Below are positions 1-64,000 of a stretch of 64,000 nt of DNA, piece by piece. A program made the position numbers and the translations under genes. The number at the start of each line of letters is the position of its first letter. Positions within the stretch are counted from its first letter, which is position 1. The notes beneath the pieces are model-generated. The model was not told the origin of the DNA, did no database searches, and saw only the letters and a list, made by a program, of their open reading frames with translations. The DNA is from Candidatus Nitrosotenuis aquarius (GTDB lineage Archaea > Thermoproteota > Nitrososphaeria > Nitrososphaerales > Nitrosopumilaceae). The DNA is taken from positions 584,328 through 648,327 of the forward strand of contig NZ_CP024808.1 of assembly GCF_002787055.1 (NCBI RefSeq), read 5' to 3'.

Positions 1-524
1 TCCATTATTTCGCCTGTGTGCGTCTTGATGAGATCATATTTTGCTTCAGAGATTTCGTTGCTCTTGAATTGGACTTTGGCATCAAACAACAATGTCTTTA
101 CAGTCTTTAGCTGTGCACCTAGCTCTTCGAGACGTGAGCCTAGCGCTGATGAAATCTGCTTTTCAGCTTCTTCCAGCGATATCAGTTTGGACTTGTACTT
201 TTCGTGTATGATTTCTGCGTCTTCCTTCATTTCGTCGTTTTCAGAGACAATGTCAATTAGCGCCTTTAGTCGCCTGATTGTCAGTCCCTTTTCTCTGAGG
301 AATCGTTGTGCGTCGAGTCTCCATTTCGGTATGTAGATTACGACATCGCCCTGAACTACTAGTTGTTCAAATGGGACCTGTACTAGTCCTTGCAGACCAC
401 AGTCAACTCCCACAGTCTGTATGGAGCCATCAATATCGGTTATAGTACCGATGACTTTGCCCATCTGGGTGCCATACATGTCTTTGACTTGCTTGCCGAT
501 AATCTCTACTTCGTCCTTGTTCAT
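1..524 (-). CDS. cdvA: Cell division protein CdvA, C-terminus cut off by window edge
   Basis: The N-terminal 174 residues are visible, starting at an ATG at 524. Residues 1-70 form a PRC-barrel-like beta domain (KQVKDMYGTQMGKVIGTITD, then VGVDCGLQGLVQVPFEQLVV), followed by a long charged helical region with coiled-coil character to the window edge. This order is that of CdvA, the membrane-associated protein of the archaeal Cdv (ESCRT-III-like) division machinery, which recruits CdvB through a C-terminal peptide not visible here. CdvB and CdvC are not adjacent in this window; in Thaumarchaeota the cdv genes are commonly scattered. A PRC-barrel protein of another role is the main alternative, but the PRC plus coiled-coil layout is quite specific. 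Confidence 0.82.
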   Translation of the reverse strand, partial: MNKDEVEIIGKQVKDMYGTQMGKVIGTITDIDGSIQTVGVDCGLQGLVQVPFEQLVVQGDVVIYIPKWRLDAQRFLREKGLTIRRLKALIDIVSENDEMKEDAEIIHEKYKSKLISLEEAEKQISSALGSRLEELGAQLKTVKTLLFDAKVQFKSNEISEAKYDLIKTHTGEIM

Positions 525-651
525 TGGCTAAAACTTGAGCGTTGCGTATAACCGGCAAAATGTGAACAAGTGTTCTATTTTTGGTAAGAAGAAATTAACC
601 AAGGCAATTCTAGTCGCAATTTTAAAATTTGAACGCTTTTGGGTATACTCC

Positions 652-930
652 ATGATAGACAAGGACGGCTTGGACCAAATACTGAACTTTGTGGCAAAGC
701 GCTGGATTGAGCTTTCCAGGGATCCTGCCAACAAGGCTCTGCAGAATCTGCCGTCTGACTTTTGGATGAATTCTGTTGGCGGCAAGGCAGGCGAGAAAGG
801 CCACTGGATGACGATGCTTTTGTACACGGAAAACGAGGCCGACGCAGCTGCATTAAAGGAAGTGCTGCTTCGATGGCAGGCAAAGGGATCGAGTCCCAAA
901 GTAGATCTCATACAAATCAAGCGAAAATAG
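652..930 (+). CDS. Small conserved-looking protein of unknown function, 92 aa
   Basis: The ATG at 652 lies about 25-30 bases after the AT-rich box TTTAAAATTT (621-630), the spacing expected for a leaderless archaeal transcript, so I prefer it over the longer in-frame opening at 535. The protein starts MIDKDGLDQILNFVAKRW and is mixed alpha/beta, soluble, with no Cys motif or membrane segment. It ends in a basic tail (LIQIKRK). The ThyX-like gene starts 30 bases downstream on the same strand, so the two may be co-transcribed. I do not recognise the family. An overlapping antisense open frame exists but lacks a promoter-like box and is taken as a shadow. Confidence 0.65.
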   Translation: MIDKDGLDQILNFVAKRWIELSRDPANKALQNLPSDFWMNSVGGKAGEKGHWMTMLLYTENEADAAALKEVLLRWQAKGSSPKVDLIQIKRK

Positions 931-960
931 TTTAATTAGATTTGTCCAGTCTGGAGTTTG

Positions 961-2571
961 TTGAGCGAGTTTACCGAACAAGAAAAAGAAAAGCTAAAAA
1001 GCCATTTCTCAAATGCTGATGATTCTGTGTTTGCTATAATAACTCCGCGACAGGTGGACCGCGGTGCTCTGATGTCTAGATATTCTAGGACTGATAAAAG
1101 CATGCGGAGAATTTTTTTGGACGAGTTTTTGGCAAACGAAAATCGCGGTGAGGAATTTTACAATAAAGTCCTAATTGAATATGGCGATGATTCCGTTGCG
1201 GAACTTGGAATTGCGCAAATTGCAATCGAGGGAATATCAAATATCGCAGTCAAAAAAATAGAGGACCGCAGAATTGGCCTGTCGTATTTGGAAAAATCGT
1301 CTCGCTATGTTTCTTGGGACAAAAAAGTAAACGGGCAGTTCAAGTTTTTGCGGGAAAAAAAAATCATGGAATCAAAATTTGCCGATTCGTACATTCAAGC
1401 GTGTGATCTGGATTTTGAAGTTTATTCCAAGAACATAGATCCAATGCTGAAATTTGTGCGAGAAAAAGAGCCAATTGAAAAGCTGAAATTCAAGGATTCT
1501 GCATCCGGAAACGAGACGGAATTCTCCAAGCTAAAATCAGAGTCGGACATCAAGTCTGCCACATTCATCTATAATGCAAGTACAAAGGCAAAGGCACTTG
1601 ACATTTTGCGTGGCTTGCTTCCAGCCTCGACGCTGACCAATGTGGGCGTCTCTGGGAACGGGCGCGCATTTGAGTATCTACTGACCATATTGTACAGCTC
1701 CGACCTTGCAGAAGAGCAAGAGGTTGCGGATAAAATCAAGCATGAACTAGACACTACCATCAAGTCCTTTGTTAGGCGCGCTACCGACAAGTACGGTATT
1801 GCAATGCAGCAATATCTCAAGTCGCTGCAAAAAAGCACCCAAATACTATCCAAAAGGCAGAAAATAAAGCCAAGGCACCGAGGGCCTCTAGTCAAGCTAG
1901 TCAATTATGAATCAGAGGAAATAGCACAGAGCAAGATAATTTCTGCAATTATTTACGAATCACAAACAATACCATATGGGGAGATTTTAGGTATGGTCAA
2001 AAAAATGAGCAAACCTTCCAAGGCAAAGATAATTTCTGATTTTGCAAAAATGCGCACAAACAGAAGGCAGCGGCCCCCACGTGCATTTGAGATGACAAAC
2101 TATACCTTTGATGTCATTGGTAATTTTGGAATGTTTCGTGATCTGCACAGACATCGAGTGCTGACACTGGAGCGACAATTACTAACAACAGATCACGGAT
2201 ACAGCACCCCAAAGGAAATAGTCGAGCTTGGAATAAAGTCAGAATATGACTCCTGCATGAAGAATACAAAAAATGTGTTTGATTCGATACGAAATAAAAT
2301 GCCGCAAGAATCCCAGTATGTAGTCAATTTTGCATACAACTATCCGTTCTTTATGAACATGAATCTGCGAGAGGCAGTACACCTAATTGAGCTCAGAACT
2401 ATTCCGCAAGGCCACATTGACTATCGACAGGTAGCGCAGAAAATGTTCTTGGAAATTCAGAAAAAGCAGCCAAACCTATCCAAGATAATCAAGTTTGCAG
2501 ATCTTAAATCGTACGAGCTTGAGAGATTCGAGTCTGAAAAAAGAATAGAGGAAAAGCGAAAATCCAATTAG
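961..2571 (+). CDS. thyX: Duplicated-domain ThyX-like (flavin-dependent thymidylate synthase family) protein
   Basis: The protein is about 536 residues, twice the usual ThyX length, and reads as two ThyX-like halves. The N-terminal half has [18 protein letters not shown] (residues 74-91), resembling the conserved GHxSxxEHxxFxF region, then [14 protein letters not shown] (103-116), which fits the ThyX signature RHRxxSxNExSxRY except for H-to-R and N-to-L. The C-terminal half has [13 protein letters not shown], with Arg-His-Arg at residues 397-399 but without the Ser/Glu/Ser part. Known ThyX enzymes methylate dUMP using methylene-tetrahydrofolate, FAD and NADPH. Whether this double form is the working thymidylate synthase is inference. 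Two TTG codons in a row (958, 961) could start it; 961 is chosen because it gives MSEF. Confidence 0.75.
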
Positions 2572-2609
2572 GAACAATCCTATAATATTACAATCAGTTA
2601 TTTTCACCT

Positions 2610-3002
2610 ATGGAAAAAATAGAAAAATCCGATTCCCAATGGAAAAGCGAGCTATCCAAAGACGAGTTTGACGTCTGCAGAATGAAGGCGACCGAACCCC
2701 CATTTACTGGAAAATACACATACTGCAAGGATGATGGAATCTATCGCTGCACCTGCTGTGGAAATGAGTTGTTCAGCTCAAAGACAAAATACGATTCAGG
2801 CTCTGGCTGGCCAAGCTTTTGGGAGCCAATACATGAGAATAGTGTCAAGTACGAGCGAGATTCCAGTTATGGAATGACTAGAGTGGAGGTAATGTGCGCA
2901 AAATGCGATGCGCACTTGGGCCACGTCTTTGAAGACGGTCCAAAACCGACGGGAAACAGATTTTGTATCAATTCTGTGTCGCTCAAGCTGGAAAAGTCCT
3001 AG
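2610..3002 (+). CDS. msrB: Peptide-methionine (R)-S-oxide reductase MsrB
   Basis: A full-length 130-residue MsrB that reduces methionine-R-sulfoxide in proteins. Zinc-binding cysteine pairs are present (C47/C50 in CTCCGNEL and C96/C99 in CAKCDAHLGHVF). The substrate-pocket sequence SGSGWPSFWEP (residues 63-73) and the catalytic Cys119 in NRFCINSVSL are intact. It lies 38 bases after the ThyX-like gene and 44 before homoserine dehydrogenase, all on the same strand, but with enough space for its own promoter (AT-rich TATAATATTACAATCAG before the start). Cytoplasmic by lack of any signal peptide. The electron donor is probably thioredoxin; a TrxB is encoded at 22064. Confidence 0.93.
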   Translation: MEKIEKSDSQWKSELSKDEFDVCRMKATEPPFTGKYTYCKDDGIYRCTCCGNELFSSKTKYDSGSGWPSFWEPIHENSVKYERDSSYGMTRVEVMCAKCDAHLGHVFEDGPKPTGNRFCINSVSLKLEKS

Positions 3003-3046
3003 TCTAACCATTATAAATCAGGGCCGGGCCAAGTCTGAAGTAGAAA

Positions 3047-4057
3047 ATGAGAATCATAGTTTGCGGATTTGGAACGGTTGCGCAAAGCCTGGCAAAATTA
3101 TTGGTCTCACGCTCTGACGACCTGTACGCAAAATATGGAATAATGCCAAGAATCGTCGGCGCATTTGACACTCATGGCGGCGCAGTGGAGCAATCCGGCC
3201 TGGATTTGAACAGGCTAGTCGAGGTCAAAAAGAAATACGGTTCTATCAAAAACTATGACAAGTCAAAGAAAAAGTGGACCGGCCTAGATATAATAAAAAA
3301 CATTGATGCCGATGTCCTAATAGAGACCACTGCAAGCAATTATCGCGACGCAGAGCCTGGCATGTCGCATATTACAACTGCAATGAAGCTTGGAATGCAT
3401 GTCATATCTGTAAACAAGGGACCTCTTGCGATTGCGTTTCCTTCACTGATGGAGCTTGCCCTGTACAACCAGGTCCAGTTTAGGTTTTCAGGAACTGTAG
3501 GCGGTGGAACGCCAATTTTGAACTATGCCAAGAACAGCCTGCAAGGAGAGCAAATTACATCGTTTGCCGGCATACTAAACGGCACTACAAATTACATTCT
3601 TACCAACATGGCTCACGGGATGAGCTTTGCGCAGGCGCTAAAAGATGCCAAATCTCGCGGATATGTAGAAGCAGATGAATCACTAGACCTAGATGGATTT
3701 GATGCAGCTGCAAAACTAGTCATTTTGGCAAACTGGATTATGGGAATGAAGGTTACAATGCCAGACATTAAGCGAACTGGAATACGCAAAGTAACACTAG
3801 ATGACGTCAAAAAGGCGGCCAAAAAGAAAATGGCAATCAAGTTGATTGCATCTTGCAATAAAGACTTGGAAGTGTCACCAAAAGAGATTCCAATCGATGA
3901 TCCTCTGTGTGTCAATGGTACCCTGAACGCAATATCATTTACATCAGAGCATTCCGGCACCCAGACCATCATAGGAAAGGGTGCGGGTGGAACGGAAACA
4001 GCGAGCGCCATTTTGCGTGACTTGTTAGATATTAGAAGGGAAATTTTGCGGGCTTGA
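3047..4057 (+). CDS. hom: Homoserine dehydrogenase
   Basis: Reduces aspartate-semialdehyde to homoserine for threonine and methionine synthesis. The N-terminal Rossmann motif is CGFGTVAQSL (residues 5-14). The family catalytic region is readable as SVNKGPLA, GTVGGGTPIL, GILNGTTNYIL and DESLDLDGFDAAAKL. At 336 residues it lacks a C-terminal ACT domain, so allosteric control through ACT is not expected; this short form is common in archaea. The stop TGA overlaps the TTG start of the PUA-domain gene by four bases, showing a transcriptional unit. Confidence 0.92.
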   Translation: MRIIVCGFGTVAQSLAKLLVSRSDDLYAKYGIMPRIVGAFDTHGGAVEQSGLDLNRLVEVKKKYGSIKNYDKSKKKWTGLDIIKNIDADVLIETTASNYRDAEPGMSHITTAMKLGMHVISVNKGPLAIAFPSLMELALYNQVQFRFSGTVGGGTPILNYAKNSLQGEQITSFAGILNGTTNYILTNMAHGMSFAQALKDAKSRGYVEADESLDLDGFDAAAKLVILANWIMGMKVTMPDIKRTGIRKVTLDDVKKAAKKKMAIKLIASCNKDLEVSPKEIPIDDPLCVNGTLNAISFTSEHSGTQTIIGKGAGGTETASAILRDLLDIRREILRA

Positions 4058-4527
4058 AGTCAAATCTAATATCAAAGACAGAGACTGCCGAAGTGCTATC
4101 ACAAATATCCAGTCAATGGAAAGTGGAATTGCCAAAAATAAAAAATCTCAAAATTTACGAATTTGAGGAAGGACAAATCATAGTGGGCGAAGGCCTGACT
4201 GCAATCAAAATAGGCGATAATTACCTGCCGTTTTTGTCTGATAGTGGAACGCTTGCCAAGTTTCCAAGCGTCATGGTGGACATGGGGGCTGTGAAATTCA
4301 TGTGCAATGGTGCAAACGTGATGCGTCCTGGGATTCGCAGCTTTGGGGAATTTGAGAAGGGCCAGATCGTATGCATTATTGAAGAGTCGCAGAAAAAATC
4401 TCTGGCTGTGGGGCGTGCGTTGGTCTCAAGCAAGGAAATGGCAGAGATGAGCAAGGGAATTGTCATAGAGAATCTGCACTATATTTCTGATAAATATTGG
4501 GAAGCCAAAAAATCAATTAAAGACTAG
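4054..4527 (+). CDS. PUA-domain RNA-binding protein (MCT-1-like, archaeal)
   Basis: The 157-residue protein has an N-terminal alpha/beta domain (about 1-75) and a C-terminal PUA domain (about 80-157), with VDMGAVKFMCNGANVMRPGI and VGRALVSSKEMAEMSKGI typical of PUA. This two-domain form is shared by archaeal homologues of eukaryotic MCT-1/DENR-type and pre-PUA proteins that bind tRNA or rRNA; exact RNA target is unknown. The start TTG overlaps the hom stop in the sequence TTGA, so it is translationally coupled to hom, although the functions seem unrelated. Confidence 0.82.
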   Translation: MKSNLISKTETAEVLSQISSQWKVELPKIKNLKIYEFEEGQIIVGEGLTAIKIGDNYLPFLSDSGTLAKFPSVMVDMGAVKFMCNGANVMRPGIRSFGEFEKGQIVCIIEESQKKSLAVGRALVSSKEMAEMSKGIVIENLHYISDKYWEAKKSIKD

Positions 4528-4623
4528 AATCATTTTATTGTCTTTGATAGAAATAGAATGACCGTAGCCTTTGAGGAATTTTACGTTGTAGTGGTTTTTG
4601 CGATCTTTGAGAGTCAATCTATT

Positions 4624-4845
4624 TCAAATTGTCAATATTTTTTCTAATTCCAAACAAATGATACAACATAAGTGTTAAGCCAACTCCTAAAAATGCAAAA
4701 CCATTCCACGGATATAGTTCACGAGGAATTGTGTCACTATCGTGGTAATACCCAATGCGATAAGGATTCCACCGATAGTAATTACAGCTGATGCTTGAAT
4801 TTGTAACTTGGCTAATCTTTTTTGAAAATCATGATCATCAGACAT
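4624..4845 (-). pseudogene. Frameshifted small two-TM membrane protein gene
   Basis: From the ATG at 4845 the frame reads MSDDHDFQKRLAKLQIQASA followed by one hydrophobic helix (VITIGGILIALGITTIV), then runs into a nonsense tail and stops after 52 residues. In another minus-strand frame the same stretch continues as DTIPRELYPWNGFAFLGVGL followed by TLMLYHLFGIRKILTI and a stop at 4624-4626, which looks like the missing second helix and basic C-terminus of the same protein. The switch must lie about 4730-4760. An AT-rich box (GTTTAATAG) precedes the ATG at a leaderless distance. Either a genuine one-base lesion or a sequencing indel. The rest of the interval 4528-4949 holds only a 29-codon open frame at 4558-4647 (+) that I do not call. 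Confidence 0.5.
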
Positions 4846-4949
4846 AGTTTTGCTGACTGAATTTTTCTATTAAACACTTTCTAACAAATTCTAACGTACG
4901 TAATGACTTGATGCGATGTGTTTTCCCGAACTAGAGGGGCCTTGTGTTT

Positions 4950-5543
4950 TTACAGTTTTTCTGTAAACTCTTTTGTGCCCTGCTTTGTTAATACCAAGAC
5001 ATCAATTCCGTCGCCAGAAAACGAATCTCTCATTGTTGCTGCTTTTACTGACTTAATTGCAAGCTCTGTTGCCTCTTTTTCTGACATGTTTGGCTTGAAT
5101 TGGTGATCCAAAACACCCAGTGCCATTTCTGCACCTGTTCCAACTGCGGCATAATCATCTGGAAGAACAGAGCCCAATGGGTCCAGTGTGAATATTGATG
5201 GCTTTCCAACCACTCCGCCCACGATAACCTGGGTCAGTAATGGGAAGAATCGTCTCTCATACATCATGTTAGACATCATTTTTGCGATGGAATTCTGCGG
5301 AACGTCCCGCTTTAGCTCCATTTTGCGTATCTTGGCTAGCGCCTTTATCTGCAGGACCAAAATCTGCATGTCTGCAACTAGGCCTGCAACGCTTGTGCCG
5401 ACTTTATCGGTCAATGTGTATGTCTTTTTGGTGTTCTTTGATACCAAGAAATTGCCATACGCGATTCTTTTTTCGCTTGCAAAAACTACGCCGCCATCAA
5501 AAGTGATTCCGACTGCGGTCGCACCTGGCATGTACATTGACAT
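4950..5543 (-). CDS. psmB: Proteasome beta subunit with Ala at the nucleophile position
   Basis: A 20S proteasome beta subunit of 197 residues. The mature region aligns gap-free with archaeal beta subunits: GATAVGIT, ASEKR (Glu17/Arg19 equivalents), GNFLVSKNTKK (Lys33 equivalent), AGLVADMQ and SGDGIDVLVLT. The usual Gly-Thr1 junction reads Gly-Ala, so the N-terminal nucleophile appears replaced by alanine; the next residue is Thr, and a one-residue shift could restore a Thr but would put Glu17 and Lys33 out of register. The prepeptide is only about 7 residues. Archaea with two beta subunits are known, so this may be the structural, inactive one, needing a second beta gene elsewhere. A PAC2-family assembly-chaperone-like gene lies at 38723. 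Confidence 0.9.
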   Translation of the reverse strand: MSMYMPGATAVGITFDGGVVFASEKRIAYGNFLVSKNTKKTYTLTDKVGTSVAGLVADMQILVLQIKALAKIRKMELKRDVPQNSIAKMMSNMMYERRFFPLLTQVIVGGVVGKPSIFTLDPLGSVLPDDYAAVGTGAEMALGVLDHQFKPNMSEKEATELAIKSVKAATMRDSFSGDGIDVLVLTKQGTKEFTEKL

Positions 5544-5594
5544 GTTTTAGCTTGATTCTGATGCACTTTAAAGTCTTTTCTGGGTGGTACAGGC

Positions 5595-6938
5595 TCAGAA
5601 CCTATCCAGAATATGGCACATGCATTTTGTTGTCTTTTTGAGCAGATCGATTCTTGCAAATTCGTTTGGCGAATGAATCCTTGCAAACATGTATGTCGAT
5701 CCAATGGAAATGCACGGGGCTTTGAGAACACTGGCAAAGGAGTGCATCGGGCCAGTTCCCGCATTGGAGACATTAACAATATAGCTGCCAAAGGATTCCT
5801 TTGCCGCTTGCTTTACTATGCCAACAAACGGGCTGGATGGGTCCGTCCTTGATGCTGCCTCGCCGTGAAATATTTTGACTGAAATATCAGAGAATCCATG
5901 TTTTTTGAGATGTGTCTTTAGTCGCGCTATTTGTTTTTTGGGATCCATCTTTGGTACCAGTCGAAAATCGATTTTCACAGTAGCAGAAGATGGCAACACA
6001 GTCTTTGCTCCTTGTAATGTATATCCGGAAATCATGCCGGCAATGTTACACGTTGGGTCCCCTGCCAGCGCCTTTTTGACATCAAGTCCTTTCATGTTAT
6101 TTACAAATTGCAATATACCATATTCCCACTTGAATCCAGACTCGTCAAACGGCTCGCCGGATAACAGTTTCAAGTCTTCTTTGTTAAACGGTGTTACTTC
6201 GCGGTACCAGTCTTTTATGAGAATTTTTCCAGAGGAATCGCGCAGTGTTTTTAGCGCATCAATTAGTCGCCACGCTGGATTTTTGATAATTACCGCAAGA
6301 CTGGAATGGGCATCGCGAATGGATTCTTTGGCAGTAAGCTCCACATATAGAAGTCCTTTCATGCCAAGGCCGATTATCGGTCGGGATTTTGCGTCAACAT
6401 AGCCAAACTCCCAGATTACGCCATCGCATGCAAATTTTTTTCGGTATTTTTTGAGATACTGCTCCACGTTTGCGCTGCCTATTTCTTCTTCTCCCTCGAT
6501 TACGAATTTTACCGTACACGGCACATCGCCGGTTTCTTGCAAGAACGCCTCTACTGCCTTTATTCTGGTGATCAGCTCGCCCTTGTCATCCGCAGAACCC
6601 CGACCAAAAATCTTGTTTCCCTTTACCTTACCGCTAAACGGTGGATCATCCCACAGCTCAAACGGTTCTGCAGGCTGGACGTCATAATGGTTGTAAAATA
6701 GAATGGTCTTGTTTGGGTTTTTCTTTGATTTTATTTCGCCATAGACTAGAGGTGCCACACCCTTTAGCCTCAGAATTTCTGATTTTATTCCGGATTTTTT
6801 GAGCATTTTTGCGACTAGTTTTGCACATTGCTCAATTCCCTCGTTTTTTGCAGAAACGCTTGGCTGTCGTATCAGGGTTTGCAAATCAGATACCAAACCT
6901 GACATGTTCCTATCCACATGTGCAAGAACTTTTTTCAT
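5595..6938 (-). CDS. M20-family metallopeptidase (dipeptidase/carboxypeptidase type)
   Basis: A 447-residue cytoplasmic zinc peptidase. Metal-site motifs are readable in order: FYNHYDVQPAEP (first His and the following Asp), GRGSADDKGEL (bridging Asp), IEGEEEIGS (catalytic Glu and metal Glu) and, near the C-terminus, GPMHSFAS (His) . The dimerisation lid domain lies between about residues 200 and 320. The length and HYDVQP motif match the M20 dipeptidase group (CNDP/PepV-like) rather than ArgE/DapE, but substrate cannot be assigned. Its start ATG overlaps the stop of the upstream nnrD gene by four bases, indicating co-transcription. Confidence 0.87.
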   Translation of the reverse strand: MKKVLAHVDRNMSGLVSDLQTLIRQPSVSAKNEGIEQCAKLVAKMLKKSGIKSEILRLKGVAPLVYGEIKSKKNPNKTILFYNHYDVQPAEPFELWDDPPFSGKVKGNKIFGRGSADDKGELITRIKAVEAFLQETGDVPCTVKFVIEGEEEIGSANVEQYLKKYRKKFACDGVIWEFGYVDAKSRPIIGLGMKGLLYVELTAKESIRDAHSSLAVIIKNPAWRLIDALKTLRDSSGKILIKDWYREVTPFNKEDLKLLSGEPFDESGFKWEYGILQFVNNMKGLDVKKALAGDPTCNIAGMISGYTLQGAKTVLPSSATVKIDFRLVPKMDPKKQIARLKTHLKKHGFSDISVKIFHGEAASRTDPSSPFVGIVKQAAKESFGSYIVNVSNAGTGPMHSFASVLKAPCISIGSTYMFARIHSPNEFARIDLLKKTTKCMCHILDRF

Positions 6939-7798
6939 CGGATCACTTTGTCAAATGGCTTCATCGCACTTGAGATGTTATCAATCAGATCAGTTGCAAC
7001 TATGTGGAATCCGTGCTTTTTCTGTGCCAGCTTGCCAGCAGTACCATTGACAAATGAAGCTGCGGCTGCCGATTCTAGAGAATTTCGATTCTTCGATAAT
7101 ATGGCAGCAACCAAACCAGATAGGACATCTCCCGTCCCACCTACAGTCATTGACGGTAGGTTCTTTGGGTTAAGATAGGTCTGCTTGCCATCTGATATGA
7201 CATCAATTGCTCCTTTGAGAAGTATTGTAACCGAATGTTCGCGGGCGTGTTTTTCCACCAGTGTTACCCTTTCCTTGATTTTATTTGGAGGCAAAACCCC
7301 AAAGAGCCTTTGGAATTCACCCGCATGAGGAGTCAGTACAATATTTTGCGGCAAAACAGGCAAAATGGAGCTGATCAGTGCACTTGCATCAAGGGATAAT
7401 CTAACATCTTGCGCGGATAATTCCCGGACCAGTGCTTTGAGGCCTTCTTCGTCTGCTACTGCAAGGCCCATACCTATTGTTGCAGAGTCCAATCCAGACT
7501 GGGCTTGGCCTAGCAGCTTGTTTGCAGAGCCGCGGGTAAGCTTGGCGTCAACCATCGGAATTACTATCAAGTTTGGAGAGATTGCCCTAGTTGCAGAGGC
7601 GTTAATCTTTGGAACTGCAGTGTAAACAAGGTCTGTTCCTGCTCGCAGTGCTGCAAGCGATGCCAGAATTGGCGCGCCATGGTACATGTAGCTGCCACCA
7701 ATCACTAGGACCTTGCCGTTTTGCCCTTTGCGAGAGTCAACCTTTCGCCCCGGGATGAATTTCTTTACTAGAATGGGTGTGAGTCTTTGGGCCACCAA
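6935..7798 (-). CDS. nnrD: ADP/ATP-dependent (S)-NAD(P)H-hydrate dehydratase
   Basis: Repairs hydrated NADH and NADPH. The 287 residues correspond to the ribokinase-fold dehydratase domain alone; the NnrE epimerase domain often fused at the N-terminus is missing. Diagnostic sequences are VIGGSYMYHGAPILA, AALRAGTDLVYTAVP, LTPHAGEFQRLFG and the nucleotide-binding MTVGGTGDVLSGLVA. The first residues (MVAQRLTPILVKKFIPGRK) are typical of archaeal stand-alone forms. It is the first gene of a two-gene unit with the M20 peptidase. Confidence 0.9.
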   Translation of the reverse strand: MVAQRLTPILVKKFIPGRKVDSRKGQNGKVLVIGGSYMYHGAPILASLAALRAGTDLVYTAVPKINASATRAISPNLIVIPMVDAKLTRGSANKLLGQAQSGLDSATIGMGLAVADEEGLKALVRELSAQDVRLSLDASALISSILPVLPQNIVLTPHAGEFQRLFGVLPPNKIKERVTLVEKHAREHSVTILLKGAIDVISDGKQTYLNPKNLPSMTVGGTGDVLSGLVAAILSKNRNSLESAAAASFVNGTAGKLAQKKHGFHIVATDLIDNISSAMKPFDKVIR

Positions 7799-7832
7799 TC
7801 TTCTAGAGGCGGTTTGGATAAATTTTCTTCGA

Positions 7833-8339
7833 TTATTGCGGTTTTTCGTTTTTTATGAGTTCGCGGATGGTGTCTAGCACTTCTTTTGACTTTTGCTCTA
7901 CTTGTTGTGCAAGCCAGTCACGCTCTAGTCGTAGCTGCTCTTCTGAGCTTTGCAGCTTTAACAGGGTTTCCTGGAGTTTTTTGTTTAGCTCATCCGATCT
8001 TGCCTTTTCTTCTGTGATTGTTCTGTTTGCGTTTTCAAGTTGTACTACTTTGGTGTTAAGCTCCGCGTTTAGTCTTTGCAAGACTGATTCCTTCCACTTG
8101 TCTTCCTGCTCTATTTTCTCAAATTCCCGGATTTTGTCATTGAGTAAACATGACAGATCTTCTAGCATTCGCTCTCGGTGGATTGACTTTAGCTTGCGCA
8201 TGTCATCTGCAAAGCCAAGTTTTGCAATGTCTTGCTTTGTGATGTGGTTTTCTGAGTGAATCAGACCAAAATTCTCAACGCTTTTTTTGGCCTCATCAAG
8301 TTGCATTTTTTTCTCGGATTTTTTATGCGCAGATAGCAA
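7833..8339 (-). CDS. Coiled-coil protein of unknown function
   Basis: A soluble protein of 168 residues. About residues 60-165 form a continuous charged heptad-type coiled coil (ELNTKVVQLENANRTITEEK, RSDELNKKLQETLLKLQSSE, QVEQKSKEVLDTIRELIKNE). The N-terminal part is less regular. The TTG at 8339 sits about 30 bases after an AT-rich TCTAATAG box and 42 bases after the GTTTG-N7-CAAAC element at 8382; an in-frame ATG at 8306 is the alternative start. The shared element with two-component genes suggests a link to signal transduction, but nothing in the protein itself shows a function. Confidence 0.7.
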   Translation of the reverse strand: MLSAHKKSEKKMQLDEAKKSVENFGLIHSENHITKQDIAKLGFADDMRKLKSIHRERMLEDLSCLLNDKIREFEKIEQEDKWKESVLQRLNAELNTKVVQLENANRTITEEKARSDELNKKLQETLLKLQSSEEQLRLERDWLAQQVEQKSKEVLDTIRELIKNEKPQ

Positions 8340-8381
8340 TCGGATCAGTTTGTCTAAACCTAAAAAAGACTATTAGATTGT

Positions 8382-8398
8382 GTTTGTTTCATACAAAC
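8382..8398. promoter_or_regulatory. Palindrome-like element GTTTG-N7-CAAAC upstream of coiled-coil gene
   Basis: GTTTGTTTCATACAAAC is a 6-bp inverted repeat with a 5-base centre. It lies 42 bases before the TTG at 8339 and just upstream of the presumed TATA box, the position of an archaeal activator site. The same pattern occurs at 10357, 23057 and 24501. It could also fold as a weak hairpin. Confidence 0.4.
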
Positions 8399-8408
8399 GA
8401 ACAGCGCA

Positions 8409-9239
8409 CTAGGCTGACTCTGGGGCTTCTTCTGCCTGCTCTTTTGCTTCCTTTTTGGCCTTTCTGTCGTAGAACGCCTTTCTTGCAAAGGCAATGTATG
8501 TGGTGTGTCCTATGCCATAAAATGAGTGTCTGGTTTTTCCTTCCCTTGCCTCGATTGTTCGCAATATATGCTCAGAGCACTCTATGTCGGTAAACTCGTT
8601 TTCAATTAGGGATGCAGTGAGCTTTTCCAGCTGGTTCATCGTAGGACAAATTGCAACAAATGCTCCAGAGCCCTTGAGCATTTTTCGCACCTGTGGCACT
8701 ACGGTCCACGGATCACCCAAGTCCACCACCGCCATATCCATATCAGATAACGGCATTTTCTTGGCAGTCTTGAGGTCCTGCTCGTGCATTGTTACATATT
8801 TTATCATGCCTGCTCTAGTGATGTTCTTTTTTGCAATCTCCATAAAGTCAGGTGCCACATCAAATGTGTAGACGTGCCCCCTTGGCTTGACGATGCTTGC
8901 CAGAAATGTAGTCAGCGCACCGCTTCCGGTGCCAATCTCCAGTATTTTCTGCCCTGATTGCACACCAGAGCGTGCTGCGATATAGCCCAGGTCCTTTGGG
9001 TAAACAATTTGCGTGCCGTGTTGACTCCTCATCACAAAGTCGTGAACCGTCGGCTCTATCAGATACACGTACTTGTCCTTGTTTGTTCTCAGTCTGCTGC
9101 CAAACTCTTTTCCTATTGCATCCTTGTGTTTTATTACACCGACATGAGTATGCAATGACTGCTTTCTGTCTATTTTTTGCAGCCATTTCTTAGAATCATT
9201 ATAGAAAAACAAAACGTATGCGTTGTTTTTTATCTTCAT
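8409..9239 (-). CDS. trmI: tRNA (adenine-N1)-methyltransferase TrmI
   Basis: Methylates adenine 58 (and 57 in archaea) in the tRNA T-loop using S-adenosylmethionine. The N-terminal beta domain (about 1-75) is followed by GTQIVYPKDLGYIAARSGVQ, a characteristic TrmI linker, and the Rossmann methyltransferase domain with motif I ILEIGTGSGALT (about residues 98-109), YTFDVAPDF and VVDLGDPW (acceptor region). EAREGKTRHSFYGIGHTTYI near the C-terminus is also family-typical. The last 20 residues are a Lys/Glu/Ala-rich tail. Stand-alone; the neighbouring signal-transduction genes are unrelated. Confidence 0.93.
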   Translation of the reverse strand: MKIKNNAYVLFFYNDSKKWLQKIDRKQSLHTHVGVIKHKDAIGKEFGSRLRTNKDKYVYLIEPTVHDFVMRSQHGTQIVYPKDLGYIAARSGVQSGQKILEIGTGSGALTTFLASIVKPRGHVYTFDVAPDFMEIAKKNITRAGMIKYVTMHEQDLKTAKKMPLSDMDMAVVDLGDPWTVVPQVRKMLKGSGAFVAICPTMNQLEKLTASLIENEFTDIECSEHILRTIEAREGKTRHSFYGIGHTTYIAFARKAFYDRKAKKEAKEQAEEAPESA

Positions 9240-9273
9240 AATTTGGCACTTGACGGTTCGAATAATAAGCTAT

Positions 9274-9771
9274 CTAGAAGGTCTTTGCCTTTTGGATCTT
9301 GCGCAACGCTTCCAAATAGTCACGGATTTGCGCATGTGTCGGATTCAGATCCATTAAATTCTGCACATTTACGTTAAGCTTGGCAAGCTCCTCGTAGATG
9401 TTCTTGTCCTCTATAGTGTCTACCAGCGCTTGCAGTGAAAACGGTTTTTGCAATAATTCTACTATTTGCTTGAGGTTTTTGATAGAATCGACCAGTGTTT
9501 CCTGCACATATGCAGACGCAAATATTATTCTCTGTGACGGGTTTAGCCCGAGGATTTCTTTTGCTGTTTGCAGGCCGTTTAGCTTTGGCATGGAATAGTC
9601 CAGCACCACCGCATCAAATGGATTATCAGAATTTTCTGCCAGTTTTTTTGAATATTCTAAAACGCATAATTCACCATCAAGTGTTGTTGTGACCTGATGG
9701 CCCTTGTCCTCTAAAATGGTGCGGTATTGCGACAGTAGGTCCGGCTCGTCATCTGCAATTAATATTTTCAT
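9274..9771 (-). CDS. Response regulator, receiver domain plus short helical tail
   Basis: A single receiver domain (1-125) with acidic pocket ADDEP (D7, D8), phospho-acceptor Asp58 in VVLDYSMPK, switch Ser in FASAY and Lys in LQKPFS. A 40-residue C-terminal helical extension (YEELAKLNVNVQNLMDLNPT onward) replaces any DNA-binding domain, so output is probably by protein contact. It resembles the response regulator at 24558 closely in plan (LDYSMP/LDNNMP, IIFASAY, EKPFSL-type), suggesting they are paralogues. The gap to the upstream response regulator is 32 bases, so the two may share the promoter in front of 10317. Confidence 0.88.
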   Translation of the reverse strand: MKILIADDEPDLLSQYRTILEDKGHQVTTTLDGELCVLEYSKKLAENSDNPFDAVVLDYSMPKLNGLQTAKEILGLNPSQRIIFASAYVQETLVDSIKNLKQIVELLQKPFSLQALVDTIEDKNIYEELAKLNVNVQNLMDLNPTHAQIRDYLEALRKIQKAKTF

Positions 9772-9803
9772 GAAATACTATCAAAATCCGACAAATATAG
9801 CAT

Positions 9804-10184
9804 TTATTGTGTTACTGTTACTGCCTGCTTGTGCACATTATTTATGGTGTCAATTACACTGTCGATTTCATACGGCTTGTAGATTACGGCAGAGGCGTTA
9901 AGCGATTTTAGCTTCTTTTCTGTGTCAGATGTCAGGTCCGCTGTCACCATGATCACCTTGGCATCATGATTGATTTGCTTGATGTTTGCCAGGCCGTAAA
10001 ATCCGTCGTATTCAGGCATCATCACGTCAAGCAATGCAATGTCCGGCTTGAATCTCTCGTACAATTCCACCGCGGTTTTTCCATTATAGCCACGCCCGAC
10101 CACAGTGATGTCCTTGATTTCCAAATACTCACAGAACACTTCGACTGTGTCTACGTCATCATCAACTACTATTACTTTTACCAT
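9804..10184 (-). CDS. Response regulator, receiver domain only
   Basis: CheY-like protein of 126 residues: VIVVDDDVDTVEVF (D8-D10), phospho-acceptor Asp53 in ALLDVMMPEYDGF, Thr in MVTAD and Lys in IYKPYE. I chose the ATG at 10184 (MVKVIVVDDD), which places the acidic pocket at the usual distance from the start; ATGs at 10196 and 10232 would add up to 16 unrelated residues. The gene start overlaps the end of the tiny zinc-binding gene (10162-10317) in another frame, so translation is probably coupled. No output domain. The cognate kinase is not adjacent; the nearest is at 23091. Confidence 0.87.
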   Translation of the reverse strand: MVKVIVVDDDVDTVEVFCEYLEIKDITVVGRGYNGKTAVELYERFKPDIALLDVMMPEYDGFYGLANIKQINHDAKVIMVTADLTSDTEKKLKSLNASAVIYKPYEIDSVIDTINNVHKQAVTVTQ

Positions 10185-10317
10185 TTTTACCACCATTGTC
10201 CCAGCATTTTTGATGGTACCATTTAGTATCATACAGCACTGCGCCCTCTGTTATCTCTACTAAATTTCCACAATCGGCACATCTGCTTTCTAAATTGGTA
10301 CCATACGCTTGGGCCAT
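10162..10317 (-). CDS. 51-aa LIM-like zinc-binding protein overlapping a response regulator
   Basis: From the ATG at 10317 the frame encodes MAQAYGTNLESRCADCGNLV followed by WYHQKCWDNGG and stops at 10162-10164. The spacing Cys-x2-Cys, about 21 residues, His-x2-Cys is like half a LIM or other treble-clef zinc site. The start follows an AATAATAT box at leaderless distance and the GTTTG-N7-CAAAC element at 10357. The last 22 bases overlap the receiver-domain gene in a different frame. A nearby kinase/regulator role is inference only from context. Confidence 0.6.
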   Translation of the reverse strand: MAQAYGTNLESRCADCGNLVEITEGAVLYDTKWYHQKCWDNGGKNGKSNSS

Positions 10318-10356
10318 ACTATATCGGGTTTTGCTGGAAAATGATATTATTTCCTA

Positions 10357-10373
10357 GTTTGTTCAAAACAAAC
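10357..10373. promoter_or_regulatory. Palindrome-like element GTTTG-N7-CAAAC upstream of zinc protein/response regulator unit
   Basis: GTTTGTTCAAAACAAAC is a perfect 7-bp inverted repeat around CAA. It sits 40 bases before the ATG at 10317, next to the probable TATA box. Same pattern as at 8382, 23057 and 24501. Because it also directly follows the argS stop (10381) it could act as an argS 3' hairpin instead. Confidence 0.42.
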
Positions 10374-10380
10374 ACCACAA

Positions 10381-12258
10381 TTACATTCGTTCAGGCGTGT
10401 CTATTCCAATTAGATTCAGGGCTCTTTGTAGGCATCTCTGAAATGCATACACGAGGCAGACTCTCGCATTAAGCAGGTCCGGCTCTGCGTCCAATACCCG
10501 CACATGCTCATAAAATCCATTAAACGACACCGCAAGCGAGTAGCAATATTTTGCAATCACCTTGGGCGACAGGTTATTTGCGGCATCCTGCACTGCCAAG
10601 TCCAGCTTGCCAATTGCCTTTACAAGTGCAGACTCGTATTGGTCCTGGAGCAGCTCAAATTTTGCGTCAAAGTTTGGCTTTGTGTTTGATTTTTCTATGA
10701 TTCGACTAGCCCTTGCATACGCATACTGGATGTACGGCGCAGTATCTCCTTCTAGGCTTAGCGATTTTGTAGTGTCAAAGGTTATGATCTTGTCTAGATC
10801 CTGCTTTATCATCTCGTATCGTAGGGTGGCAACTGCCACATTTTTTGCAATTTTATGCAGAGTGTTATCAGACAGATCAGGGTTGCGTTTTTTGGTCTCT
10901 TCTAGCGTTTTTTGTTCCAGCATATCTAAAATCTTGTCTGCATTGACATAGAGACCTTTCCTGCCAGACATTTGTGCACTTTTTCCCCCAGTATCTAGCC
11001 CTAGTGAATTTGCGGTATCTGATGATAACGTTACCGATTCGTACGACAAATGCACGTATTCCTTTTTGTTTTGGCCAAACTTTGCCATCAATGTAGTGAT
11101 TATGTTTTGGAGTCTGGCTTGCCTAGAATCAATTACGGTAATGACTTTGTCTGAGGAATAGTTGTGTTTTGGAAGATCATTTGGAACCAATGTGGTTTGG
11201 TACAGGGTTTTTCCGTTTGGCTGATCACAATATGTTGCATAATAGAATGGATCTTCGACTAGACCTAGCTTCCATGCCGCATATGGAATATCTTTTGCAA
11301 TGTATGTGGCAGTACCATTGCTTCTAACCAAGACCTTGTCCTCTTCGCCTTCAGCAAGTATTACCCAGCATCCCTTGTTTTTTCCTTCGGACTCGAATTT
11401 TACTAGATTCATCTGTTTTAGTTTTTCAAATATTTGCGGCCAAAGACGAGAGCGAACTATTTCAGACTCGAAGTTCAGGCAGTCATAGGATACACCAAGC
11501 CTCCAGCATGTCTTTAGCTGCTCAGAGAGAACTCGGCGGGTTATCTTTGATGCAAAATTTGCAGTCTCGGAATTGCCGTACTCGATTTCCTTGAGGATTT
11601 GGTTTCTTTTTTCTTGTAATTCCGGGTTTGCTTGGTATTTTTCTGTGGTCTTTACATAGACTTCGTCTCCGCAGTAATGATCAAATTTCTGCCCTGCCGG
11701 AGGCTCCTGCGAAAACCCAAGGTGCCTAAAGCCAAGCAAAATGTCGGCTACCTGCAGGCCGGAATCATCCACATAGTTTAGCGTGTTGATTTGGTATCCA
11801 GCCTTTTGCAATATTCTGATTATCGAATCGCCAACTACAACATTTCTCACATGACCAATGTGCAGCGCCTTGTTTGGGTTGACACTTGTGTGCTCTACGG
11901 TAATTGTTGCGCCAGACCCAACATTTACAGAACTGTAATCATCCTTTTGGGATTGTACAATGACGATTTTGCCTAGCCTGCCAGTGTCTGCATAAAAATT
12001 CACATATCCAGACGGGTGCGCCTCTGCTTTTGAGACCAATCCTCCTAGAAACTGTTGATATTTGTCTGCTATTTCCTGCGCTATCTCGTTTGGCCTTTTC
12101 TTTAGCGCCTTTGCAGCCAAAAACGCAACATTGCAGCTTACATCCCCAAATCCTTCCTTTGCAGGCTCTAGTGAAAACGCAAGATCGGAAATCTTTTGCT
12201 GCTCCAGTATTATCAGTAGGTTTTTTCTAATTTCGTCTAGTAAAACTCGAAAGCTCAA
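10381..12258 (-). CDS. argS: Arginyl-tRNA synthetase
   Basis: Class Ia synthetase of 625 residues. The N-terminal Arg-tRNA-specific domain (about 1-105) is followed by the HIGH signature in SVNPNKALHIGHVRNVVVGD, the catalytic core (DIPYAAWKLGL, Rossmann fold), the KMSK equivalent MSGRKG (SAQMSGRKGLYVNADKILDM) and the all-helical anticodon-binding DALR domain at the C-terminus (SLSLEGDTAPYIQYAYARAS onward, ending LNLIGIDTPERM). All expected parts are present. The phosphatase gene ends three bases from its start on the same strand, suggesting a shared transcript. Confidence 0.96.
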   Translation of the reverse strand: MSFRVLLDEIRKNLLIILEQQKISDLAFSLEPAKEGFGDVSCNVAFLAAKALKKRPNEIAQEIADKYQQFLGGLVSKAEAHPSGYVNFYADTGRLGKIVIVQSQKDDYSSVNVGSGATITVEHTSVNPNKALHIGHVRNVVVGDSIIRILQKAGYQINTLNYVDDSGLQVADILLGFRHLGFSQEPPAGQKFDHYCGDEVYVKTTEKYQANPELQEKRNQILKEIEYGNSETANFASKITRRVLSEQLKTCWRLGVSYDCLNFESEIVRSRLWPQIFEKLKQMNLVKFESEGKNKGCWVILAEGEEDKVLVRSNGTATYIAKDIPYAAWKLGLVEDPFYYATYCDQPNGKTLYQTTLVPNDLPKHNYSSDKVITVIDSRQARLQNIITTLMAKFGQNKKEYVHLSYESVTLSSDTANSLGLDTGGKSAQMSGRKGLYVNADKILDMLEQKTLEETKKRNPDLSDNTLHKIAKNVAVATLRYEMIKQDLDKIITFDTTKSLSLEGDTAPYIQYAYARASRIIEKSNTKPNFDAKFELLQDQYESALVKAIGKLDLAVQDAANNLSPKVIAKYCYSLAVSFNGFYEHVRVLDAEPDLLNARVCLVYAFQRCLQRALNLIGIDTPERM

Positions 12259-12261
12259 AAA

Positions 12262-12957
12262 TTACAACTCCGAAAGGCTGGGCGCAAGCTTGTCTAATGC
12301 CTCAATTACTCCGTCTCCGGCATGCGAAGACACCACCATCTTTGCGCAAGATTTCACATCGTCAAACGCATTACCCACTGCAATGCTGTATCCCGCCATC
12401 CTAAATAATGGAACGTCTGTTTCGCTGTCGCCAATTGCGATTACGTCCTCTGATCGAATGTCCATCTTTTTCATTACCTCTTTGAATCCCACAGTCTTGT
12501 CTATACCTGCCGAGTTTATGTGGATTGCATATTGGCTGTCTGCAAGCACCACATCCATGTATGCATCTTGTGTTATTTTTTGCGCGTCTGCAATGTCAAA
12601 TGTTCTTTCTAGTACGACTTCGGTCATTCTAGGAAAGACCGGTTTTTCTCGCACGTTGTCAATTTTTGTGCGAATTAAGGACAGTGCCTCAACACATTTT
12701 TCCTTGTTTCCAATCAGATGGTGCTGGTTTGTCCCATATGTGACGCATCCGCCGTTTTCCCCAACACCTACTGTGTCCAGCCCCCCAAAGACCCCAAGCA
12801 AATATGCCTCAACTGATGATCTGCCAGAAACCAAAATCACGTTGTGCCCCATTTTCTTTATGTGGCGCAAAGAGTTTAGTGCACCCAAATGAATTCTTCC
12901 TCCGCCGTTTTCTGTTATTGTACCATCAATGTCCACTGCAAAGGTCTTGCGCCTCAT
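12262..12957 (-). CDS. pgp: Archaeal phosphoglycolate phosphatase (HAD family)
   Basis: A HAD hydrolase of about 231 residues with a C2-type cap, matching archaeal phosphoglycolate phosphatases and sucrose-phosphatase-like enzymes. Motif I is FAVDIDGTIT (nucleophile and acid/base Asp), motif II is VSGRSS, and motif IV is IGDSETDVPLF. The closing part (MAGYSIAVGNAFDDVKSCAK) is typical. I chose the ATG at 12957 because motif I then begins at residue 4, whereas the longer frame from 12996 adds 13 residues without homology character. It probably removes phosphoglycolate or a related sugar phosphate; true substrate is unproven. Confidence 0.85.
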   Translation of the reverse strand: MRRKTFAVDIDGTITENGGGRIHLGALNSLRHIKKMGHNVILVSGRSSVEAYLLGVFGGLDTVGVGENGGCVTYGTNQHHLIGNKEKCVEALSLIRTKIDNVREKPVFPRMTEVVLERTFDIADAQKITQDAYMDVVLADSQYAIHINSAGIDKTVGFKEVMKKMDIRSEDVIAIGDSETDVPLFRMAGYSIAVGNAFDDVKSCAKMVVSSHAGDGVIEALDKLAPSLSEL

Positions 12958-13037
12958 GTGGGATTTTGTGCTACGACCCAGATAATAATCAATCAAAAGA
13001 TTTTATTGACAAACCAAGACGTCTTAATTGAAATCAA

Positions 13038-14141
13038 TTGGGAATCCCAGAAAAAATAAAGGCAATCCAAGACCAGATACACCAGACTCAGCTAAACAAG
13101 GCAACAGAGCACCATATTGGTTTGCTAAAAGCAAAGATTGCCAAGCTGAAACGAGAGCAAGAAACAGTTCAAACAAAAAAGACTGGAATCAGCTCTGATG
13201 GATTCGATGTAAAGCGCACAGGCGATGCAACAGTTGTGTTTATCGGATTGCCAAGTGTTGGAAAATCCACATTACTCAACAAATTAACCGGCTCGCGCTC
13301 TGCAGTCGGCGCTTACCAATTCACCACGCTAACCGTAGTGCCCGGCATGATGGAATACAGAGGAGCTAGGATCCAAGTGCTGGACTTGCCTGGAATCATC
13401 GAGGGCGCATCCAGAGGAAAGGGACTTGGAAAAAGAATTCTTGCGGTTGCACGCAGTGCAGATTTGGTCATTTTGATACTAGATGTCTTTCAGCCATATC
13501 ACGAGGATGTTTTGCGAACCGAGCTTGGCAACATCGGCATACGACTGGATCAAAAGCCGCCGAACATAGTAATAGAAAAGGCGTCGACTGGTGGCGTGGC
13601 AATAGCACAACAGGTAAAGCTGACATCCATGTCCGAAAAACTTGTGCGTGAAATACTAAACGTGTATGGCTATACCAGCGCTCGAGTAGTAATACGCGAA
13701 GATATTACCTCAGAGCAGCTAGTCGACTATTTAACAGGCGACAAAAGCTACGCAGAGTCCATCACAGTGCTAAACAAGGTGGACCTAGTGGACCCCAAAT
13801 TCGTCAAAGAGGTAACTGCCAAGGTAAAATCCAAGGTAATTCCGATTTCCGCAGACTCTGGCCTGAACATTGAATTGCTCAAAGAAAAAATCTACGAAAA
13901 ACTAGACTTTATCCGGCTATACATGAGGCCAAAGGGCGGAGAGACAGACTTCAAAGAACCACTAATCATCAGGAGAAACTCCACGGTGGAAGATGTATGC
14001 AATAAATTACATCGCAGCATGAAAAAAGAATTTCGTTACGGACTGGTTTGGGGCAAAAGCGTCAAGTTTGGAGGACAACGAATCGGCCTGCAACATGTTT
14101 TGCAAGACGAAGACGTTTTGACAATAATTAAGACGCGTTGA
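13038..14141 (+). CDS. DRG-family GTP-binding protein
   Basis: A developmentally-regulated-GTPase (Obg/DRG) family protein of 367 residues. After an N-terminal helical hairpin (1-50), the G domain shows G1 GLPSVGKST (70-78), the TTLTVVPGMM switch region, G3 DLPG in VLDLPGIIEGASRGKGLG, and G4 NKVD. A C-terminal TGS domain (about 295-367) ends in GQRIGLQHVLQDEDVLTIIK. Eukaryotic and archaeal DRGs associate with ribosomes; a role in translation is the likely one. It starts at TTG 13038. The stop overlaps the TTG start of the next small zinc protein, which may be its partner. Confidence 0.92.
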   Translation: MGIPEKIKAIQDQIHQTQLNKATEHHIGLLKAKIAKLKREQETVQTKKTGISSDGFDVKRTGDATVVFIGLPSVGKSTLLNKLTGSRSAVGAYQFTTLTVVPGMMEYRGARIQVLDLPGIIEGASRGKGLGKRILAVARSADLVILILDVFQPYHEDVLRTELGNIGIRLDQKPPNIVIEKASTGGVAIAQQVKLTSMSEKLVREILNVYGYTSARVVIREDITSEQLVDYLTGDKSYAESITVLNKVDLVDPKFVKEVTAKVKSKVIPISADSGLNIELLKEKIYEKLDFIRLYMRPKGGETDFKEPLIIRRNSTVEDVCNKLHRSMKKEFRYGLVWGKSVKFGGQRIGLQHVLQDEDVLTIIKTR

Positions 14142-14326
14142 GTGCAAAAATGGATCAAGAAACAGAGAATCGCTGGTGTAATTACTGCATGATCAAGACA
14201 AAACAACAAATCATTTTCATTGCAAAGAACGCGACATACAAGCGTAGAAGACAATACAAGTGCACAATTTGCAATCATACAAATTGGTTGCAAGGAAAAA
14301 GGCCGTCAGCTGAAAGTGTTTACTGA
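14138..14326 (+). CDS. Small zinc-ribbon protein translationally coupled to DRG GTPase
   Basis: A 62-residue basic protein starting at the TTG that overlaps the DRG stop (TTGA). Two CxxC knuckles, RWCNYCMIKTK and YKCTICNHTN, are separated by about 25 residues and form a classical zinc ribbon. The middle is very basic (NATYKRRRQYK), suggesting nucleic-acid binding. An internal ATG four codons later is the alternative start. Its function is unknown; coupling to DRG suggests a ribosome- or RNA-related role. Eukaryotic DRGs have DFRP partner proteins with zinc fingers, an analogy only. Confidence 0.75.
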   Translation: MSAKMDQETENRWCNYCMIKTKQQIIFIAKNATYKRRRQYKCTICNHTNWLQGKRPSAESVY

Positions 14327-14441
14327 GATTTTTGCGATCAGAGATTTTTTTGCAACAAAAAAATCGTGTACATTATGTAATCAGTTGGTGTAATTTTGTT
14401 TAGTATTACTATAGAAAAACAAGCGAACATCACTTTTTGTA

Positions 14442-14561
14442 ATGGCTACTAAACGTAAAGCAGCTAAGCGAAAGGCAGCTCCAAAGAAGAAGGCAGCTCC
14501 AAAACGCAAAGCAGCAAAGCGAAAAGCTCCAAAGAAGAAGGCAGCAAAGAAACGACGATAA
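14442..14561 (+). CDS. 39-aa Lys/Ala/Pro-rich histone-H1-like peptide
   Basis: The ATG at 14442 opens a 39-residue frame made almost only of Lys, Arg, Ala and Pro: MATKRKAAKRKAAPKKKAAP, then repeats of KRKAA and APKKKAA, ending KKRR. Well over half of the residues are basic and there are no acidic residues. The composition matches the disordered C-terminal tails of linker histone H1 and bacterial H1-like proteins, suggesting DNA or RNA binding. It has an AT-rich upstream region (TTTAGTATTACTATAG about 40-25 bases before the start) and is followed by a strong hairpin terminator, so it is probably a separately transcribed and possibly highly expressed gene. Alba (40265) is the other chromatin protein in the window. 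Confidence 0.72.
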   Translation: MATKRKAAKRKAAPKKKAAPKRKAAKRKAPKKKAAKKRR

Positions 14562-14569
14562 GTCGTAAA

Positions 14570-14607
14570 GCGTCAATCAGCAGATTGACGCAAAATATTC
14601 TTTTTCT
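14570..14607. terminator. Hairpin plus T-rich tract after the H1-like gene
   Basis: GCGTCAATC (14570-14578) and GATTGACGC (14583-14591) form a perfect 9-bp stem with an AGCA loop, followed by AAAATATTCTTTTTCT. It begins 9 bases after the H1-like stop. Located between two convergent genes, it may end both transcripts. Confidence 0.6.
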
Positions 14608-14608
14608 A

Positions 14609-14893
14609 TCAACTAAACATTTGACTTGGTGGTGGCGGCGCTTGTTTGTCTTTGAGATTCTTTTCTACTGAAAATTTCCTGTCATTTGGAATGATTGAAA
14701 TTTTGACAGACGTATTGATTGCATAGTGAGGAGTTCCGTCTGGGTTTTTGTGATTCAGTGCAATCCCGACTCGATCAAGATCGACTTTGACCTTGACTAG
14801 GGCACCGTCTTCTAGCTTGAATGCAACAAAATCCCCGCCGACTCGCTCATAGTCAAGCATTTTAAAATCGATTTTGTTTTTTGATTCGCTCAT
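14609..14893 (-). CDS. Unknown 94-aa protein in operon with collagen-like gene
   Basis: A small, mostly beta-type soluble protein: MLDYERVGGDFVAFKLEDGA, then VKVKVDLDRVGIAL and a proline-rich end (QAPPPPSQMF). No cysteines, no signal peptide, no membrane segment. Its ATG at 14893 is one base away from the stop of the collagen-like gene, so the two form an operon and the product may work with that protein. I do not recognise the family. Confidence 0.7.
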   Translation of the reverse strand: MSESKNKIDFKMLDYERVGGDFVAFKLEDGALVKVKVDLDRVGIALNHKNPDGTPHYAINTSVKISIIPNDRKFSVEKNLKDKQAPPPPSQMFS

Positions 14894-14894
14894 G

Positions 14895-16475
14895 CTAGTA
14901 CAGATAGCTCATCAGTTTTATCTGCTCTTCAGTAGAAATGATGTTTTTGGCGGTTAGAACCTCGAGTAGTTCCTTGAATAATGCTTTTTGTTCATCCGAC
15001 ATTCCGGTTGCTCCCGGTGGGCCTGGTGGTCCGGGTGGGCCTCTTGGACCCTTGTCACCTGGCGGTCCCTGTGGACCCATAGGGCCCTTATCACCTGAAG
15101 GACCTTTTTGTCCTGCTTGACCTCGCTCGCCTTGAGGACCCTGAATTCCTTGCGGACCTTGTGGGCCTCGCTCGCCTGCCAATCCCTGTGGGCCTGGTTC
15201 GCCTTGAGGGCCTTGCGGACCGGTCTGACCTTTATCGCCTGGTGGGCCTGTTGGTCCTGTAAGTCCTTTTTCTCCTGCAGGACCTTGCGGACCTCGTGGG
15301 CCTCGCTCGCCTTGAGGGCCTGGAACTCCAGTTAATCCTTTTTCGCCCGCAGGACCTTGTGGGCCTTGTGGGCCTTTATCGCCAACTTCACCCTGAATGC
15401 CTTTTGGACCCTTGTCTCCGGGGGGGCCTGGTGGACCCAGTGGTCCCTTGTCACCCGCAGGACCTTGCGGACCTCGTGGGCCTCGCTCACCGATTGGGCC
15501 TTGAATTCCCTTGTCTCCGGGGGGGCCTGCAGGACCTGTTGGGCCTTTTTCCCCCTGTGGGCCTGGTGGACCCATGACACCCTTGTCACCTGGCGGTCCC
15601 TGAATTCCTGTTGGGCCTTTATCGCCTTGCGGACCGATTGGGCCTGTTACCCCTTTGTCTCCAGATGGACCCAGTGGGCCTTTTTCCCCCTTGTCTCCCG
15701 GTGGGCCTGGTGGGCCTTTGTCTCCCTTGTCTCCTTTATCGCCAGTTAATCCCTTGTCTCCTTTGTCTCCCTTGTCTCCCGGTGGGCCTTTGTCTCCCTT
15801 GTCTCCTTTATCGCCAGTTAATCCCTTGTCTCCTTTTTCACCCTTGTCGCCGGACGGACCAGTCGGGCCTCTATCGCCTTTGTCTCCCTGAGGGCCAATT
15901 GGACCTTTTTCGCCTTGTTGTCCTGCTGGACCCATTGGTCCCATCGGACCTTTGTCACCTTGAACTCCGATTGGGCCTGGTGGACCTATTGGTCCGCGCT
16001 CGCCTTGTGGTCCCATAGGACCTGTTGGACCCTTGTCACCTTGCAATCCAGGTGCGCCACGCAGTCCGCGCTCACCCCTAGGTACTCGCTCCTCTGTAGT
16101 TTCTACTTCACGTTTGCGTCTTGGTGCAGGCGGCATTTCGGGTGTTTCCATCGGTGCAAAACTTTCCGGTGCTGAAACTCTAACTTCAAAGATAGAATGT
16201 AATGATGAGAATTGATCGCTTACAATGATCCAAATTGTTGGCAACCCAAAGACAGAATCCGGGATGGGGTTTGTGTCAGAGCCAAGTGTTTGTGTGAATT
16301 TTGCGTCCTTGACATGTAGATGGTAATGCTCTTGCCACAATGATGCAAAACGCTTTGAGACAATCTCTTCTGTGGATGGCGCTGAATCGCAGATAGAAAT
16401 TTGGACCTCGTAGACGCCTGACTGCTTAAATGGTGCTGTGCCAGAAACCTCGAGCCTCTTAGCCTCAGTAGACAT
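14895..16475 (-). CDS. Collagen-like Gly-X-Y repeat protein
   Basis: A 526-residue protein in three parts. Residues 1-133 are a globular N-domain ([40 protein letters not shown]) ending in a Pro/Arg linker ([20 protein letters not shown]). Residues about 134-490 are an uninterrupted collagen-type Gly-X-Y series rich in GDK, GEK, GER and GPP triplets. Residues 491-526 are a helical C-cap ([20 protein letters not shown]). Charged Lys-Gly-Asp/Glu pairs are known to stabilise prokaryotic collagens lacking hydroxyproline. I see no signal peptide or membrane anchor, so it appears cytoplasmic or unconventionally exported. I chose the ATG at 16475; an in-frame extension to 16652 would overlap the divergent TPR gene and looks like noncoding sequence. 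Confidence 0.85.
15006..16076 (-). repeat. Collagen Gly-X-Y coding repeats
   Basis: About 118 tandem 9-base units encode Gly-X-Y triplets. Longer near-identical blocks (GDKGDKG and GPPGDKG modules, for instance around 15700-15850) recur, so unequal recombination and copy-number change are plausible. The repeats produce long open frames on both strands that are not genes. Confidence 0.9.
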
Positions 16476-16585
16476 CAAACAGGTTGTAATCTGCAAGTAT
16501 ATTTGGATTTTCCATGTATGAGTTGATTTCCTTGCTTGTGTATGATCAGCTTGGTATTTATTCGAATTAACTCCAAAAATGACAA

Positions 16586-17692
16586 ATGAAAAAGAGTTTG
16601 GAGGAAAAAGAAGACAAAAACCTTCCAAAGCCAGTAGATGAAACTCAGACAAGCCTAGTCAAGGCAGACTATCAGCAGACAAAGCTTCTCAAAAAAGGCA
16701 TCCATCTAATGGCAGATGAGCGCCTCGAAGACGCAGTAAAGGTCTTTGATCAGATTATTCGAATCGACCCCAATAACACAGAGGCACTGCTCAAGATGGG
16801 CTATTCCAAATTCCACCTAGACGATTATGCAGGTGCCCTCCAAGCATACGACAAAGTTTTGGATATCGACGTTGCAAATTCAGAGGCCTGGAACCTCAAG
16901 TCACTTGTTCACTATCAGCAAAAACAGTACCCAAAGGCGCTGGACTGCGTGGAAAAATCAATCGAGTCCGACCCAACATTTGGGATGGCTTGGTATAACA
17001 AGGCATGTTATTTATCATTGCTAAACGAGGTTCCCGATTCTATCGAGTCACTGAAAAGATCAATTGAAATCGACGTCAAAAACGCAAAGCGCGCAGTACG
17101 AGACAAGGACTTTGCAAATATCAAAATCGAGGAAAGTTTCAGAAGAATCGTAGAGCTCGTAGTCTTTGAATCAATACGACAGGGTTATCACACAATTGGA
17201 GCAATAGTGTGGACCACATTTATCAGCAAGGCCGAAGTCGAAGACTCGCTCAGAAAGCTAATGGAAAAGGGACTAGTCGTCAAAAACGAAAAGAGGCAAG
17301 GCCTAAACAAGATTGACACTTATGATATAGAGCCAGAGATGGCAGCAAAAATTGGCGTAGAAAAGAAAAGCCTCATCGGCACAACAAAGAAACTTCCAGG
17401 GACAATCAAGTCACTCAAAGATGTCAGCGAGTCAATCCAGTCAACTAAGCTTGCAATCGAGGAAGAAAATATTGAAAAGATTATCAAAAATTTCAGCTTA
17501 TTCATTGATGCAGAAAAACTTGGCACTACAATGATTGAGCAATTCCTAGAAGAACATCGAGAAATCAGACTCTACAAGGTAAGACTTGAAGACAAGGGAC
17601 TAGACTATCTCAAAGAAAACAAGGAAAAGATTCTAGGACTGTTTGATAGTGTAGAGGCAGTAATCACAAAAAAGCTGCGCGGCCAAGTATAG
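16586..17692 (+). CDS. TPR protein with C-terminal winged-helix-like region
   Basis: After a charged N-terminus, residues about 30-170 hold four TPR-type helical pairs ([80 protein letters not shown]). The next part (about 190-250) looks like a winged helix: [20 protein letters not shown] then [20 protein letters not shown]. The C-terminal 110 residues are helical and unassigned. The ATG at 16586 lies about 30 bases after GGTATTTATTC. It is divergent from the collagen-like gene over a 110-base shared promoter region. A regulatory or scaffolding role is inference. Confidence 0.78.
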
Positions 17693-18490
17693 CTATTCTG
17701 CAGACAAGTCCCAATAGTTTGCATTTTCCTGCTTTACTATTGGCTTGTTGAGGCCCTTCCATTCCTTGAAAGAGCGCACGTACAATTTTACATTTGGATA
17801 GTCAGCTGACTTGAGCGCATAGTACGCAAGGCCAGACAGTGTCCCAACGCTTCCACAATACGTGATGATTTCTGCGTTTTCTGGAATGTTTCTGTTTTTG
17901 AGCAGTCTCTTTAGGTCGTCTTTTGGTTTTAGGATTTTGTCTTCGGATGCCAGAGTTCGATACGGAATGTTGACTGCGCCCGGTATGTGTTGCTCCAGAT
18001 AGTTGAGTCGCTCACGATTATCAATTACTATGACGTTTTTGCTCTCTTTTGCTTTTTCCAAATAGTCAGCAGTTGCCATGATTTCCGGCTGGAGTTTTAC
18101 AGAGTGAGTCTTTTGTGATGGTGCGGTTTCCGCAGTATCGGTTTCAAGGCCCAATCCCTTCCACTGCGAATACGTCATGTCCAATAGCGACACATCAGAA
18201 TGACCCAGATATTGCAGAGTCCACGCTACACGGGATGCCAGTGCACCAAACGTGTCATCATATACTACAACAGGGGTTTGATCGTCTATTCCCAGTCGCT
18301 GCGCTATTGCGAGCACCTTTTCTGGCGAGTCGTCTGCCAGCAGTTCTGCCAATGGTAAATTGACAGATTTTGGAATGTGATCTTTTTTGTAGTCTTCTGC
18401 GCGCCTCACATCAATTACTCGAACGCTGTTATCGCGCAGCTGTCCGCGCAAGTGATCAGCATCAATTGTAGGCCTGCTCAAGCTGCGCAT
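17693..18490 (-). CDS. Two-domain rhodanese (thiosulfate/mercaptopyruvate sulfurtransferase)
   Basis: Two tandem rhodanese domains of about 130 residues each. The N-terminal domain (VRVIDVRRAEDYKKDHIPKS, VVVYDDTFGALASRVAWTLQ) has Asp instead of Cys at its loop and is inactive by the usual pattern. The C-terminal domain carries the catalytic Cys in IITYCGSVGTLSGLAYYAL. It transfers sulfane sulfur from thiosulfate or mercaptopyruvate. The ATG at 18490 overlaps the end of the sulfite/nitrite reductase gene by 13 bases, so the pair is an operon and the sulfurtransferase probably works in the same sulfur pathway. Confidence 0.88.
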   Translation of the reverse strand: MRSLSRPTIDADHLRGQLRDNSVRVIDVRRAEDYKKDHIPKSVNLPLAELLADDSPEKVLAIAQRLGIDDQTPVVVYDDTFGALASRVAWTLQYLGHSDVSLLDMTYSQWKGLGLETDTAETAPSQKTHSVKLQPEIMATADYLEKAKESKNVIVIDNRERLNYLEQHIPGAVNIPYRTLASEDKILKPKDDLKRLLKNRNIPENAEIITYCGSVGTLSGLAYYALKSADYPNVKLYVRSFKEWKGLNKPIVKQENANYWDLSAE

Positions 18491-20286
18491 TCTCCCTTGC
18501 CGGTTCGTGCGTGGTAGCCAGAATCGCTTCCATAGTCGGCATAGAAATCCTTGTCTTGTTCAATCGATGGCGCCTGTGTGAACGGCAAGAGAATTTTTTT
18601 AATGTCATCTATTGTTTTGACCTGCGAGTCCGCATGTCCAGTTACAACTTTGTGGATCCAAGACTTGAAGTCCTCTCCCTGCTTTTTGTTTGCCTTGAAT
18701 GTCTCAACTAGCTTTAGTATGGACGGGATGACTCGCTTTGCTGGAATTCGCAGTATGTTTGCGCCAAGCATTGTCTCACCGTCGGATCTTCCGCCAAGCG
18801 ACATTTGGTACACTGGGTACATGTCTTTGCCCACCCTGCCCCCACCTCCATAGAAGCCAATTGTTGCTATTTCGTGCTGACCGCAAGAGTTGGGGCATCC
18901 GCTTATTTTGATAGAGGCCTCACGCAGATCATCGTCTTCGTCCAGCTTTAGCTCAATGAACTTTCTTTGGATTTCTTTTGCCATCCTGTGCGAGTTTGTC
19001 AGTGCCAAGTTACACGATGTCGTGCCAGAACATCCAATTGGGTGCACCATCGTAAGCGAGCCCGGGTTTGCAAGGCCTACTTCCAGTAGTTTGGCATACA
19101 ATCGTGGCAAGTCAGATTCTGCTACATACCGCAGGTAAATGTCCTGCACAAAGCCCGTTCTTGCGTATCCCTCTGCTGAGAATTCTTTGGATATTTCCGC
19201 TATAGCTCGAAGCTGGCTTGCGGTGATGTCTCCTGCCTCCAGTGTTATAGACACCGAATAATATCCAGGTTGTTTTTGCGCAAACGTGTTGCCCTTGCGC
19301 CACCTAGAAAATCCATCAGGGATTGATTTTCCATCAAATCCGGAAATTCTCACGTGCGAGTCCAGTTTTTGCGGAGTCTGATCAACTGACAACTTTACAA
19401 TCACAGACTGCGCCATTCTTACTAGGGCTCGCTCTTTGAGGACTAGGTTCTGGAACTGCTCCCAGCCCATCGAGTCAACCAAATATCGCATTCTGTTGCG
19501 CTCCATGTGTTTTCTGTCTCCAAGTCTGTCAAAAATCCTAATTGTTGCAATCGAAGTGTAAAGTAGATCTTCTTCCGGAGTCCAGTCCTCTAGCTGGTGT
19601 CCAACAAAGGACTTGTTTCCTAGGCCTCCACCCAAGAACACCTTGAATCCCCGTCGCTGCTGTCCGTTTATGGTTTTGATCTGCGGAATCAGGCCAACGT
19701 CAACCATTCTTGCCATTCCGTGTTTTTCACAGCAGGTGAAATTGAACTTGAACTTTCTTGGCAGCGACTGGTTTAGCGGATTTCGAAGGAAAAACTTGGC
19801 AGTAGCTACTGCGTATGAAGTCACATCAAATTCCTCTTCTGCACAAACTCCCGCAAGAGGACTGCACATTACGTTTCGCACTGCGTTTCCACATGCTTCC
19901 CTTGATGTTAGTCCCACTTCGGCAAGACTGCGAATTATTTCAGAGACGTCTTCCAGTATAACCCAGTGTAATTGCACGTTTTGTCTTGTAGAGACATGTG
20001 CAGAGCCAATCGAATATTGCTCAGATAATGTCGCTAATTTTTCTAGTTGGTGCGGATAGACTTCGCCTGCTGGAAGCTTTACTCGCACCATTGCATAATC
20101 ATCAGTCATTCTAGTACCATATGCGCCGTTTTGCAGTCGGAATCTTCTGAAGAGGTCAGGCTCGAGTTTGCCCTGTCGGAACTGCTTTACCATGTTTGCG
20201 AAATGGTCGGCTTCCTCTACTCGCGCCCAGTTTACCCTGGCCTTTCTGCCTTCTTTGGACTGTTTTGTTATGGTACTCAAATTCAA
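18478..20286 (-). CDS. Siroheme [4Fe-4S] sulfite/nitrite reductase
   Basis: A 602-residue hemoprotein of the sulfite/nitrite reductase superfamily. The two half-domains are present, with ferredoxin-like repeats (VSTRQNVQLHWV at 98-109; YARTGFVQDIYLRYV at 374-388). The siroheme-cluster cysteines are C419/C425 (HPIGCSGTTSCNL) and C464/C468 (ISGCPNSCGQHE), all intact. Basic residues around the anion site (ACGNAVRNVMC) are also present. It catalyses six-electron reduction of sulfite to sulfide or nitrite to ammonia; sequence by eye does not decide. The overlapping rhodanese gene and the nearby cysteine synthase and TusA favour assimilatory sulfite reduction. The C-terminal extension after residue 540 is unassigned. 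Confidence 0.88.
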   Translation of the reverse strand: MNLSTITKQSKEGRKARVNWARVEEADHFANMVKQFRQGKLEPDLFRRFRLQNGAYGTRMTDDYAMVRVKLPAGEVYPHQLEKLATLSEQYSIGSAHVSTRQNVQLHWVILEDVSEIIRSLAEVGLTSREACGNAVRNVMCSPLAGVCAEEEFDVTSYAVATAKFFLRNPLNQSLPRKFKFNFTCCEKHGMARMVDVGLIPQIKTINGQQRRGFKVFLGGGLGNKSFVGHQLEDWTPEEDLLYTSIATIRIFDRLGDRKHMERNRMRYLVDSMGWEQFQNLVLKERALVRMAQSVIVKLSVDQTPQKLDSHVRISGFDGKSIPDGFSRWRKGNTFAQKQPGYYSVSITLEAGDITASQLRAIAEISKEFSAEGYARTGFVQDIYLRYVAESDLPRLYAKLLEVGLANPGSLTMVHPIGCSGTTSCNLALTNSHRMAKEIQRKFIELKLDEDDDLREASIKISGCPNSCGQHEIATIGFYGGGGRVGKDMYPVYQMSLGGRSDGETMLGANILRIPAKRVIPSILKLVETFKANKKQGEDFKSWIHKVVTGHADSQVKTIDDIKKILLPFTQAPSIEQDKDFYADYGSDSGYHARTGKGECAA

Positions 20287-20405
20287 CTAACTTCCCTTAA
20301 ATTTGGATATAAATTTTTGATAAAAATTGGAATTTGCCGACATAGTAAATTTGCAGACAAATTTTTCCTCCTTGCATTAGTGCCGCCTAAGCGACTTGTG
20401 CGTAA

Positions 20406-20429
20406 ATGACAATAAACTATTAATGTCAT
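20406..20429. promoter_or_regulatory. Imperfect dyad in the thi4 promoter
   Basis: ATGACA (20406-20411) and TGTCAT (20424-20429) are inverted repeats with a 12-base AT-rich centre that is partly symmetrical. The dyad overlaps the likely TATA region of the GTG start at 20448 and could be a repressor site. I see no TPP riboswitch in the 160 bases between the divergent genes. Confidence 0.3.
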
Positions 20430-20447
20430 ATAATTTGGGCTAATTTC

Positions 20448-21260
20448 GTGCAAAGCGCTCAGACAAAGACAAAAATTTTTGCAGACGTAAACGAGGCAAA
20501 AATCACTGCGGCAATTGCGGATGAATTCTTTGCAGTCTTCAAGGAGCGAATCACATCGGATGTTATCATTATTGGTGCAGGACCGGCAGGACTAACGGCC
20601 GGACGAGAGCTATCATTGATGGGTTACAAGGTTTTGATTATAGAGCAGAACAACTATCTTGGAGGAGGCTACTGGCTTGGTGGCTATATGATGAACCCAG
20701 TCACAGTCCGAGCGCCGGCACAGAAAATCTGGGACGAGCTTGGAATTCCATACAAGCAAGCAACCGATGGACTATACATCACTGCAGGACCCCATGCAGT
20801 ATCAAAGCTAATTGCTGCTACCTGCGATGCAGGTGTAAAATTTTTGAATCTGACTAAATTCGACGATCTTATTTTAAAATACGGCCGAGTGTCCGGCCTT
20901 GTGGTAAACTGGATGCCAGTGTCTGCACTGCCAAGAAACATCACGTGTGTAGACCCAGTTGCCCTAGAGTCAAAAATGGTAATTGACGCATCAGGCCACG
21001 ATTCCGTTGCAGTAAAACGACTAGTGGATAGAAAGCTAGTAGACTGGAAGGGAATGAATCCAATGTGGGTAGAAGACGGTGAGGATAAGGTGGTAGAATC
21101 CACCGGCGAAGTCTATCCAGGGCTAGTCATTGCAGGCATGTCAGTAACGGAGACACATGGCTTGCCAAGAATGGGCCCAACCTTTGGTTCCATGCTATTT
21201 TCAGGCAAGCGTGCAGCAGAAATAACTGCTCAAAAGTTAAAAGAACTAAACCGAACCTAA
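20448..21260 (+). CDS. thi4: Thiazole synthase Thi4 with the sulfur-donor Cys
   Basis: Makes the thiazole half of thiamine from NAD and glycine. The dinucleotide-binding motif is IIGAGPAGLTAGREL (41-55), followed by NNYLGGGYWLGGYMMNP. In yeast Thi4 the sulfur comes from one active-site cysteine and the enzyme turns over once; many archaeal forms have His there and use sulfide. Here the region reads NITCVDPVALESKM, putting Cys167 directly before V-D-P in the place of the yeast Cys. This predicts a single-turnover enzyme unless another sulfur source is used. GMSVTETHGLPRMGPTFGSM is the conserved C-terminal part. The gene starts with GTG at 20448 and is three bases from the next gene. Confidence 0.92.
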   Translation: MQSAQTKTKIFADVNEAKITAAIADEFFAVFKERITSDVIIIGAGPAGLTAGRELSLMGYKVLIIEQNNYLGGGYWLGGYMMNPVTVRAPAQKIWDELGIPYKQATDGLYITAGPHAVSKLIAATCDAGVKFLNLTKFDDLILKYGRVSGLVVNWMPVSALPRNITCVDPVALESKMVIDASGHDSVAVKRLVDRKLVDWKGMNPMWVEDGEDKVVESTGEVYPGLVIAGMSVTETHGLPRMGPTFGSMLFSGKRAAEITAQKLKELNRT

Positions 21261-21263
21261 ATC

Positions 21264-22043
21264 GTGCGGTTCTCCAAAATTTACATCTACGATGAGCTAT
21301 CCATACCAGAATTAAAGCTAGATTCGCTAGTGGAATTTTTACAAAAAACATTCCACGTACCAGTAGAAAAAAGAAAGAACATCTTTGCAGGCTGTGGACA
21401 AAATACAGCACACGACATAGCTGCTACTAGAATCTTCAACTATAGGCAGAAATTTCAAAGGCACGAACCGACACCAGAAGAAATACAATTTGAGATGGAG
21501 TCATTTGCAGACTCGGCCAAAACAGAAAACATTATTCTCTATGATGGATTTGAGTTTCACAAAATTGTATCAGGATTAATTCCAGACAGGGAAGCAACTT
21601 TGGATAATTTTCATTTGATATTTACAAACAAGCTTACCTGCACGTTTGATGATTCTGATTTTAGATATCACGGCAGAGCATTGATTGGTGCAAATCCCGC
21701 AATAATATCCACAACAGGAATAATCGAGGCGCCTGCAAAGTCGCGCGAATATTACATGGACATGATGGCAAACTACGGGATGGGCCTAAACATTGATTCC
21801 ATCAAGGAAAAATACATGGGCCAGTACCTAGAGTACCATGACCCAAGGCTGGACAAAATAATCCAAGGCTATGCACTGCAAGCGGTATTCTATTATATCA
21901 CAGGAGATCCGTTTTGCGAATTTTTGGACTGCAGGCTAAACAATGCGCACTGGCAGCGCGATCTTTTGTATTCGCAGCTAGAGTTCGGCAAGCTTTGCCC
22001 AAAACACCAAAAAGCAGTCGATGATTGGTTGACTTTAAATTAA
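21264..22043 (+). CDS. Conserved archaeal protein of unknown role, possibly DUF6775-like putative metallopeptidase
   Basis: A 259-residue soluble protein. Strongly conserved-looking stretches are NIILYDGFEFHKIVSGLIP, LIFTNKLTCTFDDSDFRYHG, NPAIISTTGIIEAPAKSREY, and FCEFLDCRLNNAHWQRDLLY. From memory these resemble an archaeal family annotated as a putative metallopeptidase (DUF6775), but no HExxH motif is present and I cannot check the assignment. The Cys/His-rich end (DCRLNNAHWQ, KLCPKHQ) could bind metal. It starts at GTG 21264, three bases after the thi4 stop, so it is co-transcribed with thi4 and may assist thiazole synthesis or metal delivery. Confidence 0.65.
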   Translation: MRFSKIYIYDELSIPELKLDSLVEFLQKTFHVPVEKRKNIFAGCGQNTAHDIAATRIFNYRQKFQRHEPTPEEIQFEMESFADSAKTENIILYDGFEFHKIVSGLIPDREATLDNFHLIFTNKLTCTFDDSDFRYHGRALIGANPAIISTTGIIEAPAKSREYYMDMMANYGMGLNIDSIKEKYMGQYLEYHDPRLDKIIQGYALQAVFYYITGDPFCEFLDCRLNNAHWQRDLLYSQLEFGKLCPKHQKAVDDWLTLN

Positions 22044-22063
22044 TCAAATAATTAGGCACAGTC

Positions 22064-23053
22064 ATGATGGCTGCAGACGGTGGCTCCACCGTAATGATGG
22101 AAAAAGAGTTCCCCAAGACAGAAAAAAAGAAAACAAAATACGACGTCATCATCATAGGCGCAGGCCCTGCAGGATATACCGCGGGAATTTACTGCTCTCG
22201 CGCAAGACATGACACTTTGATATTATCTGGAATATTGCCTGGAGGACAGCTGGTCAACACTACCGAGGTTGAGAACTATCCAGGATTTGAAAACGGGATC
22301 ATGGGCCCAGACTTGATGATTACCATGAGAAAGCAGACAGAGCGAATGGGTACCACCATAATAGACGATGAGGTAATCGATGTTGATTTCAGACACAAGC
22401 CATTCAAGATTCTAACAGCATCCGAAGAATACGAATGCAGGGCAGTAATCATTGCAACTGGTGCAACCCCTAGAAAGCTCGGCCTTGCAGGCGAGCAGAC
22501 ATTTGGAGGGCGAGGAGTGTCATATTGCGCAACATGTGATGGGCCGTTCTTTAGAAATCAGGAGATAATTGTAGTGGGTGGCGGAGACTCTGCAATAGAG
22601 GAGGCCACGTTCTTGACAAAGTTTGGAAGCAAGGTCCACATCATCCACAGAAAGGACACGTTACGTGCAAGCAAGGTAATGCAAGAGCGCGCATTTTCCA
22701 ATCCAAAAATCCAGATGCACTGGAACAGTGTTGTCTCTGAGATTCAGGGCGACCAAAAGGTGCAAAGCATTGTTTTGTCCGATACCAAGTCTGGCCAAAA
22801 GACAACCATTCAGGCAGGTGCAGTCTTTGTGGCAATAGGCCATGAGCCAAACACAAAGATCTTCGCCAACAGCGTAGAGCTGGACGAGCAAGGATACATC
22901 AAGCTCAGGGACAACACAAAGACAAGCGTTCCGGGAGTTTTTGCTGCAGGCGACGTCCATGATCATAGATACAGGCAGGCAATCACGGCAGCAGGCTTTG
23001 GTTGCATGGCGGCAATAGATGTTGACAGGTATCTGACTGAAACCAAGTCCTAG
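22064..23053 (+). CDS. trxB: Thioredoxin-disulfide reductase
   Basis: An FAD/NADPH flavoprotein of 329 residues that reduces thioredoxin. FAD site: DVIIIGAGPAGYTAGIYCSR. Redox-active disulfide: SYCATCDGPFF. NADPH site: IIVVGGGDSAIEEATFL and the HRKDTLRAS loop. C-terminal FAD contact: GVFAAGDVHDHRYRQAITAA. The first 25 residues (Met- and Lys-rich) are probably a short extension; ATGs at 22067 and 22097 are possible starts. It follows the unknown gene by 20 bases and may support MsrB and other thiol enzymes. Confidence 0.93.
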   Translation: MMAADGGSTVMMEKEFPKTEKKKTKYDVIIIGAGPAGYTAGIYCSRARHDTLILSGILPGGQLVNTTEVENYPGFENGIMGPDLMITMRKQTERMGTTIIDDEVIDVDFRHKPFKILTASEEYECRAVIIATGATPRKLGLAGEQTFGGRGVSYCATCDGPFFRNQEIIVVGGGDSAIEEATFLTKFGSKVHIIHRKDTLRASKVMQERAFSNPKIQMHWNSVVSEIQGDQKVQSIVLSDTKSGQKTTIQAGAVFVAIGHEPNTKIFANSVELDEQGYIKLRDNTKTSVPGVFAAGDVHDHRYRQAITAAGFGCMAAIDVDRYLTETKS

Positions 23054-23056
23054 TTC

Positions 23057-23073
23057 GTTCGATTCAGACAAAC
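23057..23073. promoter_or_regulatory. Palindrome-like element upstream of histidine kinase (reverse orientation)
   Basis: On the minus strand this reads GTTTGTCTGAATCGAAC, the pattern GTTTG-N7-CGAAC. It ends 17 bases before TTG 23091 and 35 bases before an in-frame GTG at 23109. In the other three copies the distance to the start is 40-42 bases, which hints that the kinase might start at 23109. Confidence 0.4.
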
Positions 23074-23090
23074 AACCACAAAAACCAATC

Positions 23091-24500
23091 TTGTCTTATT
23101 TGCAAGCTGTGTTTGAGAAGACAAGTCTGAAGATCAGCGGCACTGTTGGAATCATCATATTACTACTGGGTGTTACCATCTTGTTTGGCACATACCAAAT
23201 GTCAAAGGTAAGCTCTGAGATCATCATGATATCAGAAGCATACAAGCCACTGCAGGAAAGCCTGAGCAAAATACAGCTCCACCATCAAAAGCAGGCATCA
23301 AGTTTTGATAGAATCATTGCAAACCAGCAAGACAGCGCAAAGGAGGAGTTTTGGGCAAGCACAGTACTAATAAAATCCGACATTGATCACGCAAAAAAGA
23401 TAACAGAGACTGGATTTTCTGTTGCGCCAGACCCAACCCAGGCAAACTTTAGGCTAGTGCACCAAATGTTTTCGGAAATAGAGCAGGCGCATCTGGAATA
23501 CGAAGAGATGGCAAAGACAGCCATGACATCGCCCAGTCCAGTTTTGCTGGATCAGCTAAATTCCAAACACAAGCAGATCCAAAACAAAATAGATTCAATA
23601 TCATCTGAGATTGGAAAATTTGACGACCAGGCCATAACTGCAATAGAGGAACATGAGAGGGGATGGCTGATTGTTCAAATTGCAATTATAGTTACAGTTG
23701 GAGGAATTGCTCTTGCACTGCGGTACTTTTTCTCGCAGGTAAACTCGGACCTCAAGCGAGAAATTGACTACAAGACCCGCGAGCTGTCCGAGGCAAACAA
23801 AAAACTCAAAGACCTAGACAAGATGAAAGATGAGTTCATCAGCATTGCATCACATGAGCTAAAAAGTCCGATTCAGCCAATCTTTGGCTTTGCAGAACTT
23901 GCACAGTCTGGCGACATTGACCAAAAGGAGGCATGGGACGGAGTAACCACGCTTGCAAAAAAACTTCAGGACTTGGCAAACGATGTTCTGGATGTAACCA
24001 GAATAGAGAGCAACCGACTGACAATATACCCAGAAGACATCTCACTTAACAATACAATCAAGGAGGCAGTAACAATGGCAAAGACAGGCCTATCAAAAGA
24101 CCTCAAAATACTAGAAGAAACAGGCCAAGACGTCACAATACGTGCAGATAGAACAAGGCTAGACCAAGTATTGCGAAACCTAATCAACAATTCAATAAAG
24201 TTCACAGAAAACGGGCACATCAAAGTAAAGACCGAGATAGGACAAGGCGAGGTGAAAATATCGGTGTCCGATACCGGAAACGGCATCCCGCAAGAGATCC
24301 TGCCCAGAATATTTGGCAAGTTTGCCACAAAGGGACACGGATCCGACAATCAGGCAGGAAACGGCCTGGGCTTGTTTTTGTGCAAGGGAATCATAGAGGC
24401 CCATGGTGGAAAAATCACAGCAAAAAACAACAAGGACTGCGGTGCAACGTTCGAGTTTACAATACCCACAATACCCAAGGCCATCACAATAACAAACTAG
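23091..24500 (+). CDS. Membrane sensor histidine kinase
   Basis: Two membrane segments (about residues 15-37, GTVGIIILLLGVTILFGTY, and 197-215, WLIVQIAIIVTVGGIALALR) flank an extracytoplasmic sensor region that is all-helical and reminiscent of four-helix-bundle sensors. A coiled linker leads to the HisKA box FISIASHELKSPIQPIFGFA (phospho-acceptor His), then the ATPase domain with N box LRNLINNSIKFTENG, G1 VSDTGNGIP and G2 GNGLGLFLCKGI. The start is uncertain: TTG 23091 (chosen), TTG 23100 or GTG 23109. The response regulator 57 bases downstream is its likely partner. Confidence 0.9.
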   Translation: MSYLQAVFEKTSLKISGTVGIIILLLGVTILFGTYQMSKVSSEIIMISEAYKPLQESLSKIQLHHQKQASSFDRIIANQQDSAKEEFWASTVLIKSDIDHAKKITETGFSVAPDPTQANFRLVHQMFSEIEQAHLEYEEMAKTAMTSPSPVLLDQLNSKHKQIQNKIDSISSEIGKFDDQAITAIEEHERGWLIVQIAIIVTVGGIALALRYFFSQVNSDLKREIDYKTRELSEANKKLKDLDKMKDEFISIASHELKSPIQPIFGFAELAQSGDIDQKEAWDGVTTLAKKLQDLANDVLDVTRIESNRLTIYPEDISLNNTIKEAVTMAKTGLSKDLKILEETGQDVTIRADRTRLDQVLRNLINNSIKFTENGHIKVKTEIGQGEVKISVSDTGNGIPQEILPRIFGKFATKGHGSDNQAGNGLGLFLCKGIIEAHGGKITAKNNKDCGATFEFTIPTIPKAITITN

Positions 24501-24517
24501 GTTTGCGCTAATCGAAC
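24501..24517. promoter_or_regulatory. Palindrome-like element GTTTG-N7-CGAAC upstream of response regulator
   Basis: GTTTGCGCTAATCGAAC starts at the base after the kinase stop and ends 40 bases before the ATG at 24558. The last eight bases AATCGAAC are identical to those of the copy at 23057 (read on the minus strand), linking the kinase and its regulator. Confidence 0.42.
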
Positions 24518-24557
24518 AGACATCGACTAAAGTATGCACCAGCCCGAGTTTTATCAA

Positions 24558-24941
24558 ATGAGCCTAAACATACTAGTAGCAGAGGACAATGCGTTTACCG
24601 CAAGCCAGTACACCAAGATACTGGAAAAAAACGGCCACCGAGTACAGATAGCAAAGGACGGAGTAGAATGCATAGAAACATACGAAAAGGCACTATCCGA
24701 ATTTGACTCACTTGATCAGAATCCATTTGATGTAGTATTATTGGACAACAACATGCCCAGAAAAAGCGGAGTCGAGGTGGCAAAGGAAATACTTGACAAG
24801 AGGCCAAACCAGAGAATCATCTTTGCTTCTGCATATGACATCAACTCGCTAATCAAGGCTCCAGGAGACATGCCAAAGTCAGTAGAGGTCCTAGAAAAGC
24901 CGTTTTCGCTCAACACAATGATTAGTAAACTGCAGAGCTAG
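24558..24941 (+). CDS. Response regulator, receiver domain only
   Basis: A CheY-like receiver of 127 residues: ILVAEDNAFTA (D10 with E9), phospho-acceptor Asp63 in VVLLDNNMPRKSG, Ser in FASAYD and Lys in LEKPFSL. The start MSLNILVAEDN at 24558 places the acidic pocket normally; an ATG at 24534 would add eight residues. No output domain, so it acts through protein contact, probably with the upstream membrane kinase. Close in plan to the regulator at 9274. Its stop overlaps the convergent cysteine synthase gene by four bases. Confidence 0.9.
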   Translation: MSLNILVAEDNAFTASQYTKILEKNGHRVQIAKDGVECIETYEKALSEFDSLDQNPFDVVLLDNNMPRKSGVEVAKEILDKRPNQRIIFASAYDINSLIKAPGDMPKSVEVLEKPFSLNTMISKLQS

Positions 24942-25936
24942 TCCAGGTATACTATCTTGGATAGGTGTACTGCCTGCTTTAGGTTTGCGTCAAATTCTTC
25001 TTCGGTAAAGACCTTTTGCTGCGAATATAGAGACTTGAACTTTCTGCCATCGTCTGCAAATATTCCAACCACTATTCCCTCTTCTATTGGATATTTTTTC
25101 ATTGCAGCATAAACAGTGGCAGATGACGGCGATACTAGCAACTTTTCTTTTGCAAAGATCTCCTTTACTGCCGCAAACGCAGTCTCGTTGTTAATTGTAA
25201 TCCAGTCGTCAACTGACTTTTCCCTTCGCAAAAACAAGTCAGGCTTGGCAGACTCTTCAAAGTTTCTCAAGCCCTGAATCAGGTGGTTTTGCTGTGGCTG
25301 CACTCCAATTGTCTTTAGCTTTGGGTTTTGCTCTTTGAGGTATGTGGAGATGCCGGTAACCGTTCCTCCCGTTCCAACGCCGGTGAAAAAATGTGTTACC
25401 TTGCCGTCTGTTTGTTTCCAGATTTCAGGTCCCGTTCCGCGATAGTGTCCCAGAAAATTTGCCTCGTTTGCATACTGGTTTGGAGAATAATACTTGTCGG
25501 GTCGCGATGACGCAATGGATGTGGCAAGTGCGATGCTTTGATCAGTTCCCGCACCAACCTTTGGGCAGAGATCATCGCTTGTCTCATAGATCTTTGCGCC
25601 AAGCTTTGCGATTATTTTCTTTGTTTCCTCTGATGCCTTTTCTGGGATTACGATTTCCACCTCATATCCAAGCAGGCTTGCAATGCCTGTTAGCGCTATT
25701 CCGGTGTTGCCCGACGTCGGCTCGATTATTATTGTGTGGTTTTTCTTTAGCTTGCCCTTTTCCTCTGCGTCTTTAATCATCCAGTATGCCGCACGGTCCT
25801 TGACTGAGCCAAAGGGGTTGTGGCTTTCTAGTTTGGCAAAATACTGGACTTTATTATTTGATAATGATTCTAATTTTACTAGGGGAGTGTTGCCAACTCT
25901 GTTTAAAATGTCTGCATCAAGTGCGACTTTGGCCAG
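24938..25936 (-). CDS. cysK: Cysteine synthase family PLP enzyme, apparent CTG start
   Basis: Forms cysteine from O-acetyl- or O-phosphoserine and sulfide (or belongs to the close cystathionine beta-synthase group). The PLP lysine lies in ESHNPFGSVKDRAAYWM, the phosphate loop is EPTSGNTGIALTG and the substrate region is HFFTGVGTGGTVTG. The N-terminal homologous segment (ADILNRVGNTPLVKLESLSN) has no in-frame ATG, GTG or TTG before it; an in-frame TAA lies six bases upstream of CTG 25936, so CTG (332 residues) or a rare ATT must start translation. The ATG at 25780 would delete the PLP lysine. The TusA stop is three bases upstream, so translational coupling could help. Confidence 0.85.
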   Translation of the reverse strand: MAKVALDADILNRVGNTPLVKLESLSNNKVQYFAKLESHNPFGSVKDRAAYWMIKDAEEKGKLKKNHTIIIEPTSGNTGIALTGIASLLGYEVEIVIPEKASEETKKIIAKLGAKIYETSDDLCPKVGAGTDQSIALATSIASSRPDKYYSPNQYANEANFLGHYRGTGPEIWKQTDGKVTHFFTGVGTGGTVTGISTYLKEQNPKLKTIGVQPQQNHLIQGLRNFEESAKPDLFLRREKSVDDWITINNETAFAAVKEIFAKEKLLVSPSSATVYAAMKKYPIEEGIVVGIFADDGRKFKSLYSQQKVFTEEEFDANLKQAVHLSKIVYLD

Positions 25937-25939
25937 AAA

Positions 25940-26173
25940 TTATTTCACCTTTTTAATTTGAAATTCCAGCGCATTGTCTTTTTTCTGCAAAGACAAAAGC
26001 TCGTGTCCGTTTCGCTTGACCCATCTTGAGACGTCTTCTTCTGCATTTGGGTCGTCAGCTAGAACCGTCAGCGTTTCCCCTACTTGCATTCGCTCTACTT
26101 CGATTTTTGTTCTAAACACAGGCTCTGGGCAGAACAGTCCTCTGGCGTCTAGCATTTTGGTCGTAGTACTCAA
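25940..26173 (-). CDS. tusA: TusA-family sulfur carrier protein
   Basis: A 77-residue protein with the TusA signature LDARGLFCPEPVFRTKIEVE containing the sulfur-carrying Cys in CPxP. I chose the TTG at 26173 (MSTTTKMLDARG) because TTTTAATA lies about 30 bases upstream, as for a leaderless transcript; the ATG at 26155 and an ATG at 26197 are alternatives. It carries persulfide sulfur between enzymes, and its position just before cysteine synthase suggests an operon for sulfur mobilisation. Confidence 0.88.
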   Translation of the reverse strand: MSTTTKMLDARGLFCPEPVFRTKIEVERMQVGETLTVLADDPNAEEDVSRWVKRNGHELLSLQKKDNALEFQIKKVK

Positions 26174-26313
26174 TATTGTAAAAAGAGAAATTTGCATATT
26201 AAAATCTATTTAGAATTTTCCGAGTGTTTAGTGCCAGCTAATCGCATTTTGCAAAATAATGGGGCATATTCTCCTATAATCTTATTAGCTTGAATCGCCT
26301 TACTTTACTGACT

Positions 26314-26562
26314 ATGGGAATCATACGAATTGGCGGCAGAGGAACATCAAGAAGAGTAGAAGACAAAAAAGAAGACAACTGGACGGGTCCTGCGTTTAAG
26401 CAATACAGCGAACAACAAAAACAGGCAGCCAAAGACCAATACATCTCTATGGGCAGAGGCACTGCAAAAATAAAGTTCGGCGATGTTGCAAGTACGACAA
26501 CTGCATCCTCAAAGGGAATGTGGGTAGGTACTGGTCGCGGCACAGGCAGAAGAAAACTCTAG
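26314..26562 (+). CDS. Unknown 82-aa Gly/Arg-rich protein
   Basis: A small basic protein, MGIIRIGGRGTSRRVEDKKE to KGMWVGTGRGTGRRKL. It has Gly-Arg rich ends (RIGGRGTSRR, GTGRGTGRRKL) around an acidic/Gln-rich helix, which could suit RNA binding. The ATG at 26314 lies about 30 bases after ATAATCTTATTA; the longer frame from 26290 looks like promoter sequence. No known domain recognised. Confidence 0.65.
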   Translation: MGIIRIGGRGTSRRVEDKKEDNWTGPAFKQYSEQQKQAAKDQYISMGRGTAKIKFGDVASTTTASSKGMWVGTGRGTGRRKL

Positions 26563-26592
26563 GCAGCCATAACAAAAAGGAAGAGATGGACT

Positions 26593-26940
26593 CTAACGAA
26601 AAGTCCTTACTCGATTTACCACTTTTTTGTGGTCAAATGCAGAAGTCGTCGTGATGAACAGTAGGTGGTTTGGACCAGCAGGCATCGTAATTCTCTTTAC
26701 GCTACCATATTCGGCCAAGACATACTTGCATGCGCCAAGCTTCTTTTCCAGCTTTTTTCGCACCTTCCATGCGCGCGCGGCGTTTTGCAGTGACATTTTG
26801 CTTTCCTGTTTTGATAAAAGCAACTTGACACGACTAGAACGAGCCGAAAAGAGGACCTTGCCATTCATGTCACAGATAGTCACAACTCGAACTGACGGGC
26901 TAAGCTTTAGTAGCTTCTCAGCTGCTTGTTGAACTTCCAT
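26593..26940 (-). CDS. Small protein with roadblock/profilin-like pattern, unknown function
   Basis: A 115-residue protein: helix MEVQQAAEKLLKLSPSVRVV, strand turn TICDMNGKVLFSARSS, a basic helix (WKVRKKLEKKLGACKYVLAE), then strands GSVKRITMPAGPNHLLFITT. The order helix, strand-strand with a D-x-x-G turn, helix, strands resembles roadblock/LC7 modules but the match is by eye. I recall similar thaumarchaeal proteins of unnamed families. No signal peptide or membrane segment. It is convergent with the preceding Gly/Arg-rich gene. Confidence 0.62.
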   Translation of the reverse strand: MEVQQAAEKLLKLSPSVRVVTICDMNGKVLFSARSSRVKLLLSKQESKMSLQNAARAWKVRKKLEKKLGACKYVLAEYGSVKRITMPAGPNHLLFITTTSAFDHKKVVNRVRTFR

Positions 26941-26976
26941 GGAAGAAACAGCCCAGTCTGACTGATAAAGATTTAC

Positions 26977-27894
26977 TCAGATTGCCATTTTCAGCATCGT
27001 CGCAAGATTTCGATCATGGAGTTTTGATGCATCATATCCTTGGATGTTTATTTTATTTGATACTCGCTTCATCAGATACACCGCCAGCTTGTACACAAGC
27101 GACCACATGTAGCTGTTCTGGTTTAGGTCATACATTTTGAGCAACAGCGACATCATCCATTGCGAGTTTGGATAGTGTTCTCGGATGTATTCTGCCAGAT
27201 AGTCCTTGGAGTTGTTGATTTTGTACTTGATGTGCTCCAGAGTTTCCTGCTCTTTTGCATATCCAGTCTGGTGGATTGCAATCTTGTTGTGCCGCATCGA
27301 GTATAGTGCGTCATCTAGTGTGTTTTCCGATTCTATTACATTGACGCACCTGCCAAGTGTGGATAAAACATGCGAGTCGCTTCCCGCAACGCCAATTTTG
27401 TTGTGCTCTAGTGAAAACTGGGCAGCCCTTGCATTTGATATTATATCCACATTATTGCTGTTAAAGACCTCTATCATGTCGCATTTTGACGCATCATTAC
27501 GCAGTGCATCAAGCAGGCTAAACGGGTGTGGCGCGCACGAAATCCCGTCCTGTTTTCTTATTTGGTCTACGATTTCTTCCAAGGGTAGTCCTGCCTTGAT
27601 TTCCTTGTGGATTCCATATGCAATTACGTGCGCTCCTGTGTTTGTGGTGATTTCCTCTGCCTGGAAAATCTGGATGTGCCGGTACTTGGAATGGTCGTTT
27701 TTGTACTGGAGTAATTGCGAATAGCCATCTAGTGTGTTGTGGTTTGTTACAAACAGTGCGTCAAGGCCCAGTGCATGGGCTCGCTCTAGTTGTTGTGGTA
27801 TTGTGATGTTGCAGTCAAACGGCGCGTCGTCTTCGCCCACATGAAAATTTGAAAATGAATTGTGGCAGTGCAGTTCTGCCTTGATGTACCCCAA
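26977..27894 (-). CDS. PHP-domain metal-dependent phosphoesterase
   Basis: A 305-residue cytoplasmic protein. Residues 1-215 carry the PHP motifs: ELHCHNSFSNF (HxH), FVTNHNTLDGY (second His motif), FQAEEITTNTGAHVIAYG, ISCAPHPFSLLDAL and VAGSDSHVLSTLGRC (Asp-Ser-His). The C-terminal 90 residues are helical and not part of the PHP core. PHP enzymes hydrolyse phosphoesters such as nucleotides or histidinol phosphate; substrate is unknown. It lies 43 bases after cofE on the same strand. Confidence 0.85.
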   Translation of the reverse strand: MGYIKAELHCHNSFSNFHVGEDDAPFDCNITIPQQLERAHALGLDALFVTNHNTLDGYSQLLQYKNDHSKYRHIQIFQAEEITTNTGAHVIAYGIHKEIKAGLPLEEIVDQIRKQDGISCAPHPFSLLDALRNDASKCDMIEVFNSNNVDIISNARAAQFSLEHNKIGVAGSDSHVLSTLGRCVNVIESENTLDDALYSMRHNKIAIHQTGYAKEQETLEHIKYKINNSKDYLAEYIREHYPNSQWMMSLLLKMYDLNQNSYMWSLVYKLAVYLMKRVSNKINIQGYDASKLHDRNLATMLKMAI

Positions 27895-27937
27895 ACCAAC
27901 TAAATTTTTAGTGTAATGATTATAATCTTTTGTAGAA

Positions 27938-28669
27938 TTATCGGAACAGGTCTGTATTTTTGGATCGAATCAGCGTTTGGATTGTATCGTCCGATGAGTC
28001 ATACTCAAAATTCCTAATTACAGCGAACGGACAGTTTTTTGTCTTTTTCATTACCAGCTCGGCCGCACCGCATAGCTCATCTATTTGCGCTATCTTGGTT
28101 ACCCGCATGGTCCTGCCGTACGTGTCTGCCTTTCCCTCATAGTCATCAAGCGGTTTTATCCCTGCCACACCGATTGCCACATTTGTCTGGCCTTCCCGAA
28201 ACGGCCTGCCAAAGGTATCGGAAATTATGACTGCTATTTTTTTGCCCGACTTTGCAGATATTTTTTGGGCAAATTCTGATGCAGACCTGTCAGGGTTTTC
28301 TGGAAGCATTGATGCAAACCCAGGAGGCAGATTGCTCTCGTCTACTCCTGAATTTGCGCAGACAAATCCGTGCCTTGTCTCTGTTATTATAATTCCAGAT
28401 TCCAGGCGCACTATTCTTTTTGCCTCTGATAATATCACCTCCACTAGTTTTGGGTCCTTGTTGTATTCAGCACCTAGGCCCACAGACAAAATAGAGGGGA
28501 TTACCTGAGCAAGCTCGACTACCCTACCTTCCTGCTTTGATACTATTTTTTGCGCCATAACTATAATGTCGCCGTCCTCCATATCCTTGAAGTTGGATGC
28601 AAAAATCTTTGCCAGGTCGTCTCCTTTTTTGATATCAGATTTTACTGGTACTGGAATTATTTGCAGCAC
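27938..28669 (-). CDS. cofE: Coenzyme F420-0:L-glutamate ligase
   Basis: Adds glutamate residues to F420-0 using GTP. The 243 residues match CofE throughout: GDIIVMAQKIVSKQEGRVVE, ESGIIITETRHGFVCANSGV, VIISDTFGRPFREGQTNVAI, and the C-terminal MKKTKNCPFAVIRN. It starts at GTG 28669. F420 biosynthesis is known in Thaumarchaeota. Other cof genes are not in the window. The perfect palindrome GTTTGCGCAAAC lies 37 bases upstream. Confidence 0.93.
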   Translation of the reverse strand: MLQIIPVPVKSDIKKGDDLAKIFASNFKDMEDGDIIVMAQKIVSKQEGRVVELAQVIPSILSVGLGAEYNKDPKLVEVILSEAKRIVRLESGIIITETRHGFVCANSGVDESNLPPGFASMLPENPDRSASEFAQKISAKSGKKIAVIISDTFGRPFREGQTNVAIGVAGIKPLDDYEGKADTYGRTMRVTKIAQIDELCGAAELVMKKTKNCPFAVIRNFEYDSSDDTIQTLIRSKNTDLFR

Positions 28670-28705
28670 AAGACCCGGTACTGTATTTGTAATTTAACTT
28701 GATTT

Positions 28706-28717
28706 GTTTGCGCAAAC
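28706..28717. promoter_or_regulatory. Perfect 12-bp palindrome between cofE and a small gene
   Basis: GTTTGCGCAAAC is fully symmetrical and lies in the divergent interval between cofE and the 56-aa gene. Close by, at 28726, GTTTGTTTTGAAC equals 13 of 17 bases of the element at 10357 read on the other strand. Both could be protein-binding sites. Confidence 0.33.
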
Positions 28718-28786
28718 CCCAGTGCGTTTGTTTTGAACGGATAATTTTGCAAGATCTTTAGATGATCCGGCATCATACTATACCCC

Positions 28787-28957
28787 ATGATGCCAGCAAA
28801 TCTAAACGAAGAATCCCTAAGGGCAGTCCGTGAGCAAATCTATGGACATGCAAAGACAGATGCAGCAATCTGCATCCAGCTTGAAAAGCTAGACAGGTAC
28901 CTATCTGAGCACAGGGGATTCAAGCCAGACACATTTGACACATTTGACTATGCATAG
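28787..28957 (+). CDS. Unknown 56-aa protein
   Basis: The frame from ATG 28787 (or ATG 28790) encodes MMPANLNEESLRAVREQIYG, then a helix with TDAAICIQLEKLDRYLSEHR and a short acidic end (DTFDTFDYA). Codon use and amphipathic helices look like a real gene. It is too short for any domain assignment. It has its own upstream region and ends ten bases before the convergent HAD phosphatase. Confidence 0.6.
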   Translation: MMPANLNEESLRAVREQIYGHAKTDAAICIQLEKLDRYLSEHRGFKPDTFDTFDYA

Positions 28958-28967
28958 AACTTGGAGT

Positions 28968-29615
28968 TTACGCTATTTGCAGCTCCAAGTCCAAGTTGTA
29001 CTTTGCATTAATAATTGGAATTAGGTTTGTTAGATTTTTCTCTTCTATAATTTTGTCTGCCTTGTCCTTGACTATGTCCTGTGCGCGAAACGCCACGCCA
29101 AGGCCGCAGATATCAAACAGTGTCAGGTCATTTGCGCCATCAACTGTTACCACAATGTTTTCCTTGTTTTCCCTCCATTCGGCGATTTTAATTCTGGCTG
29201 ACTTTGCCTTGTCTGATGTTACGTTGATTTTTACTCCGTCCAGTTTTCCGTCCTTGAATATCAGCTCATTAGAATAGACATAGTCGAGGCCCAGCTGCTC
29301 CTTTAGCCTGTCAGTCATAATTGTAAATCCGCCAGAGACTGCCATTATTTTCCAGCCTGCCGCCTTGAGTGCCCTGCACGTCTCTGCTGCGCCAGTCATT
29401 ATTGGCAATTCGTCTGCCACTTCCTTGCATGTATCATAGCTGAGCCCCTTTAGTGCCTCGACTCGGGTTCTCAGGCCTTCCTCCCAGTTTATCAAACCCT
29501 GGATTCCTTTTCTGGTGATTGCCCAGATTTCATCCTGCTTGTTTATTTTTTCTGCGAGAATCGGCAGGTATTCAGCGTCAAAGAGAACTCCTTCTACGTC
29601 AAAAATGGCAAGCAA
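28968..29615 (-). CDS. HAD-family phosphatase, SerB-like, with altered first motif
   Basis: Overall plan matches phosphoserine phosphatase-type HAD enzymes (215 residues): cap helices near KGIQGLINWEEGLRTRVEAL, motif II AVSGGFTIMTDRL, and C-terminal motif DGANDLTLFDICGLGVAF. Motif I, normally DxDGT, reads FDVEGVLFDAE, so the second Asp (the acid/base) is Glu and the following Gly-Thr is Gly-Val. Glu can act as acid/base but the change may alter reaction or substrate. Serine synthesis is a possible role, not a certain one. Confidence 0.75.
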   Translation of the reverse strand: MLAIFDVEGVLFDAEYLPILAEKINKQDEIWAITRKGIQGLINWEEGLRTRVEALKGLSYDTCKEVADELPIMTGAAETCRALKAAGWKIMAVSGGFTIMTDRLKEQLGLDYVYSNELIFKDGKLDGVKINVTSDKAKSARIKIAEWRENKENIVVTVDGANDLTLFDICGLGVAFRAQDIVKDKADKIIEEKNLTNLIPIINAKYNLDLELQIA

Positions 29616-29669
29616 TTTTTTCTAGTTTTTTGGCTCAAACCTATCAATATAAAAGTTGAAGTCTGTTTT

Positions 29670-30008
29670 ATGATCGCAAACGTTACCGTTAAATCATGGC
29701 ACTCAAAATTTGACTCAATGGACGAGCTTGAACACAAATTCGAAGTCGAAGTAAAGGAAGCAGAAAAATCCCAAAAGCTAGGCGACGAAATCAAGGCAGA
29801 GCTCAAGGCATCCGGAATGATGGACGACAAGGGCAAACTCAAGCTAAAAGGAGTCAGCCCAAAGATGCTCAAGCGAATGAAGCAAGAATATGTTAACTGC
29901 CCAGTTCTGAAATCAGACGTTGGATTTATCCAGTGCTTTGTGTGCCCCAATTTTCAGTCAAGAGTCATGGGCAAGGTTTTGTGCAAGGGCGCACCGCTAA
30001 AAAAATAA
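29670..30008 (+). CDS. Unknown 112-aa protein with four Cys
   Basis: A Lys-rich protein starting MIANVTVKSWHSKFDSMDEL with a basic middle (GKLKLKGVSPKMLKRMKQEY) and a C-terminal cysteine group: NCPVLKSDVGFIQCFVCPNF and KVLCKG. The spacing Cys-x12-Cys-x2-Cys-x11-Cys could hold zinc or an iron-sulfur cluster. No family recognised. It begins about 54 bases from the divergent HAD phosphatase start. Confidence 0.68.
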   Translation: MIANVTVKSWHSKFDSMDELEHKFEVEVKEAEKSQKLGDEIKAELKASGMMDDKGKLKLKGVSPKMLKRMKQEYVNCPVLKSDVGFIQCFVCPNFQSRVMGKVLCKGAPLKK

Positions 30009-30022
30009 GTAAAAAAGAGAAA

Positions 30023-31240
30023 TTATTGTCTGGTTCCCCAGCCAAGTTGTACTAGTCTGTCTGCAGTAGATGTTTTGACACATGCAGGAGAGCCTGTCGA
30101 TGACTTTATGATTAATACCATGTCACCATTGCATTGGACCTCTTCTGGTGCAACACCAGATTCGACCTGCTTTAGTGGTGCCATCACATCATGGTCTTCT
30201 TCATGTTCTTCTTCATGTCCTTCCTCAGATTCTTCCATTGGGAGTAGTGCTTCGGCCTCTTCTAGCTTGACTAGAATTGCATCAACCTGTGAGTTTATCT
30301 CATCGGCAGGTGCGCCAGCCTTTATCATGTCGCGGAGTTCCTCTCGCATCATGATTTCGATTTCCTCCATGAGTTCCTCGTTTTGTTGAGCAACTGGAGC
30401 CTCGAGGAATTCGTAATTATCCAAGTATGCCTTGGTTGCATGTGCGAGCGCGGCATCAGAGTCTCCATCCGCATAGGTCTCTTTGACCTCTGCTAGGTGG
30501 TGCTCGATTCCCTCAAAGTACGCATGCAGTCCGCCTTCTTCGGATTCATCTCCTAGGATTTCTCCTACTTCGTGCTCGATTCCCTCAACATAGATTTGCA
30601 CATTTTCTATTGGTGCGATGTCCTTTATTGCGGAATCCAGGTCTGCAAAGAATTCCTCGATTTCCTCTGCTTCGTGTTCTGGAAGATCAGCCTTTATCTC
30701 GGAAAAGATTTGCTGTGCACGCCAGACAAATGCCGAGCCGTCCTGGTATTCCACCATCTCTGTGATGGTGCCATCCTCGACTGCCTCTGCATATTCTGCT
30801 CCGGCAGTCTCTACTAATGTTCGAACCAAGGCAAGCCTAAAGTTTGGATCCGAGCTTAGCTCGTCCCCAACAACTAGGGTTCTTGCCTCTTCAACCAGAG
30901 ACTTCATCTCATCAATTGCTGCCTGTGCTTCTTCTCTTGGGGCATCTATTGTCTTGTCTGCAAGCTCTGACAGTGCCGTCTCAAAGGCAGCATCAAAGTC
31001 TGCATCATGTTCTTGCAGCTCCGGCTTCATGGACTCGTATAGCTCCGCAATTGGGTGCGTTGCATGGGTCCTTGCCAGCTCTGAATTGGACTCGTTCAGA
31101 TTCAGCTCAAGTGCATGTAGGTGTCCGAGTGTTTCTTCTAGTGCAGATGCAAAAGATTCCTTTTCAGACTCTTCTGCATGTGCATAGGAGAAACCTACTG
31201 CAAAAAGTATTGCCGCTAGTGCTGCAATAGTTTTATTCAT
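30023..31240 (-). CDS. Secreted acidic helical protein with C-terminal Cys-pair domain
   Basis: A Sec-type signal peptide starts at ATG 31240 (MNKTIAALAAILFAVGFSYA, cleavage after AHA), so I prefer it to the 14-residue longer frame. The mature part (about 380 residues) is Glu/Ala-rich and helical. The segment AYLDNYEFLEAPVAQQNEEL followed by MREELRDMIKAGAPADEI resembles the extracytoplasmic helical region of FTR1-type iron permeases, suggesting metal binding, an inference. A His/Glu stretch (EEGHEEEHEEDHD) follows. The last 55 residues (PLKQVESGVAPEEVQCNGDM, SPACVKTSTADRLVQLGWG) form a domain also present in the secreted protein at 50939. Confidence 0.75.
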   Translation of the reverse strand: MNKTIAALAAILFAVGFSYAHAEESEKESFASALEETLGHLHALELNLNESNSELARTHATHPIAELYESMKPELQEHDADFDAAFETALSELADKTIDAPREEAQAAIDEMKSLVEEARTLVVGDELSSDPNFRLALVRTLVETAGAEYAEAVEDGTITEMVEYQDGSAFVWRAQQIFSEIKADLPEHEAEEIEEFFADLDSAIKDIAPIENVQIYVEGIEHEVGEILGDESEEGGLHAYFEGIEHHLAEVKETYADGDSDAALAHATKAYLDNYEFLEAPVAQQNEELMEEIEIMMREELRDMIKAGAPADEINSQVDAILVKLEEAEALLPMEESEEGHEEEHEEDHDVMAPLKQVESGVAPEEVQCNGDMVLIIKSSTGSPACVKTSTADRLVQLGWGTRQ

Positions 31241-31354
31241 GTAAGGGCAAGCTAAGCATTTCGATTTAAACGGACTAGCCATTCTAGATTCTTGGAATGA
31301 GGCTTTAGAACAACTAGGAAACGCTCATTTACCAAGAATCCAGTCACAAAACCG

Positions 31355-32797
31355 TTGAGCAAGGAAAGCCCTGGAATCACAGTGTCAAAAAAGGACGACT
31401 TTTCTGAATGGTACACGCAGGTGGTGCTAAAGGCAGAGCTTGCAGACTATGCGCCAGTAAAGGGATTGATTGTGTTGCGGCCAGACGGCTATGCAATATG
31501 GGAATCCATTCGAGAAACACTGGACAAAAAATTCAAGGCAACAGGACACAAAAATGCATTCCTGCCAGTACTAATTCCAGAATCATTACTAGCTAAAGAG
31601 TCGGACCATTTTGCGGGATTTACCCCGGAGGTGTTCTGGGTTACTCATTCAGGCGAAAACGAAATTGGCGACAAGCTAGCACTGCGCCCAACTTCTGAAA
31701 CGCTGGCATATTCAATGTATTCAAAGTGGATCCAGTCCTGGCGCGACCTACCGCTGAAAATCAATTTCTGGAACACTGCACTCAGAGCAGAGATAAAAGC
31801 AACAAAGCCGTTTTTGAGAACATCGGAATTTTTGTGGCAGGAAGGCCACACAGTGCACGCAACAAAAGAAGAGGCAGAAAAAGAAGTGCTTGACATTTTG
31901 GAAATTTATAAAAATACAGTAGAGCAGGAACTGGCAATTCCTGTAATTACCGGCAAAAAGAGCGACAAGGAAAAGTTTGTAGGAGCGGTATACACTACTA
32001 CTATGGAATCAATAATGCCGGACGGCAAGGCGCTGCAAATGGGCACATCACATTTTCTAGGACAGAATTTCTCAAAGCCGTTTGAAGTAAAATACTTGGA
32101 CAAAAATAACGCCGAGACATTTGCATGGCAGACATCTTGGGGGGTGTCATGGAGACTAATTGGCGCAATGATAATGGTACACGGCGATGACAAGGGCCTA
32201 GTGTTGCCTCCGCGAGTGGCGCCAATCCAGGTGGTCATAGTACCAATATACTATAATGACAAAGACGCAGATCGAGTAAATACAGAAGCAGACAAGGTAG
32301 AAAAAATTCTCAAGGAAAAGGGCTTGCGAGTCCATGTGGATAGGCGCGACCAACTAACGCCCGGCTTCAAGTATAACGAATGGGAGATGCGTGGCGTGCC
32401 ACTGCGAATAGAAATCGGTCCCAAAGACATTGACAAAAACAAAGTCATGTATGCAACACGCCACATCAAGCAAAAGCTGGACCTTCCGATGGACAAAATA
32501 TCATCGGAAATTGACGGAATTTTGCAGAAAATCCAGGATGAAATGTTTGAAGCAGCCAAGAAACTACTCTCAGAGAAAACCATCAAAACATCAGAATATT
32601 CCGAGTTTAGAGCGGCTATCGAATCTGGCAACTTTGTTGATGCAGGATGGTGCGGAAAAAAAGAATGCGAGGAAAAGATCAAAGAAGACACCATGGCAGA
32701 TATCAGAGTGATTCCGTTTGATGCGCAAAACTCTGGAAAATGCGTGTACTGCAAGGGCACAAGTGTTACAAACGCAATCTTTGGCCGCGCATATTGA
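31355..32797 (+). CDS. proS: Prolyl-tRNA synthetase, archaeal/eukaryotic type
   Basis: Class II synthetase of 480 residues starting at TTG 31355. Class II motifs: PVLIPESLLAKESDHFAGF region, motif 2 as LKINFWNTALRAEIKATKPF followed by RTSEFLWQEGHT, and motif 3 as TSWGVSWRLIGAMIMVHGDD. The anticodon-binding domain (IQVVIVPIYYNDKDADRVNT, LTPGFKYNEWEMRGVPLRIE) and the C-terminal zinc-binding-type domain (DAGWCGKKECEEKIKEDTMA, CVYCKGTS) of the archaeal type are complete, ending in Tyr as usual for this class. Confidence 0.95.
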   Translation: MSKESPGITVSKKDDFSEWYTQVVLKAELADYAPVKGLIVLRPDGYAIWESIRETLDKKFKATGHKNAFLPVLIPESLLAKESDHFAGFTPEVFWVTHSGENEIGDKLALRPTSETLAYSMYSKWIQSWRDLPLKINFWNTALRAEIKATKPFLRTSEFLWQEGHTVHATKEEAEKEVLDILEIYKNTVEQELAIPVITGKKSDKEKFVGAVYTTTMESIMPDGKALQMGTSHFLGQNFSKPFEVKYLDKNNAETFAWQTSWGVSWRLIGAMIMVHGDDKGLVLPPRVAPIQVVIVPIYYNDKDADRVNTEADKVEKILKEKGLRVHVDRRDQLTPGFKYNEWEMRGVPLRIEIGPKDIDKNKVMYATRHIKQKLDLPMDKISSEIDGILQKIQDEMFEAAKKLLSEKTIKTSEYSEFRAAIESGNFVDAGWCGKKECEEKIKEDTMADIRVIPFDAQNSGKCVYCKGTSVTNAIFGRAY

Positions 32798-32825
32798 TAT
32801 ACTGAATTTCTGTATTGTATAATAC

Positions 32826-33653
32826 TTGAGTGAAATTCTGCGAGTTGAAAATCTGGTAAAACATTATTCAAAAAAGAATTTCTTTGGCAAAGAAGTCTCT
32901 CTGGTAAAGGCAGTGGACGATGTTTCTTTTTCCATACAAGAAGGAGAGACGTTGGTCTTGGCAGGCGAGTCCGGCTCTGGCAAGTCCACAATTGCAAAAC
33001 TGATTTTACACGCAATACCGATTGATTCCGGCAAGATAATCTTTGATGGTATCGAGATTGCTAATGATGTACAGTCACTCAAAAAAATTAGAATGGGAAT
33101 CCAGATGGTGTACCAGGATCCGTACGATTCCATCAATCCGCAAATGAAAATAAAGGACATAATTTCAGAGCCGCTTGAAATCCACAAAATTGGCAATTCC
33201 AAAGAAAGGCAGGAGATGGTTGGACAAGTCTTGCACGAAGTAAAGATAGAGCCGGCAGAAGAAATAATGGAAAAATATCCGCACATGTTATCAGGCGGCC
33301 AGAGGCAGAGAATTGTTTTGGCTCGAGCATTGGTGCTAAAACCAAAGATGATCATTGCTGACGAACCGGTGTCGATGTTAGATGTCTCAATTAGAGCCGA
33401 AGTACTTGAGCTGATGAACGAGCTGCGGCAAAAACACCACATTTCTTTTTTGTATATCACTCATGATTTGGCAACTGCCAGGTATTTTGGGCAAAAAATC
33501 GCCATTTTGCACAGGGGTAAGATAGTAGAGAGTGGCCCAATCGATGATGTCTTGTTTTCCCCAAAGCACCCCTATACTCAGGCGTTGCTTGATGCAATAT
33601 CAGAGCCTGACCCAAATAACCTTACCAGAGAGAAAAAGATCCACATACCATAA
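32826..33653 (+). CDS. ABC transporter ATPase, oligopeptide/dipeptide (OppF/DppF) type
   Basis: A 275-residue ATPase: Walker A GESGSGKSTI, Q-loop VYQDPYDSINPQM (the YQDPxxSxNP form of OppF/DppF), signature LSGGQRQRIVLARAL, Walker B MIIADEPVSMLD and H-loop YITHDLATA. The C-terminal SPKHPYTQALLDAI is typical of the Opp/Dpp group. It starts at TTG 32826. No permease, OppD or binding protein lies next to it. The family-5 binding protein at 58963 is the only candidate partner in the window, an inference. Confidence 0.88.
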   Translation: MSEILRVENLVKHYSKKNFFGKEVSLVKAVDDVSFSIQEGETLVLAGESGSGKSTIAKLILHAIPIDSGKIIFDGIEIANDVQSLKKIRMGIQMVYQDPYDSINPQMKIKDIISEPLEIHKIGNSKERQEMVGQVLHEVKIEPAEEIMEKYPHMLSGGQRQRIVLARALVLKPKMIIADEPVSMLDVSIRAEVLELMNELRQKHHISFLYITHDLATARYFGQKIAILHRGKIVESGPIDDVLFSPKHPYTQALLDAISEPDPNNLTREKKIHIP

Positions 33654-33660
33654 CTAGACA

Positions 33661-33711
33661 GAACTAGGCAGTTTTGGAATTGTAGAATTATGCATGAACT
33701 AGGCAGTTTTG
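33661..33711. repeat. 16-bp direct repeat between ABC ATPase and smc
   Basis: GAACTAGGCAGTTTTG occurs at 33661-33676 and again at 33696-33711, 35 bases apart, in the noncoding gap 33654-33819 after the ABC gene. An inverted pair GTGTT/AACAC (33725-33741) follows. Purpose unknown; may be a duplication scar or a 3' element of the two convergent genes. Confidence 0.5.
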
Positions 33712-33819
33712 TGCGTAATTTGTGGTGTTGTGATTTAACACTGGTATTACGGAGGTTAAACTAGAATGGAAAATATCGCATAACCCACCCCCGATTTCGC
33801 AAAATAATATTTGAAAAAA

Positions 33820-36800
33820 CTAGCTTGTAATTGACGGCATGCGCTTGTCCTTGTATGTTACAACATGCGAGACGCCATTCTTTGGAAAGACGCCGTAAAT
33901 CAGCTTGGCCTTTTGCACAACAGAATCCTTCAAAGACACCATGATGAACTGGCTTCCCGCAGAGCGCTGCTCTATTATTTTGGCTAGTTTTTCAGAGTTT
34001 GGAGCATCCAGGTGCGCATCCACTTCGTCAAACAAATAGAATACAGACGGTTTTAGCTTTTGCAAAGCCAGCACAAACACAATTGCCGCAAGCGTCTTTT
34101 CTCCACCAGAAATTGACGTTGATTCTCTTTTTGGCTTGTTTGGGAATTGTATTAGATATGATATTCCTGAATTGAAGATATCGTCTTCGTTTTGCAGCTC
34201 CAGCCAGGCCTCACCACCTGTCATGGTGTGGAATGCATCTCGGATTTCCTTGTCTACTCTGTCAAATGCCTCCAAGAATGTCTGGCGCTTGTCCTTGTCA
34301 ATTTCTTCTATGAATCGCACTATGGCGTTTCGTTCTTCTTCCAGCTCGTTCTTTCTATCAGACATGGAGCGATAACCAGTTGATATCTCTACAAAAGTCT
34401 GTGGCGCAGTTGCGTTCAGCTTTGATGTCAGCGAATTCATCTCTGATTCTAATGCAGACAGCATAGAGTCCACCTCAAATGTCTCTGTTATTTCCTGATA
34501 GCCGTATTTTTCTAAGACCTTTTGTATTTTTGCCTCATTTTCTATTATGTCTCGAATATCGCGCGAAAGCGAATCTGACTGGCGCTCCAACGCGTTTATC
34601 TCTCGCGTTACCAGCCTTTCTTTTTCGTTTAGCAGTGACAGCCTGTCGTCGAATTCCTGCAGTTTTGATATTGACGTGCCAGAGGTTGCGATAAGATTTT
34701 GCTCTTTTTCACGCAGTTTGACTAGGTTTTGGCTTGCCAATTCCTTGTCTTTGGCTATTTGGCCTAGTCGAATTTCTATTTCGTGCTTTTCATGGTTTAG
34801 TGAGGATTGTTCTTCTCGCAGGTTCTGCATTTTTGTCTTCTCTCCCAGCTCTTGTGCAGATAGTGTTGCTAGCTGGGATTCTTTTTCTCGCAGATCATTT
34901 ACAATACTAGACTGGCGCGCCATGAGCTCAGATCGTTTCTCATTTAGCCTGTTCAGCTCTGATGCAATTCTGTGGTTTTCCCCGTCTGCATAGTTTTCGT
35001 GCATTAATGTTATTCTCTCCTCTAGTGATGCAATCAGGGATTCCTCCTTGGAGTGGTCCAATGTTATTTTTTCAATTTGTCTTGCTAGCTGGCTGATTCT
35101 GGATTCTAGTTGTGATTTTGTCTTTTCTATTGTGGAGACCTTTATCTTCAGATCTGAATAGCTGAGGTCTGCATTTGCAAGGCCCGTCTCGGATATTGAG
35201 AGTCGCTCTCTATAGTTTTGGATGATTCCGTCTACTTTTTTGATGGAAAGACGTTTTTTGAGAATGTATTTTTTGAGCAGTGATATTGACTGGTGCAGGC
35301 CTTCAACTGAGGTGCTCATTGAGATTATTTTTGTGACCTTTGATATCTTGGAGTTGATGTCAATTACCACTGCGGATGCCTTTGCCTCAAAGAACTCACC
35401 GTCAATTGTTACGGTTTTGTAGCCAGACTTTGATAGTCGCAGTGCGGAATCCTGGCTTTTTACTAACAACACATTGCCAAACAAGAACGTCAGTAGCGGT
35501 GCGTATTTTGCATCGCATTTTACGTAATCAGACAAAACTCCAAGCACGTCTGGGTCTTTTGGCACAGTCAGCGAAAACTTGGGGATTGCCTCCAGTGGAA
35601 TGATTTTGAGTTTGGGGAGTTTCTTTGCTCGCGCCACCTCTGCAAGACTAATCAGTGTTCCAAAGTCCTGCACTACAAATGACTTGATCCAGTCCGATGC
35701 TGCAGCCAAAATTGCGCGCTCGTATTGTTTGTCCCAGGATATCATCTCGTATACTAGGCCCTCTATTCCTAGCTCCTCTCGGTGTTCCTTGAGGTGTGCA
35801 ATGGTATAATCTTCGTGCATTATGCTTTTGACTACTCTGATTTTTGCATCATATTGGGCAGCTGCCTTTGCGGCTTTTTCCAAGATGAAATTTAGCTCGT
35901 CAATGTCGTGCTCTATTTTGCCGTGTTTTCCTGTTTGCTCTGAGATTCTCCCACGCAGTTCTGAAATTGTTGCCTTGTGGTTTTCTATTATAGACTCTAG
36001 TCTTGTCTTTAGTGTTGCAAGCTTGATAGATTCAGAGTCGATTTCTGCCAGTCTGTTTTTGTTTGACTCTATTTTGGATTTGGAATCGTTGATTTCGGAT
36101 TCCAGTTTTGCAAATTCCACCTTGGCGTGGTTTAGCTTTTGCGTCAGTCCTTGGATTTTGGTGTCGACTTCCTTTCTTTGCGATATTGCATGCGATTGCT
36201 GCTTGTATACTGTTGATAATTCCGATTCGACTGACTTTATCTGCTCATAGATCTGGTTTTTGTCTTCTCTGATTTTTGACAGCATTGCTTTTTGTTCTGT
36301 GCTTTGGGCTTCGATGTCTAGTCGGGCTTGGTGGAGTGATTCCAGGTCCGATGCTACAATAGGTAATCTTGCATTGATTTGCTCTATTCTTCTGGATTTT
36401 GTTATGGTTTCAGTGTTGGCTGACTCGTAGACCTGCATTGCCTTGGATAACTCGGAATCAATTGACGCCTTTGCCTGGTTGTAGGCGTTGACCTCACTCA
36501 TGAATGTGAATTTTTGCGATTCCAGCTCAGAGATCTCCTTTTTGACCAGAGCACGTTCTTCGTCTAGCTTTTTGGATTCTGAGACCAGCGAATGCATGGA
36601 GCGCTCTTTGGATACTTTTTCCACCTGGATTGCCTTCATTTTGTTAGAAGCCGAGATTGCGTGTAGCCGTCCAAGCTCAAAGTTGATGAATTCGTGCCTG
36701 AGTTTTTGGTTTCTCTCTGCTTCCAGCTCATCGATTCTCTTTTTGATTTCATCCATTCTTGCTAAAGCCACTTCGAGTCTTCTGTCGGCATCCTCTAGCT

Positions 36801-37344
36801 GTTTTATGGACTCGGATTTTTTCTCATCAAAGTATGCTAATCCGATTAAATCCTCAATTACTGTTCGCTTTTCTTCTGCTGTAAACTCTGAAATCCTAGT
36901 TACTGTTCCCTGCTGGACTGCGTTTAGCTGGTTCAGGCTGGCATTTGCCACTTCAAGTAAATCCAGGATCTGGTTTCGGTTTGTCTGTTTTTGGTTTAGG
37001 TAATACACATTTTCGCCGTCCTCTCCCATCTCTCTAGTAATTACAACTGCGTTAGAATCAACTGGGATTTTTCTATCAGAATTATCAAAGTGCAACGAGA
37101 CTCGCGCCATCTTGGTTCCGCGCTTGTTTCCTTCTATGTCGTGGATCAGTGATCGAAGCTTGTCCACCCTCATTATCTTTGGCTTGTTCTCGCCGAGTGC
37201 AAAGATGATCGCATCCAGAATGTTGCTCTTGCCGGATCCGTTTGGCCCAGATATTGACACCAGACCAGGCTCAAAGCCGACTGTGGTATTTGTAAATCCA
37301 AATGACTTGAAGCCGTAGATCTCTACCTTTTTGATATGAACCAA
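33820..37344 (-). CDS. smc: SMC chromosome segregation ATPase
   Basis: A condensin-type protein of about 1174 residues. The N-terminal Walker A is ISGPNGSGKSNILDAIIFAL, followed by a long coiled coil, a hinge in the middle (about residues 490-650; HEDYTIAHLKEHREELGIEG and further), a second coiled coil, and the C-terminal signature SISGGEKTLAAIVFVLAL with Walker B YLFDEVDAHLDAPNSEKLA. I chose TTG 37344 (MVHIKKVEIYGFKSFGF), the usual SMC start; an in-frame ATG at 37377 would add 11 residues. The protein compacts and segregates chromosomes. ScpA/ScpB are not adjacent. Confidence 0.95.
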   Translation of the reverse strand: MVHIKKVEIYGFKSFGFTNTTVGFEPGLVSISGPNGSGKSNILDAIIFALGENKPKIMRVDKLRSLIHDIEGNKRGTKMARVSLHFDNSDRKIPVDSNAVVITREMGEDGENVYYLNQKQTNRNQILDLLEVANASLNQLNAVQQGTVTRISEFTAEEKRTVIEDLIGLAYFDEKKSESIKQLEDADRRLEVALARMDEIKKRIDELEAERNQKLRHEFINFELGRLHAISASNKMKAIQVEKVSKERSMHSLVSESKKLDEERALVKKEISELESQKFTFMSEVNAYNQAKASIDSELSKAMQVYESANTETITKSRRIEQINARLPIVASDLESLHQARLDIEAQSTEQKAMLSKIREDKNQIYEQIKSVESELSTVYKQQSHAISQRKEVDTKIQGLTQKLNHAKVEFAKLESEINDSKSKIESNKNRLAEIDSESIKLATLKTRLESIIENHKATISELRGRISEQTGKHGKIEHDIDELNFILEKAAKAAAQYDAKIRVVKSIMHEDYTIAHLKEHREELGIEGLVYEMISWDKQYERAILAAASDWIKSFVVQDFGTLISLAEVARAKKLPKLKIIPLEAIPKFSLTVPKDPDVLGVLSDYVKCDAKYAPLLTFLFGNVLLVKSQDSALRLSKSGYKTVTIDGEFFEAKASAVVIDINSKISKVTKIISMSTSVEGLHQSISLLKKYILKKRLSIKKVDGIIQNYRERLSISETGLANADLSYSDLKIKVSTIEKTKSQLESRISQLARQIEKITLDHSKEESLIASLEERITLMHENYADGENHRIASELNRLNEKRSELMARQSSIVNDLREKESQLATLSAQELGEKTKMQNLREEQSSLNHEKHEIEIRLGQIAKDKELASQNLVKLREKEQNLIATSGTSISKLQEFDDRLSLLNEKERLVTREINALERQSDSLSRDIRDIIENEAKIQKVLEKYGYQEITETFEVDSMLSALESEMNSLTSKLNATAPQTFVEISTGYRSMSDRKNELEEERNAIVRFIEEIDKDKRQTFLEAFDRVDKEIRDAFHTMTGGEAWLELQNEDDIFNSGISYLIQFPNKPKRESTSISGGEKTLAAIVFVLALQKLKPSVFYLFDEVDAHLDAPNSEKLAKIIEQRSAGSQFIMVSLKDSVVQKAKLIYGVFPKNGVSHVVTYKDKRMPSITS

Positions 37345-37484
37345 TAGAGTTTGTTGCCTTACAGGTTTGTTAATCAAATATAGACAAGTTTAGTTGACTG
37401 GCTTAACAAAATTCTTGTAATGCTATGAAAAATCTTGTCGCATTCATCTGGGCTTAAATTTGGTCGTTATTGTGCAATGATCAA

Positions 37485-38222
37485 ATGGTAAAGCTGGGCA
37501 TAGCGCAAACCGTCGCAACACGCACAAACGAAGAGGGAATCAAGCAGGCATCGCACCTCCTAGAGCGCCTAGGCAAAAACGAGGCAGACGTCGTGTGCCT
37601 GCCTGAGCAATACCTGACAGACAACAAAATAGACGACTTTGAGGCTACGTTTGCGCCCTTTGCCAAAATAGCAAAACAATACTCCATGAGTGTTATTGCA
37701 GGCGCATTTTACACAAAATCTGGCTCAAGGCAGACCATCTCTGCGCCAGTAATTGACGGCACTGGGCAGTTTATCGGAGTCCAGGACAAGATTCATCCGT
37801 TTGACTATGAAAAAGACGACATAAAACCAGGAGTCGAGGCCAAAATATTTTCAACAAAATGCAAGTTTGGAGTAATAATTTGCTATGACATGGTGTTTTC
37901 CGATGTCGCAGAGACTCTGGTCAAAAAGGGGGCAGAGGTATTGTTCTCGCCTGCAAGAATTGTTCGGCGCGGAATCTACCCATGGCACCTGTACTGCCAG
38001 ACACGATCACTAGAAAACAGAATCCCAATACTTGCTGCAAACACGCAGACGCCCAAGTTTGGCGGAAAAAGCATCATTGTTGACCTAGAGGAAAACGACG
38101 GCGTGATGATACCAAAGACAAAAGTAACTGTAGGCCAGGGAATCAGGCTGGAATCATTTGACCTTGGAAAATACGAAAAATCCCGCAAAATCAGATATTC
38201 AGATCACAAAAAGTTTTCCTAG
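37485..38222 (+). CDS. Nitrilase-superfamily carbon-nitrogen hydrolase
   Basis: A 245-residue amidase-fold enzyme. The catalytic triad is Glu41 (VVCLPEQYLTD), Lys102 (VQDKIHPF) and Cys133 (GVIICYDMVFSD). The ATG at 37485 lies about 30 bases after CTTAAATTT, so I prefer it to TTG 37470. Family members hydrolyse amides, nitriles or carbamoyl groups; the substrate is not evident. The C-terminus (RKIRYSDHKKFS) is basic. It overlaps the end of the convergent C2H2 gene by four bases. Confidence 0.88.
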   Translation: MVKLGIAQTVATRTNEEGIKQASHLLERLGKNEADVVCLPEQYLTDNKIDDFEATFAPFAKIAKQYSMSVIAGAFYTKSGSRQTISAPVIDGTGQFIGVQDKIHPFDYEKDDIKPGVEAKIFSTKCKFGVIICYDMVFSDVAETLVKKGAEVLFSPARIVRRGIYPWHLYCQTRSLENRIPILAANTQTPKFGGKSIIVDLEENDGVMIPKTKVTVGQGIRLESFDLGKYEKSRKIRYSDHKKFS

Positions 38223-38377
38223 TATTCTCTAGAGTGAAACGCCATAATGTGCGCCTCAAGACTTCTAACTGCAATAAGCTTGGAGCAAAAACCGCACTCT
38301 ACCTCAAATCGCTCTGCCTGCTCTGGAGTAATATCCTGAGACGCCATTATTGTGATTTTGTCTTGTACTAGTGCCAT
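38219..38377 (-). CDS. 52-aa C2H2 zinc-finger protein
   Basis: From ATG 38377 (or ATG 38347) the frame encodes MALVQDKITIMASQDITPEQ, then EVECGFCSKLIAVRSLEAHI and MAFHSREY. The pattern Cys-x2-Cys-x12-His-x4-His is a classical C2H2 finger. It is convergent with the nitrilase and their stops overlap. A single finger of this kind suggests nucleic-acid or protein binding. A comparable finger ends the protein at 48527. Confidence 0.65.
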   Translation of the reverse strand: MALVQDKITIMASQDITPEQAERFEVECGFCSKLIAVRSLEAHIMAFHSREY

Positions 38378-38722
38378 TTCCTTGCCAAGTTTTCAAACTA
38401 GTCCTAGCTTGATAAGGTTTTGCCGATAATACCAGTTTTGGAAACGCCGTGATCCCTAATACAGTAATACCATCCCACTATTTTTGTCCACATTGCACAA
38501 AATTCAGTCGAATTAGTTTGCAAAAAAGACAAAGTCGGTAATTTGCCAAATTCCAAGTGACGTCTTTACAAAGCAGACATAATCAGAATCAGCCACAAAA
38601 TCCCTTTTTCTGACCAGATACCTGAAAAACATGCCAGGATCAGAAGACTATACCGTGTTAGTACTTCACTTTAGGCCAAAATATTGACAAAGTATATCAG
38701 TGATTTTTCGCAAAAATACACC
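38378..38722. other. 345-base interval without a recognised gene
   Basis: I see no open frame of coding character, tRNA or repeat here. The only clear element is GTATATC at 38692-38698, a TATA box about 28 bases before ATG 38723. A small RNA cannot be excluded by reading alone. Confidence 0.5.
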
Positions 38723-39439
38723 ATGGCTCCAAAGTTATGGGTCAAGGAGACCAAGCCAATTAGCATAGAGGGCGGATATCTCATCGACGGCTTTCCATCA
38801 GTTGGATTTACCAGCGCAATAGCAAGCGAGTCGCTGATGCATGGAAATAATTATGAACTGGTCGGATTTGTCGACTCGTATGATTTTCCAACAGTATCAA
38901 TACTAAAGGATGGGGTTCCCAGCTATGCAACCAGAATCTATGTCAACCCATCACTAAAGGTGGGAGTGTTTTCATCATATCTGACAATTAACGAGCCATA
39001 CCACAGAGCTATAGCAAAAATGATGCTGCTGTGGGCAAAAAAGCACAAGTGCTCTTTGGTAGTCAGCTCATCTCCTATGAACCTGGCAGACAATGACAAA
39101 AAGCAAACAATCGCTGCCGGAAGCACCCAAGAGGCGCGAGAGAAAATAAAGCAGGCCGGAATGATAGTACTCCAAAACGGTACCATCCCTGGAATTCCAG
39201 GAGAGCTGCTAAACCAGGGAATGCTGCACGGCCAAAACGTCATCGTTGTTTTGGTAAACGTGGACGAGGCAGGCCCCGACTTTGGCTCTAGTGCTGACTT
39301 GTGCATGGCAATGTCCAAGATTCTGCCGGGAGTCTCATGTGATCTATCCATAATGAGAAAGCAGGCCGAAGTAGCAGAAAAACAGATCAAGGAAACAGAA
39401 AAGGAAACAAGGGCGCTACGCGACTCTATGTACGGCTAG
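38723..39439 (+). CDS. PAC2-family protein (proteasome assembly chaperone-like)
   Basis: A 238-residue PAC2-fold protein. Typical stretches are GGYLIDGFPSVGFTSAIASE, VVSSSPMNLADNDKKQTIAA, NGTIPGIPGELLNQGMLHGQ and VNVDEAGPDFGSSADLCMAM. The last 30 residues are a coiled coil (AEVAEKQIKETEKETRALRD). I chose ATG 38723 because a GTATATC box lies about 28 bases upstream; the longer TTG frame at 38684 would include that box. Archaeal PAC2 proteins such as PbaB bind proteasome precursors; this may help the beta subunit at 4950, an inference. The stop abuts the LysE gene start with no spacer. Confidence 0.85.
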   Translation: MAPKLWVKETKPISIEGGYLIDGFPSVGFTSAIASESLMHGNNYELVGFVDSYDFPTVSILKDGVPSYATRIYVNPSLKVGVFSSYLTINEPYHRAIAKMMLLWAKKHKCSLVVSSSPMNLADNDKKQTIAAGSTQEAREKIKQAGMIVLQNGTIPGIPGELLNQGMLHGQNVIVVLVNVDEAGPDFGSSADLCMAMSKILPGVSCDLSIMRKQAEVAEKQIKETEKETRALRDSMYG

Positions 39440-40048
39440 ATGCAAGAATTTTTTGCGTTTTTTGCCACAGTAATCGTGGTTTCTGCCTCTGGAGTGATGG
39501 CGCCAGGACCGCTTTTTGCCTCCACAATATCAAGCGGCCTGAGGCAAAGGCTTGCTGGATTTAAGATTGCCATAGGCCATACCATGGTAGAGCTGCCACT
39601 TGTGGTGCTGATTGGCCTGGGGGTCTTGACGATCGAGGGTTTTCCGCAATTTCGAATCATAATAACAATACTCGGTGCGGCAAGCATCTTTGGATTTGCC
39701 GCATTGCAGCTAAGATCAGCACTGAGTGGAGCAGTCACAAAAGACTCCAAGTACGGACCGTTGTTCACCGGTATTTTGCTTACGGGCCTCAACCCGTTCT
39801 TTTTGGTTTGGTGGTTTACAATTGGAGTCAAGCTGATTTTGGATGCCATGGTGTTATGGTCGTTTTGGGGAATCCTAGTGATGTTTGCATTGCACATCTG
39901 GATGGATTATGCATGGTTGACCTTTGTCTCGGCATCATCTGCAAAAAGCACAAAGTTTCTTTCCGGGAAATCCTACAAAATATTCATGGTTGGAATCAAT
40001 GCTGTCCTGGTTTACTTTGGGGTAACTTTTCTGCTGGATGTGCTCTAG
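39440..40048 (+). CDS. LysE/RhtB-type amino-acid exporter
   Basis: A 202-residue membrane protein with about six hydrophobic segments. The N-terminal signature ASGVMAPGPLFASTISSGLR (the PGP motif), IAIGHTMVELPLVVLIGLG, and the middle GILLTGLNPFFLVWWFTIG match the LysE family translocators. Substrate is probably an amino acid or related small amine, not defined here. It starts immediately at the end of the PAC2 gene, so the two are co-transcribed. Confidence 0.88.
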   Translation: MQEFFAFFATVIVVSASGVMAPGPLFASTISSGLRQRLAGFKIAIGHTMVELPLVVLIGLGVLTIEGFPQFRIIITILGAASIFGFAALQLRSALSGAVTKDSKYGPLFTGILLTGLNPFFLVWWFTIGVKLILDAMVLWSFWGILVMFALHIWMDYAWLTFVSASSAKSTKFLSGKSYKIFMVGINAVLVYFGVTFLLDVL

Positions 40049-40284
40049 CCGCACTGCAAGGTTTCCAGGTTAGACGGACATTCCGCGTTTAGGGTCTGGA
40101 TTTTTTCTGCCAACGACACGCACATTGAATAGTCCATGGCAGACTCGTACTGGATTATCTCGTCTATTATTGAGAATTGCCTTGCGGGGCACGAGTTGAA
40201 ATTCTGAAACATGATAAGGGATGCAATAATTATGATTCCGCCGACTACGGATAATTTGTAATAATTACTCTTTTGAAACATCAA
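40045..40284 (-). CDS. Small membrane-anchored protein with Cys residues
   Basis: A 79-residue protein. One membrane segment (residues 11-27, LSVVGGIIIIASLIMFQ) is followed by an outside domain with four Cys (NSCPARQ, YSMCVSLA, AECPSNLETLQCG) that could form two disulfides. The N-terminal end overlaps the stop of alba by 20 bases, so it is probably co-transcribed with alba. ATGs at 40284 and 40281 are both possible starts. Function unknown. Confidence 0.68.
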   Translation of the reverse strand: MMFQKSNYYKLSVVGGIIIIASLIMFQNFNSCPARQFSIIDEIIQYESAMDYSMCVSLAEKIQTLNAECPSNLETLQCG

Positions 40285-40624
40285 TTTCTATTGTGGATAC
40301 GTTTCGGGTCTTGCCGTCTTGGGATTGTAGTGAATCAGACGCAATTCGAACATCCTTGATGTAATATCCCACAGTGTTCATGCGCTTTACTATCATCTGG
40401 GATACATCCACTGCCTGCGTGATTCTCTGTCCGCGAGCCTTGATTGTTACGACTGGTTGAGTGGAAAGCTGAGTAAGCGTTGCTGTGACATAGGTCATGA
40501 TAGGCTTTATGCCGACAAAAATCACGTCGCGCGTCTTTTTTGCGTTTTCGTCCTCGTCTGTTCGAATCTTTTGTGACTCTTCCAAAATTTCTTGTGCTTC
40601 GGTTGGCTTGTCAGACTCGCTCAT
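40265..40624 (-). CDS. albA: Chromatin protein Alba
   Basis: An archaeal Alba of 119 residues with an N-terminal acidic extension (about 1-30, SESDKPTEAQEILEESQKIR). The core has TRDVIFVGIKPIMTYVTATL (the Lys/Gly-Lys-Pro DNA-contact loop), VTIKARGQRITQAVDVSQMI and VGYYIKDVRIASD. Alba coats DNA and RNA and is controlled by acetylation of the lysine in the first loop. The acidic N-tail is unusual in length and may tune nucleic-acid binding. Confidence 0.93.
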   Translation of the reverse strand: MSESDKPTEAQEILEESQKIRTDEDENAKKTRDVIFVGIKPIMTYVTATLTQLSTQPVVTIKARGQRITQAVDVSQMIVKRMNTVGYYIKDVRIASDSLQSQDGKTRNVSTIEIDVSKE

Positions 40625-40649
40625 GATTTGCTATGTTGCCCTTTTGCTT

Positions 40650-40901
40650 TTATTTAATGCTTAAGTTGTTTTTGGCCAAATAATCTTGGATTGTTTTTTC
40701 TATTTCGTCTGGGTTTTTGCACTGTTTTACTATTGAGACGATGTCTTCTTCCTCTATTTCGTAACAGTTGAGAAATTCTTGCTCGTCTTTGTATACCAGC
40801 ATGACTTTGTTGTTGTGATAGCAATAGTACATTTTCTCGGATTCCATTTCCTGGGCGATGATTTTGATTCCTTTTTCGTCAGGAACCAGTGGATATCCCA
40901 T
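40650..40901 (-). CDS. Unknown 83-aa protein upstream of alba
   Basis: A small soluble, acidic protein: KGIKIIAQEMESEKMYYCYH, NKVMLVYKDEQEFLNCYEIE and a helical end KTIQDYLAKNNLSIK. Two beta strands and helices are likely. It has two Cys but no metal motif. It lies 25 bases before alba on the same strand and may share a transcript. Family not recognised. Confidence 0.65.
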   Translation of the reverse strand: MGYPLVPDEKGIKIIAQEMESEKMYYCYHNNKVMLVYKDEQEFLNCYEIEEEDIVSIVKQCKNPDEIEKTIQDYLAKNNLSIK

Positions 40902-40977
40902 GAGAATATCTGCAAAATCTGTTATTTAGACTCAGCTTGCCGATATTGTAATAAGGATTTTTTGCGCAATGATATTC

Positions 40978-42066
40978 ATGCGGGTGATATTTCACATTGA
41001 CTTTGATTATTTTTTTGCCCAGTGCGAGGAGATTAGAAACCAAACACTCAAGACCAAGCCAGTCTGCGTTTGCATTTTCTCAGACAGGGGTGGGGACAGC
41101 GGTGCAATTGCCACTGCCAACTATATTGCAAGAAAATATGGAGTAAAGTCCGGCATGCCAATCAAGTTTGCAAAGGCAAGGCTAAGAGAAATTCCAGAAT
41201 CTGCATTTTTGCCTGCGGATTTTCCATATTATTCAGAGATTTCGCAAAAGGCAATGGAGATAATGAAGTCATATGCAGATGTATTCGAGTATGTAGGTCG
41301 CGATGAGGCATACTTGGATGTCACAAAAAGATCAGAAGGCAGCTTTGCCATTGCCACGCACTTGGCCCAGCAGCTAAAAAACCAGATTCGCGCCGAACTG
41401 AAAATGACTTGCACGGTTGGGATTTCTACCAACAAGCTTGTATCAAAGATTGCATCAGGATTTAGAAAGCCAGACGGACTAACTGTAGTAGAGCCGGAAA
41501 AGACAGAGTCGTTTTTGGCCCAGCTAAATGTAGGTGACATTCCAGGAATAGGCAAGGTGACTGGAGAAAAATTTGCAGAACTAAACATCAAGACAATCTC
41601 GGATCTGGCAAGGCTTGACGTATTTACCCTAAACAAGATGTTTGGCAAAAAAATTGCATCATACATGTACAATGCCGCCCGAGGAATCGACGATGACCCA
41701 GTGGCAGAGCGAGCGCCTGCTGTGCAGTATTCCAGGATCATAACGCTAAAGCAGGATTCAAAGGACTTGGCCTTTCTATCGGATGCACTGGATGAGATTT
41801 GCGCAGACCTGCACGAAACAATACTAAAGCACAGAAAAATGTTCAAGTCCGTTGGAATCCAGTTTGTCCAGTCTGATTTGTCCAACAAGACAAAATCAAG
41901 AATGCTCAAAAACCCAACATCAAGCCTGGATGAGCTCAAAAAGACTGCTGTTATTTTGCTCCAAGAAGCCCTAGCTGATCAGGACCAAAACGTGCGAAGG
42001 CTGGGCGTTAGAATATCAGAATTGTCCGACATTACTGGCCAAAGATCAATTGAGAATTTCTTCTAG
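40978..42066 (+). CDS. dinB: Y-family translesion DNA polymerase (Pol IV/Dpo4 type) with PIP box
   Basis: Polymerase of about 362 residues. Catalytic carboxylates are in HIDFDYFFAQCEE (Asp and aromatic gate) and GRDEAYLDVT (Asp-Glu, normally SxDEAYLD). Fingers: SGAIATANYIARKYGVKSGM. Thumb helix-hairpin-helix: VGDIPGIGKVTGEKFAELNI. The little finger follows, and the C-terminus GQRSIENFF is a PCNA-interacting (PIP) motif. ATG 40978 lies about 30 bases after GTAATAAG; an ATG three codons earlier (40969) is possible. It bypasses DNA lesions. Confidence 0.93.
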   Translation: MRVIFHIDFDYFFAQCEEIRNQTLKTKPVCVCIFSDRGGDSGAIATANYIARKYGVKSGMPIKFAKARLREIPESAFLPADFPYYSEISQKAMEIMKSYADVFEYVGRDEAYLDVTKRSEGSFAIATHLAQQLKNQIRAELKMTCTVGISTNKLVSKIASGFRKPDGLTVVEPEKTESFLAQLNVGDIPGIGKVTGEKFAELNIKTISDLARLDVFTLNKMFGKKIASYMYNAARGIDDDPVAERAPAVQYSRIITLKQDSKDLAFLSDALDEICADLHETILKHRKMFKSVGIQFVQSDLSNKTKSRMLKNPTSSLDELKKTAVILLQEALADQDQNVRRLGVRISELSDITGQRSIENFF

Positions 42067-42980
42067 GCTGCCATTTTTTTGATGCGCTTGGTCTCTATTG
42101 CAGTTACCGCAAACAGATACGCAAAGAGCCACGGCAGAAACATTATCTCGCCTGCGATTCCGTGAAATTCCTCAAACTCGACTGGATTTGTAGAGACCTT
42201 GAGGACAAACAGCGACAACGAGAATATCCTAATCATGTTGACAAAGATTGTTCCCGCAATTCCTATTGCAAAGTACATTGCCTTGCGCTTTGGGGCAATG
42301 TTCATCTTTAGCAAAAACGCCATCATTACCAAGGAATAGATGATGACCGAGTGCACACCAGCAGACGGCCAAAACACCTGCAGTGCCATGGAGCCATGCT
42401 CGCCTTTGAGAAACATCAGGTTATTTCGCGCAATCGCAGTTCCCAGATCAAAGAACTTGATTATCTCCACGTTTGCTTTTACCAAATACGGCACTATATA
42501 TTGTAATGGTCCTAGTGTGTCGTACGGGAAAAACGCGTCGAGTGAGAGAATAATTGCGCTGCCACACAGAAAAATCGGTCCTGCCGGCGCAATTCTAATC
42601 CATCTTTTGCCAAACAATATGGTAACGGCGGCAATTACAAATGCACCCATTATCACAAAGTCCCAAAGCCATGTCCAGGAATGAATCAGATTTACGTTAT
42701 AGTATTGGGCGCCATCCTGTATGTATTGCCTGAGGCCATGGTCAAGGGCTATCAAATACGCAAAGACTGCAGTTGCAAATGGAATTGTTGCTATGACTCG
42801 TTTTTGGGAAACTATGGTCTTGATTCCAATTAGCTCTGCCACAATGAATGCCATTGCAAAAAGCCAGCCTCCCCTTCCTTGGTTCCAGCTTAGTGAAAAC
42901 GAGTCAGGCTGATACGCCAGTGCAAACAGAACGGGGCTGATTATTATGATAATGGCAAATGTCAGAGATTTGTTTTGCAA
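42063..42980 (-). CDS. Archaeosortase/exosortase-family membrane protein, Ser at the Cys position
   Basis: A 305-residue protein with about eight membrane helices. The exosortase-type motif (E-x-C-x-G) reads QVFWPSAGVHSVIIY, so Ser206 replaces the catalytic Cys. Arg251 (NMIRIFSLSLFVL) and His273 (EEFHGIAGEIMF) are the other two active-site residues and are intact. Archaeosortases are transpeptidase-like processing enzymes for PEFG/PGF-type C-terminal signals on surface proteins; the thaumarchaeal one is believed to act on PEFG-CTERM proteins. I found no PEFG-type C-terminus among the secreted proteins of this window. Stop overlaps dinB stop by four bases. Confidence 0.8.
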   Translation of the reverse strand: MQNKSLTFAIIIIISPVLFALAYQPDSFSLSWNQGRGGWLFAMAFIVAELIGIKTIVSQKRVIATIPFATAVFAYLIALDHGLRQYIQDGAQYYNVNLIHSWTWLWDFVIMGAFVIAAVTILFGKRWIRIAPAGPIFLCGSAIILSLDAFFPYDTLGPLQYIVPYLVKANVEIIKFFDLGTAIARNNLMFLKGEHGSMALQVFWPSAGVHSVIIYSLVMMAFLLKMNIAPKRKAMYFAIGIAGTIFVNMIRIFSLSLFVLKVSTNPVEFEEFHGIAGEIMFLPWLFAYLFAVTAIETKRIKKMAA

Positions 42981-43015
42981 CGATTAGAGGAAATCTTGGT
43001 TTGAATAAAAACTAA

Positions 43016-43561
43016 TTATTTCTTCTTTATAGTGAGCGTCTTTTGGATCTCATTCATCGAGCTGATGAATTTCTGTTTTGCCTCGTATTCGTTTGAGACC
43101 TTGACTATGACCTCAGTTGATGACAACAATACATCCTTGACAACTAGCGGTGCAGAAAGGCCCAACAGCTCTGATAGAAAATCAAAGAGGTTGTGGAACT
43201 TGGTTTGGTTCTTGTACTGATACATGACTCGCCCGTCCTTGAACACAGGTTTTGGATCAAGTGGGATTACCAGCTCTGGAGACGTCATGTCGTTGATGAA
43301 TTTTGCAGTGTCGGCTTTGATGGATGTGGACAGTTCCTCTTTTTTTGCCTCCAGATTTGCCTTGGTTTTTTCCAGGTTTGCCTGCTGGTCGTCATATTCT
43401 GTTCCAATCATTTTTGCAAATGCAGACTCTGTTGGCTTTTTGAGCGGGATTTCGTGCAGCTTCATGTTTACTATTTTGAGTTCGTCTTCTATTTGCGCAA
43501 GATATTTTCTATTTGCCTTGATCTGGCCGGCAAGTTCCTCAAGATAGGTAAAATCAGACAT
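43016..43561 (-). CDS. Coiled-coil protein in operon with artubulin
   Basis: A soluble protein of 181 residues. Residues 1-90 form a helical coiled coil (EELAGQIKANRKYLAQIEDE, QANLEKTKANLEAKKEELST). Residues 95-181 look alpha/beta (PELVIPLDPKPVFKDGRVMY, LFDFLSELLGLSAPLVVKDV, STEVIVKVSNEYEAKQKF). No transmembrane segment and no known domain. Its ATG is seven bases from the artubulin stop, so the two are translated from one message. A role as a regulator, cap or membrane-linking partner of the tubulin polymer is inference from context. Confidence 0.75.
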   Translation of the reverse strand: MSDFTYLEELAGQIKANRKYLAQIEDELKIVNMKLHEIPLKKPTESAFAKMIGTEYDDQQANLEKTKANLEAKKEELSTSIKADTAKFINDMTSPELVIPLDPKPVFKDGRVMYQYKNQTKFHNLFDFLSELLGLSAPLVVKDVLLSSTEVIVKVSNEYEAKQKFISSMNEIQKTLTIKKK

Positions 43562-43568
43562 GATACCC

Positions 43569-44963
43569 TCACTGGCTAAACTGGTGAACTACGTCCATTA
43601 GAGACTGTTTGAAATCTTCAGTGGTCAGGCCCCATCTGCCATATTCGTCCTTGTATGCATCCCAGGCTTCTTCTGCCTCTCGTGCAATCTCTAGCACCTT
43701 TGGTCCTACTGCCTTTGTGTTGACAAGAATTGTGATGTTTGCCTGTTCTTTGTCCAGGATTGGAATCTTGACAAATATCATCCTGGAATCCTCAATGTTA
43801 AACCTCTCCTTGATTATTCTCTTGAGCAGTTCGCGCTCTTTGATGTCAAATTCTCCTTTTACTTTAACCAGTGCACAGCAAGAGTCTTTTGGTCCGCCAT
43901 AGTTGCGAATGTCAGTCTCGTCAACATCAAACAATATTGCATCTTGTTTTTTGTTTAGATTCTCAATGATACTGTCCATGGTGTTGTGCTTGTTGCCAGT
44001 AATGGTGTTGAGATTCCACTGGTCTTCGTCTGGCAATACAGGTATGACCCACGGGATTGCAAACTTGGGTCTCTTTGTTGCAAGCCAGGTTCTGTAATTG
44101 GACATGTCCCATTCTGTTTCTCTTGCAAATGAGGAAATGAACATGGAGATTGCGTTTGCGGCAATTAGGTTCATGCCCTTGTAGTCCTTCCATCCGACTT
44201 CATGCTCCTTTGGCAGATCATCTATTATAGATGGAATCTTGTCCACTCGTTTTTCGTACTTGTGTGCCACCTCTCGCAGTCGCTTGTTTGAGAACAATAT
44301 GGAACAGTCGGAATATTTTATCTGGTATTCCAGATTCATCACAATGTTAATTGCAGCTGCCTCCAGTATGACTGGGTCCCAGCCGAATTCCGGCAACAGT
44401 CCCAGTGTCGCAATTGTTGCGTGTTCCTTGGTGTTGCTTCTAATAAATTCGATAAACGAGCATGCAAAAGAGCTGCCTGTTCCCCCGCCCATTGCAAATG
44501 GAACGGTGTAGCCTCGAACTTGTTCTGGCGATAATGCGGATAATTGTTTTCCAAAGTCCCATTTTTGTGTGACTTCGTTTTTGAATCTAGATCGTCCCTC
44601 TGCCCAGTTTCTTGCAGCGCCTCCGGCACCATGGATTACGTGCTTGTCGCGCAGTGCAAAAAGATCCGGATATGATTGTAAGATGAGATTTGCAGCCCTT
44701 GGGTCCAGGTCTACTAGCAATGCCCTAGGAATAAGCGGGGTTTCGCCACCCGTATATGCACCTGGGAATCGGAGTATGGTGCTTCCGTACCTTTTTAGGA
44801 TTCTGGACTCGTCCTTTGTGTCCTTGAGAACCGGCTTTAATGGGTCAGCTCCTACATCAAGCAGCAACCTACGGTAGGATTCTGCTCCAAGACCAATTCC
44901 ACAGTGACCAAAGCAGGTCATCAGAACTGGCGCTGGCGGTAGTGGGGCGCTTGCTTGTGCCAT
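43569..44963 (-). CDS. Artubulin: tubulin-family GTPase
   Basis: A 464-residue protein far closer to eukaryotic tubulin than to FtsZ. Nucleotide-contact loops in order: T1 FGHCGIGLGAE (19-28; tubulin GQCGNQIGA), PRALLVDLDP (79-88; tubulin PRAILVDLEP), GAGGAARNWAEG (112-123; tubulin GAGNNWAKGH), and the G-box AMGGGTGSSFA (157-167; tubulin GGGTGSG). The later part contains ETEWDMSNYRTWLATKRPKF where tubulin has the T7 loop. Artubulins have been described in some Thaumarchaeota (Nitrosoarchaeum). It should polymerise with GTP, possibly as a cytoskeletal filament. An AGTTAAAC box lies about 28 bases before the ATG. Confidence 0.88.
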   Translation of the reverse strand: MAQASAPLPPAPVLMTCFGHCGIGLGAESYRRLLLDVGADPLKPVLKDTKDESRILKRYGSTILRFPGAYTGGETPLIPRALLVDLDPRAANLILQSYPDLFALRDKHVIHGAGGAARNWAEGRSRFKNEVTQKWDFGKQLSALSPEQVRGYTVPFAMGGGTGSSFACSFIEFIRSNTKEHATIATLGLLPEFGWDPVILEAAAINIVMNLEYQIKYSDCSILFSNKRLREVAHKYEKRVDKIPSIIDDLPKEHEVGWKDYKGMNLIAANAISMFISSFARETEWDMSNYRTWLATKRPKFAIPWVIPVLPDEDQWNLNTITGNKHNTMDSIIENLNKKQDAILFDVDETDIRNYGGPKDSCCALVKVKGEFDIKERELLKRIIKERFNIEDSRMIFVKIPILDKEQANITILVNTKAVGPKVLEIAREAEEAWDAYKDEYGRWGLTTEDFKQSLMDVVHQFSQ

Positions 44964-45113
44964 GTTATTTGTTTGCCCCTTGGAGTTTAACTTGGTCTAC
45001 TAAACAAAATAAAGTGATTGCTTGATCGTTGTAGACATGTTTCATGAGTGGAATTACGCGTAAATGGATTTAACCATTAAGTATGAATTATCCGTAGTAT
45101 ACGAACCATAGAA

Positions 45114-46274
45114 TCAGAAAAAATCTGTGATTGTTTTTTGCTTGAGCATCTTTAGTGTAGTTCCCTTGGCAAGCCACTCGTTTTTGCTTATACTCATATT
45201 TTTGCAAGCAAGATCAAGCCCCTGATCTAGAGTATCTACCAAAGTTGGTATTTTACTCATTGCGGCCCTGATTGCCTCTCTGACCTGCCACACTCCAACA
45301 GGTACTGCATATTCCGGTTGTATCTCTCGCAAAACCAAGACACCGGCTTGCCTTTTTTTCTTTGAGAGATATTCCGCTATGCCAAGCTTTGCCGCAAAAT
45401 ATGCACCTGCAATACTTGGATAATGACCCAGTCCGTTTGCGTCTTCTGCATCTGCGCCAAATCCGATTTCTCCCCTGTCTGTGTGCCAGGCTTCTTCCAT
45501 TTCGTAAATCCATCGGTGCGGAAACAACAATACGGAAAACAGGTTCCCCAGATGCTCGTGTGTAAATACAAGATACGAGTCAATTTGGGAATAGTCCAGG
45601 ATTTCATCGACCAGACTTTTTGATATGATATCATCGGTTGCAGTGATGCTCCATCGTGTCGGCACTAGCTTGCGGTCTTTGCCAAACATTCCGATGGAAA
45701 AGCATTTTTGGATTTTTGAAATCTCTATTCCGGAATTATACAAAGATAGAACTGCGTCTTCTGCCTTGAGGTCCCTGTCATAGTATGCTTTCTCAACTGG
45801 CTTTGATGCAGACATGCCGGAGAATTTTGCCGACTTTATCTCACCAATTGGGCCAAACGGGGCAGACTCGCCGTCAATAAACGTAGTTGGCGTGGTGTTT
45901 TTGTAAAATGTGATTTCAGAGTCAGGCGTGTTCGATGACATTGCTAGCTCCTGCAGATTCTCAATGTATCGGCCTTGTGGATTGCTCACAGAAACATTTT
46001 GAGTTCCGCGAACCAAATTCAGTCTAAAGTTTACAATTTCCTCCAAGGTTTTCCCAAGCCATCGCTCTGGTAAATCAAGCAGGCTGGTGTCGCCGTGGAT
46101 TGGCGGAACCATCGGGCCGACACCTACCTTTGGGTAACCAAAAGATCCAACAAAGACGGAAGGCGGACTGGAGCCAGAAACTGAACTGGATGAAAACAGA
46201 TTCCCATATTTTGAGAGATACTCGTTCCAGTTTTTTTCTATGGATTTGCGAATGTTTGCTGCAGTTGGCTCCAC
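45114..46274 (-). CDS. nreA: Archaeal Nre-family DNA repair protein with PIP box
   Basis: A 386-residue protein of the archaeal Nre family, reported to interact with PCNA and take part in DNA damage responses. Recognisable parts: SVFVGSFGYPKVGVGPMVPP, the conserved DTSLLDLPERWLGKTLEEIV, VRGTQNVSVSNPQGR, FGPIGEIKSAKFSGMSASKP, and RWSITATDDIISKSLVDEIL. The C-terminus KQKTITDFF is a strong PIP box (Q-x-x-I-x-x-F-F). The zinc-finger region seen in some Nre subtypes is absent at the N-terminus. Confidence 0.85.
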   Translation of the reverse strand: MEPTAANIRKSIEKNWNEYLSKYGNLFSSSSVSGSSPPSVFVGSFGYPKVGVGPMVPPIHGDTSLLDLPERWLGKTLEEIVNFRLNLVRGTQNVSVSNPQGRYIENLQELAMSSNTPDSEITFYKNTTPTTFIDGESAPFGPIGEIKSAKFSGMSASKPVEKAYYDRDLKAEDAVLSLYNSGIEISKIQKCFSIGMFGKDRKLVPTRWSITATDDIISKSLVDEILDYSQIDSYLVFTHEHLGNLFSVLLFPHRWIYEMEEAWHTDRGEIGFGADAEDANGLGHYPSIAGAYFAAKLGIAEYLSKKKRQAGVLVLREIQPEYAVPVGVWQVREAIRAAMSKIPTLVDTLDQGLDLACKNMSISKNEWLAKGTTLKMLKQKTITDFF

Positions 46275-46366
46275 GAGATAATCTTGGGATGCGTATTATT
46301 TAGCATGATTCGTTGATGCGGTGCTACTCAAAAACGACATATTGTAGCTTTGATGTAATAATATCA

Positions 46367-47278
46367 ATGAGGATTGTCTCTTTTCTGCCAAGCGCAACTG
46401 AGCTTGTCTTTGAGCTTGGTGCTGGAGACGATCTGGTCGGTGTGACGCACGAGTGTCTTTACCCAGAGCAGGCAAGGCAAAAGCCGCGCGTGATCAGCTC
46501 CGTTTTTGATCCAGAGACAATGACTAGTCGCCAAATCGACGACAAGATAACCGAGCTTGCAAAGACGGGTGCTCCAATTTTTCTAGTGCATGAAGACAAT
46601 ATCAAAAATGCCAAGCCCGACCTCATAATAGGCCAGGGAACATGCGCCGTGTGTTCTGCATACACCAACGAGGTGAACCGAGCTCTAGAGATTCTAGAAA
46701 AAAGGCCGCAGGTTGAAGTAATTGATCCCCACAATATCGACGATATCATATCCAGCGTAAGCGCAATTGCAAAAAAGATTGGCCGGGAAAGCCAGGGAAA
46801 AGCACTAGTCGAGTCGCTCCAAAAAAGAATTAATCACATCAAAGAACAAAGCCACGCCACAAGGCCCAAGGTGTTATGTATAGAGTGGATAGAGCCGTTT
46901 TTCACGTCGGGTCACTGGGTTCCGCAGATGGTGCAAATTGCAGGCGGCACAAATCTGATAAGCAATACCGGCGAGCACTCTAGAAAAATGACATTAGACG
47001 AAGTGGTATCGGCAGACCCAGACATCATAATCATGATGCCGTGCGGATTTGACACAAAAAGAGCCATATCAGAATGCACATCTAATCTGCAAAAAAACCC
47101 AAGATGGCAAAACCTCAGGGCGGTAAAGTCAGGCAATTTGTATGCAGTAGACGCAAACTCGTACTTTTCCAAGCCAAGCATTAGAACCATAACTGGAATA
47201 GAGATACTCTCAAAGATAATCCACCCAGAAAAGTTTGCAGAACTAGTTACGTCAGACGGCGCATTTGCCAAGATCTAG
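46367..47278 (+). CDS. BtuF-like substrate-binding protein without signal peptide
   Basis: A 303-residue class III periplasmic-binding-type fold: IVSFLPSATELVFELGAGDD, VGVTHECLYP, the PQVEVIDPHNIDDIISSVSA link, IEWIEPFFTSGHWVPQMVQI, DPDIIIMMPCGFD and NLYAVDANSYFSKPSIRT. It matches archaeal proteins annotated as cobalamin-binding or ABC-type cobalamin/iron-siderophore binding proteins. The ATG at 46367 gives MRIVSFLPSATEL; no signal peptide or lipobox is visible in this or the longer frame, so it may be cytoplasmic, perhaps a cobalamin carrier. No permease genes are adjacent. Confidence 0.82.
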   Translation: MRIVSFLPSATELVFELGAGDDLVGVTHECLYPEQARQKPRVISSVFDPETMTSRQIDDKITELAKTGAPIFLVHEDNIKNAKPDLIIGQGTCAVCSAYTNEVNRALEILEKRPQVEVIDPHNIDDIISSVSAIAKKIGRESQGKALVESLQKRINHIKEQSHATRPKVLCIEWIEPFFTSGHWVPQMVQIAGGTNLISNTGEHSRKMTLDEVVSADPDIIIMMPCGFDTKRAISECTSNLQKNPRWQNLRAVKSGNLYAVDANSYFSKPSIRTITGIEILSKIIHPEKFAELVTSDGAFAKI

Positions 47279-47577
47279 TCTTGGGGATAATCATCATCAG
47301 ACTCTAGGGTCTTTTTTGAAGGCCTAGTGGGTACAAAAAGCACAGTCATGTTTTGGAATAATCAAAGCCACTCTAATATCGAATCTGGCGTAAAAAAGTC
47401 AAACGCCAAGTTAATTTTTTGCAAACCAAATACGCCTAGATATTAATTTGAGGTTTGTCCACATACAACACACAGCATCTGATATCAGACCAGTCCCATA
47501 TCAAACCAGAATGGCCTGAATCCAGCCTCCTTTGGTCCTATCTCGTGGCTTTCCCTTCATGTATGATTCAGGCGGTT
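47279..47577. other. 299-base interval with no convincing gene
   Basis: Holds a 24-codon minus-strand frame (47275-47349) and nothing else clear. An open frame on the plus strand (47455-47733) runs into the next gene and has no coding character. Confidence 0.45.
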
Positions 47578-48054
47578 CTAATTTTTAATACTGCAATTGT
47601 CTCGCAGCGACCTTGTTGTTTGATAATAAGCAAGGCCCAATATTCCAAGCGAGAGAATCCTCAAAGGCACCTCATAGGTGGTCAAAAATGCAGTTGCAGT
47701 TCCGCCAATTGTGCCAAACGTCGATATTATTGAAAATCCCACAGGCCCGCAACTGCATGCTCCGGCAGACGCACCAATAATAGAACCGACAACTCCGCCA
47801 CTTGCGCGCTTTACCTTTTGCACCAGTTTTATCAAATAGACATTCATTGGTATAACAAGTGATGACATGGTAGAAACCCCGATTACCAGTGCAAAGCTGA
47901 GTATTCGATCATCTGGAATGTAGAAAATAAAGTACGGCTCAAAGAAGACAAACTCTGATAGTGTAGACAGCACCATGAACATTGCAGTAAATACTGCACC
48001 TGCAAGGCCAATATATCCATAATTTGAAAAGACTAGTCGGAGTGAATTTGCCAT
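47578..48054 (-). CDS. Unknown four-helix membrane protein
   Basis: A 158-residue protein with about four hydrophobic segments: NYGYIGLAGAVFTAMFMVL, FALVIGVSTMSSLVIPMNVY, a Gly/Cys-rich turn region (GASAGACSCGPVGFSIISTF) and YEVPLRILSLGILGLAYYQT. The ACSCGP pair between helices could bind metal or form a disulfide. Family not recognised; similar small proteins occur near metal-handling genes in Thaumarchaeota, which I mention only as a possibility. The next small gene (48097-48186) lies upstream on the same strand. Confidence 0.68.
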   Translation of the reverse strand: MANSLRLVFSNYGYIGLAGAVFTAMFMVLSTLSEFVFFEPYFIFYIPDDRILSFALVIGVSTMSSLVIPMNVYLIKLVQKVKRASGGVVGSIIGASAGACSCGPVGFSIISTFGTIGGTATAFLTTYEVPLRILSLGILGLAYYQTTRSLRDNCSIKN

Positions 48055-48096
48055 TTTTCAGCTTTTCTTAAAACAAGTTAAAAGGATTCTTCCAGA

Positions 48097-48186
48097 TTAT
48101 TTTTTCCTAAAGAGTCTTGCAATCATTTTTGGTATAGAGTCAAGCGGGCATGACTCGCAAGAGACCTTGTCTGTTTTTTCTTCCAT
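48097..48186 (-). CDS. 29-aa Cys-pair peptide
   Basis: ATG 48186 opens MEEKTDKVSCESCPLDSIPK followed by MIARLFRKK and a stop. The CxxC pair, the basic amphipathic end and a TTATAT box about 25 bases upstream argue for a real small gene. It lies 42 bases before the membrane protein with the CSC motif, so the two may act together. Confidence 0.45.
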   Translation of the reverse strand: MEEKTDKVSCESCPLDSIPKMIARLFRKK

Positions 48187-48264
48187 GGTATAATATAGGC
48201 ACAATACCATATAAGAAATTCCCAGAAAAGACAATCCTAAATATCAAAAATTTCCCCACAAAAC

Positions 48265-48486
48265 ATGCTGGATAAGATCATAACAGGACTGTTTGTCGGA
48301 GTTCTTGGGACATTGTGGTTTTTTACAAGAAAATGCGAGCTGCCACACCCATACAGACTAGTCATATACGACAAACTTGGAAGACAGGCAAACTTGGATC
48401 TGAGAACCATATTCCACACACATACTGCGGCAGTAAGTTTTGCCAAGCATTATCGGGTGTTGTTTCCCCGTATGATTTTGTCCTAG
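48265..48486 (+). CDS. Small single-helix membrane protein
   Basis: A 73-residue frame: MLDKIITGLFVGVLGTLWFF is a likely membrane anchor, then a basic cytoplasmic-type domain (PHPYRLVIYDKLGRQANLDL, SFAKHYRVLFPRM). The ATG at 48265 follows CCTAAATATC at about 30 bases. The antisense frame in the same place lacks a box and is rejected. Function unknown. Confidence 0.58.
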   Translation: MLDKIITGLFVGVLGTLWFFTRKCELPHPYRLVIYDKLGRQANLDLRTIFHTHTAAVSFAKHYRVLFPRMILS

Positions 48487-48526
48487 AATCTGGCATTCCC
48501 CGCCTTAGGCGCAGATTTCTGGTTCA

Positions 48527-48895
48527 TTAGAAATAATGCATTTTCATGTGGTTTTGCAATAACACTTCGTATGGGGTAACGTATCCGCAGTGACTGCACG
48601 AGAACATCGAGTTTGCCGGCTTTTCTTTTTTTATTGGCCCCTCATGGATTGACGTTATCATAATTATCTCGTCTTTTGGCAATACCCCATAGTTTGCGGT
48701 TTCCCCTATTGAGGCAAAAAACTCCTTTATTGCCTTGACCACATGTTCTGCGTCCAGTTTCTTGTCGTCCATTGTACTAAGCACGAATTCGTGCAGCTTC
48801 ATGGTTGGGATTGCCCCTAGCCAGTCAGATACGAACACTGCCATTTCGTGCTTGAGATGCTCTGCCTCACGGCAGTCAATTGTGATCAATGCCAC
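48527..48895 (-). CDS. Unknown protein ending in a C2H2 zinc finger
   Basis: A 122-residue protein. Residues 1-95 form a soluble domain (DWLGAIPTMKLHEFVLSTMD, DAEHVVKAIKEFFASIGETA, DEIIMITSIHEGP). The last 27 residues form the finger: FSCSHCGYVTPYEVLLQNHM, with His-x3-His at the end (Cys-x2-Cys-x12-His-x3-His). A C2H2 finger of this exact spacing at the C-terminus is eukaryote-like. Regulatory or RNA-binding function is inference. Confidence 0.72.
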   Translation of the reverse strand: MALITIDCREAEHLKHEMAVFVSDWLGAIPTMKLHEFVLSTMDDKKLDAEHVVKAIKEFFASIGETANYGVLPKDEIIMITSIHEGPIKKEKPANSMFSCSHCGYVTPYEVLLQNHMKMHYF

Positions 48896-49008
48896 AAATA
48901 CGATCGCGGCGTATTTTTAGATGTGGTTTTGCCGGTTTCCTGAACTTAAGGATTACGTACAAGTCCTGTCAAAGCGCTAAATACAAAATCAAACATCATG
49001 TGGAATTG

Positions 49009-49602
49009 ATGGCAAGAAACCTGATTGCATGTTCTGTGTTGCTGAGCTTTTTTGTCATTATTGGTACAGTTCTTCCTAGCTTTGCTGAAGAAATCAAGGC
49101 AACTGATCAAATCAAGAAAAATCCTGCAATGATGGAGATGCTAAAGAAAATTGAACTATCAAAAAAGATCCTAGCACAGATGCAGGAAGGAAAAACAATC
49201 GATAATACCAAGGCGCAGCAAATGCAGGAACTGCGAAACAAAGTAAAAGCAAGCCTGGCCGAAGAAGTAAACAGAATGAACAAGGATTATGAGCAGTACA
49301 ATTCGCAAAACGCATTTGCAAAATTTGTCTCCAAAAAGCCAGGACATGTCCAGCCAATATACCAAGCAATGTTCTCATACCATCAGGAAAAGGTAAGTCA
49401 GGCAAAATCAGAATACAACAAGATAATTTCTTCTGGCGGCAAGACAAAGGACGCATGGGATGCATACCACAAGTCATCTGCCACAAACAGAATAAAGCTG
49501 ATTCAGCTAAACAAGGACCTTTCCATAAAATACGGCAATGCGGATCCCGCAATACAGAACACCTTTGATGAGAAAGGCAAGCTTCCGCGAACTAGTGAAT
49601 AG
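49009..49602 (+). CDS. Secreted helical protein of unknown function
   Basis: The ATG at 49009 opens a Sec-type signal peptide (MARNLIACSVLLSFFVIIGT, cleaved after SFA), followed by about 170 residues of Lys/Gln-rich helix (KKIELSKKILAQMQEGKTID, KASLAEEVNRMNKDYEQYNS). A box GCTAAATAC lies about 30 bases upstream. The longer frame from 48889 adds 40 residues of noncoding character. Final residues overlap the convergent MFS gene by 11 bases. It could be a cell-surface or periplasmic-space protein. Confidence 0.72.
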   Translation: MARNLIACSVLLSFFVIIGTVLPSFAEEIKATDQIKKNPAMMEMLKKIELSKKILAQMQEGKTIDNTKAQQMQELRNKVKASLAEEVNRMNKDYEQYNSQNAFAKFVSKKPGHVQPIYQAMFSYHQEKVSQAKSEYNKIISSGGKTKDAWDAYHKSSATNRIKLIQLNKDLSIKYGNADPAIQNTFDEKGKLPRTSE

Positions 49603-50872
49603 ATTTTTCCGACAATCTGTGGCGCAAATAGAACCTAAAGAGCACGACAGAGCCAAGCAGGATAACAGATGATGCAATAAACGTCATGGTGTAGTCAAAG
49701 GTCGTAGCCACAAATCCCGCAGTCAGGGCACCTCCAAAGACTCCCATTCCTATCATGGAGCTGTTCACGCCCAAGTACGTACCTTCAAAGCCCTTTGGAA
49801 TTGCTTTGAAGAGCAAAACCGAGTTTGCAGTGGTAAATATGGAAAACCCGACCACCATCAGGCACATCGAAAGCATTGCAAATGACAACAAGACATGGCC
49901 AGAAAACATTGTGAACAAAAATGCCGCAACCAAAGCACCCACGATCCTTGGCAAATACGCAAGCATCGTTGCCTTTTCCTCGCCAAGCCTTGAGATTATT
50001 TTGGGTGCTACAAAAAAGATTGCAGCCATCATGCATGTCTGTATCAGATATAATGTAAATACAGTCGAGTCGGAGAGTTTTAGCGTTTTAAGAAACGGAG
50101 TCAGCGCCGTAAAGTAGATGTTGCTTCCAAAATAAAACAAAAAGTTTGCCAAAAACAAAAATCCAATCTCATGTGAAACTTTGCCCTTTAGGATAGACAG
50201 AATGTGCTTGTAGTCATGTATGCTTGGGATTTTTGGAAAAACAAAATGGTGATGCAGCCTAAAGTGGCCAAACGCATGCTGGATGCCATGCACCGAGTGC
50301 GCAATCGTGTGTAGCTCTATGTGAAAGTGTGTCTTGCTGATTTGCGTACTAATACCAAATGCGACTGCGCTTGCAATAGCACATATTGCAAAATATTGCC
50401 TGCTATCAAAGTACAGGCTCCACACTGCGCCAATCAGCATTGCGCCAAGGCTGCCAAACGTGGAAAGAATAGACGTTCTAGCAAACAGCCTGCCCCACTG
50501 ATTGTTCATGCTAGTTTCCATTACCAGCATCTGAGTCACTGGACTGCGCGCAGTCAAAAAGAATCCAGATAGTGGGGCCACTACATAGAGGGGCCCAAGA
50601 TCATTTGTAAAATACAGCCACATGCAGCACAAGATTATTACAGAAAAAGACACAAGCAAGACTGCCTTTTTTGCATGATACCTGTCCAGAATTTTGCCCC
50701 AGAGAATAGAACCTAGTGCAGCTGCCCCGTAATGAATTGCAACCATGATAGAGACTTCGCGAATTCCCCCACCCAAATGAATCACAAAAAGCGGAATTGC
50801 TGTGTGTAGTCCTTCGGCTGCTATGTTAATGGGCGGAATAAACCAAATCCATTTTTTGCTTATTGTAGACAA
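49592..50872 (-). CDS. Major facilitator transporter with His-rich central loop
   Basis: A 426-residue protein with 11-12 hydrophobic segments arranged in two halves. The first-half loop GSILWGKILDRYHAKK is the MFS motif A form. The central cytoplasmic loop between halves is unusually His-rich (IELHTIAHSVHGIQHAFGHF, RLHHHFVFPKIPSIHDYKHI), about ten His in 45 residues. That could bind metal ions or sense pH. Substrate is unknown. Confidence 0.85.
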   Translation of the reverse strand: MSTISKKWIWFIPPINIAAEGLHTAIPLFVIHLGGGIREVSIMVAIHYGAAALGSILWGKILDRYHAKKAVLLVSFSVIILCCMWLYFTNDLGPLYVVAPLSGFFLTARSPVTQMLVMETSMNNQWGRLFARTSILSTFGSLGAMLIGAVWSLYFDSRQYFAICAIASAVAFGISTQISKTHFHIELHTIAHSVHGIQHAFGHFRLHHHFVFPKIPSIHDYKHILSILKGKVSHEIGFLFLANFLFYFGSNIYFTALTPFLKTLKLSDSTVFTLYLIQTCMMAAIFFVAPKIISRLGEEKATMLAYLPRIVGALVAAFLFTMFSGHVLLSFAMLSMCLMVVGFSIFTTANSVLLFKAIPKGFEGTYLGVNSSMIGMGVFGGALTAGFVATTFDYTMTFIASSVILLGSVVLFRFYLRHRLSEKSIH

Positions 50873-50938
50873 CCCAAAGTCAAGCCAAGAGTCAGACTAA
50901 TCTATGATGCATTAAAACTTGTTGTACAGAATTGTGGA

Positions 50939-51577
50939 TTAGTTTGCGCCCATTTCCATGGATTCGCTAAGATCAATGGTGTGGTTTTGCGGGGTTGGTT
51001 CTGTGCCGTTTCCAGAGGATGCGCTTTCTTCTACTTCGACCTCTTCTTCTAGTTCTATTTCTTCCTCGGTTTCTTCTGAGGTTTCCTCCATTACCTCATC
51101 TTTTGGTATGGATTCTACCATTCCTGCCAGTTCTTCGTGGGATGGATCATGTGCAGATACCCAGCCTCGTTGTGATAGTATGTCATAGCTTGATTCTTTG
51201 ATGCATGAAGGTCTAAAGTTGTTTGCCTTGAAGACCAGTTTCATTCCATCTCCACATTGGATTTCATGTGGGTCTGTTCCGCTCTTTAATTGCTGTAGCG
51301 GAGATGCAACAGGTGCTGCAGTGGTTAGCATTTCTTCTTCCATAGTGTCATCCATTGTTTCATCTGTTTCTTCCATAGTGTCATCCATGGTCTCATCCAT
51401 TACTTCCTCATCGGCAACCTCTTCGTCTGTTACTTCCTCGTCAGCAATCTCTTCGTCGGTCATTTCCTCATCTGTCATTTCACCTTCAGATGGTGCCTCT
51501 TGAGCAAAAACAGGTGCAAATCCAAACATCGTGGATGCAACTATACCAAGTAACAAAAGCAGTGTCAGTCCCTGCAT
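50939..51577 (-). CDS. Secreted acidic repeat protein with Cys-pair domain
   Basis: A signal peptide (MQGLTLLLLLGIVASTMFGF, cleaved after VFA) is followed by an acidic repeat of about 60 residues built from five-residue TDEEM/ADEEV-type units and then MDDTMEETDE-type units. Next comes a compact domain SPLQQLKSGTDPHEIQCGDG, MKLVFKANNFRPSCIKESSY and DILSQRGWVSA, with two Cys, matching the C-terminal domain of the protein at 30023. A Glu-rich tail ends the protein. Extracellular or surface-associated; likely binds cations. Confidence 0.75.
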   Translation of the reverse strand: MQGLTLLLLLGIVASTMFGFAPVFAQEAPSEGEMTDEEMTDEEIADEEVTDEEVADEEVMDETMDDTMEETDETMDDTMEEEMLTTAAPVASPLQQLKSGTDPHEIQCGDGMKLVFKANNFRPSCIKESSYDILSQRGWVSAHDPSHEELAGMVESIPKDEVMEETSEETEEEIELEEEVEVEESASSGNGTEPTPQNHTIDLSESMEMGAN

Positions 51578-51654
51578 TGATTAATCTGAATTGACTTTGC
51601 ATTTAACCTTTTTTATAATCATAGAATAAGTGCTGATCCTGTGGAACCAATAAC

Positions 51655-52041
51655 ATGAAGATGGACTCAGAGACCTTTGGCATAGAAAAGGGACATGGTC
51701 AAGAAGCAATCGACTGGTTAAACGAGGAGGCAAAAAAAGACAAACTCAAATTCGAGGCAAGACTCTATGGTGAAGAAATAGAGACTCAGAACTTTGGCAC
51801 CTTTGAGCTGTTTTCATGGATTGGTGATGTTCAGGTTGCCAGAAAACTGGTAATCAAGGCAAGCAAGCGATTCAAAATCAAGGTAATCGAGGGCGGCTAC
51901 AGGACCAAAGACAAAATCTTCAAAATGTCAAAGCAGGACTATGGCGTAGTCAGAAAAGGAGACAAGGTAATCGGACACCTGGCATTTACTGCACCAATGT
52001 TGGGCGGCAAATGGAAGGTAGCCGAAGAAGAGCTTCGCTAA
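51655..52041 (+). CDS. Unknown 128-aa soluble protein
   Basis: A Lys-rich protein: MKMDSETFGIEKGHGQEAID, then FEARLYGEEIETQNFGTFEL, a helix (VQVARKLVIKASKRFKIKVI) and a beta end (YGVVRKGDKVIGHLAFTAP). Looks like a small alpha/beta domain. No family recognised. The ATG at 51655 is the only good start. It precedes a dehydrogenase gene by 32 bases on the same strand. Confidence 0.66.
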   Translation: MKMDSETFGIEKGHGQEAIDWLNEEAKKDKLKFEARLYGEEIETQNFGTFELFSWIGDVQVARKLVIKASKRFKIKVIEGGYRTKDKIFKMSKQDYGVVRKGDKVIGHLAFTAPMLGGKWKVAEEELR

Positions 52042-52073
52042 AGCACAAATAATCAAGTGCTGCAATTTTTCTT

Positions 52074-52937
52074 GTGCGAGTAGGAATTGTTGGCACTGGC
52101 CTTCTGGGAAATGCAGTCGGCCTCAACCTCCTAAAGCGAGGACATGTGGTTACTGCATACAACAGAACAAGGTCCAAGACAAAAGAATTGGAAGAAAACG
52201 GTGCAAAAATTGTGGATTCACCAAAAAAAATATCAGAGAATTCCGATGTTGTGTTTAGCATTGTAAAAAACGCAGATGCCGTAAGAAAGGTTGCATTTGG
52301 GGACGAATGCATTGCGTGTGGAAAGCATGACGGCCTGATTGTGTGCGACATGAGCACAATAAACCCAATAGCGTCAAAAGAGATTGCCCAGGAATTTGCA
52401 AATAGAGGAATTCCATTTTGCGACACGCCAGTCATGGGCGGCCCAAACGTTGCAATTACAGGGGACCTAGTAATGATGGTTGGTGGAGAAAAGGCGACAT
52501 TTGAGAAATGCGAAAAACTATTCAATGACATTGCAAACAAGGTCTTTTACCTGGGGCAAAACGGCACGGCTCATTCTGTCAAGCTTGCAATGAATCTGCA
52601 GATAGCAATGCTTGCGCTGGCAATATCTGAGGGAATTACGCTTGCGCGAGCCTCAAAAATAAAGCCTGAAACTTTTCTGGAAATTCTCAACTCGACTTAT
52701 TTTAAGACGGGAATGAGTGAGAACAAGGCCTACAAGATGCTAAAGCATGACTATTCCCCGACATTTACGCTGTCAAATCTAAAAAAAGACCTTGACACAA
52801 TCAACGAGGCGGCAAAGTCATTTGGAGTAAATCTCCCCATGGCAACAAAGGCAAACCAAGTTTATCAAGACGCCGAAGAGGAATTTGGCAGCCTAGACTA
52901 TACTGCAATACTGGAATACCTATCCAAATCAAAATGA
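52074..52937 (+). CDS. 3-hydroxyisobutyrate dehydrogenase-family NAD(P) oxidoreductase
   Basis: A beta-hydroxyacid dehydrogenase of 287 residues. Rossmann motif GIVGTGLLGNAVGLNLLKRG, NADP-type pocket VVTAYNRTRSKTKEL, substrate loop PVMGGPNVAITGDLVMMVGG (the PVxGGxxxA signature), and catalytic Lys in GQNGTAHSVKLAMNLQI. The start is GTG 52074. It oxidises or reduces a 3-hydroxy acid or an aldehyde (glyoxylate/succinic semialdehyde reductase type); substrate is not clear. Stop region overlaps the convergent small membrane gene. Confidence 0.88.
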   Translation: MRVGIVGTGLLGNAVGLNLLKRGHVVTAYNRTRSKTKELEENGAKIVDSPKKISENSDVVFSIVKNADAVRKVAFGDECIACGKHDGLIVCDMSTINPIASKEIAQEFANRGIPFCDTPVMGGPNVAITGDLVMMVGGEKATFEKCEKLFNDIANKVFYLGQNGTAHSVKLAMNLQIAMLALAISEGITLARASKIKPETFLEILNSTYFKTGMSENKAYKMLKHDYSPTFTLSNLKKDLDTINEAAKSFGVNLPMATKANQVYQDAEEEFGSLDYTAILEYLSKSK

Positions 52938-53051
52938 AGGATCGGATTTTTTCTTGGCAAGATATGCGCGATATGATATACCGGTGACCAAAAAGAAAAC
53001 TCCCGCAATGGCACACCAGATAACAAACGGGACTGCTTGCAGTTCTGCCAT
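52929..53051 (-). CDS. 40-aa single-helix membrane peptide
   Basis: From ATG 53051 the frame encodes MAELQAVPFVIWCAIAGVFF then LVTGISYRAYLAKKKSDPSF and a stop. It is one hydrophobic helix with a basic tail. A TATTTATTTATTG region lies about 25 bases upstream and is shared with the divergent zinc gene at 53103. Short membrane peptides of this form exist in archaea; function unknown. Confidence 0.5.
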   Translation of the reverse strand: MAELQAVPFVIWCAIAGVFFLVTGISYRAYLAKKKSDPSF

Positions 53052-53102
53052 GGCATGATTTACCACACAATAAATAAATAGATTTGAAGATTGAGCAGCT
53101 AC

Positions 53103-53309
53103 ATGCCGGAGATAATCTGCAAAGACTGTGGAAAAAAAATGTTCCATGAAAACGAGGATACGCTCAAAATAGAAGAGGCAATCCACAAAAAGTTCTGCAG
53201 AAAAAAGCAAGGCGAAGTACACAGCTACATGCACCGCGATTCCGATCACATGGCTACATTTGATGAAGAGCGTGCAGCCGATCAAAAAGGCAAGCAGCTA
53301 GTAAAATAA
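53103..53309 (+). CDS. Small Cys/His zinc-binding protein
   Basis: A 68-residue protein: MPEIICKDCGKKMFHENEDT, KIEEAIHKKFCRKKQGEVHS, YMHRDSDHMATFDEER. CxxC, followed by His and Cys (HKKFC), makes a probable zinc site. The ATG at 53103 lies about 28 bases after AATAAATAAATAG; TTG 53091 would add four residues. It directly abuts the TPR gene (stop at 53309, TTG at 53310), so the two are coupled. Confidence 0.68.
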   Translation: MPEIICKDCGKKMFHENEDTLKIEEAIHKKFCRKKQGEVHSYMHRDSDHMATFDEERAADQKGKQLVK

Positions 53310-53789
53310 TTGGATATTTTCGATTCTGCAATCATCGAGTTTAATCTTGGCAATTTCAAAAAAGCGCTTGTATTATTTGACCAAGTGCTACAGCTAGAGC
53401 CATTCCATGTGACAGCACTGATCAAAAAGGGCAATATTTTGGGCAAGTTTGCCAGATATTCCGATGCCATACAATGCTATGACAAGGCATTAAGTGTGGA
53501 GGCAAAAAACTCACTTGCCCTCATAAACAAGGGCCTTGCACTGCATTATTTGGAGAGATATCCAGAGGCAATCGCATGCTATAACATGATATTGCAGGAC
53601 AAGCCAAACAGCGCGCTGACCCTATACAACAAGGCATCAAGCCTAGTTCGAAACAGCCAGACACCAGAAGGCCTCGAAGTTCTAAAAAAGGCAATCAGCC
53701 TTGATTTTTCCTGCAAGTACAAGGCACGCTCTGATGTGGATTTTGAGCAAATACAAAAGACGCCGGAATTCAAAAGGTTGGTTTTGTAA
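53310..53789 (+). CDS. TPR-repeat protein
   Basis: A 159-residue protein built of four TPR units: AIIEFNLGNFKKALVLFDQV, AIQCYDKALSVEAKNSLALI, AIACYNMILQDKPNSALTLY and LEVLKKAISLDFSCKYKARS. It starts at TTG 53310 with no spacer from the previous stop. Related in plan to the TPR protein at 16586 (AYDKVL/CYDKAL, FDQI/FDQV, DVDFEQI-type end similar to DKDFANI). Protein-protein scaffolding is the expected role. Confidence 0.8.
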   Translation: MDIFDSAIIEFNLGNFKKALVLFDQVLQLEPFHVTALIKKGNILGKFARYSDAIQCYDKALSVEAKNSLALINKGLALHYLERYPEAIACYNMILQDKPNSALTLYNKASSLVRNSQTPEGLEVLKKAISLDFSCKYKARSDVDFEQIQKTPEFKRLVL

Positions 53790-53810
53790 AAACATAATAT
53801 TTGCAGATTA

Positions 53811-55037
53811 TTGCGGTTTGCATTGGCCAGAGAGATAAACTATGACATTGTTATAGTGGGCGCAGGTCCTGCCGGATCGTCTGCCGCATTTTCTGCTGCA
53901 AAGACAGGCGCCCGTGTGGCATTGCTGGAAAAAGAAGAAACAATAGCACAGACTGTTCGCACAAGCGGGGTTACCTGGATGGACAGCATACGAGAATTTG
54001 AAATCCCGGAATATTGCTACAATCCGGTCAGAAATTACGGATTTTGCTCGCCTGGAAACGAGGTCGTCATATCATCCGATACTCCAATGGCTGCTGTGCT
54101 CGATGTTCGAAAGACATACAGATGGCTTGCTGAAAAGGCAAGAAAGCAGGATGTCGAACTATACACAAGCACTGCGGTAACAAACGCAACGCGAAGTCCA
54201 CATGGAATAACATTACACGCAACATCAAACAAGGAAGAGATTTTGTTTCATGCAAAAATCGTAATTGATGCAAGCGGATTTCAAAGCGTGGTTGCAAAGT
54301 CACTAGGATTAGTGACACAGTGGAAGAGGTTTGGTGCCGGCGCAGAATACGAAGTCGAGGTGGAAAATGCAGACCCTGACACTTGGTGGCTCATGGTTGG
54401 CCAGGACTATTCTCCTGCAGGCTATGCTTGGATTTTCCCAATGGGTGGTAAAATTGTGCGAATCGGAGTAGGTGTGGGAAAGCCAGAATCCGCACTAGAC
54501 CCAACTGAGCGACTAGAGCAGATAATGCAAAAAAAACTCGGACCAATTTCCAAGCTTGGCAAAATCACACAGATAGAATTTCATTACGGGTTGATTCCAA
54601 ATGACGGACTGTCAAGAAAGACAGTCTATGACAACTTGATTCTAGTAGGAGATACTGCTGGACAGGCAAACCCGCTAGTGCTGGAAGGGATTCGTTATGC
54701 AATACGATTTGGGAGAGTTGCAGGCGATGTAGCAGCCAATGCAATTCTAAGCGGCGATCTGTCAGAAAAATCCCTCAAACCGTACGAGGGAAACTGGAAA
54801 AAGGCAATCCAAAAAAAAATAGAGTCGGCATCAAAGGTCCAGACTCGCTGGATTGGCCTCTCCGACAAAGAATGGGACAAGGAACTAGACATCATAAAGG
54901 AGCTCAGCATCGACGAGTTTTTGGATTTTATAAAGGCGGATTTCAGTCTTGCCAGCATAATCAAGATGGCAGTCAGTCACCCAAAGATGGCAGTTCGGCA
55001 ATTATTCAACATTGTCAAGAGTACGGGAAAGTCATAG
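53811..55037 (+). CDS. Geranylgeranyl reductase family flavoprotein
   Basis: An FAD-dependent reductase of 408 residues. N-terminal FAD motif YDIVIVGAGPAGSSAAFSAA, then RTSGVTWMD, DASGFQSVVAKSLGL, FPMGGKIVRIGVGVG, and the second FAD motif NLILVGDTAGQANPLVLEGI match digeranylgeranyl-glycerophospholipid reductases that saturate archaeal membrane lipid chains. The GVTW and GYAWIFP segments are typical of this family. Start is TTG 53811, with TTG 53823 also possible. Its product would help saturate the isoprenoid chains of the membrane. Confidence 0.88.
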   Translation: MRFALAREINYDIVIVGAGPAGSSAAFSAAKTGARVALLEKEETIAQTVRTSGVTWMDSIREFEIPEYCYNPVRNYGFCSPGNEVVISSDTPMAAVLDVRKTYRWLAEKARKQDVELYTSTAVTNATRSPHGITLHATSNKEEILFHAKIVIDASGFQSVVAKSLGLVTQWKRFGAGAEYEVEVENADPDTWWLMVGQDYSPAGYAWIFPMGGKIVRIGVGVGKPESALDPTERLEQIMQKKLGPISKLGKITQIEFHYGLIPNDGLSRKTVYDNLILVGDTAGQANPLVLEGIRYAIRFGRVAGDVAANAILSGDLSEKSLKPYEGNWKKAIQKKIESASKVQTRWIGLSDKEWDKELDIIKELSIDEFLDFIKADFSLASIIKMAVSHPKMAVRQLFNIVKSTGKS

Positions 55038-55580
55038 TAAGTCAGAGTTTTCAAATCTTGGTGCAAGCTGTCTTTCCAGAATCTCAAATTCGGCAAGCCA
55101 TTCTTTTCCAGATTTTATCAAATAGATCATGTTCACATCAAATGGTGACTCCAGTACCGCATCAATCTGGAATATTGCAAGTTTGAGTGTTATTTGCGAC
55201 ATGGCAAAGACTTGGCTATCAGAGAACGTGCCTCTGCCTGTCTTTATCTCAACCCAGCACAATTCTTCAGGATAGTTCACTGGAAAGTATTTTTTGCGAG
55301 TGCCTACTCGGCATGCCAGAAAATCAAAGACAAAGCTTGGGTTTTGTGCAGAACCGTTTGTGGGCTGCATCATTGCCTCCACCTCATTTCGAATGTTTTG
55401 CGGGATTTTGACTCGAATTCGGTTAAACCCTTTTTTGAATGTGAAAACCCACTCGTCGTTTTTCATAAAATACAGATTCTCAAGTGAGATGTACGCCCAG
55501 CCCCTCTGATCGCAGTATTCCTTGTAGTATATTTCCCCCAAAGACCCCTTTAGTGCATTAGTTATTCTCGGTCTTGACAC
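55032..55580 (-). CDS. Predicted PD-(D/E)xK nuclease-like protein
   Basis: A 182-residue protein with a restriction-endonuclease-like pattern: helix with Glu16 (KGSLGEIYYKEYCDQ), Asp86 (SFVFDFLAC) and Glu111-x-Lys113 (LCWVEIKTGRG). This D...ExK arrangement is the metal site of PD-(D/E)xK nucleases. The rest (QVFAMSQITLKLAIFQIDAV) fits the following helix. No methyltransferase gene is near, so a repair or processing function is more likely than restriction. Motifs are read by eye. Confidence 0.68.
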   Translation of the reverse strand: MSRPRITNALKGSLGEIYYKEYCDQRGWAYISLENLYFMKNDEWVFTFKKGFNRIRVKIPQNIRNEVEAMMQPTNGSAQNPSFVFDFLACRVGTRKKYFPVNYPEELCWVEIKTGRGTFSDSQVFAMSQITLKLAIFQIDAVLESPFDVNMIYLIKSGKEWLAEFEILERQLAPRFENSDLL

Positions 55581-55647
55581 ATTTTTTGGAATTATTTTCT
55601 AAACAAAAAGGGATATGATGTTCTATTCTACAACATATTTTTAGAAA

Positions 55648-58629
55648 TTAATCTATTCTAAAGAAATCAGACACTGTCAGCTCGTGATATTCCAGCTGTG
55701 CAACATATACACCAGGACCATACAATTTTGACAGTACCTGGTTAAAGTGCCCAGACGCATTGTCCTTTAGAGGGATTTCGTCAATTTTCTCGCCTGACTG
55801 ATCAAAAATGTCCACGTAAATGTCCTCTGGGAACGCAACTGTCTTATAGATTGCGCCAGACAAGTACAGTTTTCCGTCATCAACATATGCATCCAGCACT
55901 CCAATCTTGGAGCGAGTAGGCAGATATCGCTCAATCATTGATTGTAACTCTTTGATTTCAGATTTTGCAGACGATAGGTCCTTGTCGCGTAGCGCATTTT
56001 CAATATCAGTCATTGTAGAATCAAATCTTGCCTTGTTGGAGTTGTATCCAGAAGAGCCAAACACCCGGATAAAGTTCTGCAGGTCTTCGTACTGGCGTGC
56101 CAGGTCCACGTTTTGCGTGTATTCCTGCGATGGTGGTGGAGTCTTGGCAGTAACAGTCGGCTTTTCTGCAACATCCACTATTTGCGACGCTATTGCGTTT
56201 CTCCACTGCAATTTTACAACATACAGTCCTGGTTCTGTTGGCGCAAACCATTGCGTAAAAAAGTCGCCGTCCTTGGTATCAGAGAACTCTAGTGTGCTGT
56301 GCTGATTGCCCTGCATATCATATACAGTAAGGTACAGGTTCTCGCGCCTATCAAATAGTTCCTTGTCTACTGCGCCATTCATTGCCCAAGTTTGCGTTAC
56401 CGGATTGTACGAAATATCAAAGAGGATCTTTTTGTGGCTTGACTCTATCTGATCTGCCACATAGTTGCGGATTTCCTTTAGCTTCTTGTCTGCATCATCG
56501 AAATTGCCCAAGTCGATTTTCTGGTATGCATCATCAGTCATGTCGATGAATCGCTCTGAATCAAAGTCGGCATTATAAAATGTGGTAACAAAGTTAGAGA
56601 GATCATCCAGCTTGTTTCGGTATTCAATTCTTTTTAGCTCATCAAGGGAATAGCCGGATTCAGAGCCGAACGGATCCTCGTCGTATTTTTCAGAGACCTG
56701 GCGCCACTCATCAAATAATGCGCGAACTTGGTTGTCTGCTGCATCAAGGTCCTTTTTGACTACCAAGTCCCGCGCCTTGTCCAGGCGTACCTTCATGGAT
56801 TCGGTAAAGTCGGTATAGCCAGGCAGGAACTTGTTGTGGCGCTCGCCAAGCAAAATTAGATTTTCAATTGATTTTGCCCTCTGCAAAATCTCGGATGCCC
56901 TAATCTTGTACGAGTCCTTGGTGTAGGAATCAAGCTTGGTCGCAATCACAGAGAGCTGTGTATTGTAATAGTTTAGCAGGACCTCGATTTTGTCTATTTT
57001 GTTAATTGTTGGGTTGCCTTTTTCTATTTCAATTGCGGTCTCGATTACCTTGAGTGCGTTTTTGATTGTGTTTAGGCTTTCATAGTCGGATTGCAGCTCT
57101 GCTCTTGCCCTTAGTTTTTCATATTCGAATTTCATCGTGGATAGTGGATTGCGCTTTTCTCGCAGCTCGTTAATGGAAATTTCATAGTCTGATACAATTT
57201 TGAGTATCTCCTCTAGCGTTTGCGCGTCTTTTACATTGTCTAGTAGAACCTGAAATGACTCTACGGTAGATTGGCTTGCGGCATTGTTTTTGGCAAACGA
57301 TATTGTGCTGGATAATCTAGATGAAATCTCGATTACGTTTTTCATGTCGACTATTTCTTTTTGTGATGCAATGATATCATCTGGCGAGGTTGCGCCGCCA
57401 AGCTTGCTCATAAGCGAGTCCAGCCTTGGCTTTATCAATACTGCAAGCTCAGAGTTTTGCGTATCATCCGATAAGACAAATCGGTCTACTTTGTCCAGGT
57501 TGCGCAAAAGCAGCGTCGCCTCGTGAAGCTTGTCCACTTTTGGTTTTGCCTCCAGAAATTGCGCCAGAGTTTCCTTTGCAAGCAGCGACTCTCGTAGTGT
57601 GCTCCATTCTGTTCTGATCAGTCTTGATAGGTTGTCGTCTTTTTTGAGCGTGCCATCAAGCAGTCTTGCCTCTGTGAGCAGATTCACCAAGTTGTTTAGC
57701 TCATCCGCATACACTGGGCCTGTCCCGCGAGCAAAGATGAATCCAATTTCTTCCTTGACTTGCCTGCTCATAATAGAGCCCGACTTTGTCATTAAATTCA
57801 ACAATAATTGGTTGAGTTCTGAATAGCTTAGCTGTTTTTCCTGCTGTTGTTTTTGCGGATCCACATTAATCAATGAAACATAAACGTCGCTGAGCTCCCT
57901 TACTGCGGATTTTGCATCTCCGATTGCGGAATAAAACGCAACGCCTGCAGTCTGGGTGTCTATTTTCTTTGCAGCCTCGGAATCCAGTTTTGATGCAGAT
58001 ACTAGCGATTTTGTTGTTGCAAACGCCGTCTCTAGTGCAGGGCGGATCCTGGAATCAAGATCCAGCACGTCAGATTCCGAAGGATATGTCAGGAATAGAT
58101 CAGAGTACAGTGATTTTAGCTTGGAAATATCGCTAGTTGATTGCAAATCAGAAAATCTAGTCTCAAACTCGCCCGATATTGTCCCGGATTTCTTTACTGA
58201 TGATATTTTTGATTCAATCACTGACATGGCAGACGCCAAATAGTCCTTGCTTGACTTTTCTGTTGCCTTTTCGTTTTTGACATCAAATGAGCTGGATGCT
58301 GTATAATCACCATAGAAAACTCGAACGTCGTATTTTCCTGTCAGGCCGCATATTTTGCCAGTCAGCGGTATTGGGTCGGTGATGAAATTTCCATCAGACA
58401 GAGGTTTTAGCTGCTGAATCTGGCAGAGGTCCCCATTAGGGTTGATTATTTGCGTTACCACATACAAATCTGGGGAGATCTGCGATAACTGGCCAAAAAT
58501 AAAGACGCTTTCGCCCTTTTTGTAGTCGCCAAACGTGTCAAGCAGAACAATTCGTGAGCTTTGAGAAAATGCGCTAGTCGGGATAAGCAACATTGCCGCC
58601 AGAACCAGTGCCGTGCCTACTTTGCGCAT
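55648..58629 (-). CDS. Large secreted surface protein with long helical region
   Basis: A 993-residue protein starting at ATG 58629 with a signal peptide (MRKVGTALVLAAMLLIPTSA, cleaved near AFS). An N-terminal beta domain (GESVFIFGQLSQISPDLYVV, CGLTGKYDVRVFYGDYTASS) is followed by roughly 550 residues of helix and coiled-coil type sequence, and at the C-terminus by two copies of a beta-sandwich-type repeat: PTEPGLYVVKLQW and LYGPGVYVAQLEY are the same motif (PGxYVxxLxW/Y), as is the YDVRVFY part near the start. No C-terminal anchor is seen. Likely an S-layer-associated protein. Confidence 0.75.
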   Translation of the reverse strand: MRKVGTALVLAAMLLIPTSAFSQSSRIVLLDTFGDYKKGESVFIFGQLSQISPDLYVVTQIINPNGDLCQIQQLKPLSDGNFITDPIPLTGKICGLTGKYDVRVFYGDYTASSSFDVKNEKATEKSSKDYLASAMSVIESKISSVKKSGTISGEFETRFSDLQSTSDISKLKSLYSDLFLTYPSESDVLDLDSRIRPALETAFATTKSLVSASKLDSEAAKKIDTQTAGVAFYSAIGDAKSAVRELSDVYVSLINVDPQKQQQEKQLSYSELNQLLLNLMTKSGSIMSRQVKEEIGFIFARGTGPVYADELNNLVNLLTEARLLDGTLKKDDNLSRLIRTEWSTLRESLLAKETLAQFLEAKPKVDKLHEATLLLRNLDKVDRFVLSDDTQNSELAVLIKPRLDSLMSKLGGATSPDDIIASQKEIVDMKNVIEISSRLSSTISFAKNNAASQSTVESFQVLLDNVKDAQTLEEILKIVSDYEISINELREKRNPLSTMKFEYEKLRARAELQSDYESLNTIKNALKVIETAIEIEKGNPTINKIDKIEVLLNYYNTQLSVIATKLDSYTKDSYKIRASEILQRAKSIENLILLGERHNKFLPGYTDFTESMKVRLDKARDLVVKKDLDAADNQVRALFDEWRQVSEKYDEDPFGSESGYSLDELKRIEYRNKLDDLSNFVTTFYNADFDSERFIDMTDDAYQKIDLGNFDDADKKLKEIRNYVADQIESSHKKILFDISYNPVTQTWAMNGAVDKELFDRRENLYLTVYDMQGNQHSTLEFSDTKDGDFFTQWFAPTEPGLYVVKLQWRNAIASQIVDVAEKPTVTAKTPPPSQEYTQNVDLARQYEDLQNFIRVFGSSGYNSNKARFDSTMTDIENALRDKDLSSAKSEIKELQSMIERYLPTRSKIGVLDAYVDDGKLYLSGAIYKTVAFPEDIYVDIFDQSGEKIDEIPLKDNASGHFNQVLSKLYGPGVYVAQLEYHELTVSDFFRID

Positions 58630-58684
58630 AGAGTGATCGATCAAGGTCGAAAAAGACTACTTAAGCATTAGGTATGATTTCTAC

Positions 58685-58894
58685 TCAGGCTACAATTAGC
58701 TGTCTTTGCAATATTTTTGGCACTGGTGCTTCTTCTATTTTCGGAATCTCTGCCATAAAGCACAAGGCGTGAATCTGCTCCTTTGTTCTTGTGCCACACT
58801 GTACGCAGACTAGGCTCACTGTTCCGCGGCATTCTGCGCAGATTGTGCATTTTTTTAGTTGCCCGCCACAGTTTCGGCATGATTCGTCTGGCAT
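58685..58894 (-). CDS. Small double zinc-ribbon protein
   Basis: A 69-residue protein starting at ATG 58894 (MPDESCRNCGGQLKKCTICA). Four CxxC knuckles (CRNC, CTIC, CVQC and the Cys after AEC) make two zinc ribbons. The longer frame from 58963 has an uncharacteristic hydrophobic start and is less likely. It sits between the binding protein and the big surface protein on the same strand and could be their regulator, an inference. Confidence 0.72.
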   Translation of the reverse strand: MPDESCRNCGGQLKKCTICAECRGTVSLVCVQCGTRTKEQIHALCFMAEIPKIEEAPVPKILQRQLIVA

Positions 58895-58962
58895 TTTGTT
58901 CTCAAGATTGCTTTTTGTTATTTTTGATATAAGGCTGTGGTAGAATTTGTATGAATGAATCA

Positions 58963-61422
58963 TCAGCGGTTTGTGCGCGACTTGCGTGATTTTCTAATAT
59001 ATAGAATAACACCGACAATTATTGCGCCAAGTATAATGGAAATAATTCCATAGTTGTTTTGAGCCTCTGGCTTTTTTGATTCTATGATGGTTTCGGTGTA
59101 GGTTTCATCTATTTTGTCCACCGCTGAAAAGCTTGTCAGGTAAATGTCAGGCCTAAAAACAGAGTCAGATATGGCATATACTTTGATGTCGTGGCCTCCA
59201 ATCATCATTGTATTGGTAATGTCAGAATCAAGCAAAATTTCTGCAGAGCCATCTTGAACTGGGATTATTCCGCTTGTGATTTCTGCGCCAGACGCGTCAT
59301 TTACAAAATAATACAGATCAGTCGAGTGCTCTGCAGTAATTGGAATTGTAATTTCTTGGCCGCGCATTATTTTGTCTGGCACGTCAATTGATGTTATTTG
59401 CGGTAGGCTTACTTGCTCAAATTTGCTCCAGTGTCCTGCAGAAAACGGATATGACTCGTCATCAAATGCTCGAACAGTAATTGTCCTTGCCTCCGGAGAA
59501 TAACTATCCAAGTAGAACGGGCCGTTGCTTATTACTGCGTGGTTTTTCTGCTCTATCCAGGATATGGTACTACTATACCTAGAGTCATAGTATTGTGCAG
59601 TATTGCCAAATCTTTCCAGTGGGGGGGGGACATAGCCAGACTCTGAGAATTCCTTTAGGTATTGCGATACTAGTTGCGCATCGCGTGGAATTATTAGCGA
59701 GAGCCAGTTGAGGCTTTTTGCCTGGGAATCTGTTCTTGAAAACGAGGCCTTTCCATCAATTACTGCCTTTTCCATTGCGGCCATTGGCTCCCACGGCATT
59801 GTAACCCAGACTCCGCCCCAGTCGGCAATCTCGGTTTCATCAAAGTGCCAGTAATCAACATAGACTTCGATGGTATCATCATCAATCGGTCGAACAGCAA
59901 TCAGCGTCTTTGCGGATTGGCTTGCAGTAGGAGTGTATTCAGGATCAAACGTCTTGTCGTTTTGCGTTTGCGCAGAGCCCCATTCCTGCGTGAAATAAAC
60001 AGAATACAGTACATCGTTCATGTCCATTTTTTGGCCATGGTGCCAGTTGGACCAGAGAAGGTCGTACGTTATCTTGCTTGTTGCCTTTTTGTCCTCTGCA
60101 AAAATCCATTTTTGCTGGGTTGGATCCCAAAATATTGCGTCATCTGGCACGTCCAGCTTTTCTGTAGGTCCTGCCGTTTCCACATTCCAGTCCTGACGCA
60201 CTGCAAAGTTTTGGCCGGAATAGGGATTTTTGAACATTCCAGGATCATACAATACGTCCCAAATGTTTTTGGAATATGCGTCTGCCAGTCCACGCACTGG
60301 ATTCCACGCTCCCTGGTAGATCTGCTTTACGCCAATTTTGAGTGTGTCATCGTTTGCCCTAGAGTTGATTGGCGTGAATCTGGTTTGTATTCCCCCGCCA
60401 AAGTCATTGATTACACCATCAACCTGTTCGTTTACTACAAATGGGTCTATCTTGGCCGCCAGAAATATTCTCACAGATTCGTTTACGCCAAGAACGGTTG
60501 CCTGGCGAATGAGCTCTGCCCGCTCACCATATGAAGTGTAATTGCTGGAATAGATTTTCTGTGTAAGCTCATCCAGCTTTTCGTTTTTGTAGTTCCAGTA
60601 TTGCGGATTGTTAAAGCCAGGCATGTTGGAATACCATGTGGCATACATCTGTGCTAGTCCCAGCGGATCATACTTTACAAATGCGGACCTGCCTGCATAG
60701 CCTTCGGTGTACAGGCTCCATTTCAGGTCTGCAGGATCAGAGCCATACACCAGAACATACGCCTTGTTCAAGTCCCCAAAGTCTTTTTTCACTGCAAAGC
60801 CCGCCTTTTCAAGCTCGGATGATATTACCTCGCCAATGGATTTGCGCACAGGATCGTCGTTTCTAATAAAAAACGTAACAGTGACCTGCTTGTTATCATA
60901 GTACCACTTGTTGTCGATTTTTTGCGCCCCTGCCTCTTCCATTGCCTCCGATATCATGGAATTTGCAAGCTCCGGATTGTACCTAAAGTGGAACTTTTCA
61001 AGCTCGGATACAATATTTAGAAAGTCGGGATCAAAGGGGCCATAATTTGATGTCATCACTACTCCATATCCAGACATCAGCTCATCTACGATTAGCTTTC
61101 TGTCAACTAGATAATTCAGTGCAAATCGCGCCTTTTGATAGTAAAACGGGTTGAACTCGTCTCCTTGTGCTGGATTTACCAGTATGCTAAACGAGCCGCC
61201 TGTCGTGTAAAATATTTTCAGGTCGCTAGTGTCTGTATCCGATATCAGCTCTGCAGGAATTCGCGAATAGTAAATGTCAAGATTTTTCTTTTTTACCTCT
61301 TCTATTGCTGTGCTCTCATCTAGATACTGGATGAATTGTATAGTATCAACAAATGTGCCTTTTTCTGCAAACGCAATTCCAAACCCAGAGACAATTAAAA
61401 CAGCAAAGAATAATACCTTCAC
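58963..61422 (-). CDS. Family-5 extracellular solute-binding protein (oligopeptide type), membrane-anchored
   Basis: An 819-residue binding protein. Signal peptide: MKVLFFAVLIVSGFGIAFAE. The core is SBP family 5 (peptide, nickel, or dipeptide binding): NPFYYQKARFALNYLVDRKL, GYAGRSAFVKYDPLGLAQMY, TSKITYDLLWSNWHHGQKMD and DVLYSVYFTQEWG are typical. The C-terminus (NNYGIISIILGAIIVGVILY, then IRKSRKSRTNR) is a membrane anchor with a positive inside tail. It is longer than usual because of an extra beta domain after the core. The OppF-like ATPase at 32826 is the only transport ATPase in the window; permease genes are absent. Confidence 0.88.
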   Translation of the reverse strand: MKVLFFAVLIVSGFGIAFAEKGTFVDTIQFIQYLDESTAIEEVKKKNLDIYYSRIPAELISDTDTSDLKIFYTTGGSFSILVNPAQGDEFNPFYYQKARFALNYLVDRKLIVDELMSGYGVVMTSNYGPFDPDFLNIVSELEKFHFRYNPELANSMISEAMEEAGAQKIDNKWYYDNKQVTVTFFIRNDDPVRKSIGEVISSELEKAGFAVKKDFGDLNKAYVLVYGSDPADLKWSLYTEGYAGRSAFVKYDPLGLAQMYATWYSNMPGFNNPQYWNYKNEKLDELTQKIYSSNYTSYGERAELIRQATVLGVNESVRIFLAAKIDPFVVNEQVDGVINDFGGGIQTRFTPINSRANDDTLKIGVKQIYQGAWNPVRGLADAYSKNIWDVLYDPGMFKNPYSGQNFAVRQDWNVETAGPTEKLDVPDDAIFWDPTQQKWIFAEDKKATSKITYDLLWSNWHHGQKMDMNDVLYSVYFTQEWGSAQTQNDKTFDPEYTPTASQSAKTLIAVRPIDDDTIEVYVDYWHFDETEIADWGGVWVTMPWEPMAAMEKAVIDGKASFSRTDSQAKSLNWLSLIIPRDAQLVSQYLKEFSESGYVPPPLERFGNTAQYYDSRYSSTISWIEQKNHAVISNGPFYLDSYSPEARTITVRAFDDESYPFSAGHWSKFEQVSLPQITSIDVPDKIMRGQEITIPITAEHSTDLYYFVNDASGAEITSGIIPVQDGSAEILLDSDITNTMMIGGHDIKVYAISDSVFRPDIYLTSFSAVDKIDETYTETIIESKKPEAQNNYGIISIILGAIIVGVILYIRKSRKSRTNR

Positions 61423-61458
61423 GAATCTGCTATGATATCATCTAATTTAAAGCTCCAA

Positions 61459-61478
61459 TGGTGTTTTGTATAACACCA
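61459..61478. promoter_or_regulatory. Inverted repeat in the divergent promoter region
   Basis: TGGTGTT (61459-61465) and AACACCA (61472-61478) are a 7-bp inverted repeat around a 6-base centre, located between the binding-protein gene and the divergent nuclease-like gene. It lies between the two transcription starts and may be an operator. Confidence 0.35.
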
Positions 61479-61535
61479 CATTTGTACAAATCACATGCAA
61501 TCCTTTTAATTTACAAAAACACAAAACAAAACAAA

Positions 61536-62174
61536 TTGAGTGCAAGATTATGGCTTGACGGAATCGACGGCATAATACCAGGCGGAATATCAATTGAGGA
61601 TTTTGCAATTGTATCAAAGACAGACAAAAATACCGCAAGACGCATGATCCAGGAGCTTGCCGCAAACGACATTGGCAGCTTTGACGGAAATACAATAGAA
61701 TTTGAGGAAGGCGACAAGCTCCGAGCGGCGATTGTTGCCCTAAGCAAGGGGGTTTTGGTAGACGAAATAGCAAAACACTTGGACTGGAAGGACTTTGAGG
61801 GCCTGGCAGCAAAGATACTTGAAATTCACGACTTTGCCACAATGCGGAATCTAATCCTGACAAACCCCCGCATGGAAATCGACGTCGTAGGAATCAGGCT
61901 GGGCATTGCAATGCTAATTGACTGCAAGCACTGGAAAAAGATGACTCCATCAGCACTAGATGAAATTGTCCAAAAGCAAATAGAGCGCACAAAACACTAT
62001 GTCGCAAAGACAAAGGGCGCAATTGCGGCACCAGTCATAGTGACACTATACCAGGACAAGGTAAGCTTTGTGGACAAGGTCCCAATTGTCCCCATTTTCC
62101 AGCTTGGAAATTTTTTGGACGAGTTTTACGGGAATTTGGAAAACGTAGAAACTATAGGAAAAGAGAGCCAATAA
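61536..62174 (+). CDS. Winged-helix plus Mrr-like nuclease-fold protein
   Basis: A 212-residue protein. The N-terminal 70 residues look like a winged helix (IEDFAIVSKTDKNTARRMIQ, IGSFDGNTIEFEEGD). The C-terminal part has a PD-(D/E)xK pattern: ILEIHDFATMRNLI, EID at 114-116 (NPRMEIDVVGIRLG) and D129-x-K131 (IDCKHWKK), close to Mrr-type endonuclease cores. TTG 61536 lies about 29 bases after CTTTTAATTT. Expected to bind DNA and cleave or protect it; no partner methylase is seen, so a repair role is possible. Confidence 0.68.
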   Translation: MSARLWLDGIDGIIPGGISIEDFAIVSKTDKNTARRMIQELAANDIGSFDGNTIEFEEGDKLRAAIVALSKGVLVDEIAKHLDWKDFEGLAAKILEIHDFATMRNLILTNPRMEIDVVGIRLGIAMLIDCKHWKKMTPSALDEIVQKQIERTKHYVAKTKGAIAAPVIVTLYQDKVSFVDKVPIVPIFQLGNFLDEFYGNLENVETIGKESQ

Positions 62175-63894
62175 AGATCAGAAAACTTCCAATTGCAAAT
62201 CCCTTGGTCAAAAGCAGAGACTTGTCTAGTGCCTTGGAGAAATCCTCGAGTACCGCAGTGCCCATAACCTTGACCTCTGCTTTGTGCTCTAGGATCTCAA
62301 ACGATGTTGGTTCCAGCTTGGCCTCTGCTTGTTTTGCTATTGTATAATACCAGTTTGCCACAGTGTCTGGCGTTGTGATTTTGCCAAAAGGATAGTAGCC
62401 GGTTCTTGTGCGCACTACGATAGAGCTAAAGTGCGTATCTGATGTACACAGCTCCACTAGTGACATGCCATTTTTTGCAAAATGATTCACGACATGTTCG
62501 CGCACGCCATTTTCCATGTTATTAGAGTCGGACCAGCCAAAAAAGAATTTCTTGCCGTTTATTTTCAGGCACAACACTCCCAATCCACCTGGGCCAAGAT
62601 CAATTGATTTTACATCTATGCCGTTAGAGTTTGCATAGCCAAACTCTAGTGGGTATGATTCCTTTGTAACCAAGGATTCCAGTGTTGCTTTTGCTGCCTT
62701 GAGCATGTCTTGCGAGTCTTCTTGGCCAATTTCCTCGCCCATTGCATTGTGGCAGTCCACCACCAAGATTCTCTCAAAGTCGCGATTGCTTGCTAGATGT
62801 TCAATTTCCTTTTTGATATTACTAGGTACATCCTCCATTCCGTGCGGCGACAGCGACAAAAACAAGATTGCAGTTTTATCAAAGAGCATTCCGGTTACGC
62901 GCGCCTTGTTGACAGTAACCGTTACTGGCTCTGTACAGTTAGAGCCCTTTTTGAGAACCACATTGGTTGAAAATGTTCCAAGGTAATCGTTTACAGCATC
63001 TTGTGATGGCAGGTTCAGTGCATGGTCAGATACGCTGTGCATTACCATTGCAGACGAGTTTAGTGTCTTGTAGATTCTATACGTGATGTTGCTTCCGCCA
63101 ATTGGGTGGTATGGTCCAGGGTGCACCTCTGGCAGGACCATCCTAAAGTCGCCATTATTTGACTGGAACCTAATCTGCGATGTTAGAACATTTGACGGAT
63201 TTGAGCGCGACTCTATTATGGATTCTACTTCTTCATAGTTGTCCCTTCCCCTTGATGCCAGATATGCCTGGATTAGCTCGTGCGTGCTTTTGATTTCTGG
63301 GCGGCCCGCCCTGTCTGTAAGATACGACCAAATAGACGCAATTGCCAAAAACGTGGCACCCAATATCATTACAATTGGGTCTGTCAGCGATGATATCCAC
63401 AGTTCCTGCGGAATCAAAACAAGATACATTGCAACCGGCTGGACAAAGCAAATTGCCCATGCCTTTCTCATCGATAGTCCCAGAGTTGTGGTGAGCAGTC
63501 CGATTCTAAAGCTGGTAAAAATCAACATTCCTTCTGTTACATATAACAATGACAATTCGGGTTTGCCCAAAACGGAAAATGCCGCCATTCCCATTAGTAC
63601 AATTGCAAGCCATGACATGTTGCCAAAAAGCGACATGTGTAGCGCCTTGGAGTATTCCCTATTTCGAATCAGCCTTGCATCAATTTTCTGTGTAATTAGC
63701 AAGACACCCATCAAAATTGGCAGGCGAAATGCAAGCTCGTCTTGTCGCTCAAGATATGATGTCAAAATGAAATACCCAGTTATTGCGGCAACAATACCAG
63801 AAAATATCAGGGAATGGTATTTTGATGAAGGAGTAAGTAATGTCAGGGAATAACGCTTGTGTATTTTAGATACATCATCGTATGATTCTGTCAT
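62152..63894 (-). CDS. DUF2070-family multi-pass membrane protein
   Basis: A 580-residue protein with about seven membrane segments in the first 200 residues (HSLIFSGIVAAITGYFILTS, LLYVTEGMLIFTSFRIGLLT) and one at the C-terminus (KGFAIGSFLIFIGSLFL). The long soluble region holds VLPEVHPGPYHPIGGSNITY, LSLSPHGMEDVPSNIK, VVDCHNAMGEEIGQ and LCTSDTHFSS, rich in conserved His and Asp, suggesting a metal-dependent hydrolase-like site. This matches archaeal DUF2070. Function is unknown. It overlaps the convergent nuclease gene by 23 bases. Confidence 0.85.
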   Translation of the reverse strand: MTESYDDVSKIHKRYSLTLLTPSSKYHSLIFSGIVAAITGYFILTSYLERQDELAFRLPILMGVLLITQKIDARLIRNREYSKALHMSLFGNMSWLAIVLMGMAAFSVLGKPELSLLYVTEGMLIFTSFRIGLLTTTLGLSMRKAWAICFVQPVAMYLVLIPQELWISSLTDPIVMILGATFLAIASIWSYLTDRAGRPEIKSTHELIQAYLASRGRDNYEEVESIIESRSNPSNVLTSQIRFQSNNGDFRMVLPEVHPGPYHPIGGSNITYRIYKTLNSSAMVMHSVSDHALNLPSQDAVNDYLGTFSTNVVLKKGSNCTEPVTVTVNKARVTGMLFDKTAILFLSLSPHGMEDVPSNIKKEIEHLASNRDFERILVVDCHNAMGEEIGQEDSQDMLKAAKATLESLVTKESYPLEFGYANSNGIDVKSIDLGPGGLGVLCLKINGKKFFFGWSDSNNMENGVREHVVNHFAKNGMSLVELCTSDTHFSSIVVRTRTGYYPFGKITTPDTVANWYYTIAKQAEAKLEPTSFEILEHKAEVKVMGTAVLEDFSKALDKSLLLTKGFAIGSFLIFIGSLFL

Positions 63895-63903
63895 TTTTGG
63901 TCT

Positions 63904-64000
63904 TTATTTTATTAGGAATAGGTCAAGCATCCAAGATACTACGATTAGGCCGACTGGAATTGCAACTACGATTCGTGGATCGAGTCTGTATCCTTTAGTT
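63904..64000 (-). CDS. C-terminus of a membrane protein cut by the window edge
   Basis: The last 31 codons read TKGYRLDPRIVVAIPVGLIV then VSWMLDLFLIK and stop at 63904. One hydrophobic helix is visible. The start lies outside the window, so no identity can be given. It precedes the DUF2070 gene by nine bases and is likely co-transcribed. Confidence 0.6.
   Translation of the reverse strand, partial: TKGYRLDPRIVVAIPVGLIVVSWMLDLFLIK

Follow-up and report, generated by a model that had tools for sequence, protein, structure and literature searches.

A tubulin-family gene of Candidatus Nitrosotenuis aquarius and the conserved partner gene directly downstream of it

We examined a 64,000-nucleotide stretch of Candidatus Nitrosotenuis aquarius (contig NZ_CP024808.1, positions 584,328 to 648,327; hereafter the window), in which an initial annotation made from the sequence alone had proposed a eukaryote-like tubulin, or artubulin. 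Directly behind this gene, on the same strand, lies a small gene that we call the partner. The features on which the analysis rests are as follows (window coordinates).

43569..44963, minus strand: artubulin, a tubulin-family GTPase of 464 aa with an ATG start (PF00091, PDB ranking, Foldseek, tree)
44469..44489, minus strand: G-box (T4 loop) GGGTGSS, residues 159 to 165 (alignment with alpha-, beta-, and gamma-tubulin and FtsZ)
44082..44123, minus strand: T7 loop and start of H8, RETEWDMSNYRTWL, residues 281 to 294 (MAFFT alignment with PDB-checked tubulins)
43562..43568, minus strand: intergenic gap of 7 nt from the artubulin stop to the partner start (2 to 16 nt in all loci measured)
43016..43561, minus strand: partner gene, 181 aa, helical hairpin and alpha/beta C-terminal domain (adjacency, cooccurrence, AlphaFold2)
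1-524, minus strand: CdvA, at the left edge of the window (PF18822, E 9.5e-20)

The artubulin reading frame does not arise by chance, since it scores 54.9 bits against the Pfam Tubulin GTPase model (PF00091; cutoff, 33), has homologues at 58 loci in other genomes, and evolves within the genus at a dN/dS of 0.013 to 0.029. PF00091 was also matched by all 23 members of a broader artubulin alignment (A3). Identity is 91 to 98% to other Nitrosotenuis copies and 77 to 79% over the full length to Nitrosarchaeum MAG copies, which makes the gene an orthologue of the Nitrosarchaeum artubulins. The tubulin motifs named in the initial annotation occur in order: FGHCGIGLG (residues 18 to 26), PRALLVDLDP (79 to 88), GAGGAARNWAEG (112 to 123), and GGGTGSS (159 to 165). 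A separate FtsZ-like gene (L001) is encoded elsewhere in this genome (1.697 Mb, one contig).

The initial annotation also held the protein to be nearer to tubulin than to FtsZ, and our analyses agree. Searched against the PDB, a profile of 40 artubulins matched the Asgard tubulins AtubB (E 6e-20) and AtubA, followed by gamma-tubulin (2e-13), alpha-tubulin (2e-12), and OdinTubulin (2e-11); the broader A3 profile gave the same picture (AtubB, E 5e-22; AtubA, E 2e-17). FtsZ and CetZ were absent from the best 60 PDB matches to these profiles, and no NCBIfam FtsZ or CetZ model matched the protein. In a tree of artubulins with a small sample of other sequences (alpha-, beta-, and gamma-tubulin, Heimdall AtubB, CetZ1/2, and two FtsZ), artubulins and tubulins formed a clade (support 100/99) in which artubulins were a separate long branch. 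The alpha, gamma, AtubB, and CetZ1/2 sequences match PDB records and the beta sequence agrees with PDB copies; the two FtsZ sequences are provisional. Groupings of artubulin with CetZ and with FtsZ were each rejected by the AU test (P = 0.008). The MAFFT alignment further revealed tubulin-only blocks in artubulin (PRALLVDL, NWA, and a C-terminal N-T-A-I).

The fold search pointed the same way. The AlphaFold2 model of artubulin, built from a shallow alignment (A1), is poor (pLDDT 50.6); the top Foldseek matches to this low-confidence model were nevertheless all tubulins, over ~480 columns and nearly full length, and its order of helices and strands (H8-S7-H9-S8-H10-S9-S10-H11-H12) is tubulin-like. 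Pfam Tubulin_C matched neither the window protein nor the A3 members at E ≤ 1, although the H11-H12 sequence blocks align with those of tubulins. The long branch and the lack of a Tubulin_C match could be read as signs of an FtsZ or CetZ paralogue that merely resembles tubulin; we give this reading almost no credence, as the PDB ranking, the tree and AU test, the absence of NCBIfam matches, and the tubulin-only blocks speak against such an identity, which we reject. Taken together, the PDB ranking, the tree, and Foldseek set the gene next to the tubulins of eukaryotes and Asgard archaea. The gene is an artubulin, as first proposed, and belongs with tubulin where this family parts from FtsZ and CetZ. 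We claim no position within or beside the tubulins, because the branches are long and our sample is small; nor is the position settled by published trees, even with the much denser sampling of a study from 2026 (PMC13394414).

Mobile elements were searched as well. Neither the window artubulin nor its partner matched IMG/VR, and a plasmid search yielded no match. The A3 profile returned two IMG/VR contigs; the one that was read (L159) carries a phage gene with a chance match at AARNWAE, and a viral origin was rejected.

Artubulins were named in 2012 by Yutin and Koonin from Nitrosarchaeum (PMC3349469), and that of Nitrosotenuis uzonensis (~79% identity) was reported in 2013 (PMC3835317). Because the family is thus already published, the window protein is one more member, without essential difference from either. 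Compared with the solved structures, its best profile matches are AtubA and AtubB, yet artubulin remains distinct as a branch of its own. With eukaryotic alpha-, beta-, and gamma-tubulin it has in common the GTP-site loops, the T7/H8 geometry, and the C-terminal H11-H12 blocks, but identity in fold alignments based on the low-confidence model is only 14 to 19%, and artubulin lacks an acidic tail. FtsZ and CetZ share the GTPase superfamily and the G-box but lack the PRALLVDLDP and NWAEG blocks. What is new relative to the published artubulins is a universal downstream partner, a wide distribution, and a fixed Asn at the catalytic position.

The GTP pocket appears to be intact. The GGGTG core, Asp85, Asn226, and Asn265 are invariant across A3, and GTP binding is predicted. 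In the T7/H8 segment, Glu284, Asp286, and Asn289 of artubulin align with Asn249, Asp251, and the catalytic Glu254 of alpha-tubulin, respectively. The acid at the Glu254 position is therefore absent, with Asn289 in all loci read but one, which has Ser. FtsZ has Asp at this position, and Heimdall AtubB keeps Glu. RETEWDMSNYRTWL is identical in 122 of the 124 loci that carry the segment, some of which are duplicates of one genome; RETEWDMSNYRTW was present in 122 loci, and two single-locus variants differed by one or two residues. Human microtubules carrying the E254N substitution do not hydrolyze GTP and are stable (PMC8764682). Given the fixed Asn in place of the catalytic Glu, together with the acid at a neighboring T7 position, artubulin is predicted to hydrolyze GTP slowly or by means of a rearranged acid. 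Asn289 alone leaves polymerization possible, since beta-tubulin (Lys) and gamma-tubulin (Gly), neither of which requires an acid there, also lack one.

The same segment bears on a reading in which artubulin does not polymerize at all and acts as a GTP-dependent switch or scaffold with the partner as its effector. Replacement of the catalytic Glu by Asn within an otherwise fixed motif would suit such a protein, as would a universal partner. However, the near invariance across the order of the whole RETEWDMSNYRTWL segment, which forms the longitudinal contact, suggests that a subunit-subunit interface has been kept, and the H11-H12 region is kept too; we consider the switch or scaffold reading doubtful.

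The partner is the only neighbor kept with artubulin across nine lineages, the other neighbors being scrambled. It lies 2 to 16 nt downstream of artubulin at all 54 loci with downstream DNA (the remaining 4 of the 58 end at a contig edge) and directly behind artubulin in all far-relative loci checked, where partner identity falls to 25 to 34%. The 7-nt gap in the window suggests that the two genes form one likely operon. Across 250 genomes of the family, the partner was present in 72/72 artubulin-bearing genomes and intact in 0/178 artubulin-less ones, two of which retain degraded remnants (P = 3e-61 by Fisher's test, with no correction for kinship). A class-wide survey listed 89 matches, of which two weak ones (G310 and G328) are other tubulin-like genes; among the matches listed, the partner was found in 87/87 artubulin genomes. 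Within artubulin-bearing lineages, the link is exceptionless. Both genes are under purifying selection (dN/dS 0.013 to 0.054 for the two together, 0.03 to 0.05 for the partner), and the partner evolves faster than artubulin.

Several side observations were made at these loci. Two artubulin-partner pairs on different contigs occur in each of G298 (family f5; L123 and L124) and G035 (of the window genome's own family), reflecting either duplication or mixed bins. Among L013 to L060, artubulin apparently starts mostly with TTG in Nitrosotalea-like genomes and with ATG in Nitrosotenuis and Nitrosarchaeum. Just downstream of the partner in the window, on the same strand, a membrane protein (42063-42980, minus strand) with a subthreshold exosortase EpsH match (E 1.8e-5) is a possible archaeosortase.

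The AlphaFold2 model of the partner is of high quality (pLDDT 92.3) and consists of a helical hairpin (residues 4 to 52 and 60 to 92) joined to a small C-terminal alpha/beta domain, whose last element is a helix. Assignment to a named family failed: sequence searches of Pfam, NCBIfam, PHROGs, and the PDB gave no credible match, and the PDB fold search nothing better than E 0.19. We found no published description of the partner in the artubulin literature within our scope, outside which most subscription journals lay. An unnamed conserved hypothetical protein appears among artubulin neighbors in a 2012 figure legend (PMC3349469), and a 2023 paper mentions coiled-coil neighbors of archaeal tubulin-like genes in general terms.

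A broader partner profile detected homologues in two families of the order that lack artubulin, f2 and f3. Those of f2 (L131 to L136) are full length and lie near archaellum-like genes; those of f3 (L137 to L144, L147, and L148) are a short form, 130 to 158 aa in most loci, mostly near Rpr2 and other housekeeping genes. The artubulin profile detected no divergent tubulin beside these homologues. The partner fold is thus older than, or separable from, the link to artubulin; its origin or role may not depend on tubulin, and the orphan homologues possibly constitute a separate thaumarchaeal family. These homologues would also suit a partner that is a folding factor for artubulin, prefoldin- or cofactor-like and external to the final structure, as would its coiled-coil hairpin, its place immediately downstream of artubulin, and one weak prefoldin match (E 0.06) among 23 partner members. 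The PDB fold search, however, returned neither a prefoldin nor a tubulin cofactor, and we regard a folding factor as unlikely while giving it some weight.

The initial annotation had taken artubulins to be known from a few Thaumarchaeota only, a view that our surveys overturned. Artubulin is widespread, being present in 72 of 250 genomes and 9 of 22 genera of the family and, in a class-wide sample, in three further families of the order (f4, f5, and f9). A phylum-wide sample of 398 genomes gave no match outside the class. No amoA was detected in any tested f4 or f9 genome, some of which are incomplete drafts; the gene was present in f5 and in three family genomes used as controls. Traces of loss were also found. 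In L094 (Nitrosarchaeum-like), Snf7 is kept, artubulin is absent, and the partner is broken, and L093 holds a partner fragment riddled with stops; remnants such as L094 are joint losses of the two genes. Two Nitrosopumilus-like genomes retain an intact partner and only the C-terminal half of artubulin, the GTPase half being gone, in one from residue ~295 and in the other from residue ~230:

L091, 3819-4322 (G154): artubulin C-terminal half
L092, 5424-6125, and L058, 10001-10702 (G149): artubulin C-terminal half

These halves represent either ongoing decay or a truncated functional protein. An old gene repeatedly lost fits the wide distribution, which extends to families where amoA was not detected, and the traces of loss better than does a recent, rare gain in a few genera.

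Other tubulin-like genes were also encountered. In f6, L129 (3204-8773) carries a four-gene cluster with two tubulin-like proteins, one of 902 aa (Tubulin_2 and Tubulin matches) and one of 428 aa (Tubulin type); between them are encoded a protein of 313 aa and a zinc-ribbon protein of 198 aa. Alongside a divergent FtsZ/tubulin-family gene, the f3 genomes G297 and G301 have two extra ones that score strongly against PF00091 (E 1e-35 to 1e-39).

The CdvA gene at the window edge bears out the observation that CdvA is encoded about 43 kb from artubulin, from which it had been argued that the polymer need not serve division. This argument is reasonable, and it is strengthened because adjacency to Snf7 (CdvB-like) is confined to the Nitrosarchaeum-like clade, one loose f9 case aside. 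The order Snf7-artubulin-partner occurs in Nitrosarchaeum-like genomes (L043 to L049 and L097 to L099), and on the f9 contig L146 a Snf7 gene is encoded on the opposite strand, no more than 3 kb from the partner. These arrangements would accord with the 2012 proposal that artubulin divides cells with ESCRT-III (Snf7/CdvB), the partner then being a Cdv-ring adaptor. Against this, no Snf7 was found within the fetched flanks of Nitrosotenuis, Nitrosotalea-like, f4, f5, or other f9 loci, and the Snf7-like gene found in the window genome is ~570 kb from artubulin. The N. uzonensis artubulin is likewise not near CdvB/Snf7 (PMC3835317); Snf7 adjacency is therefore a trait of the founding artubulins and does not define the family. 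Moreover, cell division in Nitrosopumilus uses Cdv (PMC3349469), and artubulin is missing from most genomes in the related genera. The flank search led us to reject Snf7/CdvB as a general partner outside one clade: the linkage from which a division role was proposed is specific to one genus-level clade, plus one loose case, and we judge a division role to be rather improbable.

The reading that we favor, with moderate confidence, is that the locus is a two-gene module made up of a GTP-binding tubulin relative and a dedicated partner that controls its assembly, folding, or attachment. Its basis is that artubulin belongs to the tubulin family and has kept the residues of the GTP site, that the two genes stay in order, are inherited together and, to judge by remnants, have been lost together, and that both are under strong selection; from this we infer the following steps and any cellular role. 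Artubulin and its partner would probably be made from one transcript. Artubulin would bind GTP and assemble head to tail into protofilaments, and the partner may bind artubulin or the polymer and control assembly, folding, or attachment. GTP hydrolysis by the filament would be slow or would use a rearranged site, and filament turnover may therefore depend on the partner. Counted against the two-gene module are the f2/f3 partner homologues without artubulin, the low pLDDT of the artubulin model and its unmatched Tubulin_C, and the loss of the GTPase half beside an intact partner in two genomes. We attach a low probability to a bolder proposal: that artubulin is a tubulin with naturally impaired hydrolysis, its filaments being turned over by its operon partner, in a two-protein cytoskeleton that predates ammonia oxidation, differs from the microtubule, FtsZ, CetZ, and Cdv systems, and occurs in ammonia-oxidizing archaea and apparently nonnitrifying relatives.

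Artubulins have been under discussion as possible tubulin ancestors since 2012. A partner gene that follows artubulin in both inheritance and loss offers a direct experimental entry and the first concrete handle on its role, and the fixed Asn289 makes a sharp biochemical prediction. Together, a conserved two-gene module and an odd, fixed catalytic position make artubulin function testable.
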